Origin: Ignavibacteria bacterium
GTDB taxonomy: Bacteria; Bacteroidota; Ignavibacteria; Tepidaquicellales; Tepidaquicellaceae
Length of the DNA: 64,000 nucleotides
Assembly: GCA_019694675.1 (NCBI GenBank)
Contig: JAIBBK010000012.1
Span: 1 to 64,000, forward strand
Direction: 5' to 3'
This document shows, one piece after another, positions 1 to 64,000 of this stretch (positions within the stretch are counted from its first letter, which is position 1; each line of letters opens with the position of its first letter). Made by a program: the position numbers and the translations under genes. The notes beneath the pieces are model-generated. The model was not told the DNA's origin and ran no database searches. It saw nothing but the letters and a program-made list of their open reading frames with translations.

Positions 1-1669
1 CGGCATTGAACTGAACTGAATGACTTCCCTTTTGTACGTATCCGTTTATCAGTTCTGCCACAAGCTTGCCTGCGATGTCATAAACCTTGATAGCAACATT
101 TCCGTCCTGAGGCAAACTGAATCTTATCGTTGTGCTTGGGTTGAACGGATTCGGATAATTCTGGCTGATGGAATATTCGGTTACTTCTTCCGTGCCGATG
201 TTATCGTTGTTGATCTCTTCATCTGGCAGAGTTGCATAGGTTCCGAGGCAAATAAGCGTCTCTGTGTATGCAGTCGTCTTTACGATCGGCTGATGGCTCT
301 TGTCGTACTTGATCACCTTTGTCAGGTTAAATGAATCAAGCCTTATGTCGTTGGCGATCCTTGTAAGCGTGGTCGAATTGTTGCAAGTCGAGCTGTCGAG
401 AAGGCCGTTGTTGTTTGTTCTCCAGAGGAATGCATCGCCTGAGTTTGTGTTCACATCGCCCGTTACAGCATATCCGGTTGAAGCCGTGCTTTGATTGGAG
501 AGGATTATGTCGAAGCCTGCTTCAGAGTTTGCCTGAGGATTCCAGATTCTTGTCCAAAGCGGCGCTCCGCCGGTTACCGGGATCTTCATAATGAGAGCGT
601 CCTGACCTGATGCATTTCTTCTGTAACCTGTCACAGTCAGATTGTTTCCGTCAAGCACTATGGAATTTCCGTAGTGGAACATTACTGTTGTGCCGTAGGA
701 TGATGACCACATGAGCGCGCCGGTTGAAGAAACGCGGAATACGAGTATGTGACTGCCGTTTTGCAGGATCGAATTTGTGAATCCTACAACCGTAAATCCG
801 CCGTCCGGCATTGGAATGATCTTTGTAGGTTCAGATGACGGGTAATAATTTGGATTGGTTACGTTGAATCTGTAAACCTTCTTCCAGATCACATTGCCCG
901 CATAGTCAAGCTTTACAACCATCGGATCCCATGCGTTTATTGATTTGCTGTAGAAGTTTGTTCTGACTGCAACACCGTAAACGCCGCCGACCGGCTGAAA
1001 ACAGATCGACCTTCCCTCTTCTGTCGAGACGCTGATCTTTGTTCCGTTCCATGAATCATACCTGTAAGACCATGCAAGCGGTCCGGCAGGAGTGTACTGA
1101 GAGCAGAACAGTTTGTTGCGGAGCTTGTTTGAAACGACACGCTCCATGTATCCTGTGAGTCCGAGCGTTCTTGAAGGATCAATGACGACCTGCCAGTATG
1201 CGCTGTTCAGGGTATCTGACGCCCACCTTGCATAGTTGAAGTTCCCTGAACTGTTCAGGTCCACAATTGTCGCCTTGCTTCTTCCTTTGGTTGCATCATA
1301 CATATAGCCCGCAAGTGTGTATGACCTGTCTGTGGGGTCCTGAATGAGTGAGTAACACTTGTCATCGCCGATGGTACCAATGTACCTTGAGGCGTTTACG
1401 TTACCGTTTGACTTAAGCTGAAGCCACGTCCAGTCAAACGGGCTGATGCCGCAAACCGGATGATATGTGTAACCGCTGATAGCGTAACCGGTGTCAACCC
1501 TGTTGATGATCGCTCTTGTGTTCTCATTGCTTGAGATGTTGCTGCACAAGTAATTGTAGCTCTTGATCTGCTGTTGTGCAAAAGCGTTGAACGAAGTGAA
1601 GATGACGATCAGAATTGCCGTCATCACTTTCAGTGTTCTTACCTTGTTTCCTGTGTTTGAGTTTTTCAT
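1..1669 (-). CDS. Secreted protein with T9SS C-terminal sorting domain (3' end cut by window)
   Basis: Reading leftward from the ATG at 1669 gives 556 codons with no stop before the window edge, so the C-terminus is incomplete by a short stretch. The N-terminus is a signal peptide (MKNSNTGNK followed by a hydrophobic run ending FNAFAQ). The middle has repeated beta-type segments with Gly-Tyr motifs (SGYTYHP, LAGYMYD, LTGYMER, VTGYRRN), resembling propeller-like repeats of secreted FCB proteins. Near the end, NYPNPFNPSTTIRFSLP is the typical start of a type A T9SS sorting domain, so the protein is probably exported by Sec, then moved to the surface or medium by T9SS. No catalytic motif was recognised. 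A Bacteroidota-type promoter lies just upstream. Confidence 0.85.
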   Translation of the reverse strand, partial: MKNSNTGNKVRTLKVMTAILIVIFTSFNAFAQQQIKSYNYLCSNISSNENTRAIINRVDTGYAISGYTYHPVCGISPFDWTWLQLKSNGNVNASRYIGTIGDDKCYSLIQDPTDRSYTLAGYMYDATKGRSKATIVDLNSSGNFNYARWASDTLNSAYWQVVIDPSRTLGLTGYMERVVSNKLRNKLFCSQYTPAGPLAWSYRYDSWNGTKISVSTEEGRSICFQPVGGVYGVAVRTNFYSKSINAWDPMVVKLDYAGNVIWKKVYRFNVTNPNYYPSSEPTKIIPMPDGGFTVVGFTNSILQNGSHILVFRVSSTGALMWSSSYGTTVMFHYGNSIVLDGNNLTVTGYRRNASGQDALIMKIPVTGGAPLWTRIWNPQANSEAGFDIILSNQSTASTGYAVTGDVNTNSGDAFLWRTNNNGLLDSSTCNNSTTLTRIANDIRLDSFNLTKVIKYDKSHQPIVKTTAYTETLICLGTYATLPDEEINNDNIGTEEVTEYSISQNYPNPFNPSTTIRFSLPQDGNVAIKVYDIAGKLVAELINGYVQKGSHSVQFNA

Positions 1670-1716
1670 TTCAGTTTTGTTTTGTTTGTTTGTGAATGTT
1701 GTTCTTAAATTCTGCA

Positions 1717-1749
1717 CAAAATTACTCAGGTTACAGGGGGGCAAACAAA
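1717..1749 (-). promoter_or_regulatory. Bacteroidota-type promoter for the leftward T9SS gene
   Basis: On the minus strand the -33 element TTTG (1749-1746) is followed by a 21-nt spacer and the -7 element TAATTTTG (1724-1717). This matches the Bacteroidota consensus TTTG-N19-21-TAnnTTTG. The ATG at 1669 lies about 48 nt downstream. Spacing and motif are seen directly; activity is inferred. Confidence 0.55.
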
Positions 1750-1903
1750 GATGAATTTCCGAATTTGTGACAGATACGGGGATGCATTTTATTTCGCAAT
1801 CCGCCAAAAAACTTTGAAATTGGCTCACAATTAAGGTATTTTGCAAAACCGATTGTCATAAATACACCAACAAAAACCGACATCTCCGGCCGCTGAAAGT
1901 TGC

Positions 1904-3367
1904 ATGCTTGAAGTGGCAGATTATGTCTCCGGGCGAAGCGAATTGATCAAAGCAAAGGTCCTTGAGATACTTGCAACACTCACGAAGGAAGAACTGAAGC
2001 AGTTCTCTGATTTCCTTAGTTCTCCGCTTATCAATAAGCGCCAGGTGATCAAAGACCTGCTGGAGACATACAGGAAGTTTCACCCCGTATTTGACGACAG
2101 GGCTTTCACGAAAGAGAAGGTCTTCGGTAAGCTGTTCCCCGGAAAACAATACAGCGACGAGATCTTCAGGAATCTCAATTCACAGCTTCTGAAGCAGGCA
2201 GAGGACTTCCTTTCGTACATCAACTTCTCGGCTGACAAACACTCTGCAAACACTCATCTACTGAAGGAACTTCTCAAAAGGAATCTCTATCCGCAGTTTG
2301 AAAAGAACTTCAGAGAGGCTGATGAGTTTCTTGCAAACAGCAGTACACGCGATCAGGACTTCTTCAACCGTTCATATGAACTCTACCTGCTTAAGGATGT
2401 CTATAACAGCTTCAGGAACAGCTTCAGCAAGCAGGACATTCAGGAAGGTGAAAGAAATCTCCTCATATCCTTTGTGATCAAAATTCTTGAGATACAGAAC
2501 TACATTCTCTATGAATGCAGGCTGCTCGGTATTGACAGGTCGCTTTATCTCAGCGACAAGTTCACTGATGATCTGATGAAGAGCCTTCCTGAAGACATCA
2601 CGAACATGCCTCAGGTACTGATCCACTACAATGCATTCATGCTCGAAAAGACCGATGACTCAAAATACTTTACCGAACTGAGGCGGCTTGTCACTCAGCA
2701 CGGCGAACTTCTTGAAAAGGAGAAAAGGTACAACAAGTATATTGACCTCATCGAGCATCTGAAGAGAAGCAAGTCAATGAACAACCCGGAAACCGTCAGG
2801 GAGGTGTTTGAGCTGAGAAAGGAGATAATCGGGAAGGGATTATATACGGAAAATTTCATGACGAATATGTTCTTTCTGAACATGGTGAAATCGGGCTCGC
2901 GGCTGAGAGAATTTGAATGGGTCCGGGGATTCATTGAAAATTACAATTCTCTCATAACGGAAGACTACAGGCAGAGCACTTACCGCCTCGCCCTCGCCAT
3001 CATGCATTTCGAGATGAAGGAGTTTGACAAATCCCTTTCTCATCTTGCACGGGTGAAGTACGAGGACAATTATTACAATCTTGAGGTGAGAAATCTCACT
3101 GCACGCATATATTTTGAGAAAGATGAAACAGACCTTCTAAGCGACTGTCTGAACTCGTACAGGATCTATGTATCGAAGAACAGGGCTCTCGGGAAGAAGG
3201 AGATCGAATCGCACACTCATTTCATCAGCATACTGGCTAAACTCATGAGGATCAGGGAGAGCGGGAAATCATACAAACTTGACGAACTCATCCCGGGTGA
3301 AAAGAAGAAGGAGTTCATTAACAAGGCATGGGTGGTTGAGAAAATGAAAGAGCTTGAAGAAAGATGA
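1904..3367 (+). CDS. Alpha-helical protein of unknown function
   Basis: A 487-residue, highly charged, predominantly helical protein with no signal peptide or membrane segment. The N-terminal 60 residues (SELIKAKVLEILATLTKEE and following) resemble a small helical domain with a conserved-looking KEELKQFSDFLSSP motif. The rest reads like degenerate helical (TPR-like) repeats, for example YRLALAIMHFEMKEFDKSL and NYYNLEVRNLTARIYFEKD. It is probably a cytoplasmic scaffold or interaction protein. No family name or catalytic residue was recognised. It stands alone, divergent from the preceding T9SS gene, with 48 nt before the next gene. The ATG at 1904 has only a weak ribosome binding site. Confidence 0.75.
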   Translation: MLEVADYVSGRSELIKAKVLEILATLTKEELKQFSDFLSSPLINKRQVIKDLLETYRKFHPVFDDRAFTKEKVFGKLFPGKQYSDEIFRNLNSQLLKQAEDFLSYINFSADKHSANTHLLKELLKRNLYPQFEKNFREADEFLANSSTRDQDFFNRSYELYLLKDVYNSFRNSFSKQDIQEGERNLLISFVIKILEIQNYILYECRLLGIDRSLYLSDKFTDDLMKSLPEDITNMPQVLIHYNAFMLEKTDDSKYFTELRRLVTQHGELLEKEKRYNKYIDLIEHLKRSKSMNNPETVREVFELRKEIIGKGLYTENFMTNMFFLNMVKSGSRLREFEWVRGFIENYNSLITEDYRQSTYRLALAIMHFEMKEFDKSLSHLARVKYEDNYYNLEVRNLTARIYFEKDETDLLSDCLNSYRIYVSKNRALGKKEIESHTHFISILAKLMRIRESGKSYKLDELIPGEKKKEFINKAWVVEKMKELEER

Positions 3368-3415
3368 ATCGCCCTGAATCAAGATCATTAACTGCCTGAA
3401 ATCAATGACTGAAAT

Positions 3416-4918
3416 ATGAAAAACTCAATTGCAGTCGCATTGCTGATCACAGCTCTTTCAGCTTCACACATTTTTCCGCAGAACTGCGTAAACACTTCTG
3501 TCGGCTTCACTCCTTTAAGCGACCTTGGCGCTGCCCTGTTCCGCGGATACACGGGAGGGTTGTATCCGGGCGGATCGAATTCCCGTCCGCAGATCCATGA
3601 AGAGGCAGGCGTTTCGCTTGCTAAGCAGATCGTTCCGCTGGATGCAAACGGAAATTATGATCCGGTAAGCGGAAAAATAGTAATGCTGTCAATAGGCATG
3701 TCTAACTGCAATCAGGAATTCGGCGTATTCATGAGCCAGGTCTCTGCATCATCAAGTGTCAATCCGAAGTTGAAGCTTGTAAACGGAGCCCAGGGAGGAT
3801 ATCACATTAATCTCATCATTGATTCAAACAATGTGTACTGGGCAAATGTATTGTCCTTACTTTCAAATGCAGGAGTAACCTCAAAGCAGGTTCAGGCGGT
3901 CTGGTACAAGAATGTGGACGCCTCACCTGCCGATACATCATTTCCGGGATATTCCAATGGACTGAGATTAAAGCACAAGATAGTTCTTAACATACTAAAG
4001 AAAAAGTTTGCAAACCTCAGGCAATGTTTTATTGCAAGCAGGATCTATGCAGGATATGCAACAACGGGACTAAGCCCGGAGCCTAACTCATATTACTCCG
4101 GCTGGGCGGTCAAATGGGTCGTTGAAGATCAGATCTCAGGAGACACAAGCCTGACATATAAAGGATCAGGCAGTAAATCTCCGTGGATCTCGTGGGGGCC
4201 ATACCTCTGGGCAGACGGCACTGCACCCCGGTCAGACGGGCTTACATGGAATTGTCCGGGTGATTACAATTCGGATGGAACTCATCCTTCTGTAAACGGG
4301 AGGACCAAAGTTGCGAACATGCTGATGAATTTCTTTATGAACGATGCGGCAACAATGCCCTGGTTCAGAAGGAACCTCACGATCCATCTGACCACTGCTC
4401 CCGAGGGATTTTTGAACCTTGCAGGCAATAATCTCAGCATGCGGGACACGGTGAGGGTTTATCTCAGGAGAATATTTTCACCGTATCAGACAGTTGACAG
4501 CTGTACCGGAATACTCGATTCGGCTTCGCTTACTGCAAATCTGAATTTCTACAACCTCACCAACGGAACATACTACATGCAGGTCATCCACAGGAACAGT
4601 ACAGAGACATGGAGCAGAAGCGGAGGAGAGATGATGACATTGGGAGGGATCATTGACTATGACATGACCGCTTCGGCAGGAATGGCTTACGGGAACAACC
4701 TGATACTAAAAGGAACAAAGCACTGCATTTACAGCGGCGATGTGAACGGGGACGGGATCATAGATGCAAGCGATCTAAGCGCCGCAGACAATGATGCTTC
4801 AGTATTTGCAGCCGGCTATCTGCGATCCGACGTGAACGGTGACATGACGGCGGATGCGGCGGACCTGGCCATTATTGACAACAACGCATTCAACAACATT
4901 CAGAGCATTGTTCCGTAA
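3416..4918 (+). CDS. Secreted SGNH-hydrolase-like protein with dockerin-like C-terminus
   Basis: Signal peptide at residues 1-21 (cleavage near HIFPQ). The next ~290 residues resemble an SGNH/GDSL-type fold: SIGMSNCNQEF is a plausible nucleophile block, and SDGTHPSVNGR is the Asp-x-x-His type block that carries the acid/base residues. It could therefore be an esterase or a related non-catalytic domain. Residues ~325-440 form a beta-rich domain. The last 60 residues hold two calcium-loop-like repeats (GDVNGDGIIDASDL, SDVNGDMTADAADL) typical of dockerin-type modules, ending in IVP. No T9SS motif is present. The same tail is found on the YCF48 protein at 19204-20682. The hydrolase activity is inferred. 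Confidence 0.75.
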   Translation: MKNSIAVALLITALSASHIFPQNCVNTSVGFTPLSDLGAALFRGYTGGLYPGGSNSRPQIHEEAGVSLAKQIVPLDANGNYDPVSGKIVMLSIGMSNCNQEFGVFMSQVSASSSVNPKLKLVNGAQGGYHINLIIDSNNVYWANVLSLLSNAGVTSKQVQAVWYKNVDASPADTSFPGYSNGLRLKHKIVLNILKKKFANLRQCFIASRIYAGYATTGLSPEPNSYYSGWAVKWVVEDQISGDTSLTYKGSGSKSPWISWGPYLWADGTAPRSDGLTWNCPGDYNSDGTHPSVNGRTKVANMLMNFFMNDAATMPWFRRNLTIHLTTAPEGFLNLAGNNLSMRDTVRVYLRRIFSPYQTVDSCTGILDSASLTANLNFYNLTNGTYYMQVIHRNSTETWSRSGGEMMTLGGIIDYDMTASAGMAYGNNLILKGTKHCIYSGDVNGDGIIDASDLSAADNDASVFAAGYLRSDVNGDMTADAADLAIIDNNAFNNIQSIVP

Positions 4919-4957
4919 GAAAGCATATGCATTGAGCTGAAGCAGAAGCCGCTTAAA

Positions 4958-5311
4958 ATGAATAAAAGATGCTGTTCTTCTTTCGTACTTGCAGTGACCG
5001 CACTGATCACTTCATCATGCAGAAGTGACGGCGGCAACAGCGGTTATATTCATATCATAACGGAAATGCATAAGATCGAATGCAATGCGATCAATGATGC
5101 GGGTGTGACCTATACTGTGAACAGCGAGAACATTTACGAATTCAGAAGTATCGCCTTTGACAAGATCATGACACGCCCGGATGCAAAACTCATTGCACAC
5201 TGGGAAGAACTTAATCATGAGCTTGCAGTGATAGAGCATTATCTTGATGATAACGGTAAAGACAAATTCAGTTCCGATTTCAGAGATGTATATCTTAAAC
5301 CATGCAAATGA
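4958..5311 (+). CDS. Small putative lipoprotein
   Basis: A 117-residue product whose N-terminus (MNKRCCSSFVLAVTALITSSC) is a lipoprotein signal peptide with the acylated cysteine at residue 21, followed by the flexible stretch RSDGGNSGY. The mature part is a charged ~95-residue domain rich in Asp, Glu and His, with no recognised family. It lies 39 nt after the SGNH-like gene and 61 nt before the propeller kinase, so it may belong to the same transcript. A role as a membrane-anchored accessory protein is a guess. Confidence 0.6.
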   Translation: MNKRCCSSFVLAVTALITSSCRSDGGNSGYIHIITEMHKIECNAINDAGVTYTVNSENIYEFRSIAFDKIMTRPDAKLIAHWEELNHELAVIEHYLDDNGKDKFSSDFRDVYLKPCK

Positions 5312-5372
5312 GAAATCCCGTATCCCACATTTGTGAGATGTTGTTTCAGCGCATCAATCAGGATATTTGTGA

Positions 5373-8300
5373 ATGAATATCACAATAAGTAAGGTCATTC
5401 TACTGCTGTTGCTTTTGAACGCAGTACCTGCGGCCGGAGCGCCGGTTCAGGTTTCACGGGCTGGGCTCAAGGCTCATTATCCGGACAATAATGTCTTTGC
5501 AATGTACAAAGATTCGAAGGATATTGTCTGGTTCGCTACAATGTTCGGGCTCATTATGTTCGACGGTTCCAACTACTTCCGGTTCAAGTATGATCCATCC
5601 GACTCCTCCTCGATCTCAAACGACGATGTCATTTCAGTATTTGAGGACAGCAAGGGGTTTCTGTGGTTCGGCACCTATTACGGCGGACTTAACAGGTACG
5701 ATCGCCGGACGGGCGCATTCACGAGATATCTTGCGGAGAGAAAGCAGATCTCCGACAACACTGTCTGGTGCCTTACTGAAGACAAGAAGGGCGTGCTGTG
5801 GGCGGGCACTCAGAACGGTCTTAACAGATTTGACGGAAGCAAGTGGGAGACAGTTGAACTTGCAAACGGAGATTCCTCATCCGGCAAGATCTACACATTG
5901 GCAGTTGATGACGCTGACAATCTATATGCAGGCACGCTCGGCTCAGGCCTTGCCGTACTTGGAAGCAACAGGAATGAAGCAAGGTTCTTCAATCTCAGGA
6001 ATGCAGATAAGCATTCACTCAACGCTAACTACATAAGATCTTCCGTTACGATACCGGGCAAAGGCGTGCTGATCGGCACCTTGAAGAAAGGGGCGTACAT
6101 TCTTGGCAATAAGCAGATCAGCGACGGCTCGTTCACTTTCAGAAGCATTGCAGTCCCGGATATGGACAGAGATGATCATCAATCGCTTTCAGTGTTCGAT
6201 GCGGAGACTTCATACGGCAACAGCGTTCTTCTTGGCACAAGTTCAGGGATTTACAGCTATGAAGCGAACAGTGACACTCTCAGGCCTTTCGCAGCGGAAT
6301 CTCCGGACGGCGACAGGCATGACATTGTCAGCATCCTTCAGCCCGGCAACGGCGTTGTGCTCGCAAGCTATTATGATGAAGGGTTGTTTGAATACCATGA
6401 CAACAGCAATAAGATCCTTACTGAGATCAGGCATGACGAAGAAATGAACCCCGCCGGAAGCATAAGAAAATTTGCAGATCTCAACGGCAGGATCATTGCT
6501 GTTGGAAGAAAGGGATTGTTTGAACTGAAGAACGGAAAACTTGCCGCAACAGAGTCAGGGAAAGCCGCCAAAGGAAAAGATATTCTGACTGCCGCAACGG
6601 CTGATGACGGAAGGCTCTGGCTTGGACTTCACGGCGGCATACTTGTTACAGACGGAGAAGGCAACTTAAAGAAACAGATCCTGATGCCGGAAGGTGTTTC
6701 AGTAACGGAGCTTGCTTATGACGGCAGTGGATCTATGTATGCCGGCACTACGGCGGGAATCAAAGTGATAGATGTATCTTCAGGCAGTGTTGTCAGAGAA
6801 TACAAGCACAACCCGGAAGATGCGAGTTCGCTTTCAGAGAGTATGATACTTTCTCTGTACATTGATCCGGACGGGAATCTTTGGGCAGGGACATATGCAG
6901 GACTGAACATGCTCAAGAGAGGTACTGACAAGTTCGAAAGATTCAGAAAGATCACCGGCGATACCGCATCACTGATAAACAATTATGTTTATTCAATTCT
7001 CTGGCATGCGGGAAAGATCTATCTCGGAACTGCCGGGGGACTGAGCATTTATGACGGAACGAACTTCAGTAACTTTACTTCCGCAGACGGACTCTCGGAC
7101 CAGGCAGTGAATTCACTCGCTTCTTACGGTGGAAAGATAATAACCGGCTCGAACTTCAACATACAGGTCTTTGATCCAGTGCAGAGAACATTCTCACCCG
7201 AAGCAAGATTTGACGACATCCTCAATCCGTCTTCAATCGCTAAAGAAGGAGACGGAGTATTTTATTTCGGAGGAAGGAACGGCATCATTGAGTTCAACAT
7301 TTCCGGAATGACGAAACCTGCTTCCGAGAGGAAGTTCATTTTTACGCGGGCGGCATTTGAGCAGGATGGAAGCAGGCACATTGCGGACCTGACATCAACC
7401 AAAGAACTGAAACTGGAACATAACCCGGTAAACATTGAGATCAGCTTCTCAGACCTCGATTACTCCTCTGACGGATCATCCGCATACTATTACAGGATCT
7501 CGGGAATTGACAAGGGCTGGAATTTTTCAGGAGGCAATTCTTCCATAACTCTTAAAACCCTTGACGCCGGCACATACGAAATAGTTGTTAAAGTTGCCGA
7601 ACCCGGTGGCAGTTCATACGAAAGCCCGATCTCGCTGAAGATCATTGTTGCACCGCCGTTCTATCAGACTTTGCCGTTCTACATTATCTGCACAGCTCTC
7701 CTGGCAGCAACTGCATACGGTGCGCACAGAGTCAATGCAAACAGGAAAGTTCGCAGGGCGCTGGAGATCGAACATGCTCGGGAAGAAGAGCGCGAGAAGA
7801 TAAGATATGAAGCTTCGAGGGATTATCACGACGAACTCGGGCATAAGCTTACAAGGATCTCGATCTACTCAAGGAATCTGCTCAGGGAGATCGAAGCACA
7901 GAAGGCGAGCATATCAAAGGAACTGCACAAAATAATGGAGACTTCGGCAAGTTTAAAGGAGAGTGCAAGGGACCTGATCTGGAGCATGGACCCGGGAGAG
8001 GACACTCTCTATGATCTTGCCGTGCGCATCAAGGATTTTGCCGAGAACCTTCTTCACGAGAAAGGCATTGGTTTGCAGGCAAGCGGGATAAGCGAATCAA
8101 TGAAGACGGTCTATCTTGGCATGGATGTCAAGAGAAATCTGCTTCTGATAGCCAAGGAGGCCGTGAACAATTCGGTCAAATACTCGGAAGCATCACAGAT
8201 GAAGATCGAATTCGGTAGTCTGCATGATCCTTTCACGATGAAGCTTACCGATGACGGTATCGGCTTTGATGAAGATGCCGGAAGGGAAGGATTCGGGATC

Positions 8301-8429
8301 AGGAGCATGAAAGCGCGGGCCGCAAGGATCGGGGCAGCAATTCTCATTTCAGGGAGATCCGGAAACGGCACATCCGTGGAAGTAAGTCTTGATCTGCGAA
8401 AAGGCATCAAGGAATTTTCACTCAACTGA
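5373..8429 (+). CDS. Two-component sensor histidine kinase with periplasmic beta-propeller
   Basis: 1018 residues. Signal peptide or first membrane segment at 1-22. About 640 residues of two-component-regulator propeller repeats follow (WFGTYYGGLNRYD, WAGTQNGLNRFDG, WAGTYAGLNMLKR), then a Y_Y_Y-type beta domain (~690-755) and a transmembrane helix (~763-787). The cytoplasmic part is a HisKA_3 dimerisation domain with His819 in RDYHDELGH, and a HATPase_c domain (N-box KEAVNNSVKYS ~923-933, G-box DDGIGFD ~961). It should sense a periplasmic ligand, often a glycan in this family, and phosphorylate the NarL-type regulator encoded one base downstream. It is not a hybrid kinase: no receiver domain is attached. 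The ligand cannot be read from sequence. Confidence 0.93.
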   Translation: MNITISKVILLLLLLNAVPAAGAPVQVSRAGLKAHYPDNNVFAMYKDSKDIVWFATMFGLIMFDGSNYFRFKYDPSDSSSISNDDVISVFEDSKGFLWFGTYYGGLNRYDRRTGAFTRYLAERKQISDNTVWCLTEDKKGVLWAGTQNGLNRFDGSKWETVELANGDSSSGKIYTLAVDDADNLYAGTLGSGLAVLGSNRNEARFFNLRNADKHSLNANYIRSSVTIPGKGVLIGTLKKGAYILGNKQISDGSFTFRSIAVPDMDRDDHQSLSVFDAETSYGNSVLLGTSSGIYSYEANSDTLRPFAAESPDGDRHDIVSILQPGNGVVLASYYDEGLFEYHDNSNKILTEIRHDEEMNPAGSIRKFADLNGRIIAVGRKGLFELKNGKLAATESGKAAKGKDILTAATADDGRLWLGLHGGILVTDGEGNLKKQILMPEGVSVTELAYDGSGSMYAGTTAGIKVIDVSSGSVVREYKHNPEDASSLSESMILSLYIDPDGNLWAGTYAGLNMLKRGTDKFERFRKITGDTASLINNYVYSILWHAGKIYLGTAGGLSIYDGTNFSNFTSADGLSDQAVNSLASYGGKIITGSNFNIQVFDPVQRTFSPEARFDDILNPSSIAKEGDGVFYFGGRNGIIEFNISGMTKPASERKFIFTRAAFEQDGSRHIADLTSTKELKLEHNPVNIEISFSDLDYSSDGSSAYYYRISGIDKGWNFSGGNSSITLKTLDAGTYEIVVKVAEPGGSSYESPISLKIIVAPPFYQTLPFYIICTALLAATAYGAHRVNANRKVRRALEIEHAREEEREKIRYEASRDYHDELGHKLTRISIYSRNLLREIEAQKASISKELHKIMETSASLKESARDLIWSMDPGEDTLYDLAVRIKDFAENLLHEKGIGLQASGISESMKTVYLGMDVKRNLLLIAKEAVNNSVKYSEASQMKIEFGSLHDPFTMKLTDDGIGFDEDAGREGFGIRSMKARAARIGAAILISGRSGNGTSVEVSLDLRKGIKEFSLN

Positions 8430-8430
8430 C

Positions 8431-9048
8431 ATGATCGAGATAGCAATCATAGAAGATGATGCAGTTATAAGGGATGACCTGAAGCGATTGTTTGAAAGCG
8501 CTGATGACATGCAATGCATCGGAGCATTTGAAAAGTTCGAGGATGCAATGGAGATACTGAAGAAGGAAAAGCCTGACGTTGTGCTACTTGACATCAGGCT
8601 TCCGGGAATAGACGGGATCGAAGGAATGAAGAAAGTGAAACCATTCCTGAGCGGAACAGACTTTCTGATGCTAACCGTCCATGAAGAAAGCGAACTCGTC
8701 TTCAAGGCTCTGAAGTCAGGCGCGACAGGTTATCTGGACAAGAGTGCATCGGAGGAAAAGATCCTGAGTTCAATAAGAGAGATCTATGACGGCGGAGCGC
8801 CGATGACATCGAGGATCGCAAGGCTTGTGCTTGGCTCGTTCAGGGCTTCTGAAACTTCAGACCTTACCGTAAGGGAGAAGGATGTGCTGGAAGCGCTTGT
8901 CAACGGAAACACTTACAAAGAGATATCCTACAATCTGAAGATCACAGTCGGAACAGTGAGGCATCATATCAAGAGCATTTACAAAAAACTGCACGTTCAT
9001 TCGAAATCAGAAGCAGTGGCAAAAGCGCTGAAGGACAACATTGTCTGA
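8431..9048 (+). CDS. NarL/FixJ-family response regulator
   Basis: Receiver domain at residues 1-120 with acidic pocket EDD (8-10), phosphoacceptor Asp54 in VVLLDIRLPG and the conserved Lys in YLDKSAS. A LuxR-type helix-turn-helix fills the last 65 residues (LTVREKDVLEALVNG, TVGTVRHHIKSIYKKL). The start at 8431 is preferred over an upstream in-frame codon at 8389 because IEIAIIEDD is the normal receiver N-terminus and the ATG follows the kinase stop by one base, implying translational coupling. It is the cognate partner of the propeller kinase. Target genes are unknown; the T9SS gene directly downstream is a candidate. Confidence 0.95.
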   Translation: MIEIAIIEDDAVIRDDLKRLFESADDMQCIGAFEKFEDAMEILKKEKPDVVLLDIRLPGIDGIEGMKKVKPFLSGTDFLMLTVHEESELVFKALKSGATGYLDKSASEEKILSSIREIYDGGAPMTSRIARLVLGSFRASETSDLTVREKDVLEALVNGNTYKEISYNLKITVGTVRHHIKSIYKKLHVHSKSEAVAKALKDNIV

Positions 9049-9066
9049 TACCATATACTTGTGAGA

Positions 9067-9097
9067 TTTCCGCGCCTCACTTAATTGCCTAATTTTG
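9067..9097 (+). promoter_or_regulatory. Probable Bacteroidota-type promoter
   Basis: TTTC at 9067-9070 (one mismatch to the TTTG -33 motif), a 19-nt spacer and TAATTTTG at 9090-9097 (perfect TAnnTTTG). Transcription would start near 9103, just ahead of the ATG codons at 9112 and 9121. This argues against the in-frame TTG at 9085 as translation start. Confidence 0.5.
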
Positions 9098-9111
9098 TAA
9101 TAAAAACAATT

Positions 9112-10911
9112 ATGGCAATCATGAAATCTTCACTCGCAAAGGCAATTGTACTGCTTCTGATGCTTGCGGCACAAACGCTTTTCTCGCAGACCTTCAGAAA
9201 GGTCACAGACCAAAACAATCCCATTGTTTCTGATCCCGGAAATCCCGGCGGCAGTTATACCGGAGCCGCATGGATTGACTTCAACAACGACGGGCTTCTC
9301 GATCTTTACTCATGCAGAAAGTCCATTTATAAGAATCTCGGCGGCGGCAACTTCGTCAAATTGAACACAGCCCTCAACTCTGCAGTCAACGTCCTCAGCA
9401 CTTCCTGGGCAGATTACAACAACGACGGATTCATTGACTGCTACGTTGTTTCAACAGTTTCACCTTCATCCGCCCTCTACAAGAACAACGGTGACGAGAC
9501 TTTCACCCGCATTACATCCGGAGCTATCGGCGACTCCGCTTATTCCACCGGCTGGGGATGCACATGGGGAGATTACAACAATGACGGTTATGCTGATCTC
9601 GTTATTGCCGCGGCAAACTCCTTCGGGATCGTCAATCACCCCACGCGCTTCTTTCACAACAACGGTGACGGAACATTCACAAAGATAGACAGCACGCATT
9701 TTGCGCTGACACTTGCCCCTTACACAGTCCCCACGTTCAGCGATTATGACATGGACGGCGACATGGACCTCTTCATCGGCAGCGGCCCCGCCGGTTCGCT
9801 GGCAAGAGACTTCAACTACAGGAATCTTCTTACGGAGACCTCACTCCCCTATTTGAAAAGACTGGACACCGGCATTCTCGGCACTGACCTTGTTGACGGA
9901 CAGAATTATTCTTTCATTGATTACGACAATGACGGAGACCTTGACGCGTATCTGACCAATTACAGATTCGGCACTCCAAACAACCTTTACAGGAACGAAG
10001 GCAACGGCTTTTACACCAAGATGACTTCTGCACAGGTTGGAAGAATTGCAAGCGACTCCGGATCTTCGCTCTCGAACACGTGGGCGGACTTTGACAACGA
10101 CGGAGACATTGACTGTTATGTTACAAACGACAACTCCTTCACAACGAGATACTACAACAACAACGGTGACGGAACATTCACCCGTGTTGATTCAATTGCC
10201 GTGAGGGAATCAGGGCCTAAGTACGGTGCAGTGGCAGGCGATTACGACAATGACGGTGATGTTGATCTTTACGTCTCGGGCGCAGTCCTCACAAAGGCGC
10301 TTTACGAAAACATCACAAATAACGGAAACAAGTGGGTGAACATAAAATGCACGGGTATAAATGCCAACAGGTCTGCAATTGGTGCAAGGGTGAAAGTGAA
10401 AGCCGTGATCAACGGACAGCCGCGATGGCAGATGAGGGAAGTGAACTCACAGAACAGCTTCAACTCCATGAACATGCTCAATGTTCATTTCGGACTTGGC
10501 AATGCCACGATCATTGATTCGATGGTTGTTGAGTGGCCGCGCGGAGGAAGACAGGTTTTCACGGGAATTGCCTTGAACACGCGGTACAACCTGATTGAAG
10601 GGATGAGCCTTACGACAGGCACGGGAAGCACGGGAAGCGAACAGCCCGGCTCCTTCAGACTCGGACAAAATTTTCCGAATCCTTTCAATCCGCAGACGAA
10701 GATAGAAGTGGACCTTACAGAAGACTCGAAGATAAGTCTTGAAGTCTTTGACCTGCTTGGGAGAAAAATTGGACAGATCGCCGGCGGGAGGTACGGATCA
10801 GGCAGGCACATTTTTGCCTTCGATGCAAACGGTCTGTCATCCGGTGTATATCTTTACAAACTAACATCAGGCAGCAGATCGGAAACACGTGCAATGACGC
10901 TGCTGAAATAA
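9112..10911 (+). CDS. FG-GAP/VCBS-repeat secreted protein with ASPIC/UnbV domain and T9SS sorting domain
   Basis: Signal peptide in the first ~30 residues (hydrophobic AIVLLLMLAAQTLFSQ). Residues ~50-410 carry FG-GAP/VCBS repeats with calcium-loop motifs such as DFNNDGLLDLYS, DYNNDGFIDCYV, DYDMDGDMDLFI and DYDNDGDVDLYV, forming a beta-propeller. An ASPIC/UnbV-type segment follows (IGARVKVKAVINGQPRWQ, VHFGLGNATIIDSMVVEWP). The C-terminus has NFPNPFNPQTKIEVDL, a type A T9SS sorting domain. This architecture (CRTAC1-like) is common on FCB cell surfaces and probably serves in adhesion or binding. ATG 9121 is an equally possible start. A strong bidirectional terminator follows the gene. Confidence 0.92.
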   Translation: MAIMKSSLAKAIVLLLMLAAQTLFSQTFRKVTDQNNPIVSDPGNPGGSYTGAAWIDFNNDGLLDLYSCRKSIYKNLGGGNFVKLNTALNSAVNVLSTSWADYNNDGFIDCYVVSTVSPSSALYKNNGDETFTRITSGAIGDSAYSTGWGCTWGDYNNDGYADLVIAAANSFGIVNHPTRFFHNNGDGTFTKIDSTHFALTLAPYTVPTFSDYDMDGDMDLFIGSGPAGSLARDFNYRNLLTETSLPYLKRLDTGILGTDLVDGQNYSFIDYDNDGDLDAYLTNYRFGTPNNLYRNEGNGFYTKMTSAQVGRIASDSGSSLSNTWADFDNDGDIDCYVTNDNSFTTRYYNNNGDGTFTRVDSIAVRESGPKYGAVAGDYDNDGDVDLYVSGAVLTKALYENITNNGNKWVNIKCTGINANRSAIGARVKVKAVINGQPRWQMREVNSQNSFNSMNMLNVHFGLGNATIIDSMVVEWPRGGRQVFTGIALNTRYNLIEGMSLTTGTGSTGSEQPGSFRLGQNFPNPFNPQTKIEVDLTEDSKISLEVFDLLGRKIGQIAGGRYGSGRHIFAFDANGLSSGVYLYKLTSGSRSETRAMTLLK

Positions 10912-10960
10912 CGACTCTAACTTCATCAGCTTACGGAGGTGTTGCATCCACACAAAACAG

Positions 10961-10988
10961 AAGCCCGCAGAATTTTGTCTGCGGGCTT
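10961..10988. terminator. Bidirectional intrinsic terminator
   Basis: Perfect 10-bp stem AAGCCCGCAG / CTGCGGGCTT (10961-10970 and 10979-10988) with an 8-nt loop, followed by a T-rich stretch on the plus strand. It sits between the convergent FG-GAP gene and the DUF6515 gene, so it can end both transcripts. Confidence 0.85.
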
Positions 10989-11021
10989 TATGCTTTTACT
11001 ACCGGAGACTTTGCCGGCTGT

Positions 11022-11969
11022 TCACTGACCGCTGTAGTTCACAACCTCATATGCATCCTGCCCGTTGTGCATCACAGGCTGAAAATATGCTCCGTCATAC
11101 ACTATCAGCTTGTTGCCTTCAAGATCCATTTCCTTTCCTCCTTCCGGAAGGTTGTAAACAATCGCTCCGACAGGGGCCGAAACCACTTTGTACTTATCTC
11201 CGGAACTCACATAGAAAGTGCCGCCGTAGTAGTAATAAGTCGTGTTCTTAACCACGGTGGTTGTGTAACCCGAAGGAAGACTCGGCACTTCAGTACCTTT
11301 TGGTGCAGACACTACTTCATAACCACCTTCAGACTGTATATAGTAAACTCCCTGATCATAATAATAGTACTCGTCGCCGTCATCGTAGTCAGACGAAACT
11401 GCTATGGCTGATGCGGAGAGAAAAGTAACAAAGAAACCGAACGGATACCAGTACGGCCCCCATCCGTAAGGAGTGTACGGATGATAATAATACGGCATGT
11501 ATCCGCTGTAACCGTATCCGTGATAGATATTGAGGTCGTTGTCGAAATAATTGTTTCTTTCGCCGTCGAACCTGTCGCCTTTGTCTCCTTCAAACCTGTT
11601 GCCGTCCCTGTCAACCCTGTTTTCCCTGTCTCTCACCTGATCCTTACTGCCTTCGTTTCTGTTGCCCACTTTGCCGTCTCTTTTCACGTCGTTTGTATTG
11701 ACACCCTTGTTACCCCTGTTTCCGTCCCTTTTTACATCATTCGTATTGATTCCCTTATTGCCGGAATTCTTGTAGGTCCTGTTACTTCCGGGACTCCTGT
11801 TTATGTTGCCGCCGTTGATCTTTCCGCTGTTGCCGAAATTTTTTCCGGAAAAACCAGACCTTGAACTTCCTCTTGATCCTCTCATTCTTTGCGCATTGCT
11901 GTCTTCGGGCATGAATGCAACCGAAACCAATGCAAGTATGAAGACCGCCAAAAGATACTTTGCTGTCAT
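11022..11969 (-). CDS. DUF6515-family secreted protein
   Basis: 315 residues with an N-terminal signal peptide (LLAVFILALVSVAFM). Residues ~25-145 are a low-complexity Gly/Asn/Arg/Asp-rich region with an imperfect repeat (KGINTNDVKRDGNRGN, KGVNTNDVKRDGK). A short hydrophobic stretch near 175-195 (FGFFVTFLSASAIAV) may be a membrane segment. The C-terminal ~120 residues hold tandem YYxxGxYY-type beta repeats (YYYDQGVYYIQSEGGYEVV, YYYYGGTFYVSSGDKYKVV, YDGAYFQPV) characteristic of DUF6515 proteins. The function is unknown. The start overlaps the stop of the upstream DUF2092 gene by 4 nt, so the two are translationally coupled. Confidence 0.8.
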   Translation of the reverse strand: MTAKYLLAVFILALVSVAFMPEDSNAQRMRGSRGSSRSGFSGKNFGNSGKINGGNINRSPGSNRTYKNSGNKGINTNDVKRDGNRGNKGVNTNDVKRDGKVGNRNEGSKDQVRDRENRVDRDGNRFEGDKGDRFDGERNNYFDNDLNIYHGYGYSGYMPYYYHPYTPYGWGPYWYPFGFFVTFLSASAIAVSSDYDDGDEYYYYDQGVYYIQSEGGYEVVSAPKGTEVPSLPSGYTTTVVKNTTYYYYGGTFYVSSGDKYKVVSAPVGAIVYNLPEGGKEMDLEGNKLIVYDGAYFQPVMHNGQDAYEVVNYSGQ

Positions 11970-12724
11970 TTTTCGATATTGTTTTTTACTTCGCTCAATT
12001 TTATGAGTTGCGCGCCTTCCGGCACTTTGAATTCAAAAATGGAATCATCGATCGCAGAATTCCCTTTCCAGTCAATATACTCTATGGAGTATCTCGGATC
12101 TCCCTCCAGGCTTGTGTAAACAACCGTAAGCTTAACGGGCGTATAGCTTCCCTCTGCGCTTATCCAGTACTGAAACGTCATGCCATCGCGAGAGCCCGCT
12201 ACGTGATAGCAATCATTGCCGTTCACATTGCCAAGTCCGAGAAATATCAGGTTGTCCGATGTCATGAGAATGTTGTCAGTAAAGTCAGGATAGAACACGT
12301 CAACGCCGGGAAACTCGATGCCGAACCGACTGCTGAGAGAATCAATGAATTCAATCATGTTCAGTTCCGTCTTCACTGTCGCGTACCTGTTCTTATCGTA
12401 GGAATAAAGTGTGTAAGAAGAGCCGTCGCCCGCAAAGACCTTATGGCCTCTGTCCCCTTTCTTCTCCACGAACATCTTCCCGGGAGCTTTCAGATAAACT
12501 TCTCCTGTCTCACTGTGCGTAATCAGGCCGAATTCACTGTTGTAAATATCGAACTCCGAAACATATCTGAAACTGCATGTCTCAAGTTCGCCGATCTTAA
12601 TGCTTACACTGTCGAGTATTGAAATTGCAATCGTATCGTATTGCGCGGATGCGGGAACAGATAAGAACTGAACAATCAACAGTGCGAGTGCAATTATGCC
12701 TGATCTCGCTGAATCAGCATTCAT
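11966..12724 (-). CDS. DUF2092-type periplasmic protein
   Basis: 252 residues with a signal peptide (residues ~1-27, cleavage after VPASA). The mature part has the layout of DUF2092/LolA-like periplasmic proteins: an antiparallel beta half-barrel with segments such as GEVYLKAPGKMFVEKKG, YHVAGSRDGMTFQYWIS and IEYIDWKGNSAIDDSIFEF. Members of this fold bind hydrophobic ligands or lipoproteins, but no function is established for DUF2092. It is the first gene of a two-gene operon with the DUF6515 gene; the ATGA overlap at 11966-11969 shows tight coupling. Confidence 0.75.
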   Translation of the reverse strand: MNADSARSGIIALALLIVQFLSVPASAQYDTIAISILDSVSIKIGELETCSFRYVSEFDIYNSEFGLITHSETGEVYLKAPGKMFVEKKGDRGHKVFAGDGSSYTLYSYDKNRYATVKTELNMIEFIDSLSSRFGIEFPGVDVFYPDFTDNILMTSDNLIFLGLGNVNGNDCYHVAGSRDGMTFQYWISAEGSYTPVKLTVVYTSLEGDPRYSIEYIDWKGNSAIDDSIFEFKVPEGAQLIKLSEVKNNIEK

Positions 12725-13051
12725 GGTTTTCGTTTAATTTGCCGACAAAGAAATTTAATGTTTCCTATGCAAAATATAGTAACCGATCGTTTCTTTCAAT
12801 TGAACGGCTGATGATAAATTGGAAATTTTGCCGAATAGTATCTGCCGCATGTACCTTCGTTATCGCCGCTCCGGGCAGGATTACTGAAGCCGGATCTGTA
12901 TGAAGTCGGCACAAAGCATACGCCCTGTGCATTCAGGCCGTTCATGCGGCTCTCAGTATGATCATTGAGTGTGAACGTCCCCGTAACGCAAGGATTCTAC
13001 CTATTGATTAATCAAAATAATAAGCATAAGTTGAATCATATAACCGCAAAA
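12725..13051. other. Divergent intergenic region upstream of the protease-lysin operon
   Basis: 327 bp between the divergent DUF2092 gene and the papain-like peptidase gene. No coding region is supported; a frame open from 12965 has only a TTG start and a non-conserved N-terminus. The left half is AT-rich. No perfect TAnnTTTG element was found. A 12-bp palindrome lies at 13004-13015. Confidence 0.5.
13004..13015. promoter_or_regulatory. Palindrome TTGATTAATCAA, possible operator
   Basis: A perfect 12-bp inverted repeat lies 37 nt ahead of the ATG at 13052, in the 5' region of the peptidase-caspase-lysin gene run. Its position fits a repressor or activator site. No regulator gene is adjacent, so the binding protein is unknown and the match could be chance in AT-rich DNA. 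Confidence 0.3.
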
Positions 13052-15226
13052 ATGGCTAAGAAAAAAGACACAAGAGAAAAGAGCGGGGGGAGATCTTCGA
13101 AGGACTCTTTTCAGTTCAATCTCAATGCGCGACCTGACACTGTTGATTTCCGCGACCTGATGTACATTCCAACCCTGCATGAAGTTCCGCCGGTGATAAC
13201 GCCGGAGGAATACATGCAAAGATCCGGAGGGAATGTCCTGGTTCTTGACCAGGGCAAGGAAGGCGCCTGCACGGGATATGCCCTTGCAACGGTGGCAAAC
13301 TTTCTCCTCCGTTCGAGGAAAGTAATGCCCGATACTGAGCCCGTCAGCCCGAAGATGATCTACCGGTTCGCAAGAAGATATGACGAATGGCCCGGCGAGA
13401 AGTATTCCGGCTCGAGTGCGCGCGGAGCAATGAAGGCGTGGCACAAGCACGGTGTGTGCTCTGACAAGCTTGACAAGTACTGGGACAATATAAAGTCTGC
13501 AGGAGGAAGGGAAGCTGATTACACGACGCTCATTGATGACTCCCGCTCCAGGCCGCTTGGAGCGTACTTCAGAGTTAACCACAAAGACCTTGTTGCAATG
13601 CACAGTGCAATGTCTGAAGTGGGGATACTCTTTGCAACTGCCAGCGTGCACCAGAACTGGCGCAGGCCGGTGAAGAAATATGCCGGGAGGTCAGCAGAAG
13701 GAAAGAATATTTACGAATGCCGGATAGAATTCAACCACAAGGACTTCACTGTCATAGGCGGACACGCATTCTGCATTGTGGCTTACGACCGGGAGGGATT
13801 CTGGGTGCAGAACTCGTGGGGAGAGAAGTGGGGAGACGGCGGCTTTGCAAAGCTCATGTATGACGACTGGCTCATAAACGGAACGGACGTATGGGTTGCT
13901 AGGCTGGGCGCGCCGGTAAGACTAAGTTCGGATGATTCAAGTACATCGGCATATCCTGTTGTTAAGGCTCTTAAGAACGAATCATCATTTTACCAGTTCC
14001 GCTCGCACATCATTAGCCTTGACAACGACGGAATGCTGAAGCAGGAGGGAACATACGGCCACGGGCGCAATTCACTCACGCACATCATCAACGGAATGGA
14101 TGTGACCATCAACACATGGAAGAAGAAATGGAAGAAGCGCAGAATACTGCTTTATGCACACGGCGGACTTGTGAACGAAGACTCCGTGATCCAGAGACTT
14201 TCCGATTACCGGGAAGTGCTTCTCAACAATGAGATTTTCCCCGTGTTCTTCATGTGGCATTCCGACTTCTGGACAACCGTAAAGAACATGCTTGACGATG
14301 CGCTGACAAAGAGGAAGTCGAAGGATATGCCCGGCGGGATAAGGGACTTTATGCTTGACAGGGCTGACGACTTCTTCGAATACATACTCAGAGAGCCCGG
14401 AAAACTTGTATGGAAGGAGATGAAGGAGAATGCAATTGGCGCGGCAGGCAAGGAATCAGGCGGAGCGACAAAGTATCTTGACCTGCTCATGGAGAAGATG
14501 CGGTCAGATCGCTCAAACAGTTACGAAATACATCTGATCGGTCACAGCGCAGGCAGTATTCTTCTGGGGCCTGTGGTCGGTTATCTGAAGAACCGCAATG
14601 TTCCGGTCACTTCCTGCACGCTTTGGGCGCCCGCATGCACGACCGAATTCTTTTTCGAACATTACCACAATGCCGTTGAGTCCGGATTCATACGTGACTT
14701 CAATATCTACACTTTGACAGACATTGCAGAACAAAACGACGAGTGTGCATCTATCTACAATAAGTCACTCCTTTACCTTGTCTCAAATTCATTTGAAGAA
14801 ATGCCGAGAGTGCCGGTCACACTGCCTTACGGAACGCCTCTGCTCGGCATGGAGAAATTTCTCAGCTCAGGGTTCTGGGGAAACAGGGAGAAAAGAAAGG
14901 TAAACAATGAACAGATGAGAGAGCAGTTTGAACTTTGCAGGAAATACGCACTTAAGCTGGAAAAGCTGTTCGCGGCGAAGAACATTGACTGGATAAAGTC
15001 ACCAAGCCAGAAAGAATATTCGAGCGCACAGACTCACGGCGCTTTTGATGATGACAAGAAATGCCTTGAGTCAACGATATCGTTCATACTAAAGAGCGGA
15101 AAAGGAAAGAAAGGATACGGAAGGATGCTTTCCCCGATAGTTCAGATGAGGCCGTCTGCGCTTTCGGTTGAAGAGCGCCTTGACAAGCTCAACAAGCGGC
15201 AGGAAATTCTTAATCTAAAACTCTAA
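13052..15226 (+). CDS. Papain-like C1 peptidase fused to an alpha/beta hydrolase
   Basis: 724 residues from ATG 13052. The N-terminal half (about 30-290) is a C1 peptidase: oxyanion Gln67 and nucleophile Cys73 in DQGKEGACTGYA, His238 in IGGHAFCIVAYD and Asn254 in VQNSWGEKWGDGGF. The C-terminal half (about 360-600) is alpha/beta-hydrolase-like: ILLYAHGGLVNED resembles an oxyanion-hole HGG strand, and Ser499 sits in the nucleophile elbow LIGHSAGS. A conserved acid and His are not obvious. There is no signal peptide; the N-terminus is Lys/Arg-rich and polar. It is the first gene of a run with two caspase-like genes (6 nt to the next). The protease-lipase pairing suggests a degradative effector. 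Substrates are unknown. Confidence 0.85.
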   Translation: MAKKKDTREKSGGRSSKDSFQFNLNARPDTVDFRDLMYIPTLHEVPPVITPEEYMQRSGGNVLVLDQGKEGACTGYALATVANFLLRSRKVMPDTEPVSPKMIYRFARRYDEWPGEKYSGSSARGAMKAWHKHGVCSDKLDKYWDNIKSAGGREADYTTLIDDSRSRPLGAYFRVNHKDLVAMHSAMSEVGILFATASVHQNWRRPVKKYAGRSAEGKNIYECRIEFNHKDFTVIGGHAFCIVAYDREGFWVQNSWGEKWGDGGFAKLMYDDWLINGTDVWVARLGAPVRLSSDDSSTSAYPVVKALKNESSFYQFRSHIISLDNDGMLKQEGTYGHGRNSLTHIINGMDVTINTWKKKWKKRRILLYAHGGLVNEDSVIQRLSDYREVLLNNEIFPVFFMWHSDFWTTVKNMLDDALTKRKSKDMPGGIRDFMLDRADDFFEYILREPGKLVWKEMKENAIGAAGKESGGATKYLDLLMEKMRSDRSNSYEIHLIGHSAGSILLGPVVGYLKNRNVPVTSCTLWAPACTTEFFFEHYHNAVESGFIRDFNIYTLTDIAEQNDECASIYNKSLLYLVSNSFEEMPRVPVTLPYGTPLLGMEKFLSSGFWGNREKRKVNNEQMREQFELCRKYALKLEKLFAAKNIDWIKSPSQKEYSSAQTHGAFDDDKKCLESTISFILKSGKGKKGYGRMLSPIVQMRPSALSVEERLDKLNKRQEILNLKL

Positions 15227-15232
15227 TTCATT

Positions 15233-16090
15233 ATGACAAAGAGACATTCGCTTTCAGTGGGCGTCAACAGAGTTGATCCCAAACAGTATGACGGCCAGTG
15301 GGACGGATTTCTTCCGTGCTGTGAAAAAGATGCACAGGATGTTGACAATCTTCTCAAAGCGGCCGGGTACGATAAGCGCACGCTTCTCAAAACTTCCAAA
15401 GCCACCCGAGCAAGTGTGCTGAAAGCTATAAAGAGCGCATCCAAAGCACTGAAGAAAGGCGACTTGTTTGTAATATATTATTCAGGTCACGGCGGACAGG
15501 TGGCAGATATAAACGGCGATGAGGAGGACGCAGATGATGAAACATGGTGCCTCTATGACGGCCAATTGATTGACGACGAGATCTATTACTCATTCTCTTC
15601 ATTCGCTGAAGGCGTGAGGATACTTATGATCTCGGACAGTTGCCACAGCGGCACGGTTGCCAAGGTTGCGATGCTGAACTCGAGCGAGACCGCTGGTCCC
15701 GTGAAGAAGAAACTTTACAAATTCATGCCCGAGGAAGTTGTAGGGAAGGCATATTTGAAGAAGCGTGAGCTTTATGACAAGATCCAGATGGATGATATCA
15801 TGAAAATATCTAACCCATCCAACAAGGATTACGCACACAACATCAGGGCTTCCGTCAAGCTGATCTCCGGCTGTCAGGATAATCAGTATTCGCAGGCAGG
15901 TGCGATCAACAGCGTATTCACCGCCATGATGTTCAGGGTCTGGAGAAACGGAATGTTCAACGGAAACTATAAGGCATTCCACAGGAAGATAGTTGACCTT
16001 ATGCCGCCGGATCAGACTCCGAATCTTTACGATGTCGGGGCAAAGGACCCTGACTTCAGCATGCAGAAGCCGTTTGCAAATTCAAAGTAA
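15233..16090 (+). CDS. Caspase-family (C14, metacaspase-like) peptidase
   Basis: 285 residues, a single caspase-like domain. The catalytic dyad is His86 in YYSGHGGQV and Cys137 in SDSCHSGTV. The acidic NGDEEDADDETWCLYDG segment between them is typical of metacaspase S1 pockets, which cleave after Arg/Lys. The first 27 residues (MTKRHSLSVGVNRVDPK) begin directly with the first caspase strand, so there is no prodomain or signal peptide. It starts 6 nt after the papain-hydrolase gene and is a close paralogue of the N-terminal domain of the next gene: both place His and Cys at identical positions. Activity appears intact. Its target may be a neighbour's product, which is inference. Confidence 0.93.
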   Translation: MTKRHSLSVGVNRVDPKQYDGQWDGFLPCCEKDAQDVDNLLKAAGYDKRTLLKTSKATRASVLKAIKSASKALKKGDLFVIYYSGHGGQVADINGDEEDADDETWCLYDGQLIDDEIYYSFSSFAEGVRILMISDSCHSGTVAKVAMLNSSETAGPVKKKLYKFMPEEVVGKAYLKKRELYDKIQMDDIMKISNPSNKDYAHNIRASVKLISGCQDNQYSQAGAINSVFTAMMFRVWRNGMFNGNYKAFHRKIVDLMPPDQTPNLYDVGAKDPDFSMQKPFANSK

Positions 16091-16123
16091 GAATTCCGAA
16101 ATCTTCTAAAAGCATTATACAAA

Positions 16124-17851
16124 ATGGGAAAGAAATTTTCACTTAGCGTGGGTCTGAATGCAGTTGACCCGAAAGCATATGACGGAGAATGGGACGGAGC
16201 CCTCGCATGCTGTGAGAAGGACGCGAAGGACATAAACAGGATCGCAGTGTCGCTCGGATACGACAAGACCGAGATGCTTCTGACAAAAAGCGCCACAAGA
16301 AAGAATGTGCTTGCTCTGCTCGGCGCATTTGCCAAAGAGCTTTCGGCGGGAGATTATCTGCTTCTCTATTACTCAGGACACGGAGGGCAGGTTACCGATG
16401 TGAACGGTGACGAAGAAGACGGCGCGGACGAGACCTGGTGCCTCTATGACGGCGAACTGCTTGACGACGAGATCTATGCCTGCCTGTCCGAATTCAAGCC
16501 CGGGGTGAGGGTCTATGTGCTGTCGGATTCGTGCCACAGCGGGACTGTCACAAAAGCAGCCGTGAGAAAATCATTAAAGGATTATCATGAAAGAAGGAAT
16601 CTCATAAAGAGTATGCCTGCGACAGTGGGAATTGAGTCTGAAAGAAGGAGGAAGAAATTCTACAGGAAGATACAAACGGACCTTCTGGCAAAGTCGAAGA
16701 AAGGCAAGGGCACTGTGGCTGAGGGTGCAGTGCTTGATGTTGGAAATTATATGTGGGCCGTGAAAGCTTCCGTCAAACTGCTTTCGGGATGTCAGGACAA
16801 TCAGGAATCGGGCGCATCACCCGATCCGTTTCACAACAGTGATTTCACGGACAGACTGCTCATCACCTGGAACGGCGGAAAGTTCAACAACAATTATGAG
16901 AAGTTTCACAGGAAGATCATCTCACAGATGCCGTCTGATCAGACGCCGAACGTATTTACTCTCGGCCCTGAAGATCCCGAATTCGACAGGCAGTCGCCGT
17001 TCACAAATTCCGAAGCAGGCATCTATTCTGAAGGAAGCACAATCCTGAAGTTTGACGGTGTTAAGCTCATCAAGATCGGCTCGAAAGGTGAGCTTGTAAA
17101 AGTATGGCAGGCATTTCTTAACAAACAGGGATACAACACAGGAACCCCGGACGGAGTGTTTGGCAACAAGACCTTCAAAGCAACCATTCAGTTTCAGAAA
17201 GACAACGGGCTCAAAGCTGACGGCATCGCGGGAGTGAACACTTTCAAAGCCGCGGCAGGTCTCGGATTCAAGTTTCCCGGAGACACAACCTCGCCGCCGT
17301 CTGCCGGAGGAGGCAAGGGGATCTCGAAAGAACAGCTTGCATACATAATGCGAGGAGCAAAGAGCACTGACATTGAAACATTTACGGAGCCGCTGAACAA
17401 GGTCATGGAAAAATATGAGATCAACACTCCCCTAAGGATCGCTCACTTCCTTGCACAGGTTGGCCATGAAAGCGGCAGTCTCAGGTACAAGGAGGAGATT
17501 GCCAGCGGCGCGGCCTACGAAGGAAGGGCCGACCTTGGGAACATTCATCCCGGTGACGGCAGGAAGTTCAAAGGCCACGGGCTTATACAGCTGACAGGCA
17601 GGCATAACCATACTCAATATGCAAACTACGTCGGCGATCCTGACCTTATCATTCATCCGGAAAGGATCGGCCGGGAGCCGCTTCACAGCGCAGGTGCGGC
17701 GGGCTGGTACTGGCTGACCCGAAAGATCAATCCCCTTGCCGATCAGGACAACCTGATCGCAGTCACGAAGAAGGTCAACGGCGGTACCAACGGACTTGAA
17801 GACAGGCGTGGATATCTTGCAAGGGCAAAGAAGATACTTGGACTGAGCTGA
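16124..17851 (+). CDS. Caspase-like peptidase fused to peptidoglycan-binding and GH19 lysin domains
   Basis: 575 residues with three modules. Residues 1-295 are a caspase domain with His86 (YYSGHGGQV) and Cys137 (SDSCHSGTV). Residues ~317-380 are a PG_binding_1 domain (VWQAFLNKQGYNTGTPDGVFG). A Gly/Pro/Ser linker lies near 385-399. Residues ~400-575 are a glycoside hydrolase family 19 domain of the phage-endolysin type, with catalytic Glu449 in HFLAQVGHESGS, a second Glu at 457/458 and the GHGLIQLTGRHN motif. GH19 enzymes cleave chitin or peptidoglycan glycan strands; the adjoining PG-binding domain favours peptidoglycan. No signal peptide is seen. It lies 33 nt after the single-domain caspase. 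Lysin activity gated by caspase processing is an attractive but untested idea. Confidence 0.92.
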   Translation: MGKKFSLSVGLNAVDPKAYDGEWDGALACCEKDAKDINRIAVSLGYDKTEMLLTKSATRKNVLALLGAFAKELSAGDYLLLYYSGHGGQVTDVNGDEEDGADETWCLYDGELLDDEIYACLSEFKPGVRVYVLSDSCHSGTVTKAAVRKSLKDYHERRNLIKSMPATVGIESERRRKKFYRKIQTDLLAKSKKGKGTVAEGAVLDVGNYMWAVKASVKLLSGCQDNQESGASPDPFHNSDFTDRLLITWNGGKFNNNYEKFHRKIISQMPSDQTPNVFTLGPEDPEFDRQSPFTNSEAGIYSEGSTILKFDGVKLIKIGSKGELVKVWQAFLNKQGYNTGTPDGVFGNKTFKATIQFQKDNGLKADGIAGVNTFKAAAGLGFKFPGDTTSPPSAGGGKGISKEQLAYIMRGAKSTDIETFTEPLNKVMEKYEINTPLRIAHFLAQVGHESGSLRYKEEIASGAAYEGRADLGNIHPGDGRKFKGHGLIQLTGRHNHTQYANYVGDPDLIIHPERIGREPLHSAGAAGWYWLTRKINPLADQDNLIAVTKKVNGGTNGLEDRRGYLARAKKILGLS

Positions 17852-17857
17852 AGAGAA

Positions 17858-18436
17858 TTGCGGATCGTAATCATTGGCAACGGCGGATCGGGAAAATCCA
17901 CACTGGCTGACAAGCTTGGGACTGACCTTGGCATACCCGTTCTGCATCTGGATAAGATCACCTGGACCGAAGACTGGGAACGCGTGCCGGAAAATGAGTT
18001 CAGAGATCAGCTCAGTCTTGAGATGCAAAAGCCGGATCTCATTATCGAGGGCTGGTCGTATCATTCAACAATGCTCGACAGGCTCAGATGGGCAGATGCA
18101 GTAATCTATCTGGAGTTTCCGCTTGAGTATTGTCTTCAGAAGGTTGCCCTTCGAAACCGTGAGTTCAACAACAGGGAATATCCTTACGACAACTTCACCG
18201 GAGACCGCGTTGCAATGCAACACATTTACGATGAAGCTGTAAGGCGCGTCCATTCTGATTATGAGCCGCAGGTGAGAGAATGGCTTGGCTTGAAACAATT
18301 TTCGGACAAACCTGTGATCGTTTGCCGCTCCTCTGATGAGCTGAATTCAGCTTATCCGGAGATTCTCCACGCGCTAAAAAGTATTTTGGTTCAGCCGCCT
18401 GATCAAAAAAATGTCAAACCATTTAAACACAAATAA
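17858..18436 (+). CDS. P-loop nucleotide-kinase-like protein (topology-modulation/adenylate-kinase-related)
   Basis: 192 residues with Walker A GNGGSGKS at residues 7-14 and a lid/acceptor pattern (LHLDKITWTEDW, DLIIEGWSYHSTMLDRLRWAD) matching the FlaR/topology-modulation type of small P-loop kinases. The real substrate of this family is poorly known. Translation must begin at TTG 17858: IVIIGNGGSGKS is the standard N-terminus, no ATG lies upstream in frame, and the GAAGAGAA ahead of the codon is a plausible ribosome binding site. It follows the caspase-lysin stop by 6 nt and so is probably co-transcribed with it. Confidence 0.8.
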   Translation: MRIVIIGNGGSGKSTLADKLGTDLGIPVLHLDKITWTEDWERVPENEFRDQLSLEMQKPDLIIEGWSYHSTMLDRLRWADAVIYLEFPLEYCLQKVALRNREFNNREYPYDNFTGDRVAMQHIYDEAVRRVHSDYEPQVREWLGLKQFSDKPVIVCRSSDELNSAYPEILHALKSILVQPPDQKNVKPFKHK

Positions 18437-18437
18437 C

Positions 18438-18911
18438 ATGAAGCATCCGGTCATTGATTCGCTTGAAGATCTAAGGACAAAGCACAAAAAACTTGTCAAT
18501 CCCAATGAGCAGGTAAAGGAAAGCATGTCATCTCTTGACAAGTTTGCACTGAAGATCACCAACAAGGTGGGAAGCATCGGGTTCTTTTTCATCATCCTCA
18601 CCTGGACGATCTGCTGGCTGGGCTGGAACACGCTCGGCCCCAAAGAAATGAGATTTGATCCGTTCCCGGCATTCGTGCTCTGGCTGTTCATCTCCAATAT
18701 GATACAAATTTTCCTTATGCCGCTGATCATGATTGGCCAGAATCTTCAGGCGGAACATTCGGAGATCAGGGCAGAGTCAGACTTCGAGATCAACACTAAG
18801 GCAGAGAAGGAAGTCGAAACCATACTCATGCATCTTGAGAATCAGAATCAGCTGATCCTTGAGATCCTCAAGAAAATCGAAAAGCAGGAAGGCGACACCG
18901 CAAAGACCTGA
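18438..18911 (+). CDS. DUF1003 membrane protein
   Basis: 157 residues from ATG 18438 (an in-frame ATG at 18411 would overlap the preceding gene by 26 nt). A polar N-terminus (~45 residues) is followed by two transmembrane helices (IGFFFIILTWTICWLGWN; FVLWLFISNMIQIFLMPLI) with the DUF1003 signature MIGQNLQAEHSEIRAESDFE, then a C-terminal coiled coil (EKEVETILMHLENQNQLIL). DUF1003 proteins are inner-membrane proteins of unknown function. It begins one base after the kinase stop, at the end of the peptidase-caspase-lysin run. A membrane partner role there is speculative. Confidence 0.85.
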   Translation: MKHPVIDSLEDLRTKHKKLVNPNEQVKESMSSLDKFALKITNKVGSIGFFFIILTWTICWLGWNTLGPKEMRFDPFPAFVLWLFISNMIQIFLMPLIMIGQNLQAEHSEIRAESDFEINTKAEKEVETILMHLENQNQLILEILKKIEKQEGDTAKT

Positions 18912-18931
18912 AGGCCTTATTCCGCATCATC

Positions 18932-19045
18932 TCATCCGCTTACGATCAGGAGAATGAGCAGAAGTACCAGCAGTATCAGAAATTCAAGAAAGATCCTCCT
19001 GTGGCTGCTTCCGGCTTCGCCTGTATGCGATGTTACGGTTTTCAT
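18932..19045 (-). CDS. Possible 37-residue single-span membrane protein
   Basis: A short frame from ATG 19045 to TGA 18932 encodes a polar, basic N-terminus (MKTVTSHTGEAGSSHRR) followed by a nearly pure Leu/Ile helix (FLEFLILLVLLLILLIVSG). The positive-inside layout and clean hydrophobic helix are typical of real small membrane proteins of the FCB group. No strong ribosome binding site is visible. It could be a chance ORF. Confidence 0.4.
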   Translation of the reverse strand: MKTVTSHTGEAGSSHRRIFLEFLILLVLLLILLIVSG

Positions 19046-19203
19046 TTTGAAAATATCTTAAAGTGCCCGGAAGAGCTGGCACGCCGTCCGGGGTCAGTCG
19101 CCTTGGATCGGCATGACAGTCTTGACCTTTGTTCAATATTGCGATGCCGTTATTGTACAAGATAGTCAAAAAATAATCACAGGCGCATTGGGCCGCACCT
19201 GGT

Positions 19204-20682
19204 TCAGGGAGAGATCACACCAATGAAATTGAATGAGTTGTTGTCAGTCAATGCATAATCTGCACCGTCAACAAATCCGTCACCTGTCACATCCGAAGAA
19301 AGATATCCGGCTGCAAATGCCGCCGCATCATTATCAACCAGTCCTGCATCAGTCGCATCAATTATTCCGTCTTTGTTTACATCCCCGGAGTATATGCAAT
19401 ATCGTGAGCCCTTTAGGGCGACATTGTTTCCGAATGCCTTTGAGGAGTCATCAGTGAAATCGTAACTGATCGTATCCGAAACAAAAGTCACGGCACTCGC
19501 ACTCCAGGTGTTTATGGAATTCCTGTGCTTCACTTCCAGATAGTACGGGACGCCGTTGCTTAACTTCAGGAATTCGAATTCGCAGTAGCCCTGAGTGCCG
19601 GTAACAGACCGGGATGTGTCAACCGGAGCGAAAGGAAAGAGCGGTTGCCGTACGATCACCATTGCTGAGTCAGTCATAAGAGAGTCATTTACAGGATCAT
19701 ACATCCCTTCAATCAGAAACGTGAGTCCCAGAGTTTTCGGCTCAATTCCACCTGTTGTCGTTCTTCTCAGAGTTCCGTTCTCGCCAACCGCCCATGCTGT
19801 AAGCGGATCGAGCGTACATACGGAATAGAAATTCGAAATTGCACTGCTGTTGTTCAGAGTCCAGTTCAGTCCCCCGTTCGAAGTTGAAAGAATTGTCCCA
19901 CCGTCACCTGCCGCAAAGCCGTGATAAGGACCGGCAAAGTCAATGGAGCGTATGAACACGCCGGTGCCTGTTGATTGCTGTGTCCAGTTTGAACCGGAAT
20001 TTGAAGTTGAAATTATCCTGCCGCTGAAACCTGTGATCCAGCCGGTTGATGAGTTTGCAAAGTTTGCGCAGTGAAGAAGTTCGGATGTCCCGGAGATCTG
20101 CTGAATCCAGTTCAGGCCTGAGTTCGTTGTACGTGCAATGAAACCGCCGTCACCTGTGACCCACCCTGTTGATGTGTTGCTGAAGAAGACGGAGTAAAGC
20201 GTATTCCCCGTACCGCTTGATCCGCTCTGCCATGATGTTCCGCCGTTTGTTGTTCTTAGTATCACCCCGCCGCTTCCAGATGTCCAGCCGTTCAGAGGAT
20301 CTGCAAAATGTACATACCACAGCGGCACTCCCGAGCCGGTGTTCTGAGAACTCCATGCAGTGCCGCCGTCAGTTGTCTTGAGCATGGTTCCACCGTTACC
20401 GCAAGCCCAGCCGGTATTATGATCAATGAAGAACAGAGCCCAAAGCACATTACCTGTTCCGCTGTTCTGAATTGCCCAGTTTGTTCCGCCGTTTGTTGAT
20501 CTCATCAGGAGCCCACCCGCACCGCTTATCCACCCTGTGTTTTCATCCGCAAAGAAGACCTCAGTGAGTGTGGAGCCGGTGCCGGTATTTACCGTTTGCC
20601 ATGCCTGAGCATCTGCATTGCCGGCACTCATCAGCAAACACATCATGGCAGTAACAAAGACCAGATAATGAGAGTATTTCAT
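19204..20682 (-). CDS. Secreted YCF48/BNR-repeat propeller with dockerin-like C-terminus
   Basis: 492 residues with a signal peptide (residues ~1-25, cleavage after GNADA). About seven repeats of ~42 residues, each with a T-GW--G--G-I-RT-NGG-NW pattern (NTGWISGAGGLLMRSTNGG, STGWVTGDGGFIARTTNSG), form a YCF48/BNR-type beta-propeller across residues ~27-315. A beta-rich domain (~325-430) is followed by two dockerin-like calcium loops (GDVNKDGIIDATDA, SDVTGDGFVDGADY) ending in VISP. The last ~165 residues match the tail of the SGNH-like protein at 3416-4918. It is probably surface-exposed or secreted with a binding role; the YCF48 name does not imply photosystem assembly here. Confidence 0.9.
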   Translation of the reverse strand: MKYSHYLVFVTAMMCLLMSAGNADAQAWQTVNTGTGSTLTEVFFADENTGWISGAGGLLMRSTNGGTNWAIQNSGTGNVLWALFFIDHNTGWACGNGGTMLKTTDGGTAWSSQNTGSGVPLWYVHFADPLNGWTSGSGGVILRTTNGGTSWQSGSSGTGNTLYSVFFSNTSTGWVTGDGGFIARTTNSGLNWIQQISGTSELLHCANFANSSTGWITGFSGRIISTSNSGSNWTQQSTGTGVFIRSIDFAGPYHGFAAGDGGTILSTSNGGLNWTLNNSSAISNFYSVCTLDPLTAWAVGENGTLRRTTTGGIEPKTLGLTFLIEGMYDPVNDSLMTDSAMVIVRQPLFPFAPVDTSRSVTGTQGYCEFEFLKLSNGVPYYLEVKHRNSINTWSASAVTFVSDTISYDFTDDSSKAFGNNVALKGSRYCIYSGDVNKDGIIDATDAGLVDNDAAAFAAGYLSSDVTGDGFVDGADYALTDNNSFNFIGVISP

Positions 20683-20786
20683 ATTTAAGAATAATGATCA
20701 GAAGGTCAGGTTACAGAAACTGATTGTGCTGACAACATTTCGATTCTGTCGCACGAATTCCGAACGGCAGTATTCCGCAAAAGTGT

Positions 20787-23690
20787 TCACTGTACAAGAA
20801 TATTCTTCACAGGTTCAAGCGTTTCAGTCTTGCTCTTGCCTTTTAGCAAGGAAGACACATCCCGGAGTTCAGTTTCGTAAAGCGATTCCGAGGTTCTGAT
20901 CTCTTCTTCGAGATCAAATATCGTCTTCTTCATCAACTTCATTTTGTGATCATCTCTCAGTGATAGAAACACCGCGAGGCACAATGCAGACTTCTTTTGC
21001 TCGCCTGCAAGTCTGAAAGCGCGTGCAAGGCCGACGATGTTGCACAAATGAAAGAACTCTATCCCGCTTTCCAGGGAGAGCCTTATCGAAGCCGAGAAGT
21101 TACCCGCTGATGCCGAGTATTTCTCCATCATCAGTTGAGCAGTGCCAAGATAATATCTTGCGGCGATAATATGAGCATTGAATCCGTATTCGGATGAAAT
21201 TCTGATGCCGTCGTTCAGATAAGACAGCGCCTTATCATAAATGCCCTGATAAGTGTAAATGCTGCCGAGGTTGATCTTGTTCGCAGCTTCGAGATACCGT
21301 GAACCCACAATTTCGCATATATCGAGACTTTCAATAATGAACTTTACAGCCTCATCATACTTTCCTTCATTCATATAAATGGAACTCAGGCTTGTGAGCA
21401 CGAGCGCCACTCTGTAAGTCTCGCCGTGCTTTCTGTAAATGTCAAGCGCTTCAAGCTTGTACTTCAGCGCACTTTCCCTGTCTCCCATAGCACCGAGCGT
21501 GAATGAAAGGTTGTATCTCGTATTCGCAACCTCTACGTCAGAACCCATTTCTTCAAACAGCCTGATCGCTTCTTTGAAATTCACTTCCGCTTCCTTTACT
21601 GATCCCGGACTCATGTTAAGGACGACTCCCTTCATGTTCAGTGTCCTGGCCATTCCCTCCCTGTTGTTTGAATTGCGAAAAAAGTCATAGCTTACATTGG
21701 CCTTTTTTTCCGCTTCATGAACATTTCCCGATTCATAATCAATAAGGGCAAGTGTGTAGAAGAGGTTTCCTGTCTCATCATCGCTGAGTTCACTTCTCTT
21801 TTCAAGCAATTGATTGCAGATTTCTCTGGCTTCGAAGTGCCTTCCTTTTAACTGCCACAGATCTGTCATGCTTTGCATGATCCTGCATCCAGCGCGGAGA
21901 TCTTCACTGCATGCAAACTTAAGAGCAAGCCTGATATTCTCCCTGTCGGCATCCGCAATCGTCATCCACTCATTCTGAGTCATGCCGTTGTTCCTCCATT
22001 CCCATTGCATTGAAAGACGCTCAAAGTACGTCAGGTGCTTTCTTCTCAAATCCTCGCCGGCCTTTGACACCATTCCTGCATACTGTCTTATAGTCTCAAG
22101 CATGTAGAATCTCTTCCCTGCGGGTGTCTCCTTTGTATTGATAAGGGACTTGTCAACGAGGTTTGTCATAAGGTCGAGCACTTCATATTCATCAAGCTCC
22201 TCACCTGAACATATTGCTTCCGCTGCTTCAAGTGTCCATCCTCCCGAAAAGACCGAAAGCCTTGCGAAGAGCAGTTTCTCCTTCTCATCGAGAAGATCAT
22301 AGCTCCAGTCTATCATCGCCCTCAGAGTCTGCTGTCTCGGCAGAGCGGTCCTGTTTCCTCCCGTGAGAAGCTTGAACCTGTCATCAAGCTTCTTCAGTAT
22401 CATTTCAGGCGATAGAACTTTAAGTCTCACTGCCGCAAGTTCAATTGCAAGCGGAATTCCGTCAAGCTTTATGCAGATATTCTTTATGTGTTCCGCGTTG
22501 CTGTTGTTGATCCTGAATGAAGAGTTGACCGCAAGTGCTCTCTCAATGAACAGCCTTACCGACTCGAATTTCGCAAGGTCTTCCGGTTCATATGCAATGC
22601 CGGGCTCGGGTTGTTGAAGAGAGCTAAGCACGAAGACCGTCTCACCGCTGCATTGAAGCGCTTCTCTGCTTGTTGCAATGATCTTAACACTTGCCGATCT
22701 CCGCAGGATCTTCTCGGCGGCTTCCGAAACATCTTTGATGATGTGCTCACAGTTGTCAATTACGAGAAGAGCATTCTTATCTTTGAGATATTCCAGCACT
22801 GCATCTTCCGCGTTCATTACCTGCATTTCGGTTATCCCGAGCACGCCCGCAATATCATCAAAGAGCAGTGCAGGATCGTTGAGAGATGCAAGTTCTATCA
22901 GCCACACTCCGTTCGGAAATGAATCTATCGAGTCTGCGGCCAACTGAAGTGCGATCCTCGACTTTCCGGTACCGCCCGGGCCAATGACTGTGACCAGTCT
23001 CTCCGCTGACAGGGTCTCTTTCAGATCAATCAGTTCACCGGTCCTTCCTACAAAGCTTGTAAGCTGTACAGGTAGGTTGTTCGGCGTTTCGTCAAGCGTG
23101 AAAATTGGAGGGAAGTCTGATCTGAGGAAATCAGTTTCTGCCTGAAAAAGGACCACGGGTTCAATAAGGTCTTTAAGTCTCCGCTTGCCGAAACTGCGCA
23201 GCCTTATGAGTTTTCCTTCTTTGCTTTTGTCATGGAACGGGAATGAAGTGTACTCTTCATTGTATTCAGGATAGGACCTGACGGCATCTTCAGAGACAAG
23301 GATCTGTCCTCCATGCGCGGCAGACATAACTCTGTTAGTTCTTGCAAGCGTGAGATATCCCATGTAGTCATGCCCGTTCCATTCTGCGTATCCTGAATGT
23401 ATTCCCATTCTCACTTTCATCCTTGCGCCGCCCCAGTCTTCAGCTTCAAGCCTGATCTGAGCGGCTACTGCCGCATTCAGTGCGTCTTCAATCCTGCCGA
23501 ACGAACTGCAGAATGCATCGCCTATGGTCTTGAATGTATGGCCGCCGTTGTCTTTCAGAGCCTGTTCAAGTATTGAATGATGCTTTGAGATCAACTCGCT
23601 GTGACTTTCCCTGAAGGTCTGAGCCAGCATTGTACTGCCTTCAATATCTGTGAACAGGAATGTTACATTGCCTGAAGGAGGATTTTTCAT
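20787..23690 (-). CDS. Class III cyclase domain - STAND-type ATPase - TPR signalling protein (copy 1)
   Basis: 967 residues. Residues ~8-180 are a class III adenylate/guanylate cyclase domain with metal-binding Asp15 (FTDIEGST) and Asp58 (TIGDAFCSSF). The AfsR/MalT-like ATPase region has Walker A GPGGTGKS at 237-244, a Walker B-type LLVIDNCEH, and the downstream GIPLAIELAAVRLK and AMIDWSYDLLDEKEK motifs of NB-ARC/STAND proteins. The last ~350 residues are TPR repeats. There is no DNA-binding domain, unlike AfsR or MalT. It probably senses something through the TPRs and switches the ATPase. Cyclase activity is uncertain because the substrate-specifying and transition-state residues were not verified. 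A tandem paralogue of the same length lies directly upstream. Confidence 0.88.
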   Translation of the reverse strand: MKNPPSGNVTFLFTDIEGSTMLAQTFRESHSELISKHHSILEQALKDNGGHTFKTIGDAFCSSFGRIEDALNAAVAAQIRLEAEDWGGARMKVRMGIHSGYAEWNGHDYMGYLTLARTNRVMSAAHGGQILVSEDAVRSYPEYNEEYTSFPFHDKSKEGKLIRLRSFGKRRLKDLIEPVVLFQAETDFLRSDFPPIFTLDETPNNLPVQLTSFVGRTGELIDLKETLSAERLVTVIGPGGTGKSRIALQLAADSIDSFPNGVWLIELASLNDPALLFDDIAGVLGITEMQVMNAEDAVLEYLKDKNALLVIDNCEHIIKDVSEAAEKILRRSASVKIIATSREALQCSGETVFVLSSLQQPEPGIAYEPEDLAKFESVRLFIERALAVNSSFRINNSNAEHIKNICIKLDGIPLAIELAAVRLKVLSPEMILKKLDDRFKLLTGGNRTALPRQQTLRAMIDWSYDLLDEKEKLLFARLSVFSGGWTLEAAEAICSGEELDEYEVLDLMTNLVDKSLINTKETPAGKRFYMLETIRQYAGMVSKAGEDLRRKHLTYFERLSMQWEWRNNGMTQNEWMTIADADRENIRLALKFACSEDLRAGCRIMQSMTDLWQLKGRHFEAREICNQLLEKRSELSDDETGNLFYTLALIDYESGNVHEAEKKANVSYDFFRNSNNREGMARTLNMKGVVLNMSPGSVKEAEVNFKEAIRLFEEMGSDVEVANTRYNLSFTLGAMGDRESALKYKLEALDIYRKHGETYRVALVLTSLSSIYMNEGKYDEAVKFIIESLDICEIVGSRYLEAANKINLGSIYTYQGIYDKALSYLNDGIRISSEYGFNAHIIAARYYLGTAQLMMEKYSASAGNFSASIRLSLESGIEFFHLCNIVGLARAFRLAGEQKKSALCLAVFLSLRDDHKMKLMKKTIFDLEEEIRTSESLYETELRDVSSLLKGKSKTETLEPVKNILVQ

Positions 23691-23753
23691 GCAGGCATAG
23701 TATTTCCCGCAGGCATTTGATTCAATGCCATTTGGAATGATCTGTGGCTGTGA

Positions 23754-26657
23754 TCAGATACTTCCATCACTGGCGGAGCATAACTCCTGAATTAGCCCGG
23801 GCTTTACCTTCTGCATGGAATGCTGAATAGCGGATTCTGCCTCACTTTCTCCCATAGCTTTGTATAATTCTGACTTCAGTTCACTGAGTTTCAGGTTTGC
23901 AAGTTCAAACATATTGCTGCCTGCTGTATTCGCTTCATAAAGAGCAGCGCCAATCAGTTTACACGAAAGTTGATGATCGCCTCTCTTGCACGCAATATCT
24001 GCAAGTCCGCAAAGAGCCGTAACCGCCGTCTTGGTTTCAGTATTTCCCTTTTCACCCGCAAAAACTCTTGCGTAATGCAACTGTGCTTTCTCCTGATCAC
24101 CGGTCTTCTGATACAGATCCCCGAGACATACATTGACATGGTCTTCTCCAAGCTTAAATCCGGTCTCTTCCGCAAGATTCAGGCACTCGTTGTACTTTTC
24201 GAGCGCTGATTCAATTCTGTTTTGCCTGAAGTCAATCTGCCCCATGTTAACAAGCGAAATGCACAGTCCGTGTTTGTTCCCTGTCTTCAGATCCAGCTCC
24301 ATGCTCTTTCCAAAGAATTCAAACGCTTTCTGCTGTTCACCTTTCCATTCGGCAACTTCGGCAATGTTGTTATACAGTATTCCGAGGTAGTTGTCATCTT
24401 TCAATTCTTCGGCTATTGACAAAGCTTCCTCATAATACTTCATTGCTTCATCGTAATTGCCAAGTTGATTGCAAAGCAATCCAAGTGAATTCAGCGATGA
24501 ACATATACTGATAGGCGATCCGAATTTCCTTTTCATCTCAAGGCTTTGTTCCAGGAACTTCCGGCTGTCGTCGAAATTCCCCAGATCATAGTGCGTCAGC
24601 CCAACCAGATTCAGAGCCTGTGAGAGCCCTGCGGGAATGTCGAGTGTTGTGTAAATCTCTATTGCCTCATTCAGAAAGCCCATTGCCTTTTCATTCGCTC
24701 CGAGTATTGAATGCATTATTCCTGCAAGCTTAAGTGAGTCTGCAAGTGTTTCCGGTTTGAGAACATCCCTTCCTGCAAGAAGCCTTTCGAGCCATGTTGA
24801 AGCTTCAAGCGTATGGCCGCGTATTTCCCAGAACTTGCCGAGTGAACAGGCAAGCCTGCTGCCTTCTTCGAACATGCTGTTGTCAGCAGACCACTTGAGC
24901 GCGGCTTGTATGTTCGGGTATTCTGCTTCGATCGCCGCGAGTCTTTCTCCTGACCTTGGCCCAGTGTAATCACCGATGCCGTCTTCACAGAATTTCAGAA
25001 AATGTTCCAGATGGCTTCGGAAGATGATCTTATCTTCTTCCGCTTCACTGAGCTTCTCTCTTCCGTACTGCCTGATCGTCTCCAGCATGCCGAACCTCTG
25101 TGCCGATTCAGAGAAAGACAAAATGGATTTTTCCGTGAGAGTCTCACAGATGTTGAGCACGTCTTCGGAACTGATGATCCCGTCCGCACAGACCGCTTCG
25201 GCAACTTCAAGCTTCCATCCGCCGTAAAAAACCGAAAGTCTTCTCCACATAATTTTTTCCTCTTCATTCAGGAGGTCATGACTCCAGTCAATCATTGCGC
25301 GGAGGGTCTTTTGTCTCGGCAGTGCGGTCCTGTTCCCGCCCTTTAGAAGGCTGAACCTGTCCTCAAGCCGCTTTCTTGTTTCTGCCAGTGAAAGAAGCTT
25401 GGTCCTCGCGGCGGCAAGCTCAATAGCCAGGGGTATTCCGTCAAGCTGAAAGCAGATCTCCGCAAGGTCTCCGGCATTGCTTTCTGTCAGTCTGAATGCC
25501 GGATTGACAGCCAGGGCACGCTCAATGAATAGTCTGACTGCTTCATAACCTGCAAGTTCCACAGGTGATGGCCTTTCACCCGGGCCGGGGTGGCGGAGCG
25601 AAGAAACTTTGAAAACAAATTCGCCATAACATCTGAGAGACTCCCGGCTGGTTCCGAGTATCTTCACCTTTTCTGATCCTTTCAGGATCGCCTCAACTGC
25701 AGTGGAAACTGTTTCAATAATATGCTCGCAGTTGTCGAAGATGATCAGCGCTTCCTTGTCCTTCAGGAACTTCAGCAGTGCATCTGCCGGGGAGTTACCG
25801 TAATCATCGGACACCTTAAGGGTTGAAAGCACGGTTTCCCCGAATAGCGTCGCGTCGGAGACAGGAGCCAGGTCAACGAGCCATATGCCGTTTGGAAAAT
25901 TATCTATCAATTCCGCAGCCGCCTGCAGAGCCAGTCGTGTCTTTCCCGTACCTCCCGGACCGAGAAGAGTTACGAGCCTTTTCTCGCCAATCAACTGCTT
26001 CAGTTCCTCAAGTTCTTTTGATCTTCCTATGAAGCTTGTGAGCTGTATCGGCAGGTTGTTCGGATTCAGGTCCAGCGTCTTCAGAGGAGGGAACTCTTCT
26101 TCCATGCCATCGGCAGTTATCTGAAAAAGTGTGACCGGCTCCACAAGGTCCTTAAGCCTGCACACACCAAGCCGCCTGAAGCCTGTTCCCTGACAGGATA
26201 CGTCTCTCTCATCAGCAGACGGGGCCATGCCTTCTTCATCATATCCGAGTGCATCAGCAGAGATAACCACCTGTCCTCCGTTTGCCGCAGACATGATCCT
26301 GTTCGTCCTTGCGAGTGTGAGATATCCCATATAGTCACTTCCGTTCCATTCTGCCAAACCCGAGTGTATTCCCATTCTCACTTTCAGTCTTGCCGGGCCC
26401 CAGTCATACTTGTGCAACTCCCTCTGTGCCCGCACGGCTGCATTTACCGCACCAGCGAGAGTGCTGAATGCGGAACAGAATGCATCGCCGACAATTTTGA
26501 AAACGTGGCCGCCGGCCGATTCAAATGACCTTTTGAGTATTGTATTATGTACATCGAGCAGGTCGTGAAGCTTCTCGCTATGCTCCTGTGCAAGCTTTGT
26601 ACTGCCTTCTATATCTGTGAACAGGAAATATACATTTCCGCCGGAAGGTATTGTCAT
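23754..26657 (-). CDS. Class III cyclase domain - STAND-type ATPase - TPR signalling protein (copy 2)
   Basis: 967 residues, collinear with its downstream neighbour. Cyclase domain with Asp15 (FTDIEGST) and Asp58 (KIVGDAFCSAF); ATPase with Walker A GPGGTGKT at 233-240, Walker B-like ALIIFDNCEH and GIPLAIELAAARTK; C-terminal TPRs with clear units (LNLVGLTHYDLGNFDDSRKF, LNSLGLLCNQLGNYDEAMKY). The two copies are well conserved in the cyclase and ATPase parts and diverge strongly in the TPR half, which points to different partners or stimuli. The gap between them is 63 nt, so they may be co-transcribed from upstream of 26657. The cyclase domain's product is not predictable by eye. Confidence 0.88.
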   Translation of the reverse strand: MTIPSGGNVYFLFTDIEGSTKLAQEHSEKLHDLLDVHNTILKRSFESAGGHVFKIVGDAFCSAFSTLAGAVNAAVRAQRELHKYDWGPARLKVRMGIHSGLAEWNGSDYMGYLTLARTNRIMSAANGGQVVISADALGYDEEGMAPSADERDVSCQGTGFRRLGVCRLKDLVEPVTLFQITADGMEEEFPPLKTLDLNPNNLPIQLTSFIGRSKELEELKQLIGEKRLVTLLGPGGTGKTRLALQAAAELIDNFPNGIWLVDLAPVSDATLFGETVLSTLKVSDDYGNSPADALLKFLKDKEALIIFDNCEHIIETVSTAVEAILKGSEKVKILGTSRESLRCYGEFVFKVSSLRHPGPGERPSPVELAGYEAVRLFIERALAVNPAFRLTESNAGDLAEICFQLDGIPLAIELAAARTKLLSLAETRKRLEDRFSLLKGGNRTALPRQKTLRAMIDWSHDLLNEEEKIMWRRLSVFYGGWKLEVAEAVCADGIISSEDVLNICETLTEKSILSFSESAQRFGMLETIRQYGREKLSEAEEDKIIFRSHLEHFLKFCEDGIGDYTGPRSGERLAAIEAEYPNIQAALKWSADNSMFEEGSRLACSLGKFWEIRGHTLEASTWLERLLAGRDVLKPETLADSLKLAGIMHSILGANEKAMGFLNEAIEIYTTLDIPAGLSQALNLVGLTHYDLGNFDDSRKFLEQSLEMKRKFGSPISICSSLNSLGLLCNQLGNYDEAMKYYEEALSIAEELKDDNYLGILYNNIAEVAEWKGEQQKAFEFFGKSMELDLKTGNKHGLCISLVNMGQIDFRQNRIESALEKYNECLNLAEETGFKLGEDHVNVCLGDLYQKTGDQEKAQLHYARVFAGEKGNTETKTAVTALCGLADIACKRGDHQLSCKLIGAALYEANTAGSNMFELANLKLSELKSELYKAMGESEAESAIQHSMQKVKPGLIQELCSASDGSI

Positions 26658-26938
26658 TCAGATATGTAACATGAATGAACCTACTGATATTCTTTGCAGA
26701 TGTGAATTCATTGAATTCTTTAATACATAACCAATCATGAAAAATTGTGATCCGCGCTTATTCGCTTCTGATTCATTGCCGCGCGACTCAATAGAGTAAC
26801 AGCCAAACATATTAATACTTAAGTGAATAAGCAATTAACGATTGCAATAAGAGGAGGCTTCAGTTGCCATACTGTTTTAGACTTTTTGCAAAGCGCCCGC
26901 TATGGAGATGTGCTTCATTGACGTGAAGAGCACCTTAG

Positions 26939-27741
26939 CCACAAATACACGAATAACATCATTCGCTGTATTGACCTCACCGGAATGCACGACAGAATTT
27001 CTTCATTCGTGCATTCGTGGCTAATGTTTTTCCGGTGCAGATGAACGGCCATCTCAGTTGTTGCATTGCAGTAACGATTAACTCATAGCTGCTATTCATC
27101 TGATTGAAGAGCTTTGAGCTACGAATACGCGAATAACAACATTCGCTGTATTGACCTCACCGGGATGCACGACAGAACTTATTCATTCGTGCATTCGTGG
27201 CTAATGCTTTTCCGGGGCAGATGAACGGCCATCGGAGTTATTGCATTGCAGTAACGATTAACTCATAGCTGCTATTCATCTGATTGAAGAGCTTTGAGCC
27301 ACGAATACACGAATAACGTCATTCGCTGTATTGACTTCATCCGAATGCACGAATCAACTCTTTCATTCGTGCATTCGTGGCTAATGCTTTTCCGGGGCAG
27401 ATGAACGGCCATCGGAGTTATTGCATTGCAGTTACGATTAACTCATAGCTGCTAATTATTCGATTGAAGAGCTTTGAGACACGAATACACGAATAACATC
27501 ATTCGCTGTATTGACCTCACCGGAATGCACGAATCAACTCTTTCATTTGTGAATTCGTGGCTAATGTTTTTCCGGTGCAGATGAACGGCCATCGCAGTTT
27601 TTGCATTGCAGTTACGATTAACTCATAGCTGCTAATTATTCGATTGAAGAGCTTTGAGACACGAATACACGAATAACATCATTCGCTGTATTGACTTCAT
27701 CCGAATGCACGAATCAACTCTTTCATCCGTGAATTCGTGGC
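26939..27741 (+). repeat. Array 1 of a 180-bp intergenic tandem repeat (about 4.5 units)
   Basis: Cores beginning CCACGAATACACGAATAAC (or close variants) start at 26939, 27119, 27299, 27479 and 27659, an exact 180-bp period. Each core is ~82 bp and ends in the inverted arm TTCATTCGTGCATTCGTGG. A ~98-bp linker (containing CCGGTGCAGATGAACGGCCAT and TTGCATTGCAGT) joins the cores. In several units an inner perfect hairpin forms, for example 27342-27354 with 27365-27377. No open frame of note runs through it. A second array in the same orientation lies at 32770-33735. The non-coding stretch 26658-26938 before the array shows nothing else recognisable. Confidence 0.95.
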
Positions 27742-27794
27742 GAAAGGATTATAACACCCGAATATTCAGAATCAGCAGCAGGCTGAAAGGGTCA

Positions 27795-28490
27795 TCAGGG
27801 AGAACTGTCGGATGGTTTTGATTTCAGTTTCATTCCGCTCTTGGATATTTGCCTGAAGTCGATAGCCGAGAATTGCTTCTCTCCCCTTTTTGATAAGTAC
27901 GGCTTGAAGCACGATAAGGCTCCATCAAGATATACAGGTTTCATCTTGGCATATCCCGATTCTGCATTATACAATTCAAGATTTATCACCCAGGTTGTCA
28001 GAATGTTTGTGTATTGGAAAACGAATGTTTCAAAATTCGATTTAGAAAGAATTTCAGGATTCAGAATGCCGGCATCAACCATCCTCTCCGTTCGTTTCTG
28101 AATATTCCTGATGTTCCTCTTATAGCTTTCACCGATGTGCGTATGTAGTTCTGAATTGGATTGCGTGACCATTGCCAGATAGGCAATACCGCAACGAAAA
28201 TCGTATTGAACGTCCATTATGGCGCTGAGGCTTTTCGCAAGATCGGCAAGCTCTAAAGAATTCTCCAAACTGATTTCTGCGGCAAGCTGAGCAAATTTCT
28301 CCTCATATGCGTGCAGTATTGCGAGGAACAGGGTTTCCTTAGTGGAAAAGTGATTTGTAATCCGGCTCTTTGTAAGGCCCATTTCTGCGGCTATCTTCTC
28401 AAGAGTAATATTCAATCCCTTTTCATTGAAGATCTGCCGTGCCCTGTCAACTATTGTGTCCCTTGTGCTCTGTCCCTTCTTTTTGTTCAT
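27795..28490 (-). CDS. TetR-family transcriptional regulator
   Basis: 231 residues from ATG 28490. The N-terminal helix-turn-helix (TRDTIVDRARQIFNEKG, ITLEKIAAEMGLTKSRITNHFSTKETLF) is a clear TetR domain. The C-terminal ~160 residues are the helical ligand-binding/dimerisation domain, ending in a Lys/Ser-rich tail. It is divergent from two short-chain dehydrogenases; the 153-bp gap contains paired promoter elements around the palindrome TCTTTGCAAAGA, so it likely represses both itself and the dehydrogenase cluster. The -7 element sits only ~7 nt before the ATG, so the mRNA may be leaderless. The inducer is unknown, presumably related to the cluster's substrate. Confidence 0.92.
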   Translation of the reverse strand: MNKKKGQSTRDTIVDRARQIFNEKGLNITLEKIAAEMGLTKSRITNHFSTKETLFLAILHAYEEKFAQLAAEISLENSLELADLAKSLSAIMDVQYDFRCGIAYLAMVTQSNSELHTHIGESYKRNIRNIQKRTERMVDAGILNPEILSKSNFETFVFQYTNILTTWVINLELYNAESGYAKMKPVYLDGALSCFKPYLSKRGEKQFSAIDFRQISKSGMKLKSKPSDSSP

Positions 28491-28496
28491 TCTATA

Positions 28497-28549
28497 CAAA
28501 AATAAACAAAAAATATCTTTGCAAAGAAAAAAATATTTTTTTATTTTTG
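28497..28549. promoter_or_regulatory. Divergent promoters with a shared palindromic operator candidate
   Basis: Rightward: -33 TTTG (28518-28521), 20-nt spacer, -7 TATTTTTG (28542-28549), a perfect Bacteroidota promoter for the dehydrogenase genes. Leftward: -33 TTTG (28525-28522), 17-nt spacer, -7 TATTTTTG (28504-28497) for tetR. Both -33 motifs lie inside the 12-bp palindrome TCTTTGCAAAGA (28516-28527), an ideal place for TetR-type repression of both directions. Elements are seen directly; regulation is inferred. Confidence 0.6.
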
Positions 28550-28643
28550 TCTAATTGCGGATTTCACCTGCTCACTGACAGCAAATGCCTGCAAAGTAAC
28601 TTCTTAATCAAACAAGATTTCTTAATAAAAATAAATCAATATA

Positions 28644-29417
28644 ATGGGAAAACACAATCTCTTTAACCTCGATGGCAAGACAGCCATTGTAACCGGGGGC
28701 GGTAACGGAATCGGAAGGTCCTGTTGTGAACTGCTGGCAGAGTACGGCGCTTCTGTGGCAGTCAGCGACTTGAAACTTGCTGATGCCGAAGCAGTGGCAC
28801 AGAAGATAAATGAATCGGGTGGCAAAGCCATCGCAGCGGAGTGCAATGTAACAAATGATGATCATCTTGTGAAGCTTGCAGAGCGCGCAGCCGCAGAACT
28901 CGGCGGCATTCACATTCTCGTAAACAATGCAGGAGGAGGAGGAGGGGGAAGAGAAAACCCGTTCAAGATCACCGTTGATGACTTTGCATGGGTATTCAAA
29001 CTGAATGTGTTCAGCGCATGGAGACTTTCACAGCTGTGTGTTCCGCACATGAAAAAAGACGGTTATGGAAGCATTATAAATATTACTTCAATGAGCAGCA
29101 TCAACAAAAGCCCGAATATGAGCGCTTATGCCGCATCAAAAGCCGCGATGAATCATATGACCGCCAACCTTGCAATGGACTTCGGGCCGGAAGTAAGAGT
29201 GAATGCGGTTGGTCCCGGAGCGACCAAAACTGCTGCGTTAGCGTCAGTGCTCACGCCTGAGATAGAAGCAAAGATGCTTGAGCATACTCCGATAAAAAGA
29301 CTCGGCGAGAGCTCTGATATTGCCGGCGCTGTTCTTTACTTTGCAGCTCCGGTCTCCGAATGGGTAAGCGGACAAATACTTTTCGTAAACGGCGGCGGTA
29401 TTCAAACTCTGGATTGA
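28644..29417 (+). CDS. Short-chain dehydrogenase/reductase (SDR)
   Basis: 257 residues, classical SDR. Cofactor motif TGGGNGIG at 17-24, Asp at the end of the second strand (AVSDLKLADA) favouring NAD(H), NNAG at ~93-96, catalytic Ser in NITSMSS, Tyr162 and Lys166 in YAASKAAMNH. A Gly-rich loop (AGGGGGGREN) follows NNAG. The C-terminal FVNGGG motif is normal. It resembles hydroxysteroid and 3-oxoacyl-ACP reductase-like enzymes, but the substrate cannot be assigned. First gene downstream of the TetR-controlled promoter, with 52 nt to a second SDR. Confidence 0.92.
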   Translation: MGKHNLFNLDGKTAIVTGGGNGIGRSCCELLAEYGASVAVSDLKLADAEAVAQKINESGGKAIAAECNVTNDDHLVKLAERAAAELGGIHILVNNAGGGGGGRENPFKITVDDFAWVFKLNVFSAWRLSQLCVPHMKKDGYGSIINITSMSSINKSPNMSAYAASKAAMNHMTANLAMDFGPEVRVNAVGPGATKTAALASVLTPEIEAKMLEHTPIKRLGESSDIAGAVLYFAAPVSEWVSGQILFVNGGGIQTLD

Positions 29418-29469
29418 ATTCCCGCAAAGACAGTCAACTAATTTATTAAAATCAAATAATACAAAGATC

Positions 29470-30264
29470 ATGTCAACAATTGATAAACTCTTCTCATTTG
29501 ACGGGAAAGTGATCATCATAACCGGAGCTGCCGGTGCAATTGGCAGTGCGGCCGGACACTTGTTTGCATCTTTGGGTGCAAACGTGGTCATCTCGGATCT
29601 CAATGAGGAAGGAGCAATGAAAGTGGCCGGTGAGATTGCACAAGAATCCGGCAAAGAAACTCTGGGAATCAAGACCGATGCAACAGATGAGAAGCAGCTT
29701 CAGAAACTTGTAGAAGCAACTGTTTCAAAATTCGGAAAGATCTCAGGACTAATAAACAACGTGGGATGGGGAGAATCCACACCTTTATGGGGATCGGATA
29801 CTGATAAGATGGTGAAGTCATACATGCTGAATACCGTGGGCGCTTATAATCTTACAAAGCTTTGCATGCCTTATCTTGAGAAAGAACACAATGCTTCAGT
29901 CATCTTTTCGGGATCTATGGTTGGTGTTACTCCCTCTCCGGAGTTCATTGAATACAGCACTGCCAAAGCCGGGCTTATGAACATGGTAAGAAGCATGGCT
30001 GTAGTGTCGGGTCCCAAAGTACGTTTCAATACCGTGCTGATAGGTTCTGTTGACAACGGAGAATCCACTTTGAAGGCAGGCTATACGAAAGAAATGCTTC
30101 AGACACTTTCAAATTCATTTGTCATGAAACGCCGCGGCAATCCTGTTGAGATTGCCTATGGGATGATGTTCCTGATGAGCAATGCGGCAGAATGGATCAC
30201 TGGAATTGATCTTCGAATTGACGGAGGCGGCTCTTTCAAGAGTAAAATGCCCACAGACTCCTGA
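29470..30264 (+). CDS. Short-chain dehydrogenase/reductase (SDR), second copy
   Basis: 264 residues with TGAAGAIG at 18-25, Asp in VVISDLNEEGA (NAD preference), NNVG in place of NNAG, and Tyr162-x3-Lys166 in YSTAKAGLMNMV. The catalytic-Ser region is IFSGSMVGVT. The C-terminal DLRIDGGGSF matches SDR oxidoreductases. It shares only family-level similarity with the preceding SDR, so the two probably act on successive intermediates or opposite stereochemistry rather than being a recent duplication. Same transcript as the upstream SDR by spacing (52 nt). Confidence 0.9.
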   Translation: MSTIDKLFSFDGKVIIITGAAGAIGSAAGHLFASLGANVVISDLNEEGAMKVAGEIAQESGKETLGIKTDATDEKQLQKLVEATVSKFGKISGLINNVGWGESTPLWGSDTDKMVKSYMLNTVGAYNLTKLCMPYLEKEHNASVIFSGSMVGVTPSPEFIEYSTAKAGLMNMVRSMAVVSGPKVRFNTVLIGSVDNGESTLKAGYTKEMLQTLSNSFVMKRRGNPVEIAYGMMFLMSNAAEWITGIDLRIDGGGSFKSKMPTDS

Positions 30265-30332
30265 TCTCATCTTCATCAGGCAGGGGGCGCCAGAGTGCGC
30301 TTCCTGCCAACTTTTCTGAATCAATCAAAGTA

Positions 30333-32096
30333 ATGTTTTCTAGGACAATGCTTAAATGCCTTCTGATCTTCTTGTTTTGCGCTTATACCTTCTCGCGGTT
30401 AAATGCTCAGACTGCTGACATTGATATTCCGGGAATCAAGGTCTCTCCTGAGCAAAGCGAAGGCATTCCAATTAAGTCAGTCATAATCATTCTTCATAAA
30501 AATGACAAACTACTTCTTACTGATTCTCTGGAGACGGAAGCTTTTTATGAAGCCTTTGACATTCGGCCCGGAAGCGCTTACAGACAACTTGTACTTGATC
30601 TTGCCATCAGCACAATTGAAAAGCAAAAGGACATCAGGAGTGCGAGTTATGAAGTATTCAGCTCGGGGCGCGGATCACCGCTAATAATTGTAGTTCATGT
30701 TTACTTCCTGGCAGATGGCGAGAAGAAATCGGTTGACGGGAAGAAGGGAATGTTTCATACCGGATCTATAAAAGATTTTCCGGTGATCAGCGAAACAAGT
30801 TACTCAAAATTGATGATAGTGCTGAACGGTGGACTTGGGTTATTCAATGACAACAATGCTTTGTTTGCCAAGGGGCCGGAGTTTACAAAAGGCAATCCCA
30901 TTGCCGACGATCCGGCAGCCAATGGCGTGCGGTTCTGGGGAGAATCATATGCGGAACTGGGATTGGCAGGTATCTGGCAGTTGGGAAGTTCAAACTTCTA
31001 TGCTTACGGGTCTGCGTCCGCATTGCTTTCGGCAAGGAATACGAACGATGTATATTCTAAAGGCTCCACAGTTTTCCTTGATGCTGAGAGGATGTATGCC
31101 GGTTTGCTGGCTGCACGCCTTGGAAAGAAGAAGAACATTAACATTGATGTGTCTTTCGGCCGGCAATCATTTCAGCTCAATGACGGCTTTCTCATTTCCA
31201 AATATTCAGGCTCTGCAAATGCGGGAGATCGCGGAAATGTATATCTGAATTCACGAACGGCGTTTGAAAAGACTGCAGTTCTGAGGACACAATTCGGTCC
31301 TCTAAATGTTGACGGATTCTTCCTTGAGCCTGAAGAGCTGATCAAAGACAAGCAAACCAATACCAGCTATGCCGGCGGCACGTTGGCGTACAATGACAAC
31401 AAGTCTCTCGAAGCAGGGATCACATACATTACGGTGCCTTCCGGAACGTCTGAGTACAGTACGCCTCAGGGAAAGATACCAAAGAAGGGCATGTATCTTT
31501 TCAATCCAAAATTGTGGGCTGAAGACATTGCCGGAACAGGCTTGTTCCTGAAATCCGAATACGCCTACCAATCGAACCGCAATGCCAAAATGAAAGCAAA
31601 TGCATATTATGTTGGCATAGGACTGGAAATGAACGATTGGCCTCTTAAACCTTCACTGTATTACCGCTATGCTTACATGCAGGGAGATGACAGCTCCTCG
31701 GAAAATTATGAAAGATTCGATCCTGTACTTACGGGCGGACTTGGAAACTGGGTGCAGGGAATAAATTTTCGCAAGATAATCGGCAGCGGTAACATCATCT
31801 CCCACCGTGTCGAGCTCAAGGGATATCTGAGCGAGTCGTTTGAAGTGTCTCTGGACTACTTCTTCCTGAAAGCAGACACATATTCAAATCTCGGCGGACT
31901 AGCGCCAATTACGAACTTAAAGGCAAAAGACTTCGGGCATGAGATCACTCTTCAGAGCAACTACTACATAGGAAATAATTTTCTATTTCTCGGGGTGATC
32001 TCTTATGCGATACCCGGTAGCGCTATTGTAGACGCATTTCAGGATGGAGTTCTCAACTGGACGACTTATCAAGCCGCGCTGTTTATGTTCTTCTGA
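30333..32096 (+). CDS. Outer-membrane beta-barrel protein, porin/exporter-like
   Basis: 587 residues with signal peptide (MFSRTMLKCLLIFLFCAYTF, cleavage near LNAQ). Residues ~40-125 resemble a small alpha/beta periplasmic domain of POTRA type (VIIILHKNDKLLLTDSL, IEKQKDIRSASYEVF, PLIIVVHVYFL). The remaining ~430 residues are alternating amphipathic strands ending in an aromatic (AALFMFF), the outer-membrane insertion signature. It follows the two SDR genes by 68 nt, consistent with uptake of a hydrophobic compound processed by them. A specific family was not recognised. Confidence 0.75.
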   Translation: MFSRTMLKCLLIFLFCAYTFSRLNAQTADIDIPGIKVSPEQSEGIPIKSVIIILHKNDKLLLTDSLETEAFYEAFDIRPGSAYRQLVLDLAISTIEKQKDIRSASYEVFSSGRGSPLIIVVHVYFLADGEKKSVDGKKGMFHTGSIKDFPVISETSYSKLMIVLNGGLGLFNDNNALFAKGPEFTKGNPIADDPAANGVRFWGESYAELGLAGIWQLGSSNFYAYGSASALLSARNTNDVYSKGSTVFLDAERMYAGLLAARLGKKKNINIDVSFGRQSFQLNDGFLISKYSGSANAGDRGNVYLNSRTAFEKTAVLRTQFGPLNVDGFFLEPEELIKDKQTNTSYAGGTLAYNDNKSLEAGITYITVPSGTSEYSTPQGKIPKKGMYLFNPKLWAEDIAGTGLFLKSEYAYQSNRNAKMKANAYYVGIGLEMNDWPLKPSLYYRYAYMQGDDSSSENYERFDPVLTGGLGNWVQGINFRKIIGSGNIISHRVELKGYLSESFEVSLDYFFLKADTYSNLGGLAPITNLKAKDFGHEITLQSNYYIGNNFLFLGVISYAIPGSAIVDAFQDGVLNWTTYQAALFMFF

Positions 32097-32147
32097 TATG
32101 AACAAAGACAGTCAATGAAAATATTTTCTGAAATTCAAAAAGAATAA

Positions 32148-32630
32148 ATGACACAGCATCAAACAAAGCAACCTGAGATAAAGAAAGATTCCGTGATCGG
32201 AGGCGCAATAAATGCTGTGATCAACGGACTCATATATTGGTTCTCGAACAACATCAGCGGCAATATAATGATTACCGGTGATGCGATCTCTTCAACAGAA
32301 AAGACCGTAATGTCCGGCGCCGTTCCTCTTGCGGTCTCACTGGCATTCATGCTCACAAGCATTTCTTATTTTACGTGGAAGTTGCCCGGCAAACCGCCTT
32401 ACTTTCCCCTGGTTTTTAAGATGGCTTTGAAACACTCAATATTTGCCTTTGGTCTCGTAGTGATATTTGCAGTCTTGTTTCAGCGCATTGCCGGTTCGAT
32501 TTATGTCTCGCAACTAACTGCTTCCGTGATCACGGGAATAGTTGCAGGTGTTGCAGGAGGAATAGTTTCTTATCTGACGAACTCAGAACTGCTGAATCAT
32601 GCAATGCGTGATGTAAGAAAAAGCGAATGA
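32148..32630 (+). CDS. Hypothetical membrane protein with about four transmembrane segments
   Basis: 160 residues: polar N-terminus (MTQHQTKQPEIKKDSVIGG), then hydrophobic stretches at ~20-38, ~60-80 (AVPLAVSLAFMLTSISYFTW), ~98-118 (SIFAFGLVVIFAVLFQRIAG) and ~122-147 (LTASVITGIVAGVAGGIVSYL), and a short charged tail. No family was recognised. It is the last gene of the TetR-SDR-SDR-barrel cluster (51 nt after the barrel gene) and sits next to the second 180-bp repeat array. Confidence 0.7.
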   Translation: MTQHQTKQPEIKKDSVIGGAINAVINGLIYWFSNNISGNIMITGDAISSTEKTVMSGAVPLAVSLAFMLTSISYFTWKLPGKPPYFPLVFKMALKHSIFAFGLVVIFAVLFQRIAGSIYVSQLTASVITGIVAGVAGGIVSYLTNSELLNHAMRDVRKSE

Positions 32631-32769
32631 TCCCTTCTGCGGCATTGAGGATCTAATCCTTCCTAAAACCTTTTTGAGCATGCATGCCCTTGGCAATCCC
32701 CAATGCGATTACTGCATTTGAATAACGATCAGCTCATAGCTACTTTTCATCTGTACTAAGAGCCTTTTG

Positions 32770-33735
32770 CCACGAATACACGAATAATATGATTCACTGT
32801 GTTGACTTCACAGAATACACGACTGAACTTATTCATTCGTGCATTCGTGGCTAATGTTTTCCGGTGCAGATGAACGGCCAACTCAGTTTTTGGATTGCGG
32901 TAACGATTAACTCAAAGCGGCTATTCATTTGATTGAAGAACTTTGAGCCACGAATACGCGAATAACAACATTCGCTGTATTGACCTCACCGGAATGCACG
33001 ACAGAACATATTCATTCGTGCATTCGTGGCTAATGTTTTTCCGGTGCAGATGAATGGCCATTGCAGTCTTTGCATTGCAGTAAAGATTAACTCATTACTG
33101 CTAAGTATTCGATTGAAGAGCTTTGAGACACGAATACACGAATAACGTCATTCGCTGTATTGACCTCATCAGAATGCACGACAGAACATATTCATTCGGG
33201 CATTCGTGGCTAATGCCTTTCCGGTGCAGTTGAACGGCCATCGCAGTTATTGCATTGCAGTAACGATTAACTCATAGCTGCTATTCATTTGATTGAAGAG
33301 CTTTGAGCCACGAATACACGAATAACAACATTCGCTGTATTGACCTCATCAGAATGCACGACAGAACTTATTCATTTGTGCATTCGTGGCTAATGTTTTC
33401 CGGTGCAGATGAACGGCCATCGCAGTTTTTGCATTGCAGTAACGATTAACTCATAGCTGCTCATTCGATTGAAGAGCTTTGAGCCACGAATACACGAATA
33501 ACGTCATGCGCTGTATTGACTTCATCCGAATGCACGAATCATCTCTTTCATTCGTGCATTCGTGGCCAATGCTTTTCCGATGCAGATGAACGGCCAACCC
33601 AGTTTTTGCATTGCAGTAACGATTAGCTCATAGCTGCTAATTATTCGATTGAAGAGCTTTGAGCCACGAATACACGAATAACGTCATGCGCTGTATTGAC
33701 CTCATCAGAATGCACGACAGAACATATTCATTCGT
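32770..33735 (+). repeat. Array 2 of the 180-bp intergenic tandem repeat (about 5.4 units)
   Basis: Cores start at 32770, 32948, 33128, 33308, 33484 and 33664, periods of 178, 180, 180, 176 and 180 bp, in the same orientation as array 1. The last core is cut inside its right inverted arm (TTCATTCGTCAGAAATA), marking the array edge. Linkers carry the same CCGGTGCAGATGAACGGCC and TTGCATTGCAGT segments. No coding frame is supported inside. Confidence 0.95.
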
Positions 33736-33783
33736 CAGAAATATTCCGCCATAGTTTTGATTCGTGATCATAGAGTTTGACTC

Positions 33784-34092
33784 TTAATTAGATTCGTCAT
33801 CATCCCAATATCTTAAACCGGTTAATTTTGAGGTTTCAACTAACTGACAAATTTCGTTACAACTAAATTTAATATCTTCAAATATATCAATCAGCTTTTC
33901 GTTAGATGCTTTTGAATGTTCAATCATTAATGGAATATGTTTCAAATAAATCTTATCAATTTGTTCACTAATGCAAATTAAAGTATATACCACATCTTCT
34001 GCCTTTTTACAATCTAATATATTTTTTAATGCGTCAAAAAATTTTTCGTGATCCACTTCTCTAAATTTAATAAGCCCATTATTTTTTTCCAT
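33784..34092 (-). CDS. Small AT-rich ORF of unknown function
   Basis: 102 residues from ATG 34092 (MEKNNGLIKFREVDHEKFFDAL and on); an upstream TTG at 34188 would add 32 poorly supported residues. The product is helical and charged with no recognised family. Codons are strongly A/T-ending, in sharp contrast with the ~45-50% GC genes around it, suggesting recent acquisition. It abuts the truncated edge of repeat array 2. Confidence 0.55.
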   Translation of the reverse strand: MEKNNGLIKFREVDHEKFFDALKNILDCKKAEDVVYTLICISEQIDKIYLKHIPLMIEHSKASNEKLIDIFEDIKFSCNEICQLVETSKLTGLRYWDDDESN

Positions 34093-34244
34093 TAGATAAT
34101 AGCCCTTTGTTTTTAATGAATAGTTTAATCGTTTGAATAGATTACTTTCTCTCCACTGAGTCCCCTCTGCAAAGACACATCCTGTCAACTCTTACTTCAA
34201 GCTGAGACTCCACCTAGTGGCAGGCAGCGAGGACGAGAATTTGA

Positions 34245-36728
34245 TCATTGTTCGGCATTCAGATTGACACCAACCCTTATCGCCTTGAGATTTGAGACAC
34301 CCTGCAATTCCTCCAACTCAAACTCCTCAAGATTTTTAAGAAGCATTTCCTTTGATTGAAGAAACTTTATATACTCCAGATATTCACCGATCTCTTCTCT
34401 TGCGGCATAAACCAGCGCGATCTTTGCCGGCTGGGTCAGGCGCTCATTCGCACCTTTGATCTGGACCTTGTCAATTCTCTTCTTGAGGATCTCGTATCTG
34501 ACGTTGTAAGTTCCGTCAACATCAAACTTCTTTTCATCATATCTGAACCTGATTGACAAAGGCGAACCCTGAATGAGTATGAGGTGCGCCGTATCAAGAG
34601 GAACCGGCAATTCGGTTTTCATCACAGCTGTCTCTCTGGCAATTTTGCACATGATGCTTAGCTGCCAGATGCGGAGATTGTTCAGATACAGCATTTCAAA
34701 TTTTCGGTCCTTCACCATTGACTGACCAATATATATTGTATGATCCACTCCGTCTGTCTTGAACCTCTCGAAATAGTGCGGGAATACTTCCTGAACCTTC
34801 GGCTGCTCAGCGTCAAGTATAGATGCAATCAGATTACTTATGTTAGATGCACTGTCTTCATACTGTCTCCTTTTTTTATAGATCACTCCCAGTCGTCCGT
34901 CCAGCCTTTCAATATACTCTTCATACAATTTTCTGTTGCTTTCATTCATTGAACCGAGGTGCCTCAGCACAGGATTCAATTCTTCCCTCACAAACCATTT
35001 TGCATTTGCTTCATCCGGGCTGTCAGCACTTACTTGAAGCAATGTAACCTTCTCATGTATTTTATGCCTTAACTGCTCCAATGCAAGATTTCCCTTTGAT
35101 CCTGTGAACCTGCCAATCGTTTCGGAAGCAAGCTCCAGATTCTCTACAAGATCATCATTGATTGAAATACTTCTCTGCACAGAAGAATTTCTGATATCAG
35201 ACAATCCGTAGAGCGAATAAACATTGTCAAATACTATGTCTTCAATTTCTACAATCCTGCCTTCGTTTCTTTCGGACAACACCACTGCTGCCGCTTCCCT
35301 GAAGCGCCATTCAAGTGATGGATGAATAGCCGTGCACTTCTCTTTTATGATCGCATCTATTCTTCTGTCTCTGTCATCCATTATTTCGGAAACTGCCAGA
35401 GAGAGCAACGGAAACAGTTCACTTAACTTCAGAGCGTTAATCGGACTGATCATTCCCGGAGTGGAAGAACATAATTCAAGGACACCCACTATCTCATCTT
35501 CATGTATTAGGGGTGCGACAAGGACATTTCTTATACCTGATCTGAGGATTGATTCTTCAAGCTTGCTGCGTTTTTCCTTGTTCTTAAGATCATGACAAAT
35601 TGAGATCTTCTTTTTGATAATTGCCTGTCCGTGAATTGTGTCTTCAGTAATTGGTTCGCCCGAATTCTCTGCATCTGCCCCAACAAAGCTGTAACCGATC
35701 TTCGTAAATGAGAGCTCATCTATTACAGAACTGCTGTTATAAGAAGAAAGTCCAAGCAACAGTCCGGGGCAATTGATAAGTGAGCGAAGCTTGTGCTGAA
35801 GTTTCAAAAAACCGGATAACACAGCAACGGAGTCCTTCTCAAGAAGATCATTTTTAATGTCGGAAATAATTGCAGTGTCGGTGACGTTTATCAGATTGAC
35901 AACAAGAAACCCCCGGAATATATAGTTCTCAGGTTCCAGAAGCTCTTTCATGAAGTTGATATCATATATCCGCATTTTCGCCTCTGTCAATTGTTCCTCT
36001 GTGAGTTTCTTAGGGGTGGTCTTGCAGTGAATATGAAGAAACTCGTTTGCCGTATTCACTTTAAAGTGCCTGTCAAGGCCGGTATCCGGGTCAGTGATCT
36101 TGAATATTATGGGTATTGAGAAGTGCGCGTTCACATCATAATGGACCTTCAGGATCGATGCATATCCTGCCATGTTCTTGCCATAGTCAAATACTTCATC
36201 ACTGATATTTCTTTCCGTAATGACATTCTTGTTTTCAAAACCCGTTACTGCTTTGAAACCGGGGGTTGCAAAGAATGGCTCTTCACTGAATGCTTCTGAT
36301 GCGGCATATGTTTGACGCGTGAAGAATGCTTCAGGAAATACAAACATCATCATCTCGTTTAGCAGCTCTTCATTTTCATTGATCACATCCTGCTTAAGAT
36401 CAGTTGACAGGAACGGATGATCGCTTCCAAGCTTCCCGATAATTTCTGAAGCAAACCTTCCTTTCAGAGACTTATCATTTACAGATATTTCGCGGATGTA
36501 TTCAATGAGCTTCTCAAAGCTAAGCGCGGTTTCAAAATGCAGCGCGCTTTTGTAATTATCCTTGAGTGACTTTCCTCTTGTAAGTACAAATTGAGTGAAG
36601 TCATCAACGCCGATATTATCGTTGATCACAATTATTTCTTTATAGTTGAATTTACTGAAATGAACTGAACTCTGAAAACTATTTTTTGTACCCGATAGAT
36701 GAACTGTTACCGCTGAAAGATCTTCCAC
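34245..36728 (-). CDS. Large GAF-domain protein
   Basis: 827 residues, cytoplasmic, no signal peptide. A GAF domain occupies ~300-450: around GLSSYNSSSVIDELSFTKIG and RNVLVAPLIHEDEIVGVLELCSSTPG, the latter matching the classic GAF central strand-turn. The N- and C-terminal thirds are helical, without recognised catalytic motifs; no kinase, GGDEF or phosphatase domain follows. The start is GTG 36728: a TAG precedes it in frame, and AAGGA lies ~9 nt upstream. It is probably a ligand-sensing or scaffold protein. Homologous layouts occur in Bacteroidota, with unknown function. Confidence 0.8.
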   Translation of the reverse strand: MEDLSAVTVHLSGTKNSFQSSVHFSKFNYKEIIVINDNIGVDDFTQFVLTRGKSLKDNYKSALHFETALSFEKLIEYIREISVNDKSLKGRFASEIIGKLGSDHPFLSTDLKQDVINENEELLNEMMMFVFPEAFFTRQTYAASEAFSEEPFFATPGFKAVTGFENKNVITERNISDEVFDYGKNMAGYASILKVHYDVNAHFSIPIIFKITDPDTGLDRHFKVNTANEFLHIHCKTTPKKLTEEQLTEAKMRIYDINFMKELLEPENYIFRGFLVVNLINVTDTAIISDIKNDLLEKDSVAVLSGFLKLQHKLRSLINCPGLLLGLSSYNSSSVIDELSFTKIGYSFVGADAENSGEPITEDTIHGQAIIKKKISICHDLKNKEKRSKLEESILRSGIRNVLVAPLIHEDEIVGVLELCSSTPGMISPINALKLSELFPLLSLAVSEIMDDRDRRIDAIIKEKCTAIHPSLEWRFREAAAVVLSERNEGRIVEIEDIVFDNVYSLYGLSDIRNSSVQRSISINDDLVENLELASETIGRFTGSKGNLALEQLRHKIHEKVTLLQVSADSPDEANAKWFVREELNPVLRHLGSMNESNRKLYEEYIERLDGRLGVIYKKRRQYEDSASNISNLIASILDAEQPKVQEVFPHYFERFKTDGVDHTIYIGQSMVKDRKFEMLYLNNLRIWQLSIMCKIARETAVMKTELPVPLDTAHLILIQGSPLSIRFRYDEKKFDVDGTYNVRYEILKKRIDKVQIKGANERLTQPAKIALVYAAREEIGEYLEYIKFLQSKEMLLKNLEEFELEELQGVSNLKAIRVGVNLNAEQ

Positions 36729-36914
36729 CTAAGATCCTTCCCGCTCGTTCCAATACTTCCGGTTTGGGAAAGGGAATGAAAACCAATTTATGAAGAGCAA
36801 CATTGCCAAGACATTGCGTGGAAACTGCAAGAATTGTGCCTAAGGCAAAGCATGATTCACTTATTGCAATTGCTATTCATTCTATTCATATTTGCCAAAA
36901 GAATTTCCCCTAAA

Positions 36915-38663
36915 ATGAAGAAGCTTTCGTTCATAACAGCATTGCTGTTGGTTTCATTGGCAATCAGCCCGGCGTTTTCACAAGCGCCTCAAGTAACAGG
37001 AATTTCACCGCAGAGACAAATACTCAATGCGCCGAGGTCAACTCAGATCACTGCAACTTTCAATACCGCAGTTGACCCTGCATCAGTAACCAATCTTACA
37101 TTCAGAGTCTTTGGAAGACAATCGGGAGTAATACCGGGCAGCCTGCAACTTCAGAATGGGAACACACAGATAGTTTTTACACCTTCCGCTCCAATGCTTG
37201 CAGGCGAATGGATGACCGTTTCTCTTTCAAAAGGAATAAGAAGCGCAGGCAATGTGAATATGGAGAAGGGCTATGCATGGAATTTCTGGACAAAGGCAGA
37301 GCCGGGGACACTTAATCAGTCAAGGATAAAGACTATTCCGGTAAGGCGTTCCGGTGAAGGACATATTCAATGTTACGGTGCGCTGGGATGTGATTTCAAT
37401 GACGACGGAAGAACTGACCTCGCTATTGTGAATGAGATCTCAAACGACTTCAGAGTCTATCTCAATAACGGAAATAACTATGATACGATGTACTCGCTTC
37501 ATCCAATGCCTGCCGGTATTAGGGCAAGTCCGAGCGAAGCGGCAGATTTCAATCATGACGGAGTTGTGGATATAGTTGTTGGGAACGTGGGAAACAATGT
37601 GCTGAGCTATTTCAGAGGAACAGGCAATGCGGGCTTCGATCCGGAGGTTCCGTATCTTGCAGGCAACAATGTCCGTGGTGTTGCATTCGGTGATTTTGAC
37701 GGTGACGGTTATGATGATGTGATCACGGCTAACCGTGGCGGCAATAATATTTCTATCTTCCGCAACAACGGAGACGGAACATTTGGCGCGGCGCAGAACA
37801 TAAATACAGTTGGAAATCAGGAAACCGGCGTGATGGTTACCGATGCAAACAATGACGGCATACTCGATGCCTTTGTTGCATGTTACTCCAGCGGTGAAGT
37901 CTTGCTGATGCTTGGTGACGGTAATGGAAGTTTTACATTTTCTTCAAGGTCTGCTCTTAACGGCGCTCCATGGGCAATAGTTGTTGGCGATATAAACAAG
38001 GACGGATATCCCGATGTAGCCGCCGCATTATCAAGTTCCAACAGGATCGGCGTTATCTTCAGCAACGGCGCCGGCGGACTCGGCAGTGTTACAAACTACA
38101 CGTCGGGACAATTTCCTTTGGCAATTGACATAGGGGACGTTGACGGTGATAATGATCTTGATCTCATTGCAAGCAATTATGCCGGCGGTACATTCAGCGC
38201 TTATCCTAACAACGGAAGCGGCGTGTTTACAAACAGCCCCATCACGCTTCCCTCTTCGGAATCCGGCTCATGCATTACCGTTCATGACCGCGACAACGAC
38301 GGAGATCTTGACCTTGCCGGTATTGATGAGATAGATGATCTGCTTTTTATTTTCAATAACGGTACGACATCGGTGAATCAAATTTCATCAAACACACCTG
38401 AGACATTTACGCTTCATCAGAATTATCCTAATCCGTTCAATCCATCAACAAAGATAAAGTTTGATCTTCCCAAAGAAGGAAGATTATTGTTGAGAGTATT
38501 CAATTCAGCAGGCAAGCAGATGGCAGTTCTTGCAGATGAAGTGCGTTCAGCGGGCAGCTATGAAGTACAATGGTATGCAACTTCATTCCCTTCAGGCATT
38601 TATTTTGCGGAGGCGGAGTTCAACGGAATGACTGAAGTGAAGAGAATGGCGCTGGTGAAGTGA
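36915..38663 (+). CDS. Secreted Ig-like/FG-GAP repeat protein with T9SS sorting domain
   Basis: 582 residues from ATG 36915; upstream in-frame starts at 36834 would place ~27 residues ahead of the signal peptide (MKKLSFITALLLVSLAIS, cleavage after AFS). Residues ~27-130 form a bacterial Ig-like (SbsA_Ig/Big_5) domain (QVTGISPQRQILNAPRSTQ). Residues ~160-490 are FG-GAP/VCBS repeats with Ca loops (DFNDDGRTDLAI, DFNHDGVVDIVV, DFDGDGYDDVIT, DVDGDNDLDLIA). The C-terminus has NYPNPFNPSTKIKFDLP, a type A T9SS sorting domain. Surface or released protein, probably adhesive or binding. Confidence 0.92.
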   Translation: MKKLSFITALLLVSLAISPAFSQAPQVTGISPQRQILNAPRSTQITATFNTAVDPASVTNLTFRVFGRQSGVIPGSLQLQNGNTQIVFTPSAPMLAGEWMTVSLSKGIRSAGNVNMEKGYAWNFWTKAEPGTLNQSRIKTIPVRRSGEGHIQCYGALGCDFNDDGRTDLAIVNEISNDFRVYLNNGNNYDTMYSLHPMPAGIRASPSEAADFNHDGVVDIVVGNVGNNVLSYFRGTGNAGFDPEVPYLAGNNVRGVAFGDFDGDGYDDVITANRGGNNISIFRNNGDGTFGAAQNINTVGNQETGVMVTDANNDGILDAFVACYSSGEVLLMLGDGNGSFTFSSRSALNGAPWAIVVGDINKDGYPDVAAALSSSNRIGVIFSNGAGGLGSVTNYTSGQFPLAIDIGDVDGDNDLDLIASNYAGGTFSAYPNNGSGVFTNSPITLPSSESGSCITVHDRDNDGDLDLAGIDEIDDLLFIFNNGTTSVNQISSNTPETFTLHQNYPNPFNPSTKIKFDLPKEGRLLLRVFNSAGKQMAVLADEVRSAGSYEVQWYATSFPSGIYFAEAEFNGMTEVKRMALVK

Positions 38664-38666
38664 GAG

Positions 38667-38708
38667 TTGAAAATTGAAAATTAGAAATTGAAAATTGAAA
38701 ATGAAGAA
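38667..38708 (+). repeat. 7-bp-period repeat (ATTGAAA)n, left arm
   Basis: About five imperfect copies of ATTGAAA directly after the T9SS gene stop. The reverse-complementary repeat occurs at 39318-39354, so the pair forms an inverted repeat enclosing the four-helix-bundle gene. Confidence 0.8.
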
Positions 38709-38893
38709 TTCGCATAGAAGTTTTCGAGAGAACTGTTCAGAATGAAGATATATGTTGCATATGATTACCTGATTTTTGACTTTACGCTGTTCGCACTAAT
38801 TGTTCTTATGTGAGAACATAATAACTGGCACGAACTCAATGATACTTTGAATGGATGATTTGATATGAACTAAAAGGAAAAGGAATCGCCAAG

Positions 38894-39247
38894 ATGAAAG
38901 AGAATATGATAAAGCAGAAGAGTTTTGAGCTGGCTATGAGAACAATTGAGTTATACAAAGTACTTCAGTCAGAAAAGAAGGAATTCATACTTTCCAAGCA
39001 ACTTCTTAAGTCAGGTACATCAGTTGGAGCGATGGTTAGGGAGTCTGAACATGCAGAAAGCAAAGCAGATTTTATACATAAGCTTTCTGTGGCTTTGAAA
39101 GAATCAAATGAAACGCAGTATTGGCTTGAGCTTCTAAAAGCTTCAAATATAATAGACCAAGATCTTTTTCAGCAAGTTCACAGTGAAACTACACAGGTTA
39201 CAAGTATCTTGGTATCAATATTAAAGAGTATGAAGGGAATTAAATGA
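38894..39247 (+). CDS. Four-helix-bundle protein (23S rRNA intervening-sequence S23 family)
   Basis: 117 residues with the S23/IVP family pattern: a first helix SFELAMRTIELYKVLQ, then EFILSKQLLKSGTSVGAMV with the conserved SGTSVGA turn, RESEHAESKADFIHKLSVA, and KESNETQYWLELLKASNII. The family was first met inside 23S rRNA intervening sequences and is now widespread as free-standing genes; some relatives act with diversity-generating retroelements. No reverse transcriptase lies nearby. It is isolated between the inverted ATTGAAA-type repeats, with 230 bp of non-coding DNA before it. Molecular function unknown. Confidence 0.92.
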   Translation: MKENMIKQKSFELAMRTIELYKVLQSEKKEFILSKQLLKSGTSVGAMVRESEHAESKADFIHKLSVALKESNETQYWLELLKASNIIDQDLFQQVHSETTQVTSILVSILKSMKGIK

Positions 39248-39317
39248 TTCAGGCCACCAATTTTGATTACAGTACAGTCTAATATGTTTTCTTCCAAATG
39301 GAGGACTTCACGACAAT

Positions 39318-39354
39318 CTTCAATCTTCAATTTTCAATTTTCAATTTTCAATTG
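39318..39354 (-). repeat. 7-bp-period repeat, right inverted arm
   Basis: About four copies of TTCAATT on the plus strand, the reverse complement of the repeat at 38667-38708. Together they could pair over ~30 bp around the four-helix-bundle gene. Confidence 0.8.
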
Positions 39355-39393
39355 CTTGTCAAGTTTTCGGTAGATTCGAAATTTCAGTTGATA

Positions 39394-39401
39394 TAGCTTT
39401 G
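39394..39401 (+). promoter_or_regulatory. -7 promoter element of the ada gene
   Basis: TAGCTTTG fits TAnnTTTG exactly; no clear -33 TTTG lies 19-21 nt upstream. Its location supports ATG 39416 as start, because transcription would begin after the alternative GTG at 39401. Confidence 0.35.
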
Positions 39402-39415
39402 TGCAAAAAAGACAA

Positions 39416-40462
39416 ATGAACAATACATTATCAGACCGCGTCAAGTATAATGCGCTTGTAAACAAAGATAAGAGCTACGAAGGCATCTTTTTTGTAGGCG
39501 TGAAGACGACCGGCATTTTCTGCAGGCCTTCGTGCACTGCAAAGAAGCCTAAGAGGGAAAATGTTGTCTTTTATGAGACATCTCTTGACGCAATGCGGGA
39601 CGGATTCAGGCCGTGCAAGGTCTGCAGGCCTCTTGCGCCGCTCGGCGAAACCCCCGAAGACATAACAGCGCTTCTGAAACAGATAGAACTGAATCCGTTT
39701 GAGAAGATAAAGGACTACGACCTAACACTAAGGGGATTACAGCCGTCAAAGATCAGAAGGTGGTTCATTGCAAATCACGGAATGACGTTTCAGGCATATC
39801 AGAGACTTATGAGGATCAACAGCGCTTACACAAACATAAGTAACGGAAGCAAAGTCACGGACGCCGCGTTTGACAACGGCTACAGCTCGCTCAGCGGATT
39901 TCAGCACACATTCAAAAAGGCCGCAGCAATGAATCCGAAAGACGCCGGCTCCAGGGAGCCTCTCGCACTTACAAGGATAGAAACTCCTCTCGGACAAATG
40001 ATTGCAGTTGCTTCTTCAAAAGGGATCTGCATTCTGGAGTTTACAGACAGGCGAATGATCGAGACACAGTTCAGGCAGGTCGAGAAGCATTTTAAATCTC
40101 CTATTCTTCCGGGCAAGAACAAACTCTTCGGGATCCTGAAGGAGCAGTTGTCGGAATATTTCAAAGGAAAGAGAAAGGAATTTGAATTGCCTCTGCATGT
40201 TGTGGGCACGCCGTTTCAGAAAAGTGTATGGGAAATTTTGAGGAAGATTCCTTACGGAGAGACTATCTCCTATAAAAAGGAAGCGGAGATGCTGGGAAAG
40301 CCTTCAGCAGTAAGAGCAGTTGCAAATGCCAACGGACACAACAGGATCGCAGTGATAATTCCGTGTCACAGGGTCATAGGAGACAACGGAAAGTTGGTTG
40401 GATACGGCGGCGGACTCTGGCGAAAGGACCGGCTATTGAAACTTGAGAAAAGCAATTCATGA
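39416..40462 (+). CDS. ada: Bifunctional Ada: DNA alkylation-damage sensor and methyltransferase
   Basis: 348 residues. The N-terminal Ada zinc domain has four cysteines: Cys36 and Cys40 in FCRPSC, Cys67 and Cys70 in CKVC. Cys36 is the phosphotriester methyl acceptor by analogy. Next is an AraC-type helix-turn-helix region (KIRRWFIANHGMTFQAYQR, DAAFDNGYSSLSGFQHTFK), then the MGMT domain with acceptor Cys317 in IPCHRVIG and RAVANANGHN. All active residues are present, so it should repair O6-alkylguanine and, once methylated, activate transcription. It stands alone. Confidence 0.95.
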   Translation: MNNTLSDRVKYNALVNKDKSYEGIFFVGVKTTGIFCRPSCTAKKPKRENVVFYETSLDAMRDGFRPCKVCRPLAPLGETPEDITALLKQIELNPFEKIKDYDLTLRGLQPSKIRRWFIANHGMTFQAYQRLMRINSAYTNISNGSKVTDAAFDNGYSSLSGFQHTFKKAAAMNPKDAGSREPLALTRIETPLGQMIAVASSKGICILEFTDRRMIETQFRQVEKHFKSPILPGKNKLFGILKEQLSEYFKGKRKEFELPLHVVGTPFQKSVWEILRKIPYGETISYKKEAEMLGKPSAVRAVANANGHNRIAVIIPCHRVIGDNGKLVGYGGGLWRKDRLLKLEKSNS

Positions 40463-40474
40463 CACAGCTTCATC

Positions 40475-41323
40475 TCAATTGCGGCCGGACTTTGCAATGC
40501 GTTTTGTGAGAGGATGAAGAAAGATCAGGATCTTTCTTAGCCAGTCCGGTCTCTGGCTGTCAAGCCTTGCGTCAAAATTCCAGTTGCTTTCCGACACTCT
40601 CTCAAGCATCACTTTGGGGTGGGTACCATTGAATCTCTTCAGGTTTCCGAGATCGTCGTAATTCCTGAACCCTTCAATGTTCTTCTCTGCGGTTTCGCCG
40701 TCGTTGTAAAGCATTTCAAAATCCCTCCTCTTAGTGATCAGCTTTTCAGGCGGCCTCACCCAGCCGTAGTGAAAGATCTCAGCATTCACATCTGCAACCT
40801 TCAGCTTACTGCCGTCTCTGTGCCTGAAGTCCATGGCATCTCCCCAGGAAACAATTGCCGGCGAATTTCTGATAACCCTTGTTTCACGGATGTACCAGTT
40901 TCTGTAATTGTCCTGATAATATTCATAATTTCCGTAGAAGTGCACATAGCTGAACCTGAGGCCTTCTATGGTCTTTCTGTCAAGATTCGTTTTCATTGCT
41001 GAGCGAACTGTATCAAGATATTTTTCATGCAGAACTTCATCTGACTGAATATAGAACAGCCAGTCGCCTTTGCATTGCTCCTTCGCTTTGTTTGTCTCTA
41101 CCGAAAGCACCATCCCGCCCCGAAGGCTCATGTCCCAGTCGCTTTCAAAGATCCTTATCTTTTCGCTCTCAATAGAGCGAACCGCCTCAAGCGTCCCGTC
41201 CTCTGACCTTCCCACATTGACTATGAACTCGTCGCAAAGGGGCAGAACGGAAAGTATCGCTTCTTTGAACGGATAGGCGTAAAACTCGCCGTTCCTTATT
41301 ATCGTGAAGCCGGAGACTTTCAT
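40475..41323 (-). CDS. Glycosyltransferase family 2
   Basis: 282 residues with a GT-A fold: N-terminal KVSGFTIIRNGEFYAYPFKEAI, a Cys-Asp-Glu/Gly-Arg region (PLCDEFIVNVGRSEDGTLEA) typical of GT2 nucleotide-binding strands, and a DxD-like acidic motif in WLFYIQSDEVLHE. It probably transfers a sugar from an NDP-sugar in polysaccharide or protein glycosylation. The acceptor is unknown. Convergent with ada (12 nt apart), with no other glycan genes beside it. The 281-bp region between it and asnS holds no recognised element. Confidence 0.88.
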   Translation of the reverse strand: MKVSGFTIIRNGEFYAYPFKEAILSVLPLCDEFIVNVGRSEDGTLEAVRSIESEKIRIFESDWDMSLRGGMVLSVETNKAKEQCKGDWLFYIQSDEVLHEKYLDTVRSAMKTNLDRKTIEGLRFSYVHFYGNYEYYQDNYRNWYIRETRVIRNSPAIVSWGDAMDFRHRDGSKLKVADVNAEIFHYGWVRPPEKLITKRRDFEMLYNDGETAEKNIEGFRNYDDLGNLKRFNGTHPKVMLERVSESNWNFDARLDSQRPDWLRKILIFLHPLTKRIAKSGRN

Positions 41324-41604
41324 TAATACGCTGGATTAAGTTCATGCCGGAATGATCAGAAGCTTCCGGACATCAATACAGAGAAAACGTAATTGAGATT
41401 TTCAGTTGATCAAGATAAAGATTTGTGCCGTATCTTAACAGATATTTGCAGACGTCAGGAAAAGCAGGCAATTATTACAGCATTGCCCGGCTGAACGGTG
41501 AGCTTCATCAGCGTTGTCATTGCGGGTGTTCCCAACTTCTTCATTTCATTACACAGCCCCGTTTCGTAAATTGCACCATTCCTATTAATTTACCCCAATG
41601 ACAT

Positions 41605-42945
41605 TTGGAACAAAGAGTTTACATTAATAAGATCGCGGATTTTGTTGATAAGGAAGTCACGATCAAAGGCTGGCTTTACAATATCAGGTCATCAGGAAAG
41701 CTTATGTTTCCGGAACTGAGAGACGGAACGGGCTTAATTCAGGGCGTGGTGGTCAAAAGCGCCGTGCCGGAGAAGGTGTGGGAAGATTTTTCAAAGCTTA
41801 CGCAGGAATCTTCCGTAATAGTCACAGGTACCGTTTCAAAGCATCCGAAGAAAGAAGGCGTTTATGAGCTTCAGATTTCAGGCCTCGAGACGATCGCTGT
41901 CGCTGAACCATATCCGATCACTCCCAAGGAACACGGAGTTGATTTTCTGATGGACAGGCGGCATCTCTGGATGAGGTCGCCAAGGCAGACGGCAATTTTG
42001 AGAGTAAGGAATGAGATCATACAGGCGATCAGGGAATATATGTACAACAACGGGTTCGTTCTCTTTGATACGCCGATCTTCACTCCGAATGCATGCGAAG
42101 GAACAACAACACTCTTCTCCACGGATTATTTCGACCTTGGCAAGGCCTATCTTTCGCAATCCGGACAACTCTACGCGGAAGCCGGGGCGCTCGCGCTTGG
42201 TAAGGTTTACACGCTGGGCCCCACTTTCAGAGCGGAGAACTCAATGACAAGAAGGCACATCACGGAATTCTGGATGATGGAACCCGAAATGGCATACTAT
42301 GACATTGACGACGACATGGACCTTATCGAAGACTTTCTCGAATACGTTGTACAAAGAGTGCTTGAAAGATCAAAGGCCGATCTGGATTTTCTCGGCAGGG
42401 ACATTACAAAACTGCAGAATGTGAAGAAGCCATTCCCGAGGATCACATATGAAGAAGCAGTTGAAATACTGAGGAAGAAGGATATTCCGCTGATAAGAAA
42501 GACCGCAAACGGCGAAGAGCACATCAGGCCTTTCCCGTGGGGTGAGGATTTCGGAGCTCCGCATGAGGAGGCAATAGTTGAGCAGTACGATAGACCGGTA
42601 ATGGTGCACAGATGGCCTGCGGAAGCAAAGTCATTCTACATGAAACGCGATCCGAACGATCCGAAGATCGCGCTTGGCGTTGACGTGCTTGCGCCGGAAG
42701 GTTTCGGTGAGATCATCGGCGGCTCACAGCGTGAAGACAATTTTGAAGAGCTTGAAAAGAGGATCAGGGAGCATGATCTTCCGCTCGAAGAGTTTCAATG
42801 GTATCTTGATCTGAGAAGGTTCGGCAGTGTTCCGCATTCAGGCTTCGGACTCGGAGTGGAGCGTATGGTTTCCTGGATCTGCAACCTCGAGCATATTCGC
42901 GAAGCCATTCCCTTTGCAAGAAGGCCGAACAGGATCAGGCCATGA
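41605..42945 (+). CDS. asnS: Asparaginyl-tRNA synthetase
   Basis: 446 residues, class II synthetase. OB-fold anticodon-binding domain at ~15-105 ([18 protein letters not shown]). Catalytic core with motif 2 in [21 protein letters not shown] and motif 3 in [14 protein letters not shown]. The [12 protein letters not shown] and [16 protein letters not shown] segments match AsnRS rather than AspRS. The start must be TTG 41605: [13 protein letters not shown] aligns with the normal N-terminus and no in-frame ATG lies upstream. Confidence 0.95.
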
Positions 42946-42970
42946 GACTGCGAAGTAAATTTCCGCAAAC

Positions 42971-43432
42971 ATGAAACGAATAATAATTGATTGCAATAAT
43001 CTCCTGCACAAGATCCCTTCCCTGAAAGCAATGCACTCATCGGACATGCAGGGAGCTGCAATGGCCCTCAGGGACTTTGTGAGATCAAGATATGCCGGCA
43101 GGGAGAAGATCACATTCGTCTTTGACGGCTACGGCAGGAATGAGGGCGCAGGAGTCATCTATTCGGGCAAGCTGACGGCCGATGAAATAATAAGGCAGAT
43201 GATCACGGACTCCCGCAACGGAAGAGAGCTTATCATTGTCAGCTCTGATACAGGCATTACAATGCTTGCCAAAGAGTGCAGTTGCAGGGTCATTCCTTCG
43301 GAGAAGTTTGCGAATGATCTATCAGGCAATACTGCAAGCCCGGCAAGAGGCAAGAATGTGAATGAGATCATTGAGAAGCCGGACAGGTCAACAAGAAAGG
43401 AACTTGAAGAGTATAAGAAGCTTTTCACCTGA
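42971..43432 (+). CDS. NYN/YacP-like domain protein (PIN-like RNase fold)
   Basis: 153 residues with the NYN/PIN-like N-terminus IIIDCNNLLHK (Asp7, Asn9, Asn10), ITFVFDGYGRNEGAG and the acidic strand ELIIVSSDTGITMLAKECSC, whose Asp residues would bind metal. YacP-type proteins are putative RNA endonucleases associated with rRNA and mRNA processing. The C-terminal 35 residues are polar and variable. It begins 25 nt after asnS and so is probably co-transcribed with it. Nuclease activity is inferred from the fold. Confidence 0.85.
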   Translation: MKRIIIDCNNLLHKIPSLKAMHSSDMQGAAMALRDFVRSRYAGREKITFVFDGYGRNEGAGVIYSGKLTADEIIRQMITDSRNGRELIIVSSDTGITMLAKECSCRVIPSEKFANDLSGNTASPARGKNVNEIIEKPDRSTRKELEEYKKLFT

Positions 43433-43512
43433 CTAAAGTCACACAGGCATTGCATTGATTTATGCGCTTTGCCAAATCACAAATATTTACTGCACATTTC
43501 AATTTTTACAGG

Positions 43513-43833
43513 ATGAATCATCAGGACATAGATACGCGTTCATTCAAAGAGAAGCTTGAAGAAGATGCATATGTATTGCTTGACGTCAGAACGGAGGATG
43601 AATACAATGCGGGGCATCTCACGGGATCAATGAACATTGACTTTTATTCTCACAACTTTGAAACCGACATTGACGAATTGGACAAGAGGATGAAGTATCT
43701 CGTTTACTGCAGATCGGGAAACAGGAGCCGACAGGCAATGTACCTGATGAGGGATCTCGGTTTTGAAGAAGTTTACAACCTTGCCGGCGGAATAATTTCA
43801 TGGCATGACCACGGGTTTGAAATTGTAAAATGA
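43513..43833 (+). CDS. Single-domain rhodanese-like sulfurtransferase
   Basis: 106 residues from ATG 43513 with the close ribosome binding site ACAGG; an upstream non-ATG start at 43462 is unlikely. Rhodanese motifs: VLLDVRTEDEYNAGHL, active-site loop with Cys66 in VYCRSGNRSRQA, and the C-terminal LAGGIISWHDHGFEIVK. The six-residue loop CRSGNR fits a persulfide-carrying sulfurtransferase (PspE/GlpE type). No signal peptide, so cytoplasmic. It lies 34 nt before fbp. Confidence 0.92.
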   Translation: MNHQDIDTRSFKEKLEEDAYVLLDVRTEDEYNAGHLTGSMNIDFYSHNFETDIDELDKRMKYLVYCRSGNRSRQAMYLMRDLGFEEVYNLAGGIISWHDHGFEIVK

Positions 43834-43867
43834 CACCTTTCATCATCCTTAAGGAGGAATTCCCGCA

Positions 43868-44887
43868 ATGAAAAAGTTCAACACGATATACAGGCACATT
43901 GTAGAAGCCGAAAGAAAGTACCCCGAAGCTACCGGACAACTTTCCGACCTGCTTGCAGACATAGCCCTTGCATGCAAAATGATCTCGCTGGAAGTGAACC
44001 GGGCAGGCCTGATAGACATACTCGGATTCACGGGTGACACAAATGTGCAGGGAGAGGAAGTGAAGAAGCTGGATGTGTATGCAAATGAACTTCTGACGAA
44101 CATGATGAAACAAGGCGGACACATCTGCGCAATATGCTCGGAGGAAGAGGAGAATTTTCTTCCGCTTGAAGACAAGTTCGTTGACAACAAGTATGTTACG
44201 AACAAGTACATCTGTCACTTCGACCCACTCGACGGCTCTTCGAATATCGATGCAAATGTTTCGATCGGCACGATATTCTCCATATATAAGAGAGTGAGCG
44301 ACAACGGCCCGGGAGAGCTGCGCGATTGCCTTCAGAAAGGAGTTGATCAGGTCGCCGCCGGATATGCAATTTACGGCTCAAGCACGGTTCTTGTTTATAC
44401 TACAGGCGACGGCGTTCATGCATTTACACTGGATCCAACGGCAGGAGAATTTCTGCTCTCGAGCGAAAACATAAGGATCCCGAAAAGGTCCAAAACATAT
44501 TCCGTGAACGAAGGCAATCACAATAAGTGGAGCAAGGGTATTAAGGATTATGTGTCATATCTGAAGGAATCCGATCCCGGGACAGGAAGGCCGTATTCCT
44601 CGAGGTATATCGGCTCGCTTGTTGCAGACTTTCACAGAAACCTGCTTTACGGTGGAATATTCATGTATCCTGCCGATAAGAAGAATCCTGACGGCAAGCT
44701 CAGACTTATGTATGAGGCCAATCCGCTCAGCATGATCGTTGAACAGGCCGGCGGCAGAAGTTCTAATGGCAGAATCAGGATACTTGAAATAGAACCCAAG
44801 GCGTTGCACCAAAGAACGCCGCTCTTCATTGGAAGCGAAGAAGACGTGCTGGCTGTTGAAAGATTTCTCGCTACTGAGAATAACTGA
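43868..44887 (+). CDS. fbp: Fructose-1,6-bisphosphatase class 1
   Basis: 339 residues, usual length for class 1 FBPase. Metal/phosphate motif [10 protein letters not shown] (~120-129), acidic SEEEENFLP, and the substrate-binding region [21 protein letters not shown] followed by [18 protein letters not shown]. It hydrolyses fructose 1,6-bisphosphate to fructose 6-phosphate in gluconeogenesis. It has one of the few strong Shine-Dalgarno sequences here, AAGGAGG at 43851-43857, 10 nt before the ATG. Followed 3 nt later by the alkyltransferase-like gene. Confidence 0.97.
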
Positions 44888-44890
44888 ATC

Positions 44891-45364
44891 ATGAAGACCA
44901 AAACATCATGGAGGGATAAGGTTAACAAGATAACTGAAAGGGAGCTTGTTGACATACCTGAAAAGATGCAGCCTCGGTTCGGAAGAGGCAAGATGCTCAT
45001 TCCGCGCCCTGTTGACATTGAGAAACTCATTGGCACGGTCAGAAAGGGAAGACTTGTTACGAAGACAGAGCTTCGAAGAAAACTTGCATCGGATGCAGGG
45101 GCAGACGTTGCTTGTCCTCTGACCACCGGCATCTTCCTGCGAATTGTCTCCGAAGCCGCCTCAGAAGACTTTGCTTCAGGCAGAAAAAAGATCGCTCCTT
45201 ACTGGAGAGTTATAGGAGATAAAGGCGAACTTAATGAGAAGATCTCCGGAGGAACTGAACTGCAGGCAAAAAGGCTGAGTGCAGAAGGAATTGAAGTTGT
45301 GAAAAAGAAACGAGGCGGAAAACTTGTGGTCAGGGATTTTGAAAAGAAGCTCACAATTCTCTAG
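44891..45364 (+). CDS. MGMT-like (alkyltransferase-like) protein lacking the acceptor cysteine
   Basis: 157 residues. Basic N-terminus (ERELVDIPEKMQPRFGRGK) followed by a DNA-binding domain like that of O6-methylguanine methyltransferases (VRKGRLVTKTELRRKL, CPLTTGIFLRIVSEAA). Where MGMT has the acceptor motif PCHRVIG, this protein has Pro103-Tyr-Trp-Arg106-Val-Ile-Gly, so the reactive Cys is Tyr. It therefore cannot transfer alkyl groups in the usual way. It resembles a widespread 'MGMT family protein' group and, in principle, the alkyltransferase-like proteins that flag lesions for excision repair. It starts 3 nt after fbp, a coupling with no obvious metabolic logic. Confidence 0.85.
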   Translation: MKTKTSWRDKVNKITERELVDIPEKMQPRFGRGKMLIPRPVDIEKLIGTVRKGRLVTKTELRRKLASDAGADVACPLTTGIFLRIVSEAASEDFASGRKKIAPYWRVIGDKGELNEKISGGTELQAKRLSAEGIEVVKKKRGGKLVVRDFEKKLTIL

Positions 45365-45460
45365 GCAGTAAGGTAAGCATGCCTATATTTCCGAATTCCG
45401 GTTACATCCCGAGTAAATAACAGCCTTCTGATTGTCAGCGCAATATCGCCGTGACCGTAT

Positions 45461-46498
45461 TCAGGGTTTCTTCAACAACTCTCTCTTGCGGAAATCGGAA
45501 ATGTTGCCGTCGTTGATGCTGATGTCAAGCATTACTTCTTCTCCGTACCGTTCAAGCTCTATATGCTTGAGTATCTCTGACATTTCAGGATCCTGCCTTT
45601 CCTTCCCGCTGAGCCTTGCAACTGTAAGAAGTCCGCTGAGCATTTCCGTAAAGTATTTCGAAGCCTTTTCACTGACACAGTTTCCCTGGATCACAAGCCT
45701 GAGTTCTTTGTCCATCTTTCCTGAGAACCCGAGCGAGCCGATGTACCTGTAAAGATTCCTGACGCTAATGTCGCTGTCACTGAGCGTAGAATCAGCCTGA
45801 AGGCTGTCATTGTCGCTTACGTCTTTGCCCGATGTTGACTCGATCATGTTCAGAAGCATTCCCCTGATGAACATTTTTTCGGCAGTGACCATCCAGAAAT
45901 TTTCTTTGAACAGAGTTGACTGCACAGCCGTCATTATCTTATCATTCACAAGCAGTCCTGTATTGGACGTGTCTGTTACGGTCATCATCTGATCTATCTG
46001 CCTGAGGTAATTGCTCGCACAGATCGTAAAATTGTCTTTGAAGAAGAAGTAGAGTCCGTTTTCATTATTCATGTAAACAGGTGCGCCTTTGCCTGATGTT
46101 ATGCTGTAGTTGCTGTCATTTGCAAGCAGAGTGTCAAGCATCGCCCTGTTGAAGAGTCCCTTAAGCACGACGGCGTTTTCACCGAGCCATGAATTGGAAT
46201 AATAGAGTTCATCAAGCCCTTCCGATATTGAAGCGCCTGTGGACTGCCTGAATGTATTCAGCAAACTGCCGAATGTCTTCTCTGCATTCAGGAGCGAATC
46301 GGAAACATGCTTCTGCCAGAAATCAGTACGGCGCATTGCCTTGAAGTTAAGGTACATAACAAACTGCGCATTGTCCTGAAGGAGGTTAAGAGTGGCAAGC
46401 GTTGAGTACGGGAGCGGCTCCGGCTCCGGCTTAAGACTGCATGAGGAAAAGCCGGCCAGAATACAGGCGACCGCTATGATCCGGCAAAGACTTCTCAA
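45461..46498 (-). CDS. Putative lipoprotein associated with an ABC exporter
   Basis: 345 residues with a lipoprotein signal (CRIIAVACILAGFSSC, acylated Cys20), then a Pro/Glu linker (SLKPEPEPLPYS). The mature part is a mixed alpha/beta domain reminiscent of DUF3352-like periplasmic proteins (LNLLQDNAQFVMYLNFKAM, NENGLYFFFKDNFTICASN). The family is not certain. Its ATG overlaps the stop of the upstream ABC permease gene by 4 nt, so the products are probably made together and may act in one complex at the cell envelope. Confidence 0.75.
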   Translation of the reverse strand: MRSLCRIIAVACILAGFSSCSLKPEPEPLPYSTLATLNLLQDNAQFVMYLNFKAMRRTDFWQKHVSDSLLNAEKTFGSLLNTFRQSTGASISEGLDELYYSNSWLGENAVVLKGLFNRAMLDTLLANDSNYSITSGKGAPVYMNNENGLYFFFKDNFTICASNYLRQIDQMMTVTDTSNTGLLVNDKIMTAVQSTLFKENFWMVTAEKMFIRGMLLNMIESTSGKDVSDNDSLQADSTLSDSDISVRNLYRYIGSLGFSGKMDKELRLVIQGNCVSEKASKYFTEMLSGLLTVARLSGKERQDPEMSEILKHIELERYGEEVMLDISINDGNISDFRKRELLKKP

Positions 46499-47307
46499 TA
46501 ATCTTTTCTTCTGAAGTAGAATATGGAAAGAAGCAGTGCGGCAAGCATGAATAAGGATGATGAAACAGCCGGCATGTAAGAACTGACAGCAGTGCCCATG
46601 ATTATCTCCTCGATGATCTTATTGATGTCATTCAGCTTAGGAAGTATATAGTAGAAGAAGTTTATCACAAACTGCATCGTGCTGTTTGTGATGAAGCTGA
46701 AGATCACTGTCTCCCGCACAAAAAGGACCGGGCATATAACGAAGACGAGGAACATGCTCACTATTATCGAGAGTATTGTACTCTGTGTTGTTACCCCGAT
46801 CAGTATTATCAGTGCATAAACTACGGCAAATGAGAATGTCAGCCACGGAATGGAATACAGAAACGGGAAATGCCAGAACCCGGATTTGACCGACAGGATC
46901 AGCCACACTCCTCCTATAAGGTAAGTGAGACTCAGAAAGATCAGAAGTACGCCGCCAAGGAATTTTGCAAGTATGATGTTCGTCCTTGAGACGGGCTTTG
47001 AGAGCAGTATGTCAACATTTCCCTTTTCTAGCATTGAGGGTATGAATGACGATACGGCGATGAAGCAGAATGTTATTACGAGGAAGTAGGATATAGTGAT
47101 CATTCCCACCTGAAAACCCATTACAAGCTGTTTCACGCCTTCCTCGCCGGTTGCTTCCATCATGTTCACCATGCCCTCAACGGAATCAACATTAACAAGC
47201 AGGAGAAAGAAGAGAATTATGAGAGTGGCTATTGCAAAAAACCCGAGGAAGATCTTCTTCGCAACAGCTTCACGGAACACACTGAACATAAGCGTAAGAA
47301 ATATCAT
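46495..47307 (-). CDS. ABC transporter permease (ABC-2 type)
   Basis: 270 residues with six hydrophobic segments: ~20-40 (IFLGFFAIATLIILFFLLLV), ~73-95, ~113-135, ~143-165, ~170-205 and ~245-262, as in ABC-2/NosY-like permeases. The cytoplasmic loop with DILLSKPVSRTNIILAKFLGG is characteristic of this family. It lies one base downstream of the ATPase gene and overlaps the lipoprotein gene by 4 nt. Substrate unknown; NosDFY-like or gliding/lipid systems use this type. Confidence 0.9.
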   Translation of the reverse strand: MIFLTLMFSVFREAVAKKIFLGFFAIATLIILFFLLLVNVDSVEGMVNMMEATGEEGVKQLVMGFQVGMITISYFLVITFCFIAVSSFIPSMLEKGNVDILLSKPVSRTNIILAKFLGGVLLIFLSLTYLIGGVWLILSVKSGFWHFPFLYSIPWLTFSFAVVYALIILIGVTTQSTILSIIVSMFLVFVICPVLFVRETVIFSFITNSTMQFVINFFYYILPKLNDINKIIEEIIMGTAVSSYMPAVSSSLFMLAALLLSIFYFRRKDY

Positions 47308-47308
47308 G

Positions 47309-48235
47309 TCAGTCCTGACTCCCGATGAGGTTTATGAACATGTTTTCAAGTGTATTCTTTTCCTTTTCGATCTGAAGTATCATTGCTTTCTTCTGCCGCA
47401 GAAAATCTATCAGCCCGTTAAGCTCTTCGGCTGTTCCTGCCTTGTACGTGAACTCATTCGGACCTTTTATGACGGCCTTGTATGTGTTGAGCAAGGGTTG
47501 CATGAGATCATCGGCAATGGCTGACACACTGAATCTGTAACTGTCCGCAACGGATGTAAGCTCCTCCACGCTGCCCGAAGCAACGAGCCCGCCCTTGTTA
47601 AGGATTGCTACGCGGTCGCAGATAAGTTCAACTTCGCTCAAGAGATGAGAGTTAAGAAATATGGTCTTGCCGGATTCTCTGAGCCTGGTAAGAAGGTCCC
47701 TGATCTGTTTTCTGCCGATCGGATCAACTCCGTCAGTAGGTTCATCAAGGAACACAAGCTTCGGATCATTCATCAGCGCCTGCGCAAGCCCAAGCCTCTG
47801 AAGCATTCCTTTCGAATACTTCTTTATCTTTGTCTTTCTCCAGCTGTCCATATCAACGATCCTGAGATACTCATCTGTCTTCTTTTTAACGTCAACGCTG
47901 TTCATACCGCCGAGCTTGCCGTAGAAAGCAAGCGCCTGCTCTCCGGTCAGGTATGACGGGAACCTGTGATTCTCAGGCAAGTAACCGGTCTGAAATTTGT
48001 ATGAAGTGTCGTCGATCTCTTTGCCGAAGATCTGAACGTTTCCCTTTGTGCGGAATGTGATCCCGAGGAGTATCTTTATAAGAGTTGTCTTTCCCGCACC
48101 GTTTGGGCCGAGTATTCCGAAGATCTCCCCTTCATTCACCTCAAAAGTGAAATTGTTCAGAGCCAGGATCTTCTCTTTTGAAAATGTCCTCGACTGATAT
48201 TCCTTTGACAGTTCTTTCGTGGCAATTACGGACAT
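47309..48235 (-). CDS. ABC transporter ATP-binding protein
   Basis: 308 residues. Walker A GPNGAGKT at 43-50, Q-loop region YLPENHRFPSYLT, signature YSKGMLQRLGLAQAL (140-154) with SKGM in place of SGGQ, Walker B LVFLDEP (160-166), and the H-loop LNSHLLSE. The C-terminal ~90 residues are the accessory domain usual in CcmA/NatA-type ATPases. It pairs with the ABC-2 permease one base downstream. First gene of the three-gene unit, 7 nt after the HD-protein gene. Confidence 0.95.
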   Translation of the reverse strand: MSVIATKELSKEYQSRTFSKEKILALNNFTFEVNEGEIFGILGPNGAGKTTLIKILLGITFRTKGNVQIFGKEIDDTSYKFQTGYLPENHRFPSYLTGEQALAFYGKLGGMNSVDVKKKTDEYLRIVDMDSWRKTKIKKYSKGMLQRLGLAQALMNDPKLVFLDEPTDGVDPIGRKQIRDLLTRLRESGKTIFLNSHLLSEVELICDRVAILNKGGLVASGSVEELTSVADSYRFSVSAIADDLMQPLLNTYKAVIKGPNEFTYKAGTAEELNGLIDFLRQKKAMILQIEKEKNTLENMFINLIGSQD

Positions 48236-48242
48236 CAGGCTC

Positions 48243-48794
48243 TCATTTTACGTTTACTTTTTCATCAGCCCTCATGGCCGTGATAACATTTCCAAGATGC
48301 TCTTCAAAGTCCATTCCGATCTCTTCCGCGCCCTTCAGCATATCTTCCCTGTTCACATTCTTTGCAAAAGCCTTATCCTTCATCTTCTTCTTCACGCCCT
48401 TTGCCTCTACGTTGTCAAGTCCGCCGGGTTTCATGTATGAATAAGCCGTGATGAATCCTGTGATCTCATCGCATGCGAACAGATACTTTGCCATTATGCT
48501 TGTTCTCGGAACGTCCGTCCTTTCCGGATATGCATGTCCGAGTATTGCCTCGATCAGGTCTTCGCCGTATCCCGCTTCTCTAAGCACCGGAACGGCAGTG
48601 TTCGGGTGAGTGTCGGGAAATTTTTCCCAGTCAAGGTCATGCAGAAGTCCGGCAACAGCCCACTTCCCGGAGTCTTCTCCAAGTCTCTCCGCATAAAATT
48701 TCATTGCCGCGGCCACTGCATAGCAATGCCTGCGGAGATTTTCGTTTCCGATATATTCTTCCAGCAGGTTGACTGAATCTTTGTAATCCGGCAA
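48243..48794 (-). CDS. HD-domain phosphohydrolase-like protein
   Basis: 183 residues with an HD domain: His23 (LRRHCYAVAAAM), the His52-Asp53 pair in GLLHDLDWEKFP, His63 (THPNTAV), His in ILGHAYPER, and Asp in FACDEITGFI. Such stand-alone HDIG proteins hydrolyse phosphates from nucleotides or related metabolites; the exact substrate is unknown. The C-terminal region KGVKKKMKDKAFAKNVNRED is typical of this subgroup. It directly precedes the ABC transporter genes. Confidence 0.9.
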   Translation of the reverse strand: MPDYKDSVNLLEEYIGNENLRRHCYAVAAAMKFYAERLGEDSGKWAVAGLLHDLDWEKFPDTHPNTAVPVLREAGYGEDLIEAILGHAYPERTDVPRTSIMAKYLFACDEITGFITAYSYMKPGGLDNVEAKGVKKKMKDKAFAKNVNREDMLKGAEEIGMDFEEHLGNVITAMRADEKVNVK

Positions 48795-48837
48795 CTCGGT
48801 CTGTTAATTATTGATGAAGTTCTTTTCGGATGATCTG

Positions 48838-49299
48838 CTACCTTATCACTATTTCATTGGACAGTTCATTCGTATCACCGTCCCTTACGGGAAACTCTCT
48901 GATCAGAATTTCCGATATCTCATCAAGCGCGTAGATTATTCCTTCGAGGTATTTGTCTTCCTTGAACCTGAGGCTCATTCCGGATGAGATCTCTCCCCAC
49001 TTGTCACCGATGAATTTTGAGTTTACACCTTCATCGGCAACTATGCTGAACTCGTGTTCTCTGAAGATCACCAGGATCAGTACTCCGGTTTTTTCTTCTG
49101 TCTGATCCATTCCGAGTTCATAGAACTCCTGCAATGCAAGGTCCCAGGAATTTAATTCTTCTTCCAGATAGCCCTTATGGTCTTTCAGGCTTACCCTTAC
49201 CTCTCCGCGGGTCTTCTTTTCAATTTCCGCTATCTTGCCGGAAATCTTCTTCAGGTCATCTGCGGAAAGATATTTTGATATGATTTTTTTGAGTGACAT
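48838..49299 (-). CDS. TPM-domain protein without signal peptide
   Basis: 153 residues from ATG 49299; an upstream open frame overlapping the neighbouring gene encodes only an Arg-rich non-conserved stretch. The TPM domain contains KISGKIAEIEKKTRGEVRVSL, KTGVLILVIFREHEFSIVAD and the GDKWGEISSGMSLRFKEDKY motif. TPM (YgcG/TLP18.3/Psb32) domains are linked to acid phosphatase or membrane-complex maintenance. The hydrophobic segments are absent, so it may be cytoplasmic or peripheral. It starts 3 nt after the membrane-anchored TPM gene; the two presumably work together. Confidence 0.88.
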   Translation of the reverse strand: MSLKKIISKYLSADDLKKISGKIAEIEKKTRGEVRVSLKDHKGYLEEELNSWDLALQEFYELGMDQTEEKTGVLILVIFREHEFSIVADEGVNSKFIGDKWGEISSGMSLRFKEDKYLEGIIYALDEISEILIREFPVRDGDTNELSNEIVIR

Positions 49300-49301
49300 A
49301 T

Positions 49302-50129
49302 TTACCAGCCCCCGCTTGCTCCGCCGCCTCCGAACGAGCCGCCTCCGCCGGAGAATCCGCCAAAGCCGCCGCTGCTGCCCCATGATGAACTTCTGCCGCT
49401 GCTTCCGCCGGAGATTATCCAGGGAATCGAACTCCAGCCTTTTCTGCTGCCGTACATTGATCTGCCTCTTCCAAGGCTGTTCCGGATAACGGACGTGATG
49501 ATGAATATGAAAATGATCATGAATATCAGTATTACGAAGAACGGCACGCCGGCGCAAACTCCGCCCGAACCTTTCGGCTTCTTATCTGCCGCGTATTCAC
49601 CTTTTGTGGCAGAAATTATTGCATCAGTTCCCGCATTTATTCCCTCGTAAAATCTCCCCTGCTTGAAATTCGGAGCGATCTCGTTTCTGATGATGCTTGA
49701 GCTGAGAGCATCCGTGAGAGCTCCTTCAAGCCCGTAGCCGACTTCTATCCTTATCTTCCTGTCGTTCTTCACGATCAGAAGAAGCACTCCGTTGTCCCTG
49801 TCCTTCCTTCCCATCTTGTTCTTCTCGGCGATGCTCATCGAAACCTCTTCGAGCGATTCGCCGTCAAGGCTTGGGATGACGTAAACTACAAGCTGATTTG
49901 TGGTCTGGTCCTCAAACTGCTTGAGCTTTGAAGCCAGGGCATTGACCTGTGAATTCGAAAGAGTTCCAGTTTCATCCACAACATAATTTCTCAGAGTCTG
50001 CGGATTGTCAGCCCTGCTTCTGAAAGTGGACGTGTCATTTTGCGCAAACAACAGTGATGCCGCCAGCACAAGCGCTGCTGCAGTTAGCACTGAGAAAAAG
50101 CATCTTACTCTTGGCAAAAATTCCGGCAT
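49302..50129 (-). CDS. TPM-domain membrane protein with Gly/Ser-rich tail
   Basis: 275 residues from ATG 50129. Signal peptide (FFSVLTAAALVLAASLLFAQ), TPM domain at ~45-170 (NYVVDETGTLSNSQVNALAS, DNGVLLLIVKNDRKIRIEVGYGLEG is the usual core), a transmembrane helix (PFFVILIFMIIFIFIITSVI), and a C-terminal Gly/Ser-rich tail ending in GGASGGW. This is the YgcG-like layout often encoded with LemA; no lemA is visible here. Operon with the downstream TPM gene. Confidence 0.92.
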   Translation of the reverse strand: MPEFLPRVRCFFSVLTAAALVLAASLLFAQNDTSTFRSRADNPQTLRNYVVDETGTLSNSQVNALASKLKQFEDQTTNQLVVYVIPSLDGESLEEVSMSIAEKNKMGRKDRDNGVLLLIVKNDRKIRIEVGYGLEGALTDALSSSIIRNEIAPNFKQGRFYEGINAGTDAIISATKGEYAADKKPKGSGGVCAGVPFFVILIFMIIFIFIITSVIRNSLGRGRSMYGSRKGWSSIPWIISGGSSGRSSSWGSSGGFGGFSGGGGSFGGGGASGGW

Positions 50130-50165
50130 TCGAGAAAATATTTGAATCGTGTTCAAAATAAAAAA

Positions 50166-50199
50166 GAGCGATCTGAAACTTTGGATTTTCAGACCGCTC
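50166..50199 (-). terminator. Intrinsic terminator after the ExbB-ExbD-ExbD genes
   Basis: Stem GAGCGATCTGAAA / TTTCAGACCGCTC (50166-50178 and 50187-50199, one mismatch) with an 8-nt loop; on the minus strand it is followed by a run of T. It ends the exbBDD transcript before the TPM genes. Confidence 0.8.
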
Positions 50200-50223
50200 A
50201 GGAAAAATCTGTTAAGAGCTTTC

Positions 50224-50754
50224 TCAGCCTCCGGCCTTAGTAACGATCTCCTTGTCAGCGTCTTCCATCTTCATGAAGCTGTATCTCTTCTCAATGGCAG
50301 CCTTGTTGATCTCGTCAAGCACATCAACCATCATGTTGTATTTCATCTTGCGGTCAAATTTCAGCAGTATCAGAAGCTTCGGATTCTGTGCATAGATCGC
50401 TTCGATGGTTGATTTCATGTTATTGAATTCAACCTTTTCCGGAGGAGCTTCAGTACCGTCCGAAAGTCCTCTTGAGAAATAAGCATTGCCCTTGTCTGAA
50501 ACTCTGATGTAAACAACATCACCCATGTCAACCTTCACCTTGTCGGTTTCGTCACCTTTGGGCAGGTTGATCTGCATGATCTGCGGAGTGTTGAGCGTTG
50601 TTGTAAGTATGAAGAATGTAAGAAGAAGCATGATGACGTCAACCATCGGCGTCATGTCTATCCTTACGCCAACCTTCTTGCCTTTCTTGTACTTCTTCTG
50701 TTTATGTAAGCCACTGGAACTACTCTCAGGGGCGTCAAAACCACCGCCGGCCAT
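50224..50754 (-). CDS. ExbD/TolR-family biopolymer transport protein (second copy)
   Basis: 176 residues. Short Lys-rich cytoplasmic N-terminus, one transmembrane helix with the essential Asp in MTPMVDVIMLLLTFFILTT, and a periplasmic C-terminal domain (VVYIRVSDKGNAYFSR, LILLKFDRKMKYNMMVDVLD). ExbD dimers with ExbB/TolQ pentamers form the proton-driven motor that powers TonB-type outer-membrane transport. Third gene of the set, 39 nt after the other exbD; a terminator follows. Confidence 0.93.
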   Translation of the reverse strand: MAGGGFDAPESSSSGLHKQKKYKKGKKVGVRIDMTPMVDVIMLLLTFFILTTTLNTPQIMQINLPKGDETDKVKVDMGDVVYIRVSDKGNAYFSRGLSDGTEAPPEKVEFNNMKSTIEAIYAQNPKLLILLKFDRKMKYNMMVDVLDEINKAAIEKRYSFMKMEDADKEIVTKAGG

Positions 50755-50793
50755 AGTCTGATTCCTTCCTGGTTAAGAAAAAATTTACAAAAT

Positions 50794-51378
50794 TTATTTC
50801 GGTTCCGCCGAACGGATATCCGTAACGAGCGCAAACCTGGTGTTTCTTGTCATCTTAAAGATCTCCATAAGATCTTCAACCACTCCGTAATCTGCCTGGG
50901 AATCGCCCTTGATCACGAGTCTGAAGTCCTCCTTGCCGCCTGTCTGATTTTTCAATTCCAGTCTGAGCTCTTTCAGGGATTTTTCAAACTGTTCGCGGTT
51001 CATTACGACGATCTTCCTCTTGATCTGCTTTCCCATTACGGTGCCGCTTGTTTCGTATTCAGACTTTCCTGTGCTGTCTGGATGAAACACTCCCATACCC
51101 AAAGCATCACCGAATACTTTTTCCCTTACCTTGAAGTTATCCACGTCAACAAATGCGTCGCCTTTGTTAGTTATGGTGATCGTCATAATGTTCTTTTCGG
51201 GAAGCTTCGTGGTGTCAGTCACGGCTGACTCGGGCAGTTTGATCTCGATCGCTTCCGTTGATTCCACCTTGAATGTTGCAACAAGCATGAAGAACGTAAG
51301 CAGAAGCATGATGACGTCCACAAGCGGAGTCATGTCAATGTTAACGCCCGGTTTTTTTATTGATCTTGCTTTCTTCAT
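50794..51378 (-). CDS. ExbD/TolR-family biopolymer transport protein (first copy)
   Basis: 194 residues with N-terminal RSIKKPGVNIDMTPLVDVIM, the essential membrane Asp at the DVIM position, one transmembrane helix and a periplasmic domain with a long insertion (~residues 60-110, ADSFVDVDNFKV-type strands and a charged loop). The C-terminal DFRLVIKGDSQADYGVVEDL is the usual ExbD fold. Two distinct exbD genes after one exbB is a common FCB arrangement, suggesting a heterodimeric or dual-target motor. Lies 55 nt after exbB. Confidence 0.93.
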   Translation of the reverse strand: MKKARSIKKPGVNIDMTPLVDVIMLLLTFFMLVATFKVESTEAIEIKLPESAVTDTTKLPEKNIMTITITNKGDAFVDVDNFKVREKVFGDALGMGVFHPDSTGKSEYETSGTVMGKQIKRKIVVMNREQFEKSLKELRLELKNQTGGKEDFRLVIKGDSQADYGVVEDLMEIFKMTRNTRFALVTDIRSAEPK

Positions 51379-51433
51379 TTTTAGTCAGTTAGATGCGCGG
51401 CGAAACTTTCGTAAGCCGCTTCACACAATGCGC

Positions 51434-52207
51434 TTATTTCTTTCCCTTAAGAGAAAGTATCTGAAGCATGTTGTAGGTCGCTTCATCAATCATGTAAGTT
51501 ATGTTACCAACCTTGGTCACAAAGTAGTTGTACGCGATAGTACCTACGATAGCGCCAAACAGACCACCTGCCGTATTGATAAGAGCTTCCGAGATACCTG
51601 CGGAAAGTTCGGCGGCATTGGGAGTTCCTGCTGTTGCAAGCGCCTGGAACGACCTGATCATACCTACTACCGTTCCAAACAGACCTATAAGCACTGATAC
51701 GGATGCTATGGTTGAAAGCACAACAAGGTTCCTTTCAAGCAGCGGAACTTCAAGCATCATTGCCTCTTCAATTGCAGACTGTACTTCACGCAATCTCTCG
51801 TCGGAATCCATTCCGCTTCCTGCAAGCATTTGGTACCTGTCAAGTCCCTGCCTGATTATGTTTGCAATTGAGCCTTTCTGCTTGTCACATTCGGCTATTG
51901 CTCCGTCGATGTCTCCTTCAAGAAGACTGCTCTGCACCTTCTTAAGGAACGGCTCGATCGGACCTTTGCCTTTTGCTTTTGACAGCGACAATTGTCTCTC
52001 AACCGTAAAAGTGATAACCATTATACTGAGTGCGAGAAGCGCTATTACAATAGGACCGCCGAGATAGATGGCTCCCATAATATTAGCAGGCGTAGTCTTA
52101 TCCGGTGTTTTAAAGTTTGCCGGATTTCCGAAAACTCCGAAATAAACAAATGCCGATACAACCAATGCTACCACAATGACGACTGTAATGAACACAGACT
52201 GTTTCAT
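51434..52207 (-). CDS. ExbB/TolQ/MotA-family proton channel
   Basis: 257 residues with three membrane segments: N-terminal (VFITVVIVVALVVSAFVYFG), ~45-67 (AIYLGGPIVIALLALSIMVI), and the pair near 160-230 (LVVLSTIASVSVLIGLFGTVVGMIRSF; AGGLFGAIVGTIAYNYF). The GLFGTVVGM and TAGGLFGAIVGT motifs define the MotA/TolQ/ExbB family. It couples proton flow to ExbD movement, energising TonB- or Tol-type machinery. It heads the exbB-exbD-exbD unit. Confidence 0.95.
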   Translation of the reverse strand: MKQSVFITVVIVVALVVSAFVYFGVFGNPANFKTPDKTTPANIMGAIYLGGPIVIALLALSIMVITFTVERQLSLSKAKGKGPIEPFLKKVQSSLLEGDIDGAIAECDKQKGSIANIIRQGLDRYQMLAGSGMDSDERLREVQSAIEEAMMLEVPLLERNLVVLSTIASVSVLIGLFGTVVGMIRSFQALATAGTPNAAELSAGISEALINTAGGLFGAIVGTIAYNYFVTKVGNITYMIDEATYNMLQILSLKGKK

Positions 52208-52284
52208 TAACCTTTAACCTCCATTAACCCCTGAAAGAGTTTTTGATTTTGATTTTGTAATATGTTTTTGAAAGGAACGTGCTT

Positions 52285-52629
52285 TTAAAAACTGTCTATT
52301 GCTTCCTGTTGGGTTGCGTATGAATCGAAGATCAGAGCAAGCTTTGTTATGACAAACAGATTCTCAAGGTTCTTGTTCAACTGGCACAGTTTTATCTTGC
52401 CTTCGCGCTTGGTATAGTTGGAATGAGCCGAGATGAGAACACCCAATGCAGTGCTGTTCAGATAGAGCACCTGACCGAGATCAATTACAAGCTTCAGATT
52501 GCCTTCGTCTGCGTATTTTTTGATAGTTCCACGCAGTTCATCAGTTTCATCACCTCCGACAAAATTACCTTTGGGTTCAATAATTACGATGCCTTTGTCT
52601 GCAATTTCTGTAGCTTTAATGGATGCCAT
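52285..52629 (-). CDS. STAS-domain anti-sigma factor antagonist
   Basis: 114 residues, a single STAS domain: NKGIVIIEPKGNFVGGDETDEL-type first strand-helix, VIDLGQVLYLNSTALGVL with the phosphorylatable Ser59/Thr60, and the C-terminal KLCQLNKNLENLFVITKL. Such proteins bind anti-sigma kinases (RsbW/SpoIIAB-like) and release sigma factors when dephosphorylated. No partner kinase or phosphatase is encoded nearby. It follows adk by 76 nt in the same direction. Confidence 0.92.
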   Translation of the reverse strand: MASIKATEIADKGIVIIEPKGNFVGGDETDELRGTIKKYADEGNLKLVIDLGQVLYLNSTALGVLISAHSNYTKREGKIKLCQLNKNLENLFVITKLALIFDSYATQQEAIDSF

Positions 52630-52705
52630 ACGGGAAATTTTTGATTGTCAAAATAGACGATAAAATCCAAAATTGCAATTATAAAACTGAATTGTGCATC
52701 CCTCT

Positions 52706-53257
52706 TCAGGCTTCGTTGCGGATAACCCGGAGAAGTATTGCGTTGATTTCTTCCACATCTCCGACACCGTTCAGGTCTTTGGCAATTTCGCTGTAAAATT
52801 CCTTCACCGGTGCCGTAGAATCGTAATAAACTTTGAGGCGGTTCAGGATCGTTTCCTTCGTGTCGTCGCTTCTGCCCCTCTTAAGCAATCTTTGTGTTAT
52901 CTCTCCGTCATCAGCTATCAGGTTCAGAACCCTCACTTCACTGAATCCCAGTTCACTGAAGATGCCTGCGAGCGCTCTTGCCTGCACTACCGTCCGCGGA
53001 TAACCGTCAAGTATGAATCCGTTTTCGGAACACGAAGACAATGCTTCTTTCACTATTCCGTTCATGATATCGTCGGGAACAAGGTTGCCCTTGTCCATGA
53101 TCTCTTTTGCCTTCTTTCCAAGTTCCGTTCCTTCAGTCACCGCCTTCCTCAGTATCTCGCCTGTTGATATGTGGCTCAGTCCGAGCTTCTCCGATATGAG
53201 CTGTGCCTGTGTTCCTTTACCTACACCGGGTGGTCCGAAAATTATCAGCTGGTACAT
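52706..53257 (-). CDS. adk: Adenylate kinase
   Basis: 183 residues. P-loop GPPGVGKGTQ (8-17), NMP-binding HISTGEILRKAV, GFILDGYPRTVVQA, and a short lid RLLKRGRSDDTKETILNRL without the zinc-finger insertion, so this is the short-lid form. It catalyses 2 ADP = ATP + AMP. It starts ~8 nt after the end of rlmN in the same direction. Confidence 0.95.
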   Translation of the reverse strand: MYQLIIFGPPGVGKGTQAQLISEKLGLSHISTGEILRKAVTEGTELGKKAKEIMDKGNLVPDDIMNGIVKEALSSCSENGFILDGYPRTVVQARALAGIFSELGFSEVRVLNLIADDGEITQRLLKRGRSDDTKETILNRLKVYYDSTAPVKEFYSEIAKDLNGVGDVEEINAILLRVIRNEA

Positions 53258-53265
53258 TAACTGGA

Positions 53266-54420
53266 TTAATGGGTTTCAGATAGATGTTTTTCGCCTGCAA
53301 GCGCAAGCTGACCGCAGGCGGCGTTGATGTCAACCCCGCTGCTGTTTCTTAGATTGACCACAACTTTCTGATCTCTGAGTGAAGCAATTAAATCATTTAA
53401 TCTATGATTTGAAAGTAATTTTTTGGTATCCGGATCCGGGCCCAGGTTCAAAGGGGCAAGCAGTCCGTTAAGCTCACCGCTGATGGGATGGAACGGGATC
53501 ACATTGATATTGCACGGCAGCATCCTGGAAAGCGAAGCAAGTCTCTTTATGTCGTCAGGATTGTCGTTTATGCCGGGAAAGTGAATGTATTCATATGTTA
53601 TCTTCGTTCCGGTCATTCTGTAGAAATAAACAAGCTCCTTATATATATCCGGAAGCCGGTTCTTGGATGAAGACGGTATCAGCGATTCCCTTATGCCGTT
53701 GTCTGTGGAGTGAAGCGACAAGGCCAGCTTCACCTTTCTTATACTGCTGTTCTCCGGGAGTGAAATGTCATCCGCAAATTTTGAGATCTTCTGCCTGAAG
53801 CCCACTGTTGATACAGTTATTCTTCTTCCCGGCAATGACAATCCCTTTTCATTTGTAAGAAGCAGCAGCGACCGCAGAACAGAGTCATAATTCAGAAACG
53901 GCTCTCCCATTCCCATATAAACAACATTCGTCACATCGGCGCCGGAAAGCTTCTTCACAAGATACACCTGTGAGCATATCTCGCCCGGAGTCAGGTTTGC
54001 CCTGAATCCGAGTTTTGCAGTGGCGCAGAATTCACAACCGACATTGCATCCCGCCTGCGTGGAAACGCAGACCGTGTTCCTTCCCTTTTCGCTGATCAGC
54101 ACAGTTTCGATCTTGACTTCGGGAAGGCGCGTAAGTGTGAAAAGGAATTTTTGCGTGTCGTGCAATTCGGAAACCGAGGTCCTGACCGGCCTGAGCAGTG
54201 AGATCTCAAATTCACCGGAGATTAATTGCCTTAGCGCAGACGGGATTTGGGAAAGCCCCTCCGCGGAATCAACACCTTTCGAGTGAATTGCGGAGAAGAT
54301 CTGCACCGCCCTGTACCTCTTTTCTCCGAGGCGCACAACGGCCTCTTCAAGTTCTCCGGGGAGCAATCCTGAAAGCTGTGTTCTTGCGTGCTTCTTCTGT
54401 GTGTCTGTGTGTTGGTGCAT
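53266..54420 (-). CDS. rlmN: 23S rRNA (adenine2503-C2)-methyltransferase, radical SAM
   Basis: 384 residues from ATG 54420 (a TTG start 39 nt earlier is unlikely). The radical-SAM motif CxxxCxxC is Cys125, Cys129, Cys132 in AGCNVGCEFC. The N-terminal helical domain (YRAVQIFSAIHSKG) and the C-terminal NSSGVDINAACGQLA containing the catalytic Cys are typical of RlmN. It methylates A2503 of 23S rRNA and A37 of some tRNAs. The GMGEPFLN motif is present. Followed by adk. Confidence 0.95.
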   Translation of the reverse strand: MHQHTDTQKKHARTQLSGLLPGELEEAVVRLGEKRYRAVQIFSAIHSKGVDSAEGLSQIPSALRQLISGEFEISLLRPVRTSVSELHDTQKFLFTLTRLPEVKIETVLISEKGRNTVCVSTQAGCNVGCEFCATAKLGFRANLTPGEICSQVYLVKKLSGADVTNVVYMGMGEPFLNYDSVLRSLLLLTNEKGLSLPGRRITVSTVGFRQKISKFADDISLPENSSIRKVKLALSLHSTDNGIRESLIPSSSKNRLPDIYKELVYFYRMTGTKITYEYIHFPGINDNPDDIKRLASLSRMLPCNINVIPFHPISGELNGLLAPLNLGPDPDTKKLLSNHRLNDLIASLRDQKVVVNLRNSSGVDINAACGQLALAGEKHLSETH

Positions 54421-54613
54421 TGTCTTTGTCAAGATAACTCGCACGGAACAACTGAACACTTCAAAAAATCCTGCCTAAATTCTTAAAGGGGATTTGTATT
54501 GTCCGAAGAGAGGATTGAACAGACCGTATCTCCCTGCAACGCATCACTGCAATACATTGTCAATAATTTCTTGCAGGCGAATTAAGTATATTGGCTTCAA
54601 AAAAATTCGTGAG

Positions 54614-55312
54614 ATGATGCTGAAAAGAAATGTTCTCGACAAGGGATTCATTAATGTTATTGACAAGCTGGGAAGTGATCTGACTGTGGTCAACTCGGCA
54701 CGTGTGTCTTTTGGAAAGAGGAAAGAGGTGTTCGATGACAAGGACAGAAAGCTTGTGGATTATCTGGCAAAGCATAAGCATTGGTCACCGTTCAGGCATC
54801 TGATGGTTCAGTTTCATGTGAAGGCGCCGGAGTTCGTAATGAGGCAATGGTACAAGCATGTGGTTGGAATAGAGACCACATCTTCTTCCTCGACCAAAGA
54901 CCATGCATGGAACGAGATCAGCGGAAGGTATGTGCCGGTCACAGACTTTTACGAACCCGGTGCATGGAGAAAACAATCCGAGAACAACAAGCAGGCATCG
55001 GAAGGACTTATAGATGAACAGAGATCAGCGGCAACTATATTTGAGATCGCAATGAAACAGGCTATAGAATCGTATGAGAAACTTCTTGAGCTTGGTGTTG
55101 CAAAGGAGCAGGCAAGGATGATCCTGCCGCTAAATCAATACTCGGAGGTCTATTGGACAGCATCATTCCAGGCGATCATGAATTTCATTGAACTGCGGGA
55201 TGAAGATACAGCTCAGTGGGAGATCAGGGAATATGCAAAAGCAATGAAGGAACTTATGCTCGAGATCTATCCGGAGACTACCTCGGTCTGGTTTGAAGCA
55301 ATCGGCAAGTGA
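54614..55312 (+). CDS. thyX: FAD-dependent thymidylate synthase, variant motif
   Basis: 232 residues from ATG 54614. ThyX fold with NSARVSFGKR, HWSPFRHLMVQFHVKAP, and the C-terminal QARMILPLNQYSEVYWTASF. The signature normally RHRx7S is here KHVVG (81-85), an insertion of about a dozen residues (SSSSTKDHAW), then NEISGRYVP. The KHxVG variant also occurs in cyanobacterial and phage ThyX, so activity is likely retained. It makes dTMP from dUMP with methylene-THF and FAD. No thyA was seen. The longer frame from 54494 lacks a plausible N-terminus. Confidence 0.93.
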   Translation: MMLKRNVLDKGFINVIDKLGSDLTVVNSARVSFGKRKEVFDDKDRKLVDYLAKHKHWSPFRHLMVQFHVKAPEFVMRQWYKHVVGIETTSSSSTKDHAWNEISGRYVPVTDFYEPGAWRKQSENNKQASEGLIDEQRSAATIFEIAMKQAIESYEKLLELGVAKEQARMILPLNQYSEVYWTASFQAIMNFIELRDEDTAQWEIREYAKAMKELMLEIYPETTSVWFEAIGK

Positions 55313-55323
55313 TCAGATGATCT

Positions 55324-56223
55324 TCAGTTTCCGGTAAGAATACTTTTCACCACCTGCCCGGCAAGATTCGGATTCTCTTTGAATCTCCTGATCGAATACT
55401 CATACCATCTTAAGCCGAAAGGCACATAGATCCTGGTCCTGTAGCCTTCTTTGACAAGCTTGTCGCGCAGACTTTCCCTTACGCCAAGCAGCATCTGAAA
55501 TTCATACTTGTCCTTTTCGAGCCGCAGGTCCTTTACGAGTTTACGCGATTCGTTCACGATCCAGTCGTCGTGCGTGGCGATGCCGCAATAAGCTCCTCTT
55601 TCAAATGCTGTCCTCAGAAGTTTGATGAAGTTCTCCCTTATCTCCTGGTCATCCTTGTAGGCTATTGACTCAGGCTCAACGTAAATTCCCTTGCAGATTC
55701 TGAAATTGGCTTTCTCTTCAGTAAGCCTTAAGATGTCGTCGTGACTTCTCTTCAGATATGCCTGTAAGACGATCCCGACGTTATCAAACTTCTTTCTGCA
55801 TTCCTCAAATATCCTGATCGTTTGCTCGGTAACCGACGAGTCTTCCATATCTATTCTCACAAATCTGTTCAGGCTCCGGGCTTTGGCGGCTATCTCCTCG
55901 GCGATCCCAAGGCAAAAGTCAAAATCAATATTAAGTCCGAGCATTGTCAGTTTTACGGAGAGGTTGCAGTCGAGTCCGCTTGCAGACATGGCTTCGAGCG
56001 CGGCAAGGTTTTCATCTTTGCAATTCACTGCTTCATTCCTGTCCCTGATCGCTTCTCCGAGCACATCCATTGTTGCCATCATGTTCCGGGCGTTGAGCGA
56101 TTTTACGGTAGAGACTGCATCAGAAAGCTTATCGCCGGCGATGTATCTGCCTGCAAACAATTTCACAACCGACCTTGGAAGGACCTGAATGGCGGGTATC
56201 ATTATCTTGTTGACTATTCTCAT
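55324..56223 (-). CDS. Proline dehydrogenase (monofunctional PutA-like)
   Basis: 299 residues from ATG 56223. TIM-barrel flavoenzyme with VSVKLTMLGL-type second strand (CNLSVKLTMLGLNIDFDF), VRIDMEDSSVTEQTI, GIVLQAYLKRSHDDI, FRICKGIYVEPESIAYKD, AIATHDDWI, and FQMLLGVRESLRDKL, TRIYVPFGLRWYEYSIRRF; the last provides the Arg pair that binds the proline carboxylate. It oxidises L-proline to pyrroline-5-carboxylate. The P5C dehydrogenase is not adjacent. Convergent with thyX (11 nt). Confidence 0.94.
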   Translation of the reverse strand: MRIVNKIMIPAIQVLPRSVVKLFAGRYIAGDKLSDAVSTVKSLNARNMMATMDVLGEAIRDRNEAVNCKDENLAALEAMSASGLDCNLSVKLTMLGLNIDFDFCLGIAEEIAAKARSLNRFVRIDMEDSSVTEQTIRIFEECRKKFDNVGIVLQAYLKRSHDDILRLTEEKANFRICKGIYVEPESIAYKDDQEIRENFIKLLRTAFERGAYCGIATHDDWIVNESRKLVKDLRLEKDKYEFQMLLGVRESLRDKLVKEGYRTRIYVPFGLRWYEYSIRRFKENPNLAGQVVKSILTGN

Positions 56224-56324
56224 GGTAAGCAATTTTTATGAATGACCGGCACACTTGCCGGTGAAGAATTATGCTTAATGCAAAATAAACATAACAGCTC
56301 AATATAGATATGTTGTTAGCAGTC

Positions 56325-56358
56325 ATAAAAAAACCGGCCTGCTTTTGTGCAGACCGGT
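56325..56358 (-). terminator. Intrinsic terminator
   Basis: Arms ACCGGCCTGC (56333-56342) and GCAGACCGGT (56349-56358), one mismatch, 6-nt loop; on the minus strand followed by TTTTTTTATG. It lies ~230 nt beyond the end of the 56586-57026 gene and before the proline dehydrogenase gene. Confidence 0.8.
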
Positions 56359-56585
56359 CAGGAGGTATCAATTCACACAAAGAGCAATTATCACACTGCC
56401 TTTGCCCTGGTTTGATACAAGATTCTGATCCGCCGGCTTTGACATCCCTGAAACCCTTCCCTTTCCCGAAGAAGGGATTTCACAAGAAAGACCCAACCCT
56501 CATTAAATCTCGCTTGCTATCAAGGATGTCAGCGCCGGCTGATCATCAAAATTCTCCCTTTGCTAAAGACCTCCGTTAGTTTCGG
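56359..56585 (-). other. Structured non-coding stretch between a gene end and its terminator
   Basis: About 230 nt with no supported coding frame (the best minus-strand frame is 25 codons). It includes an imperfect hairpin GAAATCCCTTC / GAAGGGTTTC and ends at the strong terminator at 56325-56358. It could be a long 3' UTR or a small RNA. No known RNA family was recognised. Confidence 0.35.
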
Positions 56586-57026
56586 TCAGTCCTTGTCTGT
56601 GCTCTTCTTTTCAATCATGTGGGAAGGATCCCTGTTCACTTTGATCACGACCGAGACTCCTTCTTTGGTCTGCACAATTACTTCAGACGGCTTGAACTCG
56701 CATTGAATGAAATCACTTGCGACTCCGTCAATATCGTTCGGATACGCCATGATCTTGATGTCGTCCGTCATGTTCAGATAATTCCCGGGTATCTGAAAAG
56801 TGCCGTCAGCGTTTATTGTGATCTTCTCAAGCACCACATTGCCAAGTGCGCTTGATGCTGTGGATACTATCTCTATAGTCCCGCCGCGCACCGGAGTCAG
56901 GTCGTCTGAGTATAAGGCAACTCCCCTGACCTTGTCTGAGCTTACCGGAATTGCCTGCGCCTCCACGGCGAAAAACGCCGTGATCAGAAACGCAAACAAC
57001 TTCAGAAAAGAATTATTGTGTTTCAT
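56586..57026 (-). CDS. Small secreted protein with a carboxypeptidase-regulatory-like beta fold
   Basis: 146 residues. Signal peptide (FLKLFAFLITAFFAVEAQA). The mature part begins with VRGVALYSDDLTPVRGGTIEIV and continues with KITINADGTFQIPGNYLNM, the pattern of CarboxypepD_reg/CnaB-like seven-strand domains found in FCB secreted proteins. The Lys/Asp-rich C-terminus has no sorting signal. It has a strong ribosome binding site GGGAGG, 5 nt before ATG 57026. Function unknown. An inverted repeat lies in its leader. Confidence 0.75.
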   Translation of the reverse strand: MKHNNSFLKLFAFLITAFFAVEAQAIPVSSDKVRGVALYSDDLTPVRGGTIEIVSTASSALGNVVLEKITINADGTFQIPGNYLNMTDDIKIMAYPNDIDGVASDFIQCEFKPSEVIVQTKEGVSVVIKVNRDPSHMIEKKSTDKD

Positions 57027-57058
57027 GATTCCTCCCTATTTATCCTTTCGGATTTTTT

Positions 57059-57081
57059 CATCCCTTACTGTGTACGGGATG
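57059..57081. promoter_or_regulatory. Inverted repeat upstream of the small secreted gene
   Basis: CATCCCTTAC-TGT-GTACGGGATG with one mismatched pair, between the TrmB-type regulator gene and the secreted-protein gene. It could be a terminator hairpin of the regulator (a U tract is lacking on that strand) or a binding site of the regulator. Both are unproven. Confidence 0.35.
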
Positions 57082-57087
57082 TTTTGT

Positions 57088-57945
57088 TTATTGAATCTGT
57101 GTTTCAAGTTCTTTGAGTGTAACCGACTGGTTCCAATAAAAGTTGAAAAGGTCTTTCATTCTGCCGGCAAAACTCCTGTTCCTTATAATGATGTCTGCAT
57201 TGTTATGTCTTGGCACATTCTTGTCGGGAATGTTTATGAAGACAGCGGATCCGTCAAAAATGGTCATGTTCGGAAGCTCGCTCTTGGAAATCCTTATCTT
57301 CTCCCCGTTCTTTTCAAATGCCCTGCATATCCTGAGAAGATCCTTCAGCGTCGCATCCTTCCTTGAATTGTCCTTAATGACCTTGAAGTTAAGACTCATT
57401 TCGTAAACCGATTTCATCACTCCGCCCTTTTTGACAAATGACTTTGCACTGTCGTCAATTTCCTCCGAAACATACCCTTCAAGCCTTATCATAAAAAGTA
57501 TTTCACTTTTTGCCGACTTCAGCAGGCTTATGAATTTCTCCTGCCTGTGCTTGTTGAATCCCCGGATAAGTTCGATGTTCACAATGCCGCCGTTGCCGTC
57601 CGACTTGTCAACTCTCCTCAGCGTTTCAACTTCCTTTATTGTGGACTTCAGGCAGTCAATCTTCTCCTGATTCTGCTTCTTCAGCTCCCTTTCTATCTTG
57701 TCGCCGATGATGGCAGGGTCAATGATGCTGTACTGAAGTATCGTGTTTGTTTCAATCTCATTGCAGAAGCCGCGTTCCACAAAACTCTTGAGGATGTCAT
57801 AAACGGCTGTTCTTCCTATTCCCGCCTTCTTTGCAATCTCGGAAGCGCTTAACGCGGAACCCTGAAGCATCGCCAGAAAAACCTTCGACTCATACTCCCT
57901 GAACCCGACCTGCTGTAAATTTGATATCAGTTCCTTTGACTGCAA
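57088..57945 (-). CDS. TrmB-family transcriptional regulator
   Basis: 285 residues. N-terminal winged helix: LISNLQQVGFREYESKVFLAML, ALSASEIAKKAGIGRTAVYDIL, and the wing RGFCNEIETNTILQYSIIDP. A coiled-coil linker (KIERELKKQNQEKIDCLKSTI) leads to an effector domain similar to the PLD-like TrmB_C half (SLLKSAKSEILFMIRLEG, IFDGSAVFINIPDKN). TrmB proteins usually sense sugars. It is followed by the small secreted gene, a possible target. Effector unknown. Confidence 0.88.
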   Translation of the reverse strand: MQSKELISNLQQVGFREYESKVFLAMLQGSALSASEIAKKAGIGRTAVYDILKSFVERGFCNEIETNTILQYSIIDPAIIGDKIERELKKQNQEKIDCLKSTIKEVETLRRVDKSDGNGGIVNIELIRGFNKHRQEKFISLLKSAKSEILFMIRLEGYVSEEIDDSAKSFVKKGGVMKSVYEMSLNFKVIKDNSRKDATLKDLLRICRAFEKNGEKIRISKSELPNMTIFDGSAVFINIPDKNVPRHNNADIIIRNRSFAGRMKDLFNFYWNQSVTLKELETQIQ

Positions 57946-58096
57946 AATTGTTGTCCCTTAGACTTAATGCAATATTGCAGTAAATTTACTTTTATGTCAA
58001 GAGCTAATTTCGGTACAGTGAAAAATTTTTCGGCTTACTGATTTGACAGCTCTCATTCCATAATGTGACAGGTCAGGAGCTACAGTAATATTCTCC

Positions 58097-60679
58097 TCAC
58101 TTAACAACCACATTCACCATCTTGTCCTTTACAGTGACAATCCTGACGATCTGTTTTCCGAGAATGTGCTTTTTGACCTTCTCATCATCAAGCGCCGCAT
58201 CCTCAATTTCCTTTTCAGAAGTTCCCGCGTTCATGTCCAGTTTAGAGCGCACCTTCCCGTTGACCTGAAATACTATAGTGACAGTTTCCTCTTTGACAAG
58301 CTCAGGGTCATATTCCGGCCACGGCACGTTCTGTATGCTCGGCTTATTGCCCAGCCTGCTCCACAGCTCTTCGGCAATGTGCGGAGCAAACGGCGAGAGT
58401 ATCAGAATAAACTTCTCAATCACTTCCTTAGAAAATCTCTCGGTCTTGTAAAGTTCGTTTATGAAGATCATCATGTAGGATATTGAGGTATTGAACTTCA
58501 TGTCGCCGTCTTCAATATCATCCGTGACCTTCTTAATGGTCTTATTTATGAGCCTGATGATCGATTCATCCCAGCAATCATCGGCTATCTTACTGCTGAG
58601 AGCCCCGGTCTCCTCGTCAATCACAAGCCTCCATATCCTCTTCAGAAACCGGTTCAGCCCTTCAATGCCTTTTGTGCTCCAGGGTTTTGTTGCCTCAAGG
58701 GGACCCATGAACATCTCAAACAGCCGCATTGAATCCGTGCCGAATTCCTTGATCACATCATCGGGGTTGATGACGTTTCCTCTTGACTTCGACATCTTCA
58801 CACCGTCTTCGCCGAGTATCATGCCCTGATTGAAGAGCTTGCTGAACGGCTCATCGTAAGAGACATAGCCAAGGTCATACAGGACCTTGTACCAGAACCT
58901 GGCGTAAATGAGATGCAGTACGGCATGCTCCATTCCTCCTATGTAAAGATCAACGGGCATCCAGAATCTTTCAGCTTCCTTACTGCAGAATTCATTTGTA
59001 TTATGCGGATCAAGAAATCTCAGGAAGTACCAGCATGAACCGGCCCATTGAGGCATAGTGTTGGTTTCGCGGATCGCCTTCAGACCGGTTTCCTGATCAG
59101 AGATATTCACCCACTCACCCGCATTCGCAAGCGGTGGTTCTCCCGATGCTCCGGATGTAAACACGGCAGTTTCGGGAAGGACCAAAGGCAATTCATCATT
59201 GCTGAGTGATTTGATAGTACCGTCTTCAAGATGCACTATGGGGAATGGTTCGCCCCAGTATCTCTGCCGCGAGAAGAGCCAGTCCCTGAGTTTGAAGTTG
59301 ACAGTTCTTCTGCCCTTGCCGTTTGCTTCAAGCCAGTTGCAGATCGCCTCAATTGCTTCGGGAGTCCGCATCCCGTCAATCATACCGGAGTTCACTGAAA
59401 CTCCCTCCCCGGTAAAACATTCTTCACCGCTCACGGTCTTTCTGCTGAATTCCCGGAGTCCTTCATCATCAAGACCTTCAGGCGCTACAACGGGAATTAT
59501 GCCGAGCGAATATTTCCTCGCAAATTCATTGTCCCTCTCGTCATGTCCGGGCACACCCATAATGGCACCGGTTCCGTAAGAGACAAGTACATAGTCTGCT
59601 ACAAGCACGGGGATCTTTTTGCCGTTTACGGGATTGACCGCGTAGGAGCCGGTAAATACACCTGTCTTGTCTTTTGCAAGCTCCGCCCGTTCAAGGTCTG
59701 ACTTTCTGGAAGCATCCTCAATATACTTCCTCACTTCATCTGCTTTCTCTTCCGATGTGATTTCCTTCACCAGCTTGTGCTCGGGCGCAAGTATCAGATA
59801 AGATGCACCGTAAATCGTATCCGGCCTTGTAGTGAAGATCTCCACACTTCCTGATCTTCCGGCCGCACCGTCAATTTCAAATATGACAGATGCCCCTGTG
59901 CTTTTTCCGATCCAGTTCTTCTGAAGCTCTTTCACATTCGAAGGCCAGTCAAGCCTCTCAAGCCCGTTCAGAAGCCTCTCTGCATACTTGGTGATGCGGA
60001 GGTTCCACTGCCTCATATTCTTTCTCACAACGGTATAGCCCTTCTCAACCTGCTCAGGAACTTCTTCATTAGCAAGCACAGTACCAAGTTCAGGGCACCA
60101 GTTGACCGGCACGTCTGCAAGGTAGGCAAGCCTTCGGGAGTTAACGTAATCCTTTCTTTCCTTTTCAACGAGTCCCGGCGGCACAGGAAGCTCTTCTATC
60201 GGCCTTGCACGCCCTGCCTCGTCATCATAATATGAGTTGAAGATCTTCACAAAGATCCATTGCGTCCATTTGTAAAAGTCTTCATGCGAAGTTGCCACTT
60301 CCCTTTTCCAGTCAAATGAGAACCCCAGCGATTTCAGCTGTTTCCTGAATCTTGAAATTGAATTTTCGGTACTGATCTCCGGATGAATTCCCGTCTTGCG
60401 TGCATACTGCTCCGCCGGGAGGCCGAACGAGTCCCACCCGATCGGATGCATTACATTGAACCCCTTCATTCGCTTGTATCGGGCAACTATGTCTGTGGCA
60501 GTATAGCCTTCCGGATGCCCAACATGAAGCCCGTCACCGCTCGGATAAGGAAACATGTCAAGCACATAGTATTTCGGCTTTGACTTGTCAATGTCCTTCA
60601 GGTCAGGCGTTCTGAATGTCTGGTTTTCTTCCCAGTAATCCTGCCATTTCTTTTCTATTTCGGTAAAGTTGTAATTCAA
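58097..60679 (-). CDS. leuS: Leucyl-tRNA synthetase
   Basis: 860 residues, bacterial type. HIGH motif HVGH (52-55) in PSGDGLHVGHPEGY, zinc-free insertion, CP1 editing domain with TTRPDTIYGASYLIL and GHDERDNEFA, KMSKS in GVKMSKSRGNVINP, then the anticodon-binding helical domain and C-terminal VFQVNGKVRSKLDM. It attaches leucine to tRNA-Leu and edits mischarged residues. A terminator-like hairpin stands just upstream, in the leader. Downstream (58096 and below) no linked gene follows. Confidence 0.97.
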   Translation of the reverse strand: MNYNFTEIEKKWQDYWEENQTFRTPDLKDIDKSKPKYYVLDMFPYPSGDGLHVGHPEGYTATDIVARYKRMKGFNVMHPIGWDSFGLPAEQYARKTGIHPEISTENSISRFRKQLKSLGFSFDWKREVATSHEDFYKWTQWIFVKIFNSYYDDEAGRARPIEELPVPPGLVEKERKDYVNSRRLAYLADVPVNWCPELGTVLANEEVPEQVEKGYTVVRKNMRQWNLRITKYAERLLNGLERLDWPSNVKELQKNWIGKSTGASVIFEIDGAAGRSGSVEIFTTRPDTIYGASYLILAPEHKLVKEITSEEKADEVRKYIEDASRKSDLERAELAKDKTGVFTGSYAVNPVNGKKIPVLVADYVLVSYGTGAIMGVPGHDERDNEFARKYSLGIIPVVAPEGLDDEGLREFSRKTVSGEECFTGEGVSVNSGMIDGMRTPEAIEAICNWLEANGKGRRTVNFKLRDWLFSRQRYWGEPFPIVHLEDGTIKSLSNDELPLVLPETAVFTSGASGEPPLANAGEWVNISDQETGLKAIRETNTMPQWAGSCWYFLRFLDPHNTNEFCSKEAERFWMPVDLYIGGMEHAVLHLIYARFWYKVLYDLGYVSYDEPFSKLFNQGMILGEDGVKMSKSRGNVINPDDVIKEFGTDSMRLFEMFMGPLEATKPWSTKGIEGLNRFLKRIWRLVIDEETGALSSKIADDCWDESIIRLINKTIKKVTDDIEDGDMKFNTSISYMMIFINELYKTERFSKEVIEKFILILSPFAPHIAEELWSRLGNKPSIQNVPWPEYDPELVKEETVTIVFQVNGKVRSKLDMNAGTSEKEIEDAALDDEKVKKHILGKQIVRIVTVKDKMVNVVVK

Positions 60680-60721
60680 ATTCAGTCAAGTTTAGTTTGG
60701 CAATTCACATCAACAGTGTAT

Positions 60722-60767
60722 AAAAAAGCCGATCCTGTTTATGACAAATGAACGAATGAGGATCCGG
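60722..60767 (-). terminator. Terminator-like hairpin in the leuS leader (possible attenuator)
   Basis: On the minus strand CCGGATCCT and AGGATCGG form an 8-bp stem with one bulge and a ~22-nt loop, followed by CTTTTTTATA. It lies ~43 nt before the leuS start, inside the leader, with no other minus-strand gene upstream that would need a terminator. No T-box sequence was recognised. Confidence 0.4.
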
Positions 60768-61067
60768 TGTAATAGTAATGCTTTCAGTTGCAGAGAAGAT
60801 CTGCAGGTTGGAATTGCCGCGAATTCTTTCTCTGCAAAAATAAGTCAAATAAATTTGAGATTCAGATTCAATCGTCTGCAGTAAGCCGTTCGGCCCGGGG
60901 ATATTACTGTCGCACTTACTCTGAATGGCCATGTATATTTGGGTCAATGTACAATGGCTGAGATATGCTCATTGAACATGGAGTCCGTAACTGAAACAAC
61001 TTCGCGCCTTCATCTAAAGTGTTTTGTAAATTGATATTACTAGCCTTTAAAATTATATTGGACTTAT
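60768..61067. other. Intergenic region between leuS and the YggS-type gene
   Basis: About 300 bp with no supported gene. Minus-strand open frames here lack normal starts or ribosome binding sites. It must hold the divergent leuS and 61068 promoters, but no perfect TTTG/TAnnTTTG pair was found. Confidence 0.4.
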
Positions 61068-61769
61068 ATGATAGAAAACTTATCCAAGAATTACGAATCT
61101 GTCCGTGAGAGTATCGCAATAGCATGCCAGAAATGCGCGCGAAACCCACATGAAATTACAATAGTAGCAATTAGCAAGACATTCCCGTTTTCCTCCGTAA
61201 TAGACCTTAACCGTCTCGGGCATGTTGATTTCGGCGAAAACAAAGTGAAAGAACTCAGGGACAAGTATTACAACATCTCCTTTCAGTATTCCGGCAAGAT
61301 AAACTGGCACTTTGTCGGACATTTGCAGACAAACAAAGTAAAGGACATTGTTGCATTCATACACCTCATTCATTCGGTTGACAGTTTTAACCTTGCCGAA
61401 GAAATTGAAAGGTGCGCGAAGAAGATCAACAAGAAAATAGATGTGCTTGTTCAGGTGAATTCAAGCAGAGAGCCGCAGAAGTACGGTGTGGAGCCGGAAA
61501 ACGCCGAGAACCTGTGCAAGCAGATCTCTCTACTTGAAAACGTGAAAGTAAAGGGCCTGATGACAATGGCAAAACTTACTGATGACCGTGAAGAGATCCG
61601 TAAGAACTTCAGGGAGACCAGGCAGATCTACGAATCGCTTTCGAAGGAACTCCCGGATCTCAAGTACCTGTCCATGGGTATGACGCAGGATTTTGACATT
61701 GCAATAGAGGAAGGAGCAAATATGCTGAGGATCGGTACAGCCATATTCGGCGAACGACCCCCGGTTTGA
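61068..61769 (+). CDS. YggS-family pyridoxal-phosphate homeostasis protein
   Basis: 233 residues. PLP-binding Lys37 in ITIVAISKTFP, followed by DFGENKVKELRDKY, WHFVGHLQTNKVKDIV, VLVQVNSSREPQKYGVEPE, VKGLMTMAKL, and the phosphate-binding YLSMGMTQDFDIAIEEGANMLRIGTAIFG; all conserved in YggS/PLPBP. It binds PLP without known catalysis and controls vitamin B6 and amino-acid balance. It begins a cluster with divIVA (25 nt downstream), the usual yggS-divIVA neighbourhood. Confidence 0.95.
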   Translation: MIENLSKNYESVRESIAIACQKCARNPHEITIVAISKTFPFSSVIDLNRLGHVDFGENKVKELRDKYYNISFQYSGKINWHFVGHLQTNKVKDIVAFIHLIHSVDSFNLAEEIERCAKKINKKIDVLVQVNSSREPQKYGVEPENAENLCKQISLLENVKVKGLMTMAKLTDDREEIRKNFRETRQIYESLSKELPDLKYLSMGMTQDFDIAIEEGANMLRIGTAIFGERPPV

Positions 61770-61794
61770 ACTTCATCAAACAAACAAACTGCAG

Positions 61795-62373
61795 ATGAAC
61801 AACATCTCTTCAAAGGAAATCAAGAAGAACGATTTCAAGAAGACCTTCCGGGGTTACGACCCTTATGAGGTTGATGCATTTCTTGAAGCGCTGAGCCTCA
61901 GGTTTGAAAGACTTCTTGAAGAAAATACAGGACTCAGCTCCAGGATCAACACTCTTACATCCGACATTGATGTTTACAAAGAGAATGAGGCGACACTGCA
62001 GAGGGCGATAGTCAAAATGCAGGACCTTGCCGAAGAGATGATACAGTCGGCAAAGAAGAAAGCGGAACTGATCATCCGCGAAGCGGAAGTTAACGCACAG
62101 AAGCTTGCGCAGGATACTGAGAAAGAGATCATCACAAGAAAGAACGAACTCGAAGAGCTAAAGCTGAGGAACGATAAGCTTGTTGAAGATGTGAAGCTTT
62201 TCTTTATGGAGAAGCTCAATGAGATGGATGAGTTTGTGAAGGCAAGGAATGTTTACAAGATGGAGCTTTCCCGGCACAAGCATGAGTTTGAAGAGGAAGA
62301 CCAAGTGCAGGATGAGGAGCAATCGCTGAGAAAGATCTCCATAAACACTTCCGGCACCGGCTTTTCAGAGTAG
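61795..62373 (+). CDS. DivIVA-domain protein
   Basis: 192 residues. N-terminal DivIVA membrane-binding motif (FRGYDPYEVDAFLEALS) followed by a long coiled coil (residues ~30-150, with KKAELIIREAEVNAQKLAQD). The C-terminal ~40 residues are acidic and disordered. DivIVA proteins recognise curved membrane at poles and septa. Co-directional with the yggS-type gene upstream and purine nucleoside phosphorylase downstream (11 nt to its ATG). Confidence 0.93.
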   Translation: MNNISSKEIKKNDFKKTFRGYDPYEVDAFLEALSLRFERLLEENTGLSSRINTLTSDIDVYKENEATLQRAIVKMQDLAEEMIQSAKKKAELIIREAEVNAQKLAQDTEKEIITRKNELEELKLRNDKLVEDVKLFFMEKLNEMDEFVKARNVYKMELSRHKHEFEEEDQVQDEEQSLRKISINTSGTGFSE

Positions 62374-62384
62374 GGCTATTGCCG

Positions 62385-63185
62385 ATGCAGAGAAAGTATC
62401 TCGAGGCCGTTGAATATCTCACACTCCGGAATCCCGGCAAATGGGACATAGGCATAATACTCGGAACGGGCCTCGGCGGGTTGGTCAAAGACATCTCCGT
62501 AACAGACACCATAGATTATTCGCACATCCCGAATTTCCCCGTTTCAACCGTAGAGTCGCACAAAGGCAAACTCATCTTCGGTGAACTTTCCGGAAAGAAG
62601 ATCGTGGCCATGCAGGGGAGATTTCATTACTATGAGGGATATTCAATGCAGCAGGTGACATTCCCAATACACATAATGAAGGCTCTCGGAATTAAGTATC
62701 TTATTGCTTCCAATGCCTGCGGCGCACTGAATCCGCAGTTCAGAAAGACCGACCTTATGATAATGACATCCCACATCAACCTGCTTTACGACACACCGCT
62801 GAAAAAGTCACGGCCGGATTTTTCAGACGGCAGAAGGTTCTACTCGCGCAGACTCATCCGTCTCGCAGAGGAGACTGCAAAGGAGTGCCGCATCGGTATT
62901 CAGAAGGGATGTTACGCTCCGGTACAGGGTCCGAATCTCGAAACTGCCTCTGAGTACAGAATGGTGAGAAAAATGGGAGGCGACACTGTGGGAATGTCAA
63001 CCATACCCGAAGTGCTTGTAGCCAACAGCCTAGGCATCGAGTGCCTCGGGCTTTCGATCATTACAGACGAAGGATTTCCTGATACGCTCAAAGTCGCAGA
63101 GCTCAAAGATATTCTTGAGGCCGCATCTGTTGCCGAGCCCAAGCTGACAATGCTGATCAGAAACCTGGTAAGCAAACTTGATTAA
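62385..63185 (+). CDS. Purine nucleoside phosphorylase (trimeric, class I)
   Basis: 266 residues from ATG 62385 (an in-frame TTG at 62379 is possible). Phosphate loop GTGLGG, HKGKLIFG, MQGRFHYYEGY, ASNACGALNP, the substrate loop GPNLETASEYRMVRKMGGDTVGMSTIPE, and the base-binding ITDEGFPD, where Asp replaces the mammalian Asn. The active site is complete. It phosphorolyses inosine/guanosine-type nucleosides in purine salvage. Downstream lies a diverged paralogue. Confidence 0.94.
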   Translation: MQRKYLEAVEYLTLRNPGKWDIGIILGTGLGGLVKDISVTDTIDYSHIPNFPVSTVESHKGKLIFGELSGKKIVAMQGRFHYYEGYSMQQVTFPIHIMKALGIKYLIASNACGALNPQFRKTDLMIMTSHINLLYDTPLKKSRPDFSDGRRFYSRRLIRLAEETAKECRIGIQKGCYAPVQGPNLETASEYRMVRKMGGDTVGMSTIPEVLVANSLGIECLGLSIITDEGFPDTLKVAELKDILEAASVAEPKLTMLIRNLVSKLD

Positions 63186-63206
63186 AAACAATCAAACACA
63201 ACAGGC

Positions 63207-64000
63207 ATGATAGACTTCCTTTCCAAGATAAAAGGCTCGGCAAGCGTGATCAGATCTTCTTATCCCGCAGGCTTCAGTCCTACAATAGCGCTGCTCAGAG
63301 AGCTTGGGCTTCATTCCGCAGGAGGTGTAAAGGTTGCAGGCGAGCTGAAATACTCCGACATACCTCACTTCGAGATAACGCGCGGAAGCAAGACGGGATG
63401 TGTTCAGTTCTGCAGGATAGCTAAGAAAGATGTCCTGGTCTATAACGGCAGATTTCATTTCTACGACGGGATCAGCATGAGGAGCATAGCTCACAAGATC
63501 TATGTTCTGAAGATGCTCGGAATAAAAAGGTTGATCTCAATTGACGAAACCGGCCATCTCAATCCGAGATTCAACTGCGGTGAGCTGGCGCTGATCTATG
63601 ACCACATAAATCTCACAGGTGACAATCCTCTTATAGGCAAGAACGAAGACTCGCTTGGAGTGAGATTCCCTGACATGAGCAATGCGTATGACAGGAAGAT
63701 GTTCACATCTATAAGGGCGGTGCTCACAGACGCAAAGGTAAGGGTGAATGAAGCTGTATATCTTGGCATTACGGGTCCTAACAGCGAGACTGATGCCGAA
63801 GCGAGGTTTTACAGGGATACAGGAAGCGATGTGCTTGGATACTCGATGGTGCCTGAAAACATCACTGCTGTTCATGCGGGAATTAAGTTCGCGGGAATAG
63901 TATTGATAACCCGTGAACTTGTTGCTGACAGGATGATGGAGGACACGAGGTCAGACAAGGAACTTGAGGCGCAAAGGGCCGCAGCTTACAGAAAAGCATC
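63207..64000 (+). CDS. Diverged purine-nucleoside-phosphorylase paralogue (3' end cut by window)
   Basis: At least 264 residues, open to the window edge, starting MIDFLSKIKGSASVIRSSY. It aligns along its length with the preceding phosphorylase: YNGRFHFYDGIS, HLNPRFNCGELALIYDHINL and GPNSETDAEARFYRDTGSDVLGYSMVPE are equivalents of the canonical motifs. The glycine-rich phosphate loop is lost at the N-terminus (RSSYPAGFSPT), NACGALNP is ISIDETGHLNP, VGMSTIPE is LGYSMVPE. It probably has altered substrate or a regulatory role. It starts 21 nt after the intact gene. Confidence 0.85.
   Translation, partial: MIDFLSKIKGSASVIRSSYPAGFSPTIALLRELGLHSAGGVKVAGELKYSDIPHFEITRGSKTGCVQFCRIAKKDVLVYNGRFHFYDGISMRSIAHKIYVLKMLGIKRLISIDETGHLNPRFNCGELALIYDHINLTGDNPLIGKNEDSLGVRFPDMSNAYDRKMFTSIRAVLTDAKVRVNEAVYLGITGPNSETDAEARFYRDTGSDVLGYSMVPENITAVHAGIKFAGIVLITRELVADRMMEDTRSDKELEAQRAAAYRKA

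Follow-up and report, generated by a model that had tools for sequence, protein, structure and literature searches.

In a study published in 2012 (Asplund-Samuelsson et al., PMC3501461), metacaspases are reported together with an Amidase_2 domain in four sequences, one of which also carries a GDSL lipase, and together with a peptidoglycan (PG)-binding domain in 11 sequences. The amidase–GDSL lipase metacaspase was termed a “highly destructive weapon” there, the metacaspase operon of Geobacter sulfurreducens was described as including an amidase gene, and GH19 is not mentioned in the main text. Kaur et al. 2020 (PMC7159879) describe VMAP systems, in which caspases always adjoin alpha/beta-hydrolases, and propose that EACC1-caspases may deploy their C-terminal domains through autoproteolysis. 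PG-binding and GH19 domains are also combined in single proteins by phage lysins.

The window, which is the whole stretch of 64,000 nucleotides analysed here, lies on contig JAIBBK010000012.1 of an Ignavibacteria bacterium. It encodes a protein of 575 aa (gene 3) in which an orthocaspase, a PG_binding_1 domain and a GH19 lysin are fused. Gene 3 is the third gene of a tight same-strand operon with gaps of 6 nt and 33 nt. The features of the operon are as follows.

12965..15226, + strand: gene 1, 753 aa if read from TTG 12965; the start is more likely ATG 13052
15233..16090, + strand: gene 2, 285 aa, free-standing orthocaspase with intact dyad (Pfam Peptidase_C14, 9.7e-19)
16124..17851, + strand: gene 3, 575 aa, orthocaspase–PG_binding_1–GH19 lysin fusion
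16124..17011, + strand: caspase (C14) domain of gene 3, GSU0716 type, residues 1-296 (3BIJ, 5.6e-72 over residues 2-296)
16379..16381, + strand: codon of predicted catalytic His86 (SGHGG), from the sequence
16532..16534, + strand: codon of predicted catalytic Cys137 (DSCHSG), from the sequence
17012..17068, + strand: linker 1, residues 297-315 (pLDDT <50 for most of 299-315)
17069..17257, + strand: PG_binding_1 domain, residues about 316-378 (Pfam)
17258..17320, + strand: linker 2, Gly/Pro/Ser-rich, PGDTTSPPSAGGGKG, residues 379-399 (from the sequence and low pLDDT)
17321..17848, + strand: GH19 endolysin domain, residues 400-575, with Glu449 and Glu458 (9MS7, PHROG 181)

An earlier sequence-only reading of this DNA had placed a single protein at 16124-17851 and divided it into a caspase-like protease, a PG-binding domain and a GH19 endolysin. 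The limits are exact, the open reading frame list giving one uninterrupted frame with an ATG start, and the three domains are recovered by Pfam, PHROG and PDB matches. Peptidase_C14 covers residues 19-276 (E 3e-15, above the cut-off) and PG_binding_1 residues 322-376 (E 4.4e-15). The Glyco_hydro_19 match at residues 447-536 (E 4e-5, 24.1 bits) is slightly below the cut-off of 25.5 bits; the GH19 call is nevertheless secure, because residues 323-573 match the endolysin family PHROG 181 (2.5e-56) and residues 400-572 match PDB 9MS7 (4.3e-46). The motifs SGHGG and DSCHSG are both found, so that His86 and Cys137 are intact as had been claimed, and so is Glu449, for the Glu of GHESG falls in the same column as that of other GH19 lysins. 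In the printed alignment, this column reads Gln in 9HNU_B, whose chain is nearly identical to 9HQW elsewhere. The second acidic residue, Glu458, is conserved among the aligned lysins. Many homologues with dead residues would have spoken against the earlier reading; instead, the His–Cys dyad is kept in 82 of the 82 sampled open reading frames of this caspase family, the window gene itself counted. The Gly/Pro/Ser linker that had been noticed at about residues 385-399 is real and lies between the PG-binding and lysin parts, and a further linker at about 297-315 parts the caspase from the PG-binding domain. The caspase also contains a flexible inter-subunit loop rich in Lys (about residues 140-206), part of which has pLDDT <50.

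The AlphaFold (AF2) model of gene 3, built from 40 aligned sequences, has a mean pLDDT of 80, and values in the two catalytic cores, caspase and GH19, are mostly >90. Low values are found in the linkers (299-315 and about 380-390), and the PG-binding domain is poorly modelled, as no aligned sequence other than the query extends over it. Foldseek against the PDB gave GSU0716 of G. sulfurreducens (3BIJ, TMt 0.84-0.85) and the PWe2 endolysin (9MS7, TMt 0.90) as top matches, and then GH19 endolysins and metacaspases. Structure prediction had been proposed as a check on whether the two active sites form, and both folds are predicted well. With these folds and with the catalytic sites intact, both activities are plausible in one polypeptide, as the earlier reading held. 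The predicted p20 fold, H86/C137 and the Pfam match above cut-off place the N-terminal part among the C14 orthocaspases, and the predicted fold with its Glu pair (E449, E458) places the C-terminal part among the GH19 endolysins. By family membership, gene 3 would be expected to cleave after Arg/Lys. The fusion is real and most likely functional.

Comparison with described systems shows which parts are familiar. In a structural alignment, GSU0716 has 43-44% identity to residues 2-296 of gene 3 and has the same fold and His/Cys dyad, but it stops after the caspase domain, whereas gene 3 continues for about 280 residues with PG_binding_1 and GH19. The fusions of 2012 (PMC3501461) resemble gene 3 in having a caspase-like protease and a peptidoglycan hydrolase in a single chain; their wall enzyme is an amidase, whereas gene 3 carries a GH19 glycosidase/lysin that comes with a PG-binding domain of its own. 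With a predicted caspase and a predicted wall-hydrolase domain in one protein, gene 3 is a metacaspase–peptidoglycan hydrolase fusion. The two-gene EACC1-caspase systems likewise have an N-terminal caspase and a variable C-terminal domain. Membership of gene 3 in EACC1 was rejected, its caspase scoring 25.4 bits against NF047832 (cut-off 140), and no match to the EACC1 single-TM gene was found among the scanned neighbours. The lysin half (residues 400-572) resembles GH19 phage endolysins such as that of PWe2 (TMt 0.90 to 9MS7) and mycobacteriophage lysin A. Gene 3 differs from these in being fused to a caspase and in lying outside a prophage setting, with no holin-like gene in the operon. A prophage lysis gene was rejected, the annotated neighbours being of cellular type with no phage gene recognised among them. 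Cargo of a T6SS or of an eCIS/tailocin was also rejected, there being no match to VipB or to Phage_sheath_1 in the genome (assembly about 92% complete).

The operon, which the sequence-only reading did not take in, points to the most likely meaning of the fusion. The N-terminal half of gene 1 is a papain-like C1A protease with Gln96, Cys102, His267 and Asn283, and these predicted catalytic residues are invariant in alignment A3. The match to Pfam Peptidase_C1 falls just under the cut-off and is joined by PHROG 16701 (peptidase) and PDB 3OIS (7.8e-14). The C-terminal half is alpha/beta-hydrolase-like, with an HGGLV motif and GHSAG (Ser528); lipid-hydrolase activity would be a guess from GHSAG. 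The model of gene 1 reaches a pLDDT of only 55, and in it Foldseek recognises the papain family, the lipase match being weak. Gene 2 has 51% identity to the caspase half of gene 3, and in a maximum-likelihood tree the two caspases are sister paralogues (support 100/99). Gene 3 would therefore most simply have arisen by tandem duplication of the caspase gene, after which the copy presumably captured a PG_binding-GH19 gene. GC3 is uniform (0.585-0.608) over genes 1-3, with no difference between the two halves of gene 3; this speaks against a chimeric contig, short of proof. Hydropathy prediction gave no signal peptide or TM helix in genes 1, 2 or 3. No gene of the operon could be assigned as its sensor or trigger, and a promoter/terminator scan yielded nothing useful. 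A P-loop kinase-like gene begins 6 nt after the fusion and is followed by a gene for a DUF1003 membrane protein (window 17858-18911). The two form a possible tail of the operon, although the kinase has a lower GC3 (0.52); the DUF1003 protein, encoded at 18411, has hydrophobic segments and a putative link to the operon.

The architecture had been called unfamiliar. This stands for the exact three-domain order, which was found only in this genome, and fails for the kind of fusion, which was published in 2012 and also occurs in the same class. The caspase-PG_binding-GH19 fusion was not found in phages, plasmids or IMG/VR, nor among the best 80 matches listed in a genome_contigs pattern scan, nor in overlapping genome sets (about 1,190 genome searches, several of them at E 1e-20, so that the absence is bounded by sensitivity). 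Caspases of the GSU0716 type occur in many phyla and, among the same best 80 matches, almost always end at the caspase domain. One genome of the same family and one of the same order contain stand-alone PG_binding-GH19 proteins with 52-56% identity. In the former, their genes lie in two similar clusters (L135, L136) with a protein bearing HGIT and HSAG motifs and further PG_binding genes, one of which encodes an M15 peptidase. Gene 3 is thus a new domain combination within an already described class of caspase–wall-hydrolase fusions. Other loci seen in these searches include a small membrane-like protein in L136 that resembles one near the caspase of L004, and a 547-aa caspase in a genome from a Nitrospirota sample (L221 616-2259) whose C-terminal extension consists of two similar repeats of unassigned type. 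Two IMG/VR contigs (L112 6001-6816 and L111 6001-6792) carry GSU0716-type caspases with 44% identity, and that of L112 directly follows terminase and portal-like genes, which indicates that phages carry such caspases too.

Related enzymes recur around these caspases. At least one lies within 1.5 kb at 35 of 79 caspase loci, and all 64 of 64 assignments are on the caspase strand. Six wall hydrolases were counted in the 228 kb within 1.5 kb of a caspase, against none in 811 kb further away, a count that is suggestive and partly circular, since genes close to the caspases supplied the search seeds. A seed taken from the amidase of L085 nevertheless found the amidases of four other loci near the caspase and none far from it. 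Amidase_2 stands beside the caspase at five Burkholderiales loci (L085, L093, L104, L105, L110), and in this order giant alpha/beta-hydrolase-CHAT-TPR proteins also surround caspase genes. Papain-like proteases lie near caspases at L055, L059, L066, L073 and L079 and in rhizobia; at L066 (Nitrospirae), papain, caspase and GH46-PG_binding genes stand in a row. In rhizobia, a gene-1-like protein is paired with an SGNH-hydrolase-caspase fusion. Two proteins from two genomes of the same class as the window's genome (L139 5156-7945 and L140 7832-10657) bring together Amidase_2, the hydrolase half of gene 1 and a caspase; the Amidase_2 match of L139 is above the Pfam cut-off, and L140 was recognised by homology to L139. 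The C-terminal half of gene 1 is homologous to the middle of these fusions, with HGGLV and GHSAG conserved. They hold the same three predicted activities as the operon. They differ from it in having all three in one chain with the amidase N-terminal, and in a caspase from a more distant subgroup than that of gene 3. That this caspase type recurs with papain-like proteases, alpha/beta or SGNH hydrolases and wall hydrolases in several phyla points to a common set of tools for lysis at several layers, not to a one-off. L139 has an astacin-like gene upstream and a pYEATS-domain gene downstream. A papain-like protease of the subfamily found beside caspases elsewhere forms a two-gene unit with a GH19 lysin at L144 6473-8035, L145 6502-8154 and L146 5413-7063, in genomes that a BchL-like neighbour marks as probably Chlorobium-like.

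Our preferred reading, to which we give somewhat less than an even chance, is that the three genes form a cytosolic cassette for lysis, in suicide or conflict, with gene 3 as the part that cuts the wall. In its favour, the genes are adjacent, none of the predicted catalytic residues is missing, and hydropathy shows no signal peptide or TM helix. Support also comes from the operon gaps, the uniform GC3, the predicted folds of gene 3, the fusions of L139/L140, the arrangements in rhizobia, L066 and Burkholderiales, the enzyme counts around the 79 loci, the published pairings with amidases, lipases and hydrolases, and the lack of matches to VipB or a phage-type sheath in the genome. In such a cassette, some trigger would activate the two paralogous caspases, which would cut after Arg/Lys, as metacaspases do, in the flexible Lys-rich inter-subunit loop. 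They might also cut the linkers and free the PG-binding GH19 part. The esterase-like half of gene 1 and the proteases would damage membrane and cytosol, which would give the freed lysin access to the wall from the cytosolic side and lead to lysis. The weakest point is the passage of the lysin across the inner membrane to the wall. The earlier reading had suggested that the protease could free or activate the lysin. It is plausible that autoproteolysis would release it, which matches the proposal for EACC1-caspases (PMC7159879) and would fit the flexible Lys-rich loop (about 140-206) and the two flexible linkers. The stricter version, an inactive cytosolic fusion whose lysin is freed only when its own or the neighbouring paralogous caspase is activated, seems to us doubtful at present. 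If true, activation of a caspase would lead straight to destruction of the wall and lytic death; the logic would parallel that of caspase-gasdermin lysis, in a bacterium and with peptidoglycan as the target. Prediction of cleavage sites in the linkers was dropped, as Lys/Arg are too common and Lys also occurs in the linkers of stand-alone lysins. With a protease and a wall-cutting enzyme in cis and an esterase-like protein in the operon, the link between orthocaspases and lysis becomes directly testable. The value added here is the operon together with the cross-phylum pattern.

The fusion could instead be an exported weapon or scavenging enzyme, secreted or injected to attack the walls of competitors or prey, with the caspase part as a second toxin or as a means of activation after delivery. 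Multi-hydrolase fusions are a hallmark of delivered effectors, a secreted enzyme would benefit from a PG-binding domain, and the GH19-like matches include TseP (8XCL), a T6SS effector that has both amidase and lysozyme activity. We nevertheless consider export unlikely, for hydropathy gives gene 3 no signal peptide or TM helix, its chain ends in the lysin and Pfam shows no T9SS sorting domain, and neither VipB nor a phage-type sheath was found in the assembly (about 92% complete). A reversal of roles is less probable again: the PG-binding-GH19 half would act as a sensor that detects peptidoglycan, or the lysis step of an invading phage, and switches on the caspase as effector. A PG_binding_1 domain is able to bind without cutting, which suits a sensor, but the GH19 catalytic Glu pair is retained, unlike in a worn-down sensor, and unrelated wall hydrolases (Amidase_2, GH46, GH19) fill the equivalent role elsewhere. 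The sensor reading also draws on the proposal that the variable C-terminal domains of EACC2-caspase systems are sensory (PMC8195603).

A neutral or recent accident, in which a duplicated caspase gene came to read into an acquired lysin gene with no joint function, appears to us about as improbable as the sensor. The exact fusion is present in one genome only, the caspase halves are sister paralogues, and stand-alone PG_binding-GH19 proteins (52-56% identity) exist in related genomes, all of which would fit an accident. However, pairings and fusions of caspases with wall hydrolases recur independently, and both the frame and the two active sites of gene 3 are preserved. Joining of two separate genes by the assembler is very improbable: the sequence does come from a single draft assembly of 104 contigs, but the junction is in frame, the linker is sensible and GC3 is uniform on both sides.

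On the minus strand of the window at 20787-26657, two adjoining proteins of 967 aa were read by eye as nucleotide cyclase, STAND-type ATPase and TPR regulators. The third caspase of the genome, a caspase-TPR protein, lies on another contig (L156 1-3237) and adjoins a gene that was read from its sequence as patatin-like.

Follow-up and report, generated by a model that had tools for sequence, protein, structure and literature searches.

Tandem class III cyclase-STAND-TPR proteins of an Ignavibacteria bacterium and coupled switching of base-selecting residues across their family

Among class III cyclases of known structure, Ma1120 and Rv1900c are the closest by sequence to the two proteins described here and, by structure, rank among the best matches (Z 23.3 and 22.2, respectively); their solved domains stand alone. 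Rv0386 of Mycobacterium tuberculosis is a multi-domain class III cyclase with a regulatory C-terminal part, in which the ATPase region is STAND-like and the base-selecting pair is Q-N; proteins of this type combine a cyclase homology domain (CHD) with a LuxR HTH. Rv0386 has been cited for an alternative substrate-binding mechanism (PMC3466318). AfsR and MalT also have an NB-ARC/STAND module followed by TPR repeats, and their output is DNA binding and transcription. In Pycsar systems, the cyclase PycC has a class III fold and makes a signalling cyclic mononucleotide (PMC11224242), the product being of the pyrimidine type. The cyclase-STAND-TPR architecture is itself already known: proteins of Chloroflexota, Armatimonadota, Eremiobacterota, Betaproteobacteria and Verrucomicrobiota have the same head order as the pair below.

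The window, by which we mean the whole 64,000-nucleotide stretch of Ignavibacteria DNA analysed, contains two adjacent ORFs of this architecture, P_A and P_B. Both begin with ATG and they are separated by 63 bp, P_A being the first (upstream) gene. By BLASTP the two proteins are 43% identical across 841 aa. Their equal length is a coincidence, because the alignment of P_A with P_B needs gaps and lengths vary in the family, where the 59 full-length members listed span 946–1119 aa. Guanylate_cyc (41.2 bits in P_A and 33.1 in P_B; cut-off 21.9), NB-ARC (27.4 and 29.4 bits; cut-off 23.5) and TPR families of Pfam match both proteins. No HTH, BTAD-type or other DNA-binding family occurs among their Pfam matches at E<=0.01 (for P_A, the best 25 of 27). 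An earlier note, made from the DNA alone, had described tandem 967-aa cyclase-STAND-TPR paralogues without a DNA-binding domain, and the ORFs, Pfam and BLASTP bear this out.

Table 1. Coordinates of the two genes and their domains in the window
Feature	Position	Strand	Evidence
P_A, class III cyclase-STAND-TPR protein, 967 aa	23754..26657	-	ORF, Pfam, motifs, model
P_A cyclase homology domain, residues 1-182	26112..26657	-	Pfam Guanylate_cyc, invariant columns, model, Ma1120 fold
P_A NB-ARC/STAND NTPase and winged helix, residues ~205-545	25023..26045	-	Pfam NB-ARC, invariant columns, Apaf-1/NRC folds
P_A TPR superhelix, residues ~546-961, putative sensor	23775..25022	-	Pfam TPR, model, Rap/NprR and MalT III folds
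P_B, class III cyclase-STAND-TPR protein, 967 aa, second gene	20787..23690	-	ORF, Pfam, motifs
P_B cyclase homology domain, residues 1-185; D15, K54, D58, D108, A116, R120	23136..23690	-	Pfam, motifs
P_B NB-ARC/STAND NTPase and winged helix, residues ~209-549	22044..23066	-	Pfam, motifs
P_B TPR region, residues ~550-960; 17% identity to P_A TPR	20811..22043	-	Pfam, family alignment

An AlphaFold2 model of P_A, built from a 39-row alignment, has a mean pLDDT of 86.6, and Foldseek ranks the STAND-TPR protein PH0952 (6mfv_A) first among its matches. The cyclase part superposes on Ma1120 (5d15_A) with an rmsd of 1.8 over 160 residues; together with the Pfam scores, this identifies a class III cyclase fold. 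The middle part resembles Apaf-1 (Z 23.1) and the NB-ARC modules of plant NRC1 and NRC2 (Z 22.5 and 22.4). TPR-like helices run through to the C-terminus, and here the matches are to the Rap/NprR peptide sensors (Z 23–29) and MalT domain III (Z 25.7). Structural matches to TPR are common, so the likeness to peptide sensors is only a lead.

Against the described systems, P_A and P_B share the K-D base-selecting pair, metal-binding Asp residues and catalytic Arg with Ma1120/Rv1900c-type cyclases, and with Ma1120 also an Ala at the position of the usual Asn; unlike those stand-alone domains, their heads carry an insertion before the Arg helix and are joined to a STAND-TPR receptor. AfsR was matched by sequence and MalT domain III by fold, but in place of their DNA-binding output the window pair has a cyclase head. 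With PycC the pair has the class III fold in common, although the match found by PADLOC is short and partial, and the K-D pair argues for ATP rather than a pyrimidine substrate.

We consider it rather probable that both proteins are class III nucleotidyl cyclases that are soluble, gated by a ligand and organised in the manner of NLR/STAND switches. From their domains we infer a course of gating, oligomerisation and catalysis in which the TPR superhelix would sense a cognate ligand, the NB-ARC ATPase would exchange nucleotide and oligomerise, and oligomerisation would bring two cyclase heads together as a head-to-tail dimer that forms the active site. The cyclic nucleotide released would act in trans, most likely on CRP-type receptors. 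For the window pair, with its adenylate-type K-D residues, this product would be cAMP; in the wider tandem Ignavibacteria family, the same chassis carries other co-selected base-recognition pairs, so that different receptors probably work with different nucleotides. A cyclic nucleotide as output, raised in the earlier note as a possibility, is plausible.

The two paralogues differ chiefly in the putative sensor. In the family alignment, P_A and P_B have identities of 0.56 in the cyclase, 0.53 in the NTPase, 0.57 in the ARC/winged helix and 0.17 in the TPR, and over 1711 family pairs the corresponding medians are 0.55, 0.53, 0.58 and 0.26. In the closest within-genus pairs, conservation of the sensor equals that of the head: identities in the same order are 0.91, 0.94, 0.97 and 0.94 for G001_C387/G016_C203, and 0.80, 0.83, 0.84 and 0.83 for G011_C20/G021_C10. 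Across the eight nearest cross-genome pairs, dN/dS is 0.03–0.14 in the NTPase and 0.05–0.25 in the TPR (seven of the eight with finite dS), the latter modestly above the former and far below 1; between P_A and P_B themselves, synonymous sites of the TPR are saturated. We saw no sign of recurrent positive selection on the TPR at the resolution of these eight pairs. Sensors thus differ between paralogues yet are maintained within a lineage by purifying selection, as the low dN/dS of the TPR and its head-like conservation in those closest pairs indicate. The concentration of divergence in the TPR half that the earlier note had described therefore holds, with heads about 55% identical; its idea of a diversifying sensor holds only between paralogues, and the head-to-TPR comparison of dN/dS that it had proposed gives no support to diversification as an ongoing process.

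These data also bear on a simpler possibility, that the proteins are ordinary nutrient or quorum sensors like MalT, AfsR or Rap, with a TPR that merely tolerates substitution and a base pair that signifies nothing specific. The nearest folds of the TPR are those of Rap/NprR and MalT III, dN/dS is low everywhere, and divergence of the TPR between paralogues is expected with age. We regard this account as possible but doubtful: it leaves unexplained why residues 54 and 108 switch together, as described below, and it does not conflict with what the cyclase-receptor explanation that we favour says of the sensor half.

Both proteins retain the metal-binding D15 and D58, the catalytic R120, the Walker A lysine and the Walker B aspartate, as the earlier note had stated for the cyclase Asp residues and ATPase motifs. 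In P_A the other cyclase residues are K54 and D108, which select the base, and Ala116 at the Asn position; the NTPase motifs are Walker A K239, Walker B D308-N-C-E311, S337-R338 and G407-I-P409. Of the STAND residues, K243 of Walker A, D312 of Walker B, the sensor Arg R342 and P413 of the GxP motif (P_B numbering) are each present in all 59 full-length family members, which come from ten genomes. In the same set, the first and the second metal Asp are each kept in 58 and the Arg in 59. The usual transition-state Asn, four residues before the Arg, occurs in none: the position holds Ala in 50 (P_A and P_B included), Ser in eight and His in one. A one-residue insertion follows the Gly that precedes this position in 58 of the 59 and sits before the α-helix carrying the Arg; since residues 112–124 form one helix in the P_A model, Ala116 occupies the place of the Asn. 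Ma1120, which also has Ala there, is an active adenylyl cyclase, and introducing Asn costs it activity (PMC4215837), so a missing Asn is no proof of a dead enzyme. We did not find the combination of catalytic loss with uniform divergence that the earlier note had set against its own reading, though the transition-state Asn is replaced by Ala, as in the active Ma1120. Catalysis is not kept in every member, since in one protein (G011 C18:65177-68041, L072) both metal Asp residues are Glu, in a head that is itself K-D; this is a candidate natural pseudo-cyclase, judged by its residues, and a useful control.

ATP-specific class III cyclases carry a K-D pair, and GTP-specific ones have E with varied partners, for example C, S, T or H (PMC4215837). 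P_A and P_B both have K54 and D108, the adenylyl type, so cAMP would be their expected product. To place the pair in context, we compared 127 distinct heads, left after removal of 16 duplicates (repeated relatives among 84 heads of a wide sample). The wide sample comprised the best 80 matches to a nine-protein query and may favour K-D, because five of the nine query proteins are K-D. Heads of canonical length (n=64), typical of the widespread relatives, mostly have Asn and K-D (57 each), whereas heads with the insertion (n=63) have Asn in none and K-D in 30; K-D is the commoner in canonical heads by Fisher's test (p=4e-7, a value that ignores kinship). In the insertion heads the metal Asp residues are kept in 62 of 63 at either position and the Arg in all 63. 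The 33 non-K-D insertion heads, every one of which retains both metal Asp residues and the Arg, include E-R (5), E-K (4) and K-N (3), with other pairs, D-R and Q-N among them, once or twice; Q-N is found in two family members. Besides columns 54 and 108, only positions 27 and 169 pass a screen for differences between K-D and other insertion heads. The nine full-length members of the genome under study comprise five K-D heads and one each of E-K (on C22), Q-N (C35), R-N (C49) and D-R (C53:76051).

The two base-selecting positions change together. By MI-APC, none of the 13,861 column pairs among insertion heads (79 rows including the 16 duplicates, weighted) ranks above columns 54 and 108; among canonical heads, in which both barely vary, the two rank 61st of 13,695. 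On a tree of the 63 distinct insertion heads built without the two columns, a model of dependent evolution is preferred over independence with LR 45.7, whereas 150 control column pairs have a median LR of 3.6 and reach 25.9 at most; an earlier run on 79 tips that included the 16 duplicates gave LR 38.4. An independent-pairs comparison on the cyclase tree yielded only 2–3 supported pairs. On an NTPase+ARC tree, five changes are required to account for the insertion state: a single group (support 0.81) holds 58 of the heads that have it, and five from other records fall outside this group. Taken together, the sequences indicate that base recognition in the insertion subfamily has been re-set as a pair, and repeatedly, while the phosphate and metal chemistry was conserved. 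We read this as coupled re-setting rather than decay, because decay should strike the metal ligands too, and it did so in one member. This coupled switching across the family is the new part of our findings.

It remains to weigh a reading in which the cyclase domain binds NTP and metal without forming product, serving the STAND switch as a module for dimerisation or regulation, with base recognition having drifted after catalysis was lost. Replacement of the Asn in all 63 insertion heads together with the residue inserted beside it, the wide variation of the base-selecting residues and the loss of both metal Asp residues in G011_C18_65177 point this way, and inactive cNMP cyclase domains have been described in other conflict systems (PMC7159879). 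Yet both metal Asp residues and the Arg persist in all 33 non-K-D insertion heads, positions 54 and 108 are coupled and do not drift freely, and Ma1120 is active with an Ala in place of the Asn (PMC4215837); we hold this reading to be unlikely. For active cyclases, we also count the fact that nine of the 11 Guanylate_cyc domains in the genome belong to this family and that five cNMP_binding domains are present; to the missing Asn with its adjoining insertion and the Glu substitutions in the G011 protein, on the other side, is added that no CRP-type gene is seen beside the pair. Across genomes, cNMP_binding domains average 3.7 in nine family-bearing genomes versus 1.95 in 20 others (p=0.008, a comparison that ignores genome size and phylogeny).

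The genome under study (3.70 Mb, 104 contigs, 92% complete) has, besides its nine full-length members, a single fragmentary copy at the end of a contig. Proteins matching over both the cyclase and the STAND part occur in ten of 59 genomes searched, this one included (G000, with G001, G009, G011, G012, G016, G021, G022, G024 and G037), and nine of the ten fall among the 29 genomes of its taxonomic family; the named contigs bearing these genes belong to MAGs of Ignavibacteria or Bacteroidetes. The closest relative that this search gave for P_A and P_B has 46% identity. Another member lies within 1.5 kb of 23 of 61 members, on the same strand in 22 of these. A scan of named genomes found at least 559 relatives, the matches listed including Ignavibacteria, Chloroflexi, Armatimonadetes, Eremiobacterota, Betaproteobacteria, Verrucomicrobia and others, so the architecture is common. 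A literature search, with most subscription papers outside its reach, found no paper on it in Ignavibacteria. A STAND-TPR relative without the cyclase (G000 C17, L031:8098-10695) has another N-terminal domain, DUF4062-like by eye, and similar proteins are present in G009 and G011.

Cyclase segments and whole genes appear to be mobile. In same-genome paralogues of the relatives, the best 60-codon windows lie inside or just past the cyclase, with DNA identities of 0.86–0.95 versus gene means of 0.60–0.72 (in the first eight pairs listed), clearly indicating local exchange of cyclase segments between paralogues. G016_C74 and G000_C53_79218 are 0.88 identical in NTPase and TPR and 0.73 in the cyclase, as expected if one cyclase was replaced. 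Within the window pair, recent gene conversion was considered and set aside as a hint: four-fold sites are identical at 27/51 in the cyclase versus 41/133 elsewhere (p=0.0066), this being the best of 36 G000 pairs tested, and averaged over all same-genome pairs the head has nearly no excess (0.376 in the cyclase versus 0.365 in the TPR). Some family members have probably crossed genera, because in five cross-genus pairs the synonymous difference (0.39–0.54) lies below that of leuS (0.69–0.79) and gyrB (0.70–0.82) in the same genomes; in two within-genus pairs it is close to leuS. These two genes formed the background, recA comparisons involving G011 or G021 (five of seven) being left out. A candidate for horizontal transfer is G000 C53:79218-82388 (L024:11219-14389), which is 85% identical to G016 C74 (L081) across genera, with leuS at 69%.

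The window neighbours of the pair encode YCF48-like/dockerin, TetR, DUF1003, kinase-like and caspase-like proteins. A YCF48-like/dockerin gene lies downstream; upstream of P_A, 1.1 kb separate it from the TetR regulator, and this gap holds a tandem repeat of 180 bp (26937–27744, 4.5 copies, 92% match). A second array lies at 32769–33735, and repeat matches number 51 on eight contigs of the genome. A long hairpin is predicted when one repeat unit is folded (z -3.2), and Rfam gave no match over 26500–27900. Elsewhere in the window, two adjacent caspase-like (Peptidase_C14) genes occupy 15233–16090 and 16124–17851, the second fused to peptidoglycan-binding and GH19 chitinase/lysozyme-like domains (GH19 just under cut-off). 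Directly before them, 12965–15226 encodes a 753-aa protein with a weak papain-like (C1) match and a C-terminal half that is α/β hydrolase-like by eye.

PADLOC recognised no system among ten proteins scanned, nine of them from the window and the pair included; on the pair it gave generic TPR and short, partial PycC and mad8 matches only. Partner genes were sought in 49 stretches from this genome and its relatives, together with 30 kb of the window; 310 ORFs were clustered, 68 of them being set aside as family matches, and no conserved partner emerged. Judged by eye, a cluster of 17 ORFs (15 loci) reflects the shared secretion and sorting domains of surface proteins, and one of five ORFs (five loci) resembles an ABC-transporter half; neither was accepted as a specific partner. 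The absence of a conserved partner fits a diffusible product without demonstrating one. The immune role entertained in the earlier note thus finds no support, and the association with defence islands that it had suggested looking for was not seen among the ten proteins scanned. An immune mechanism as in Pycsar, in which the TPR would detect something made by an invader and the cyclase would produce an alarm nucleotide triggering an effector, is improbable: an NLR-like switch fold, tandem arrays, a patchy distribution, transfer between genera and the weak PycC match on P_A (3.7e-5, residues 12–66) would suit it, but no PycTM/PycTIR-like effector or defence system was recognised among the neighbours, no neighbour is conserved at the 49 loci, and the TPR is under purifying selection between orthologue-like pairs.

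Returning to the ligand-gated cyclases that we favour, the array of such NLR-like receptors in Ignavibacteria has jointly and repeatedly changed its base-recognition pair with the catalytic core kept. We therefore put forward, tentatively, that one cell may make several cyclic mononucleotides, each with a private sensor, and that exchange of cyclase segments between paralogues may rewire sensor to product. What deserves to be followed is that base recognition has been re-set, in a coupled manner, among the tandem receptors of one family. Provided that the product depends on the paired switches, these receptors would be a natural series for the base-selection code of class III cyclases, since their E-R, E-K and D-R pairs belong neither to the ATP set (K-D) nor to the GTP set (E with residues such as C, S, T or H) given in PMC4215837; they would then also show a bacterium multiplying cyclic-nucleotide channels behind an NLR-like receptor. 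Should the heads instead be dead, they would illustrate clearly how a cyclase domain can be retained as the nucleotide-binding part of a switch.
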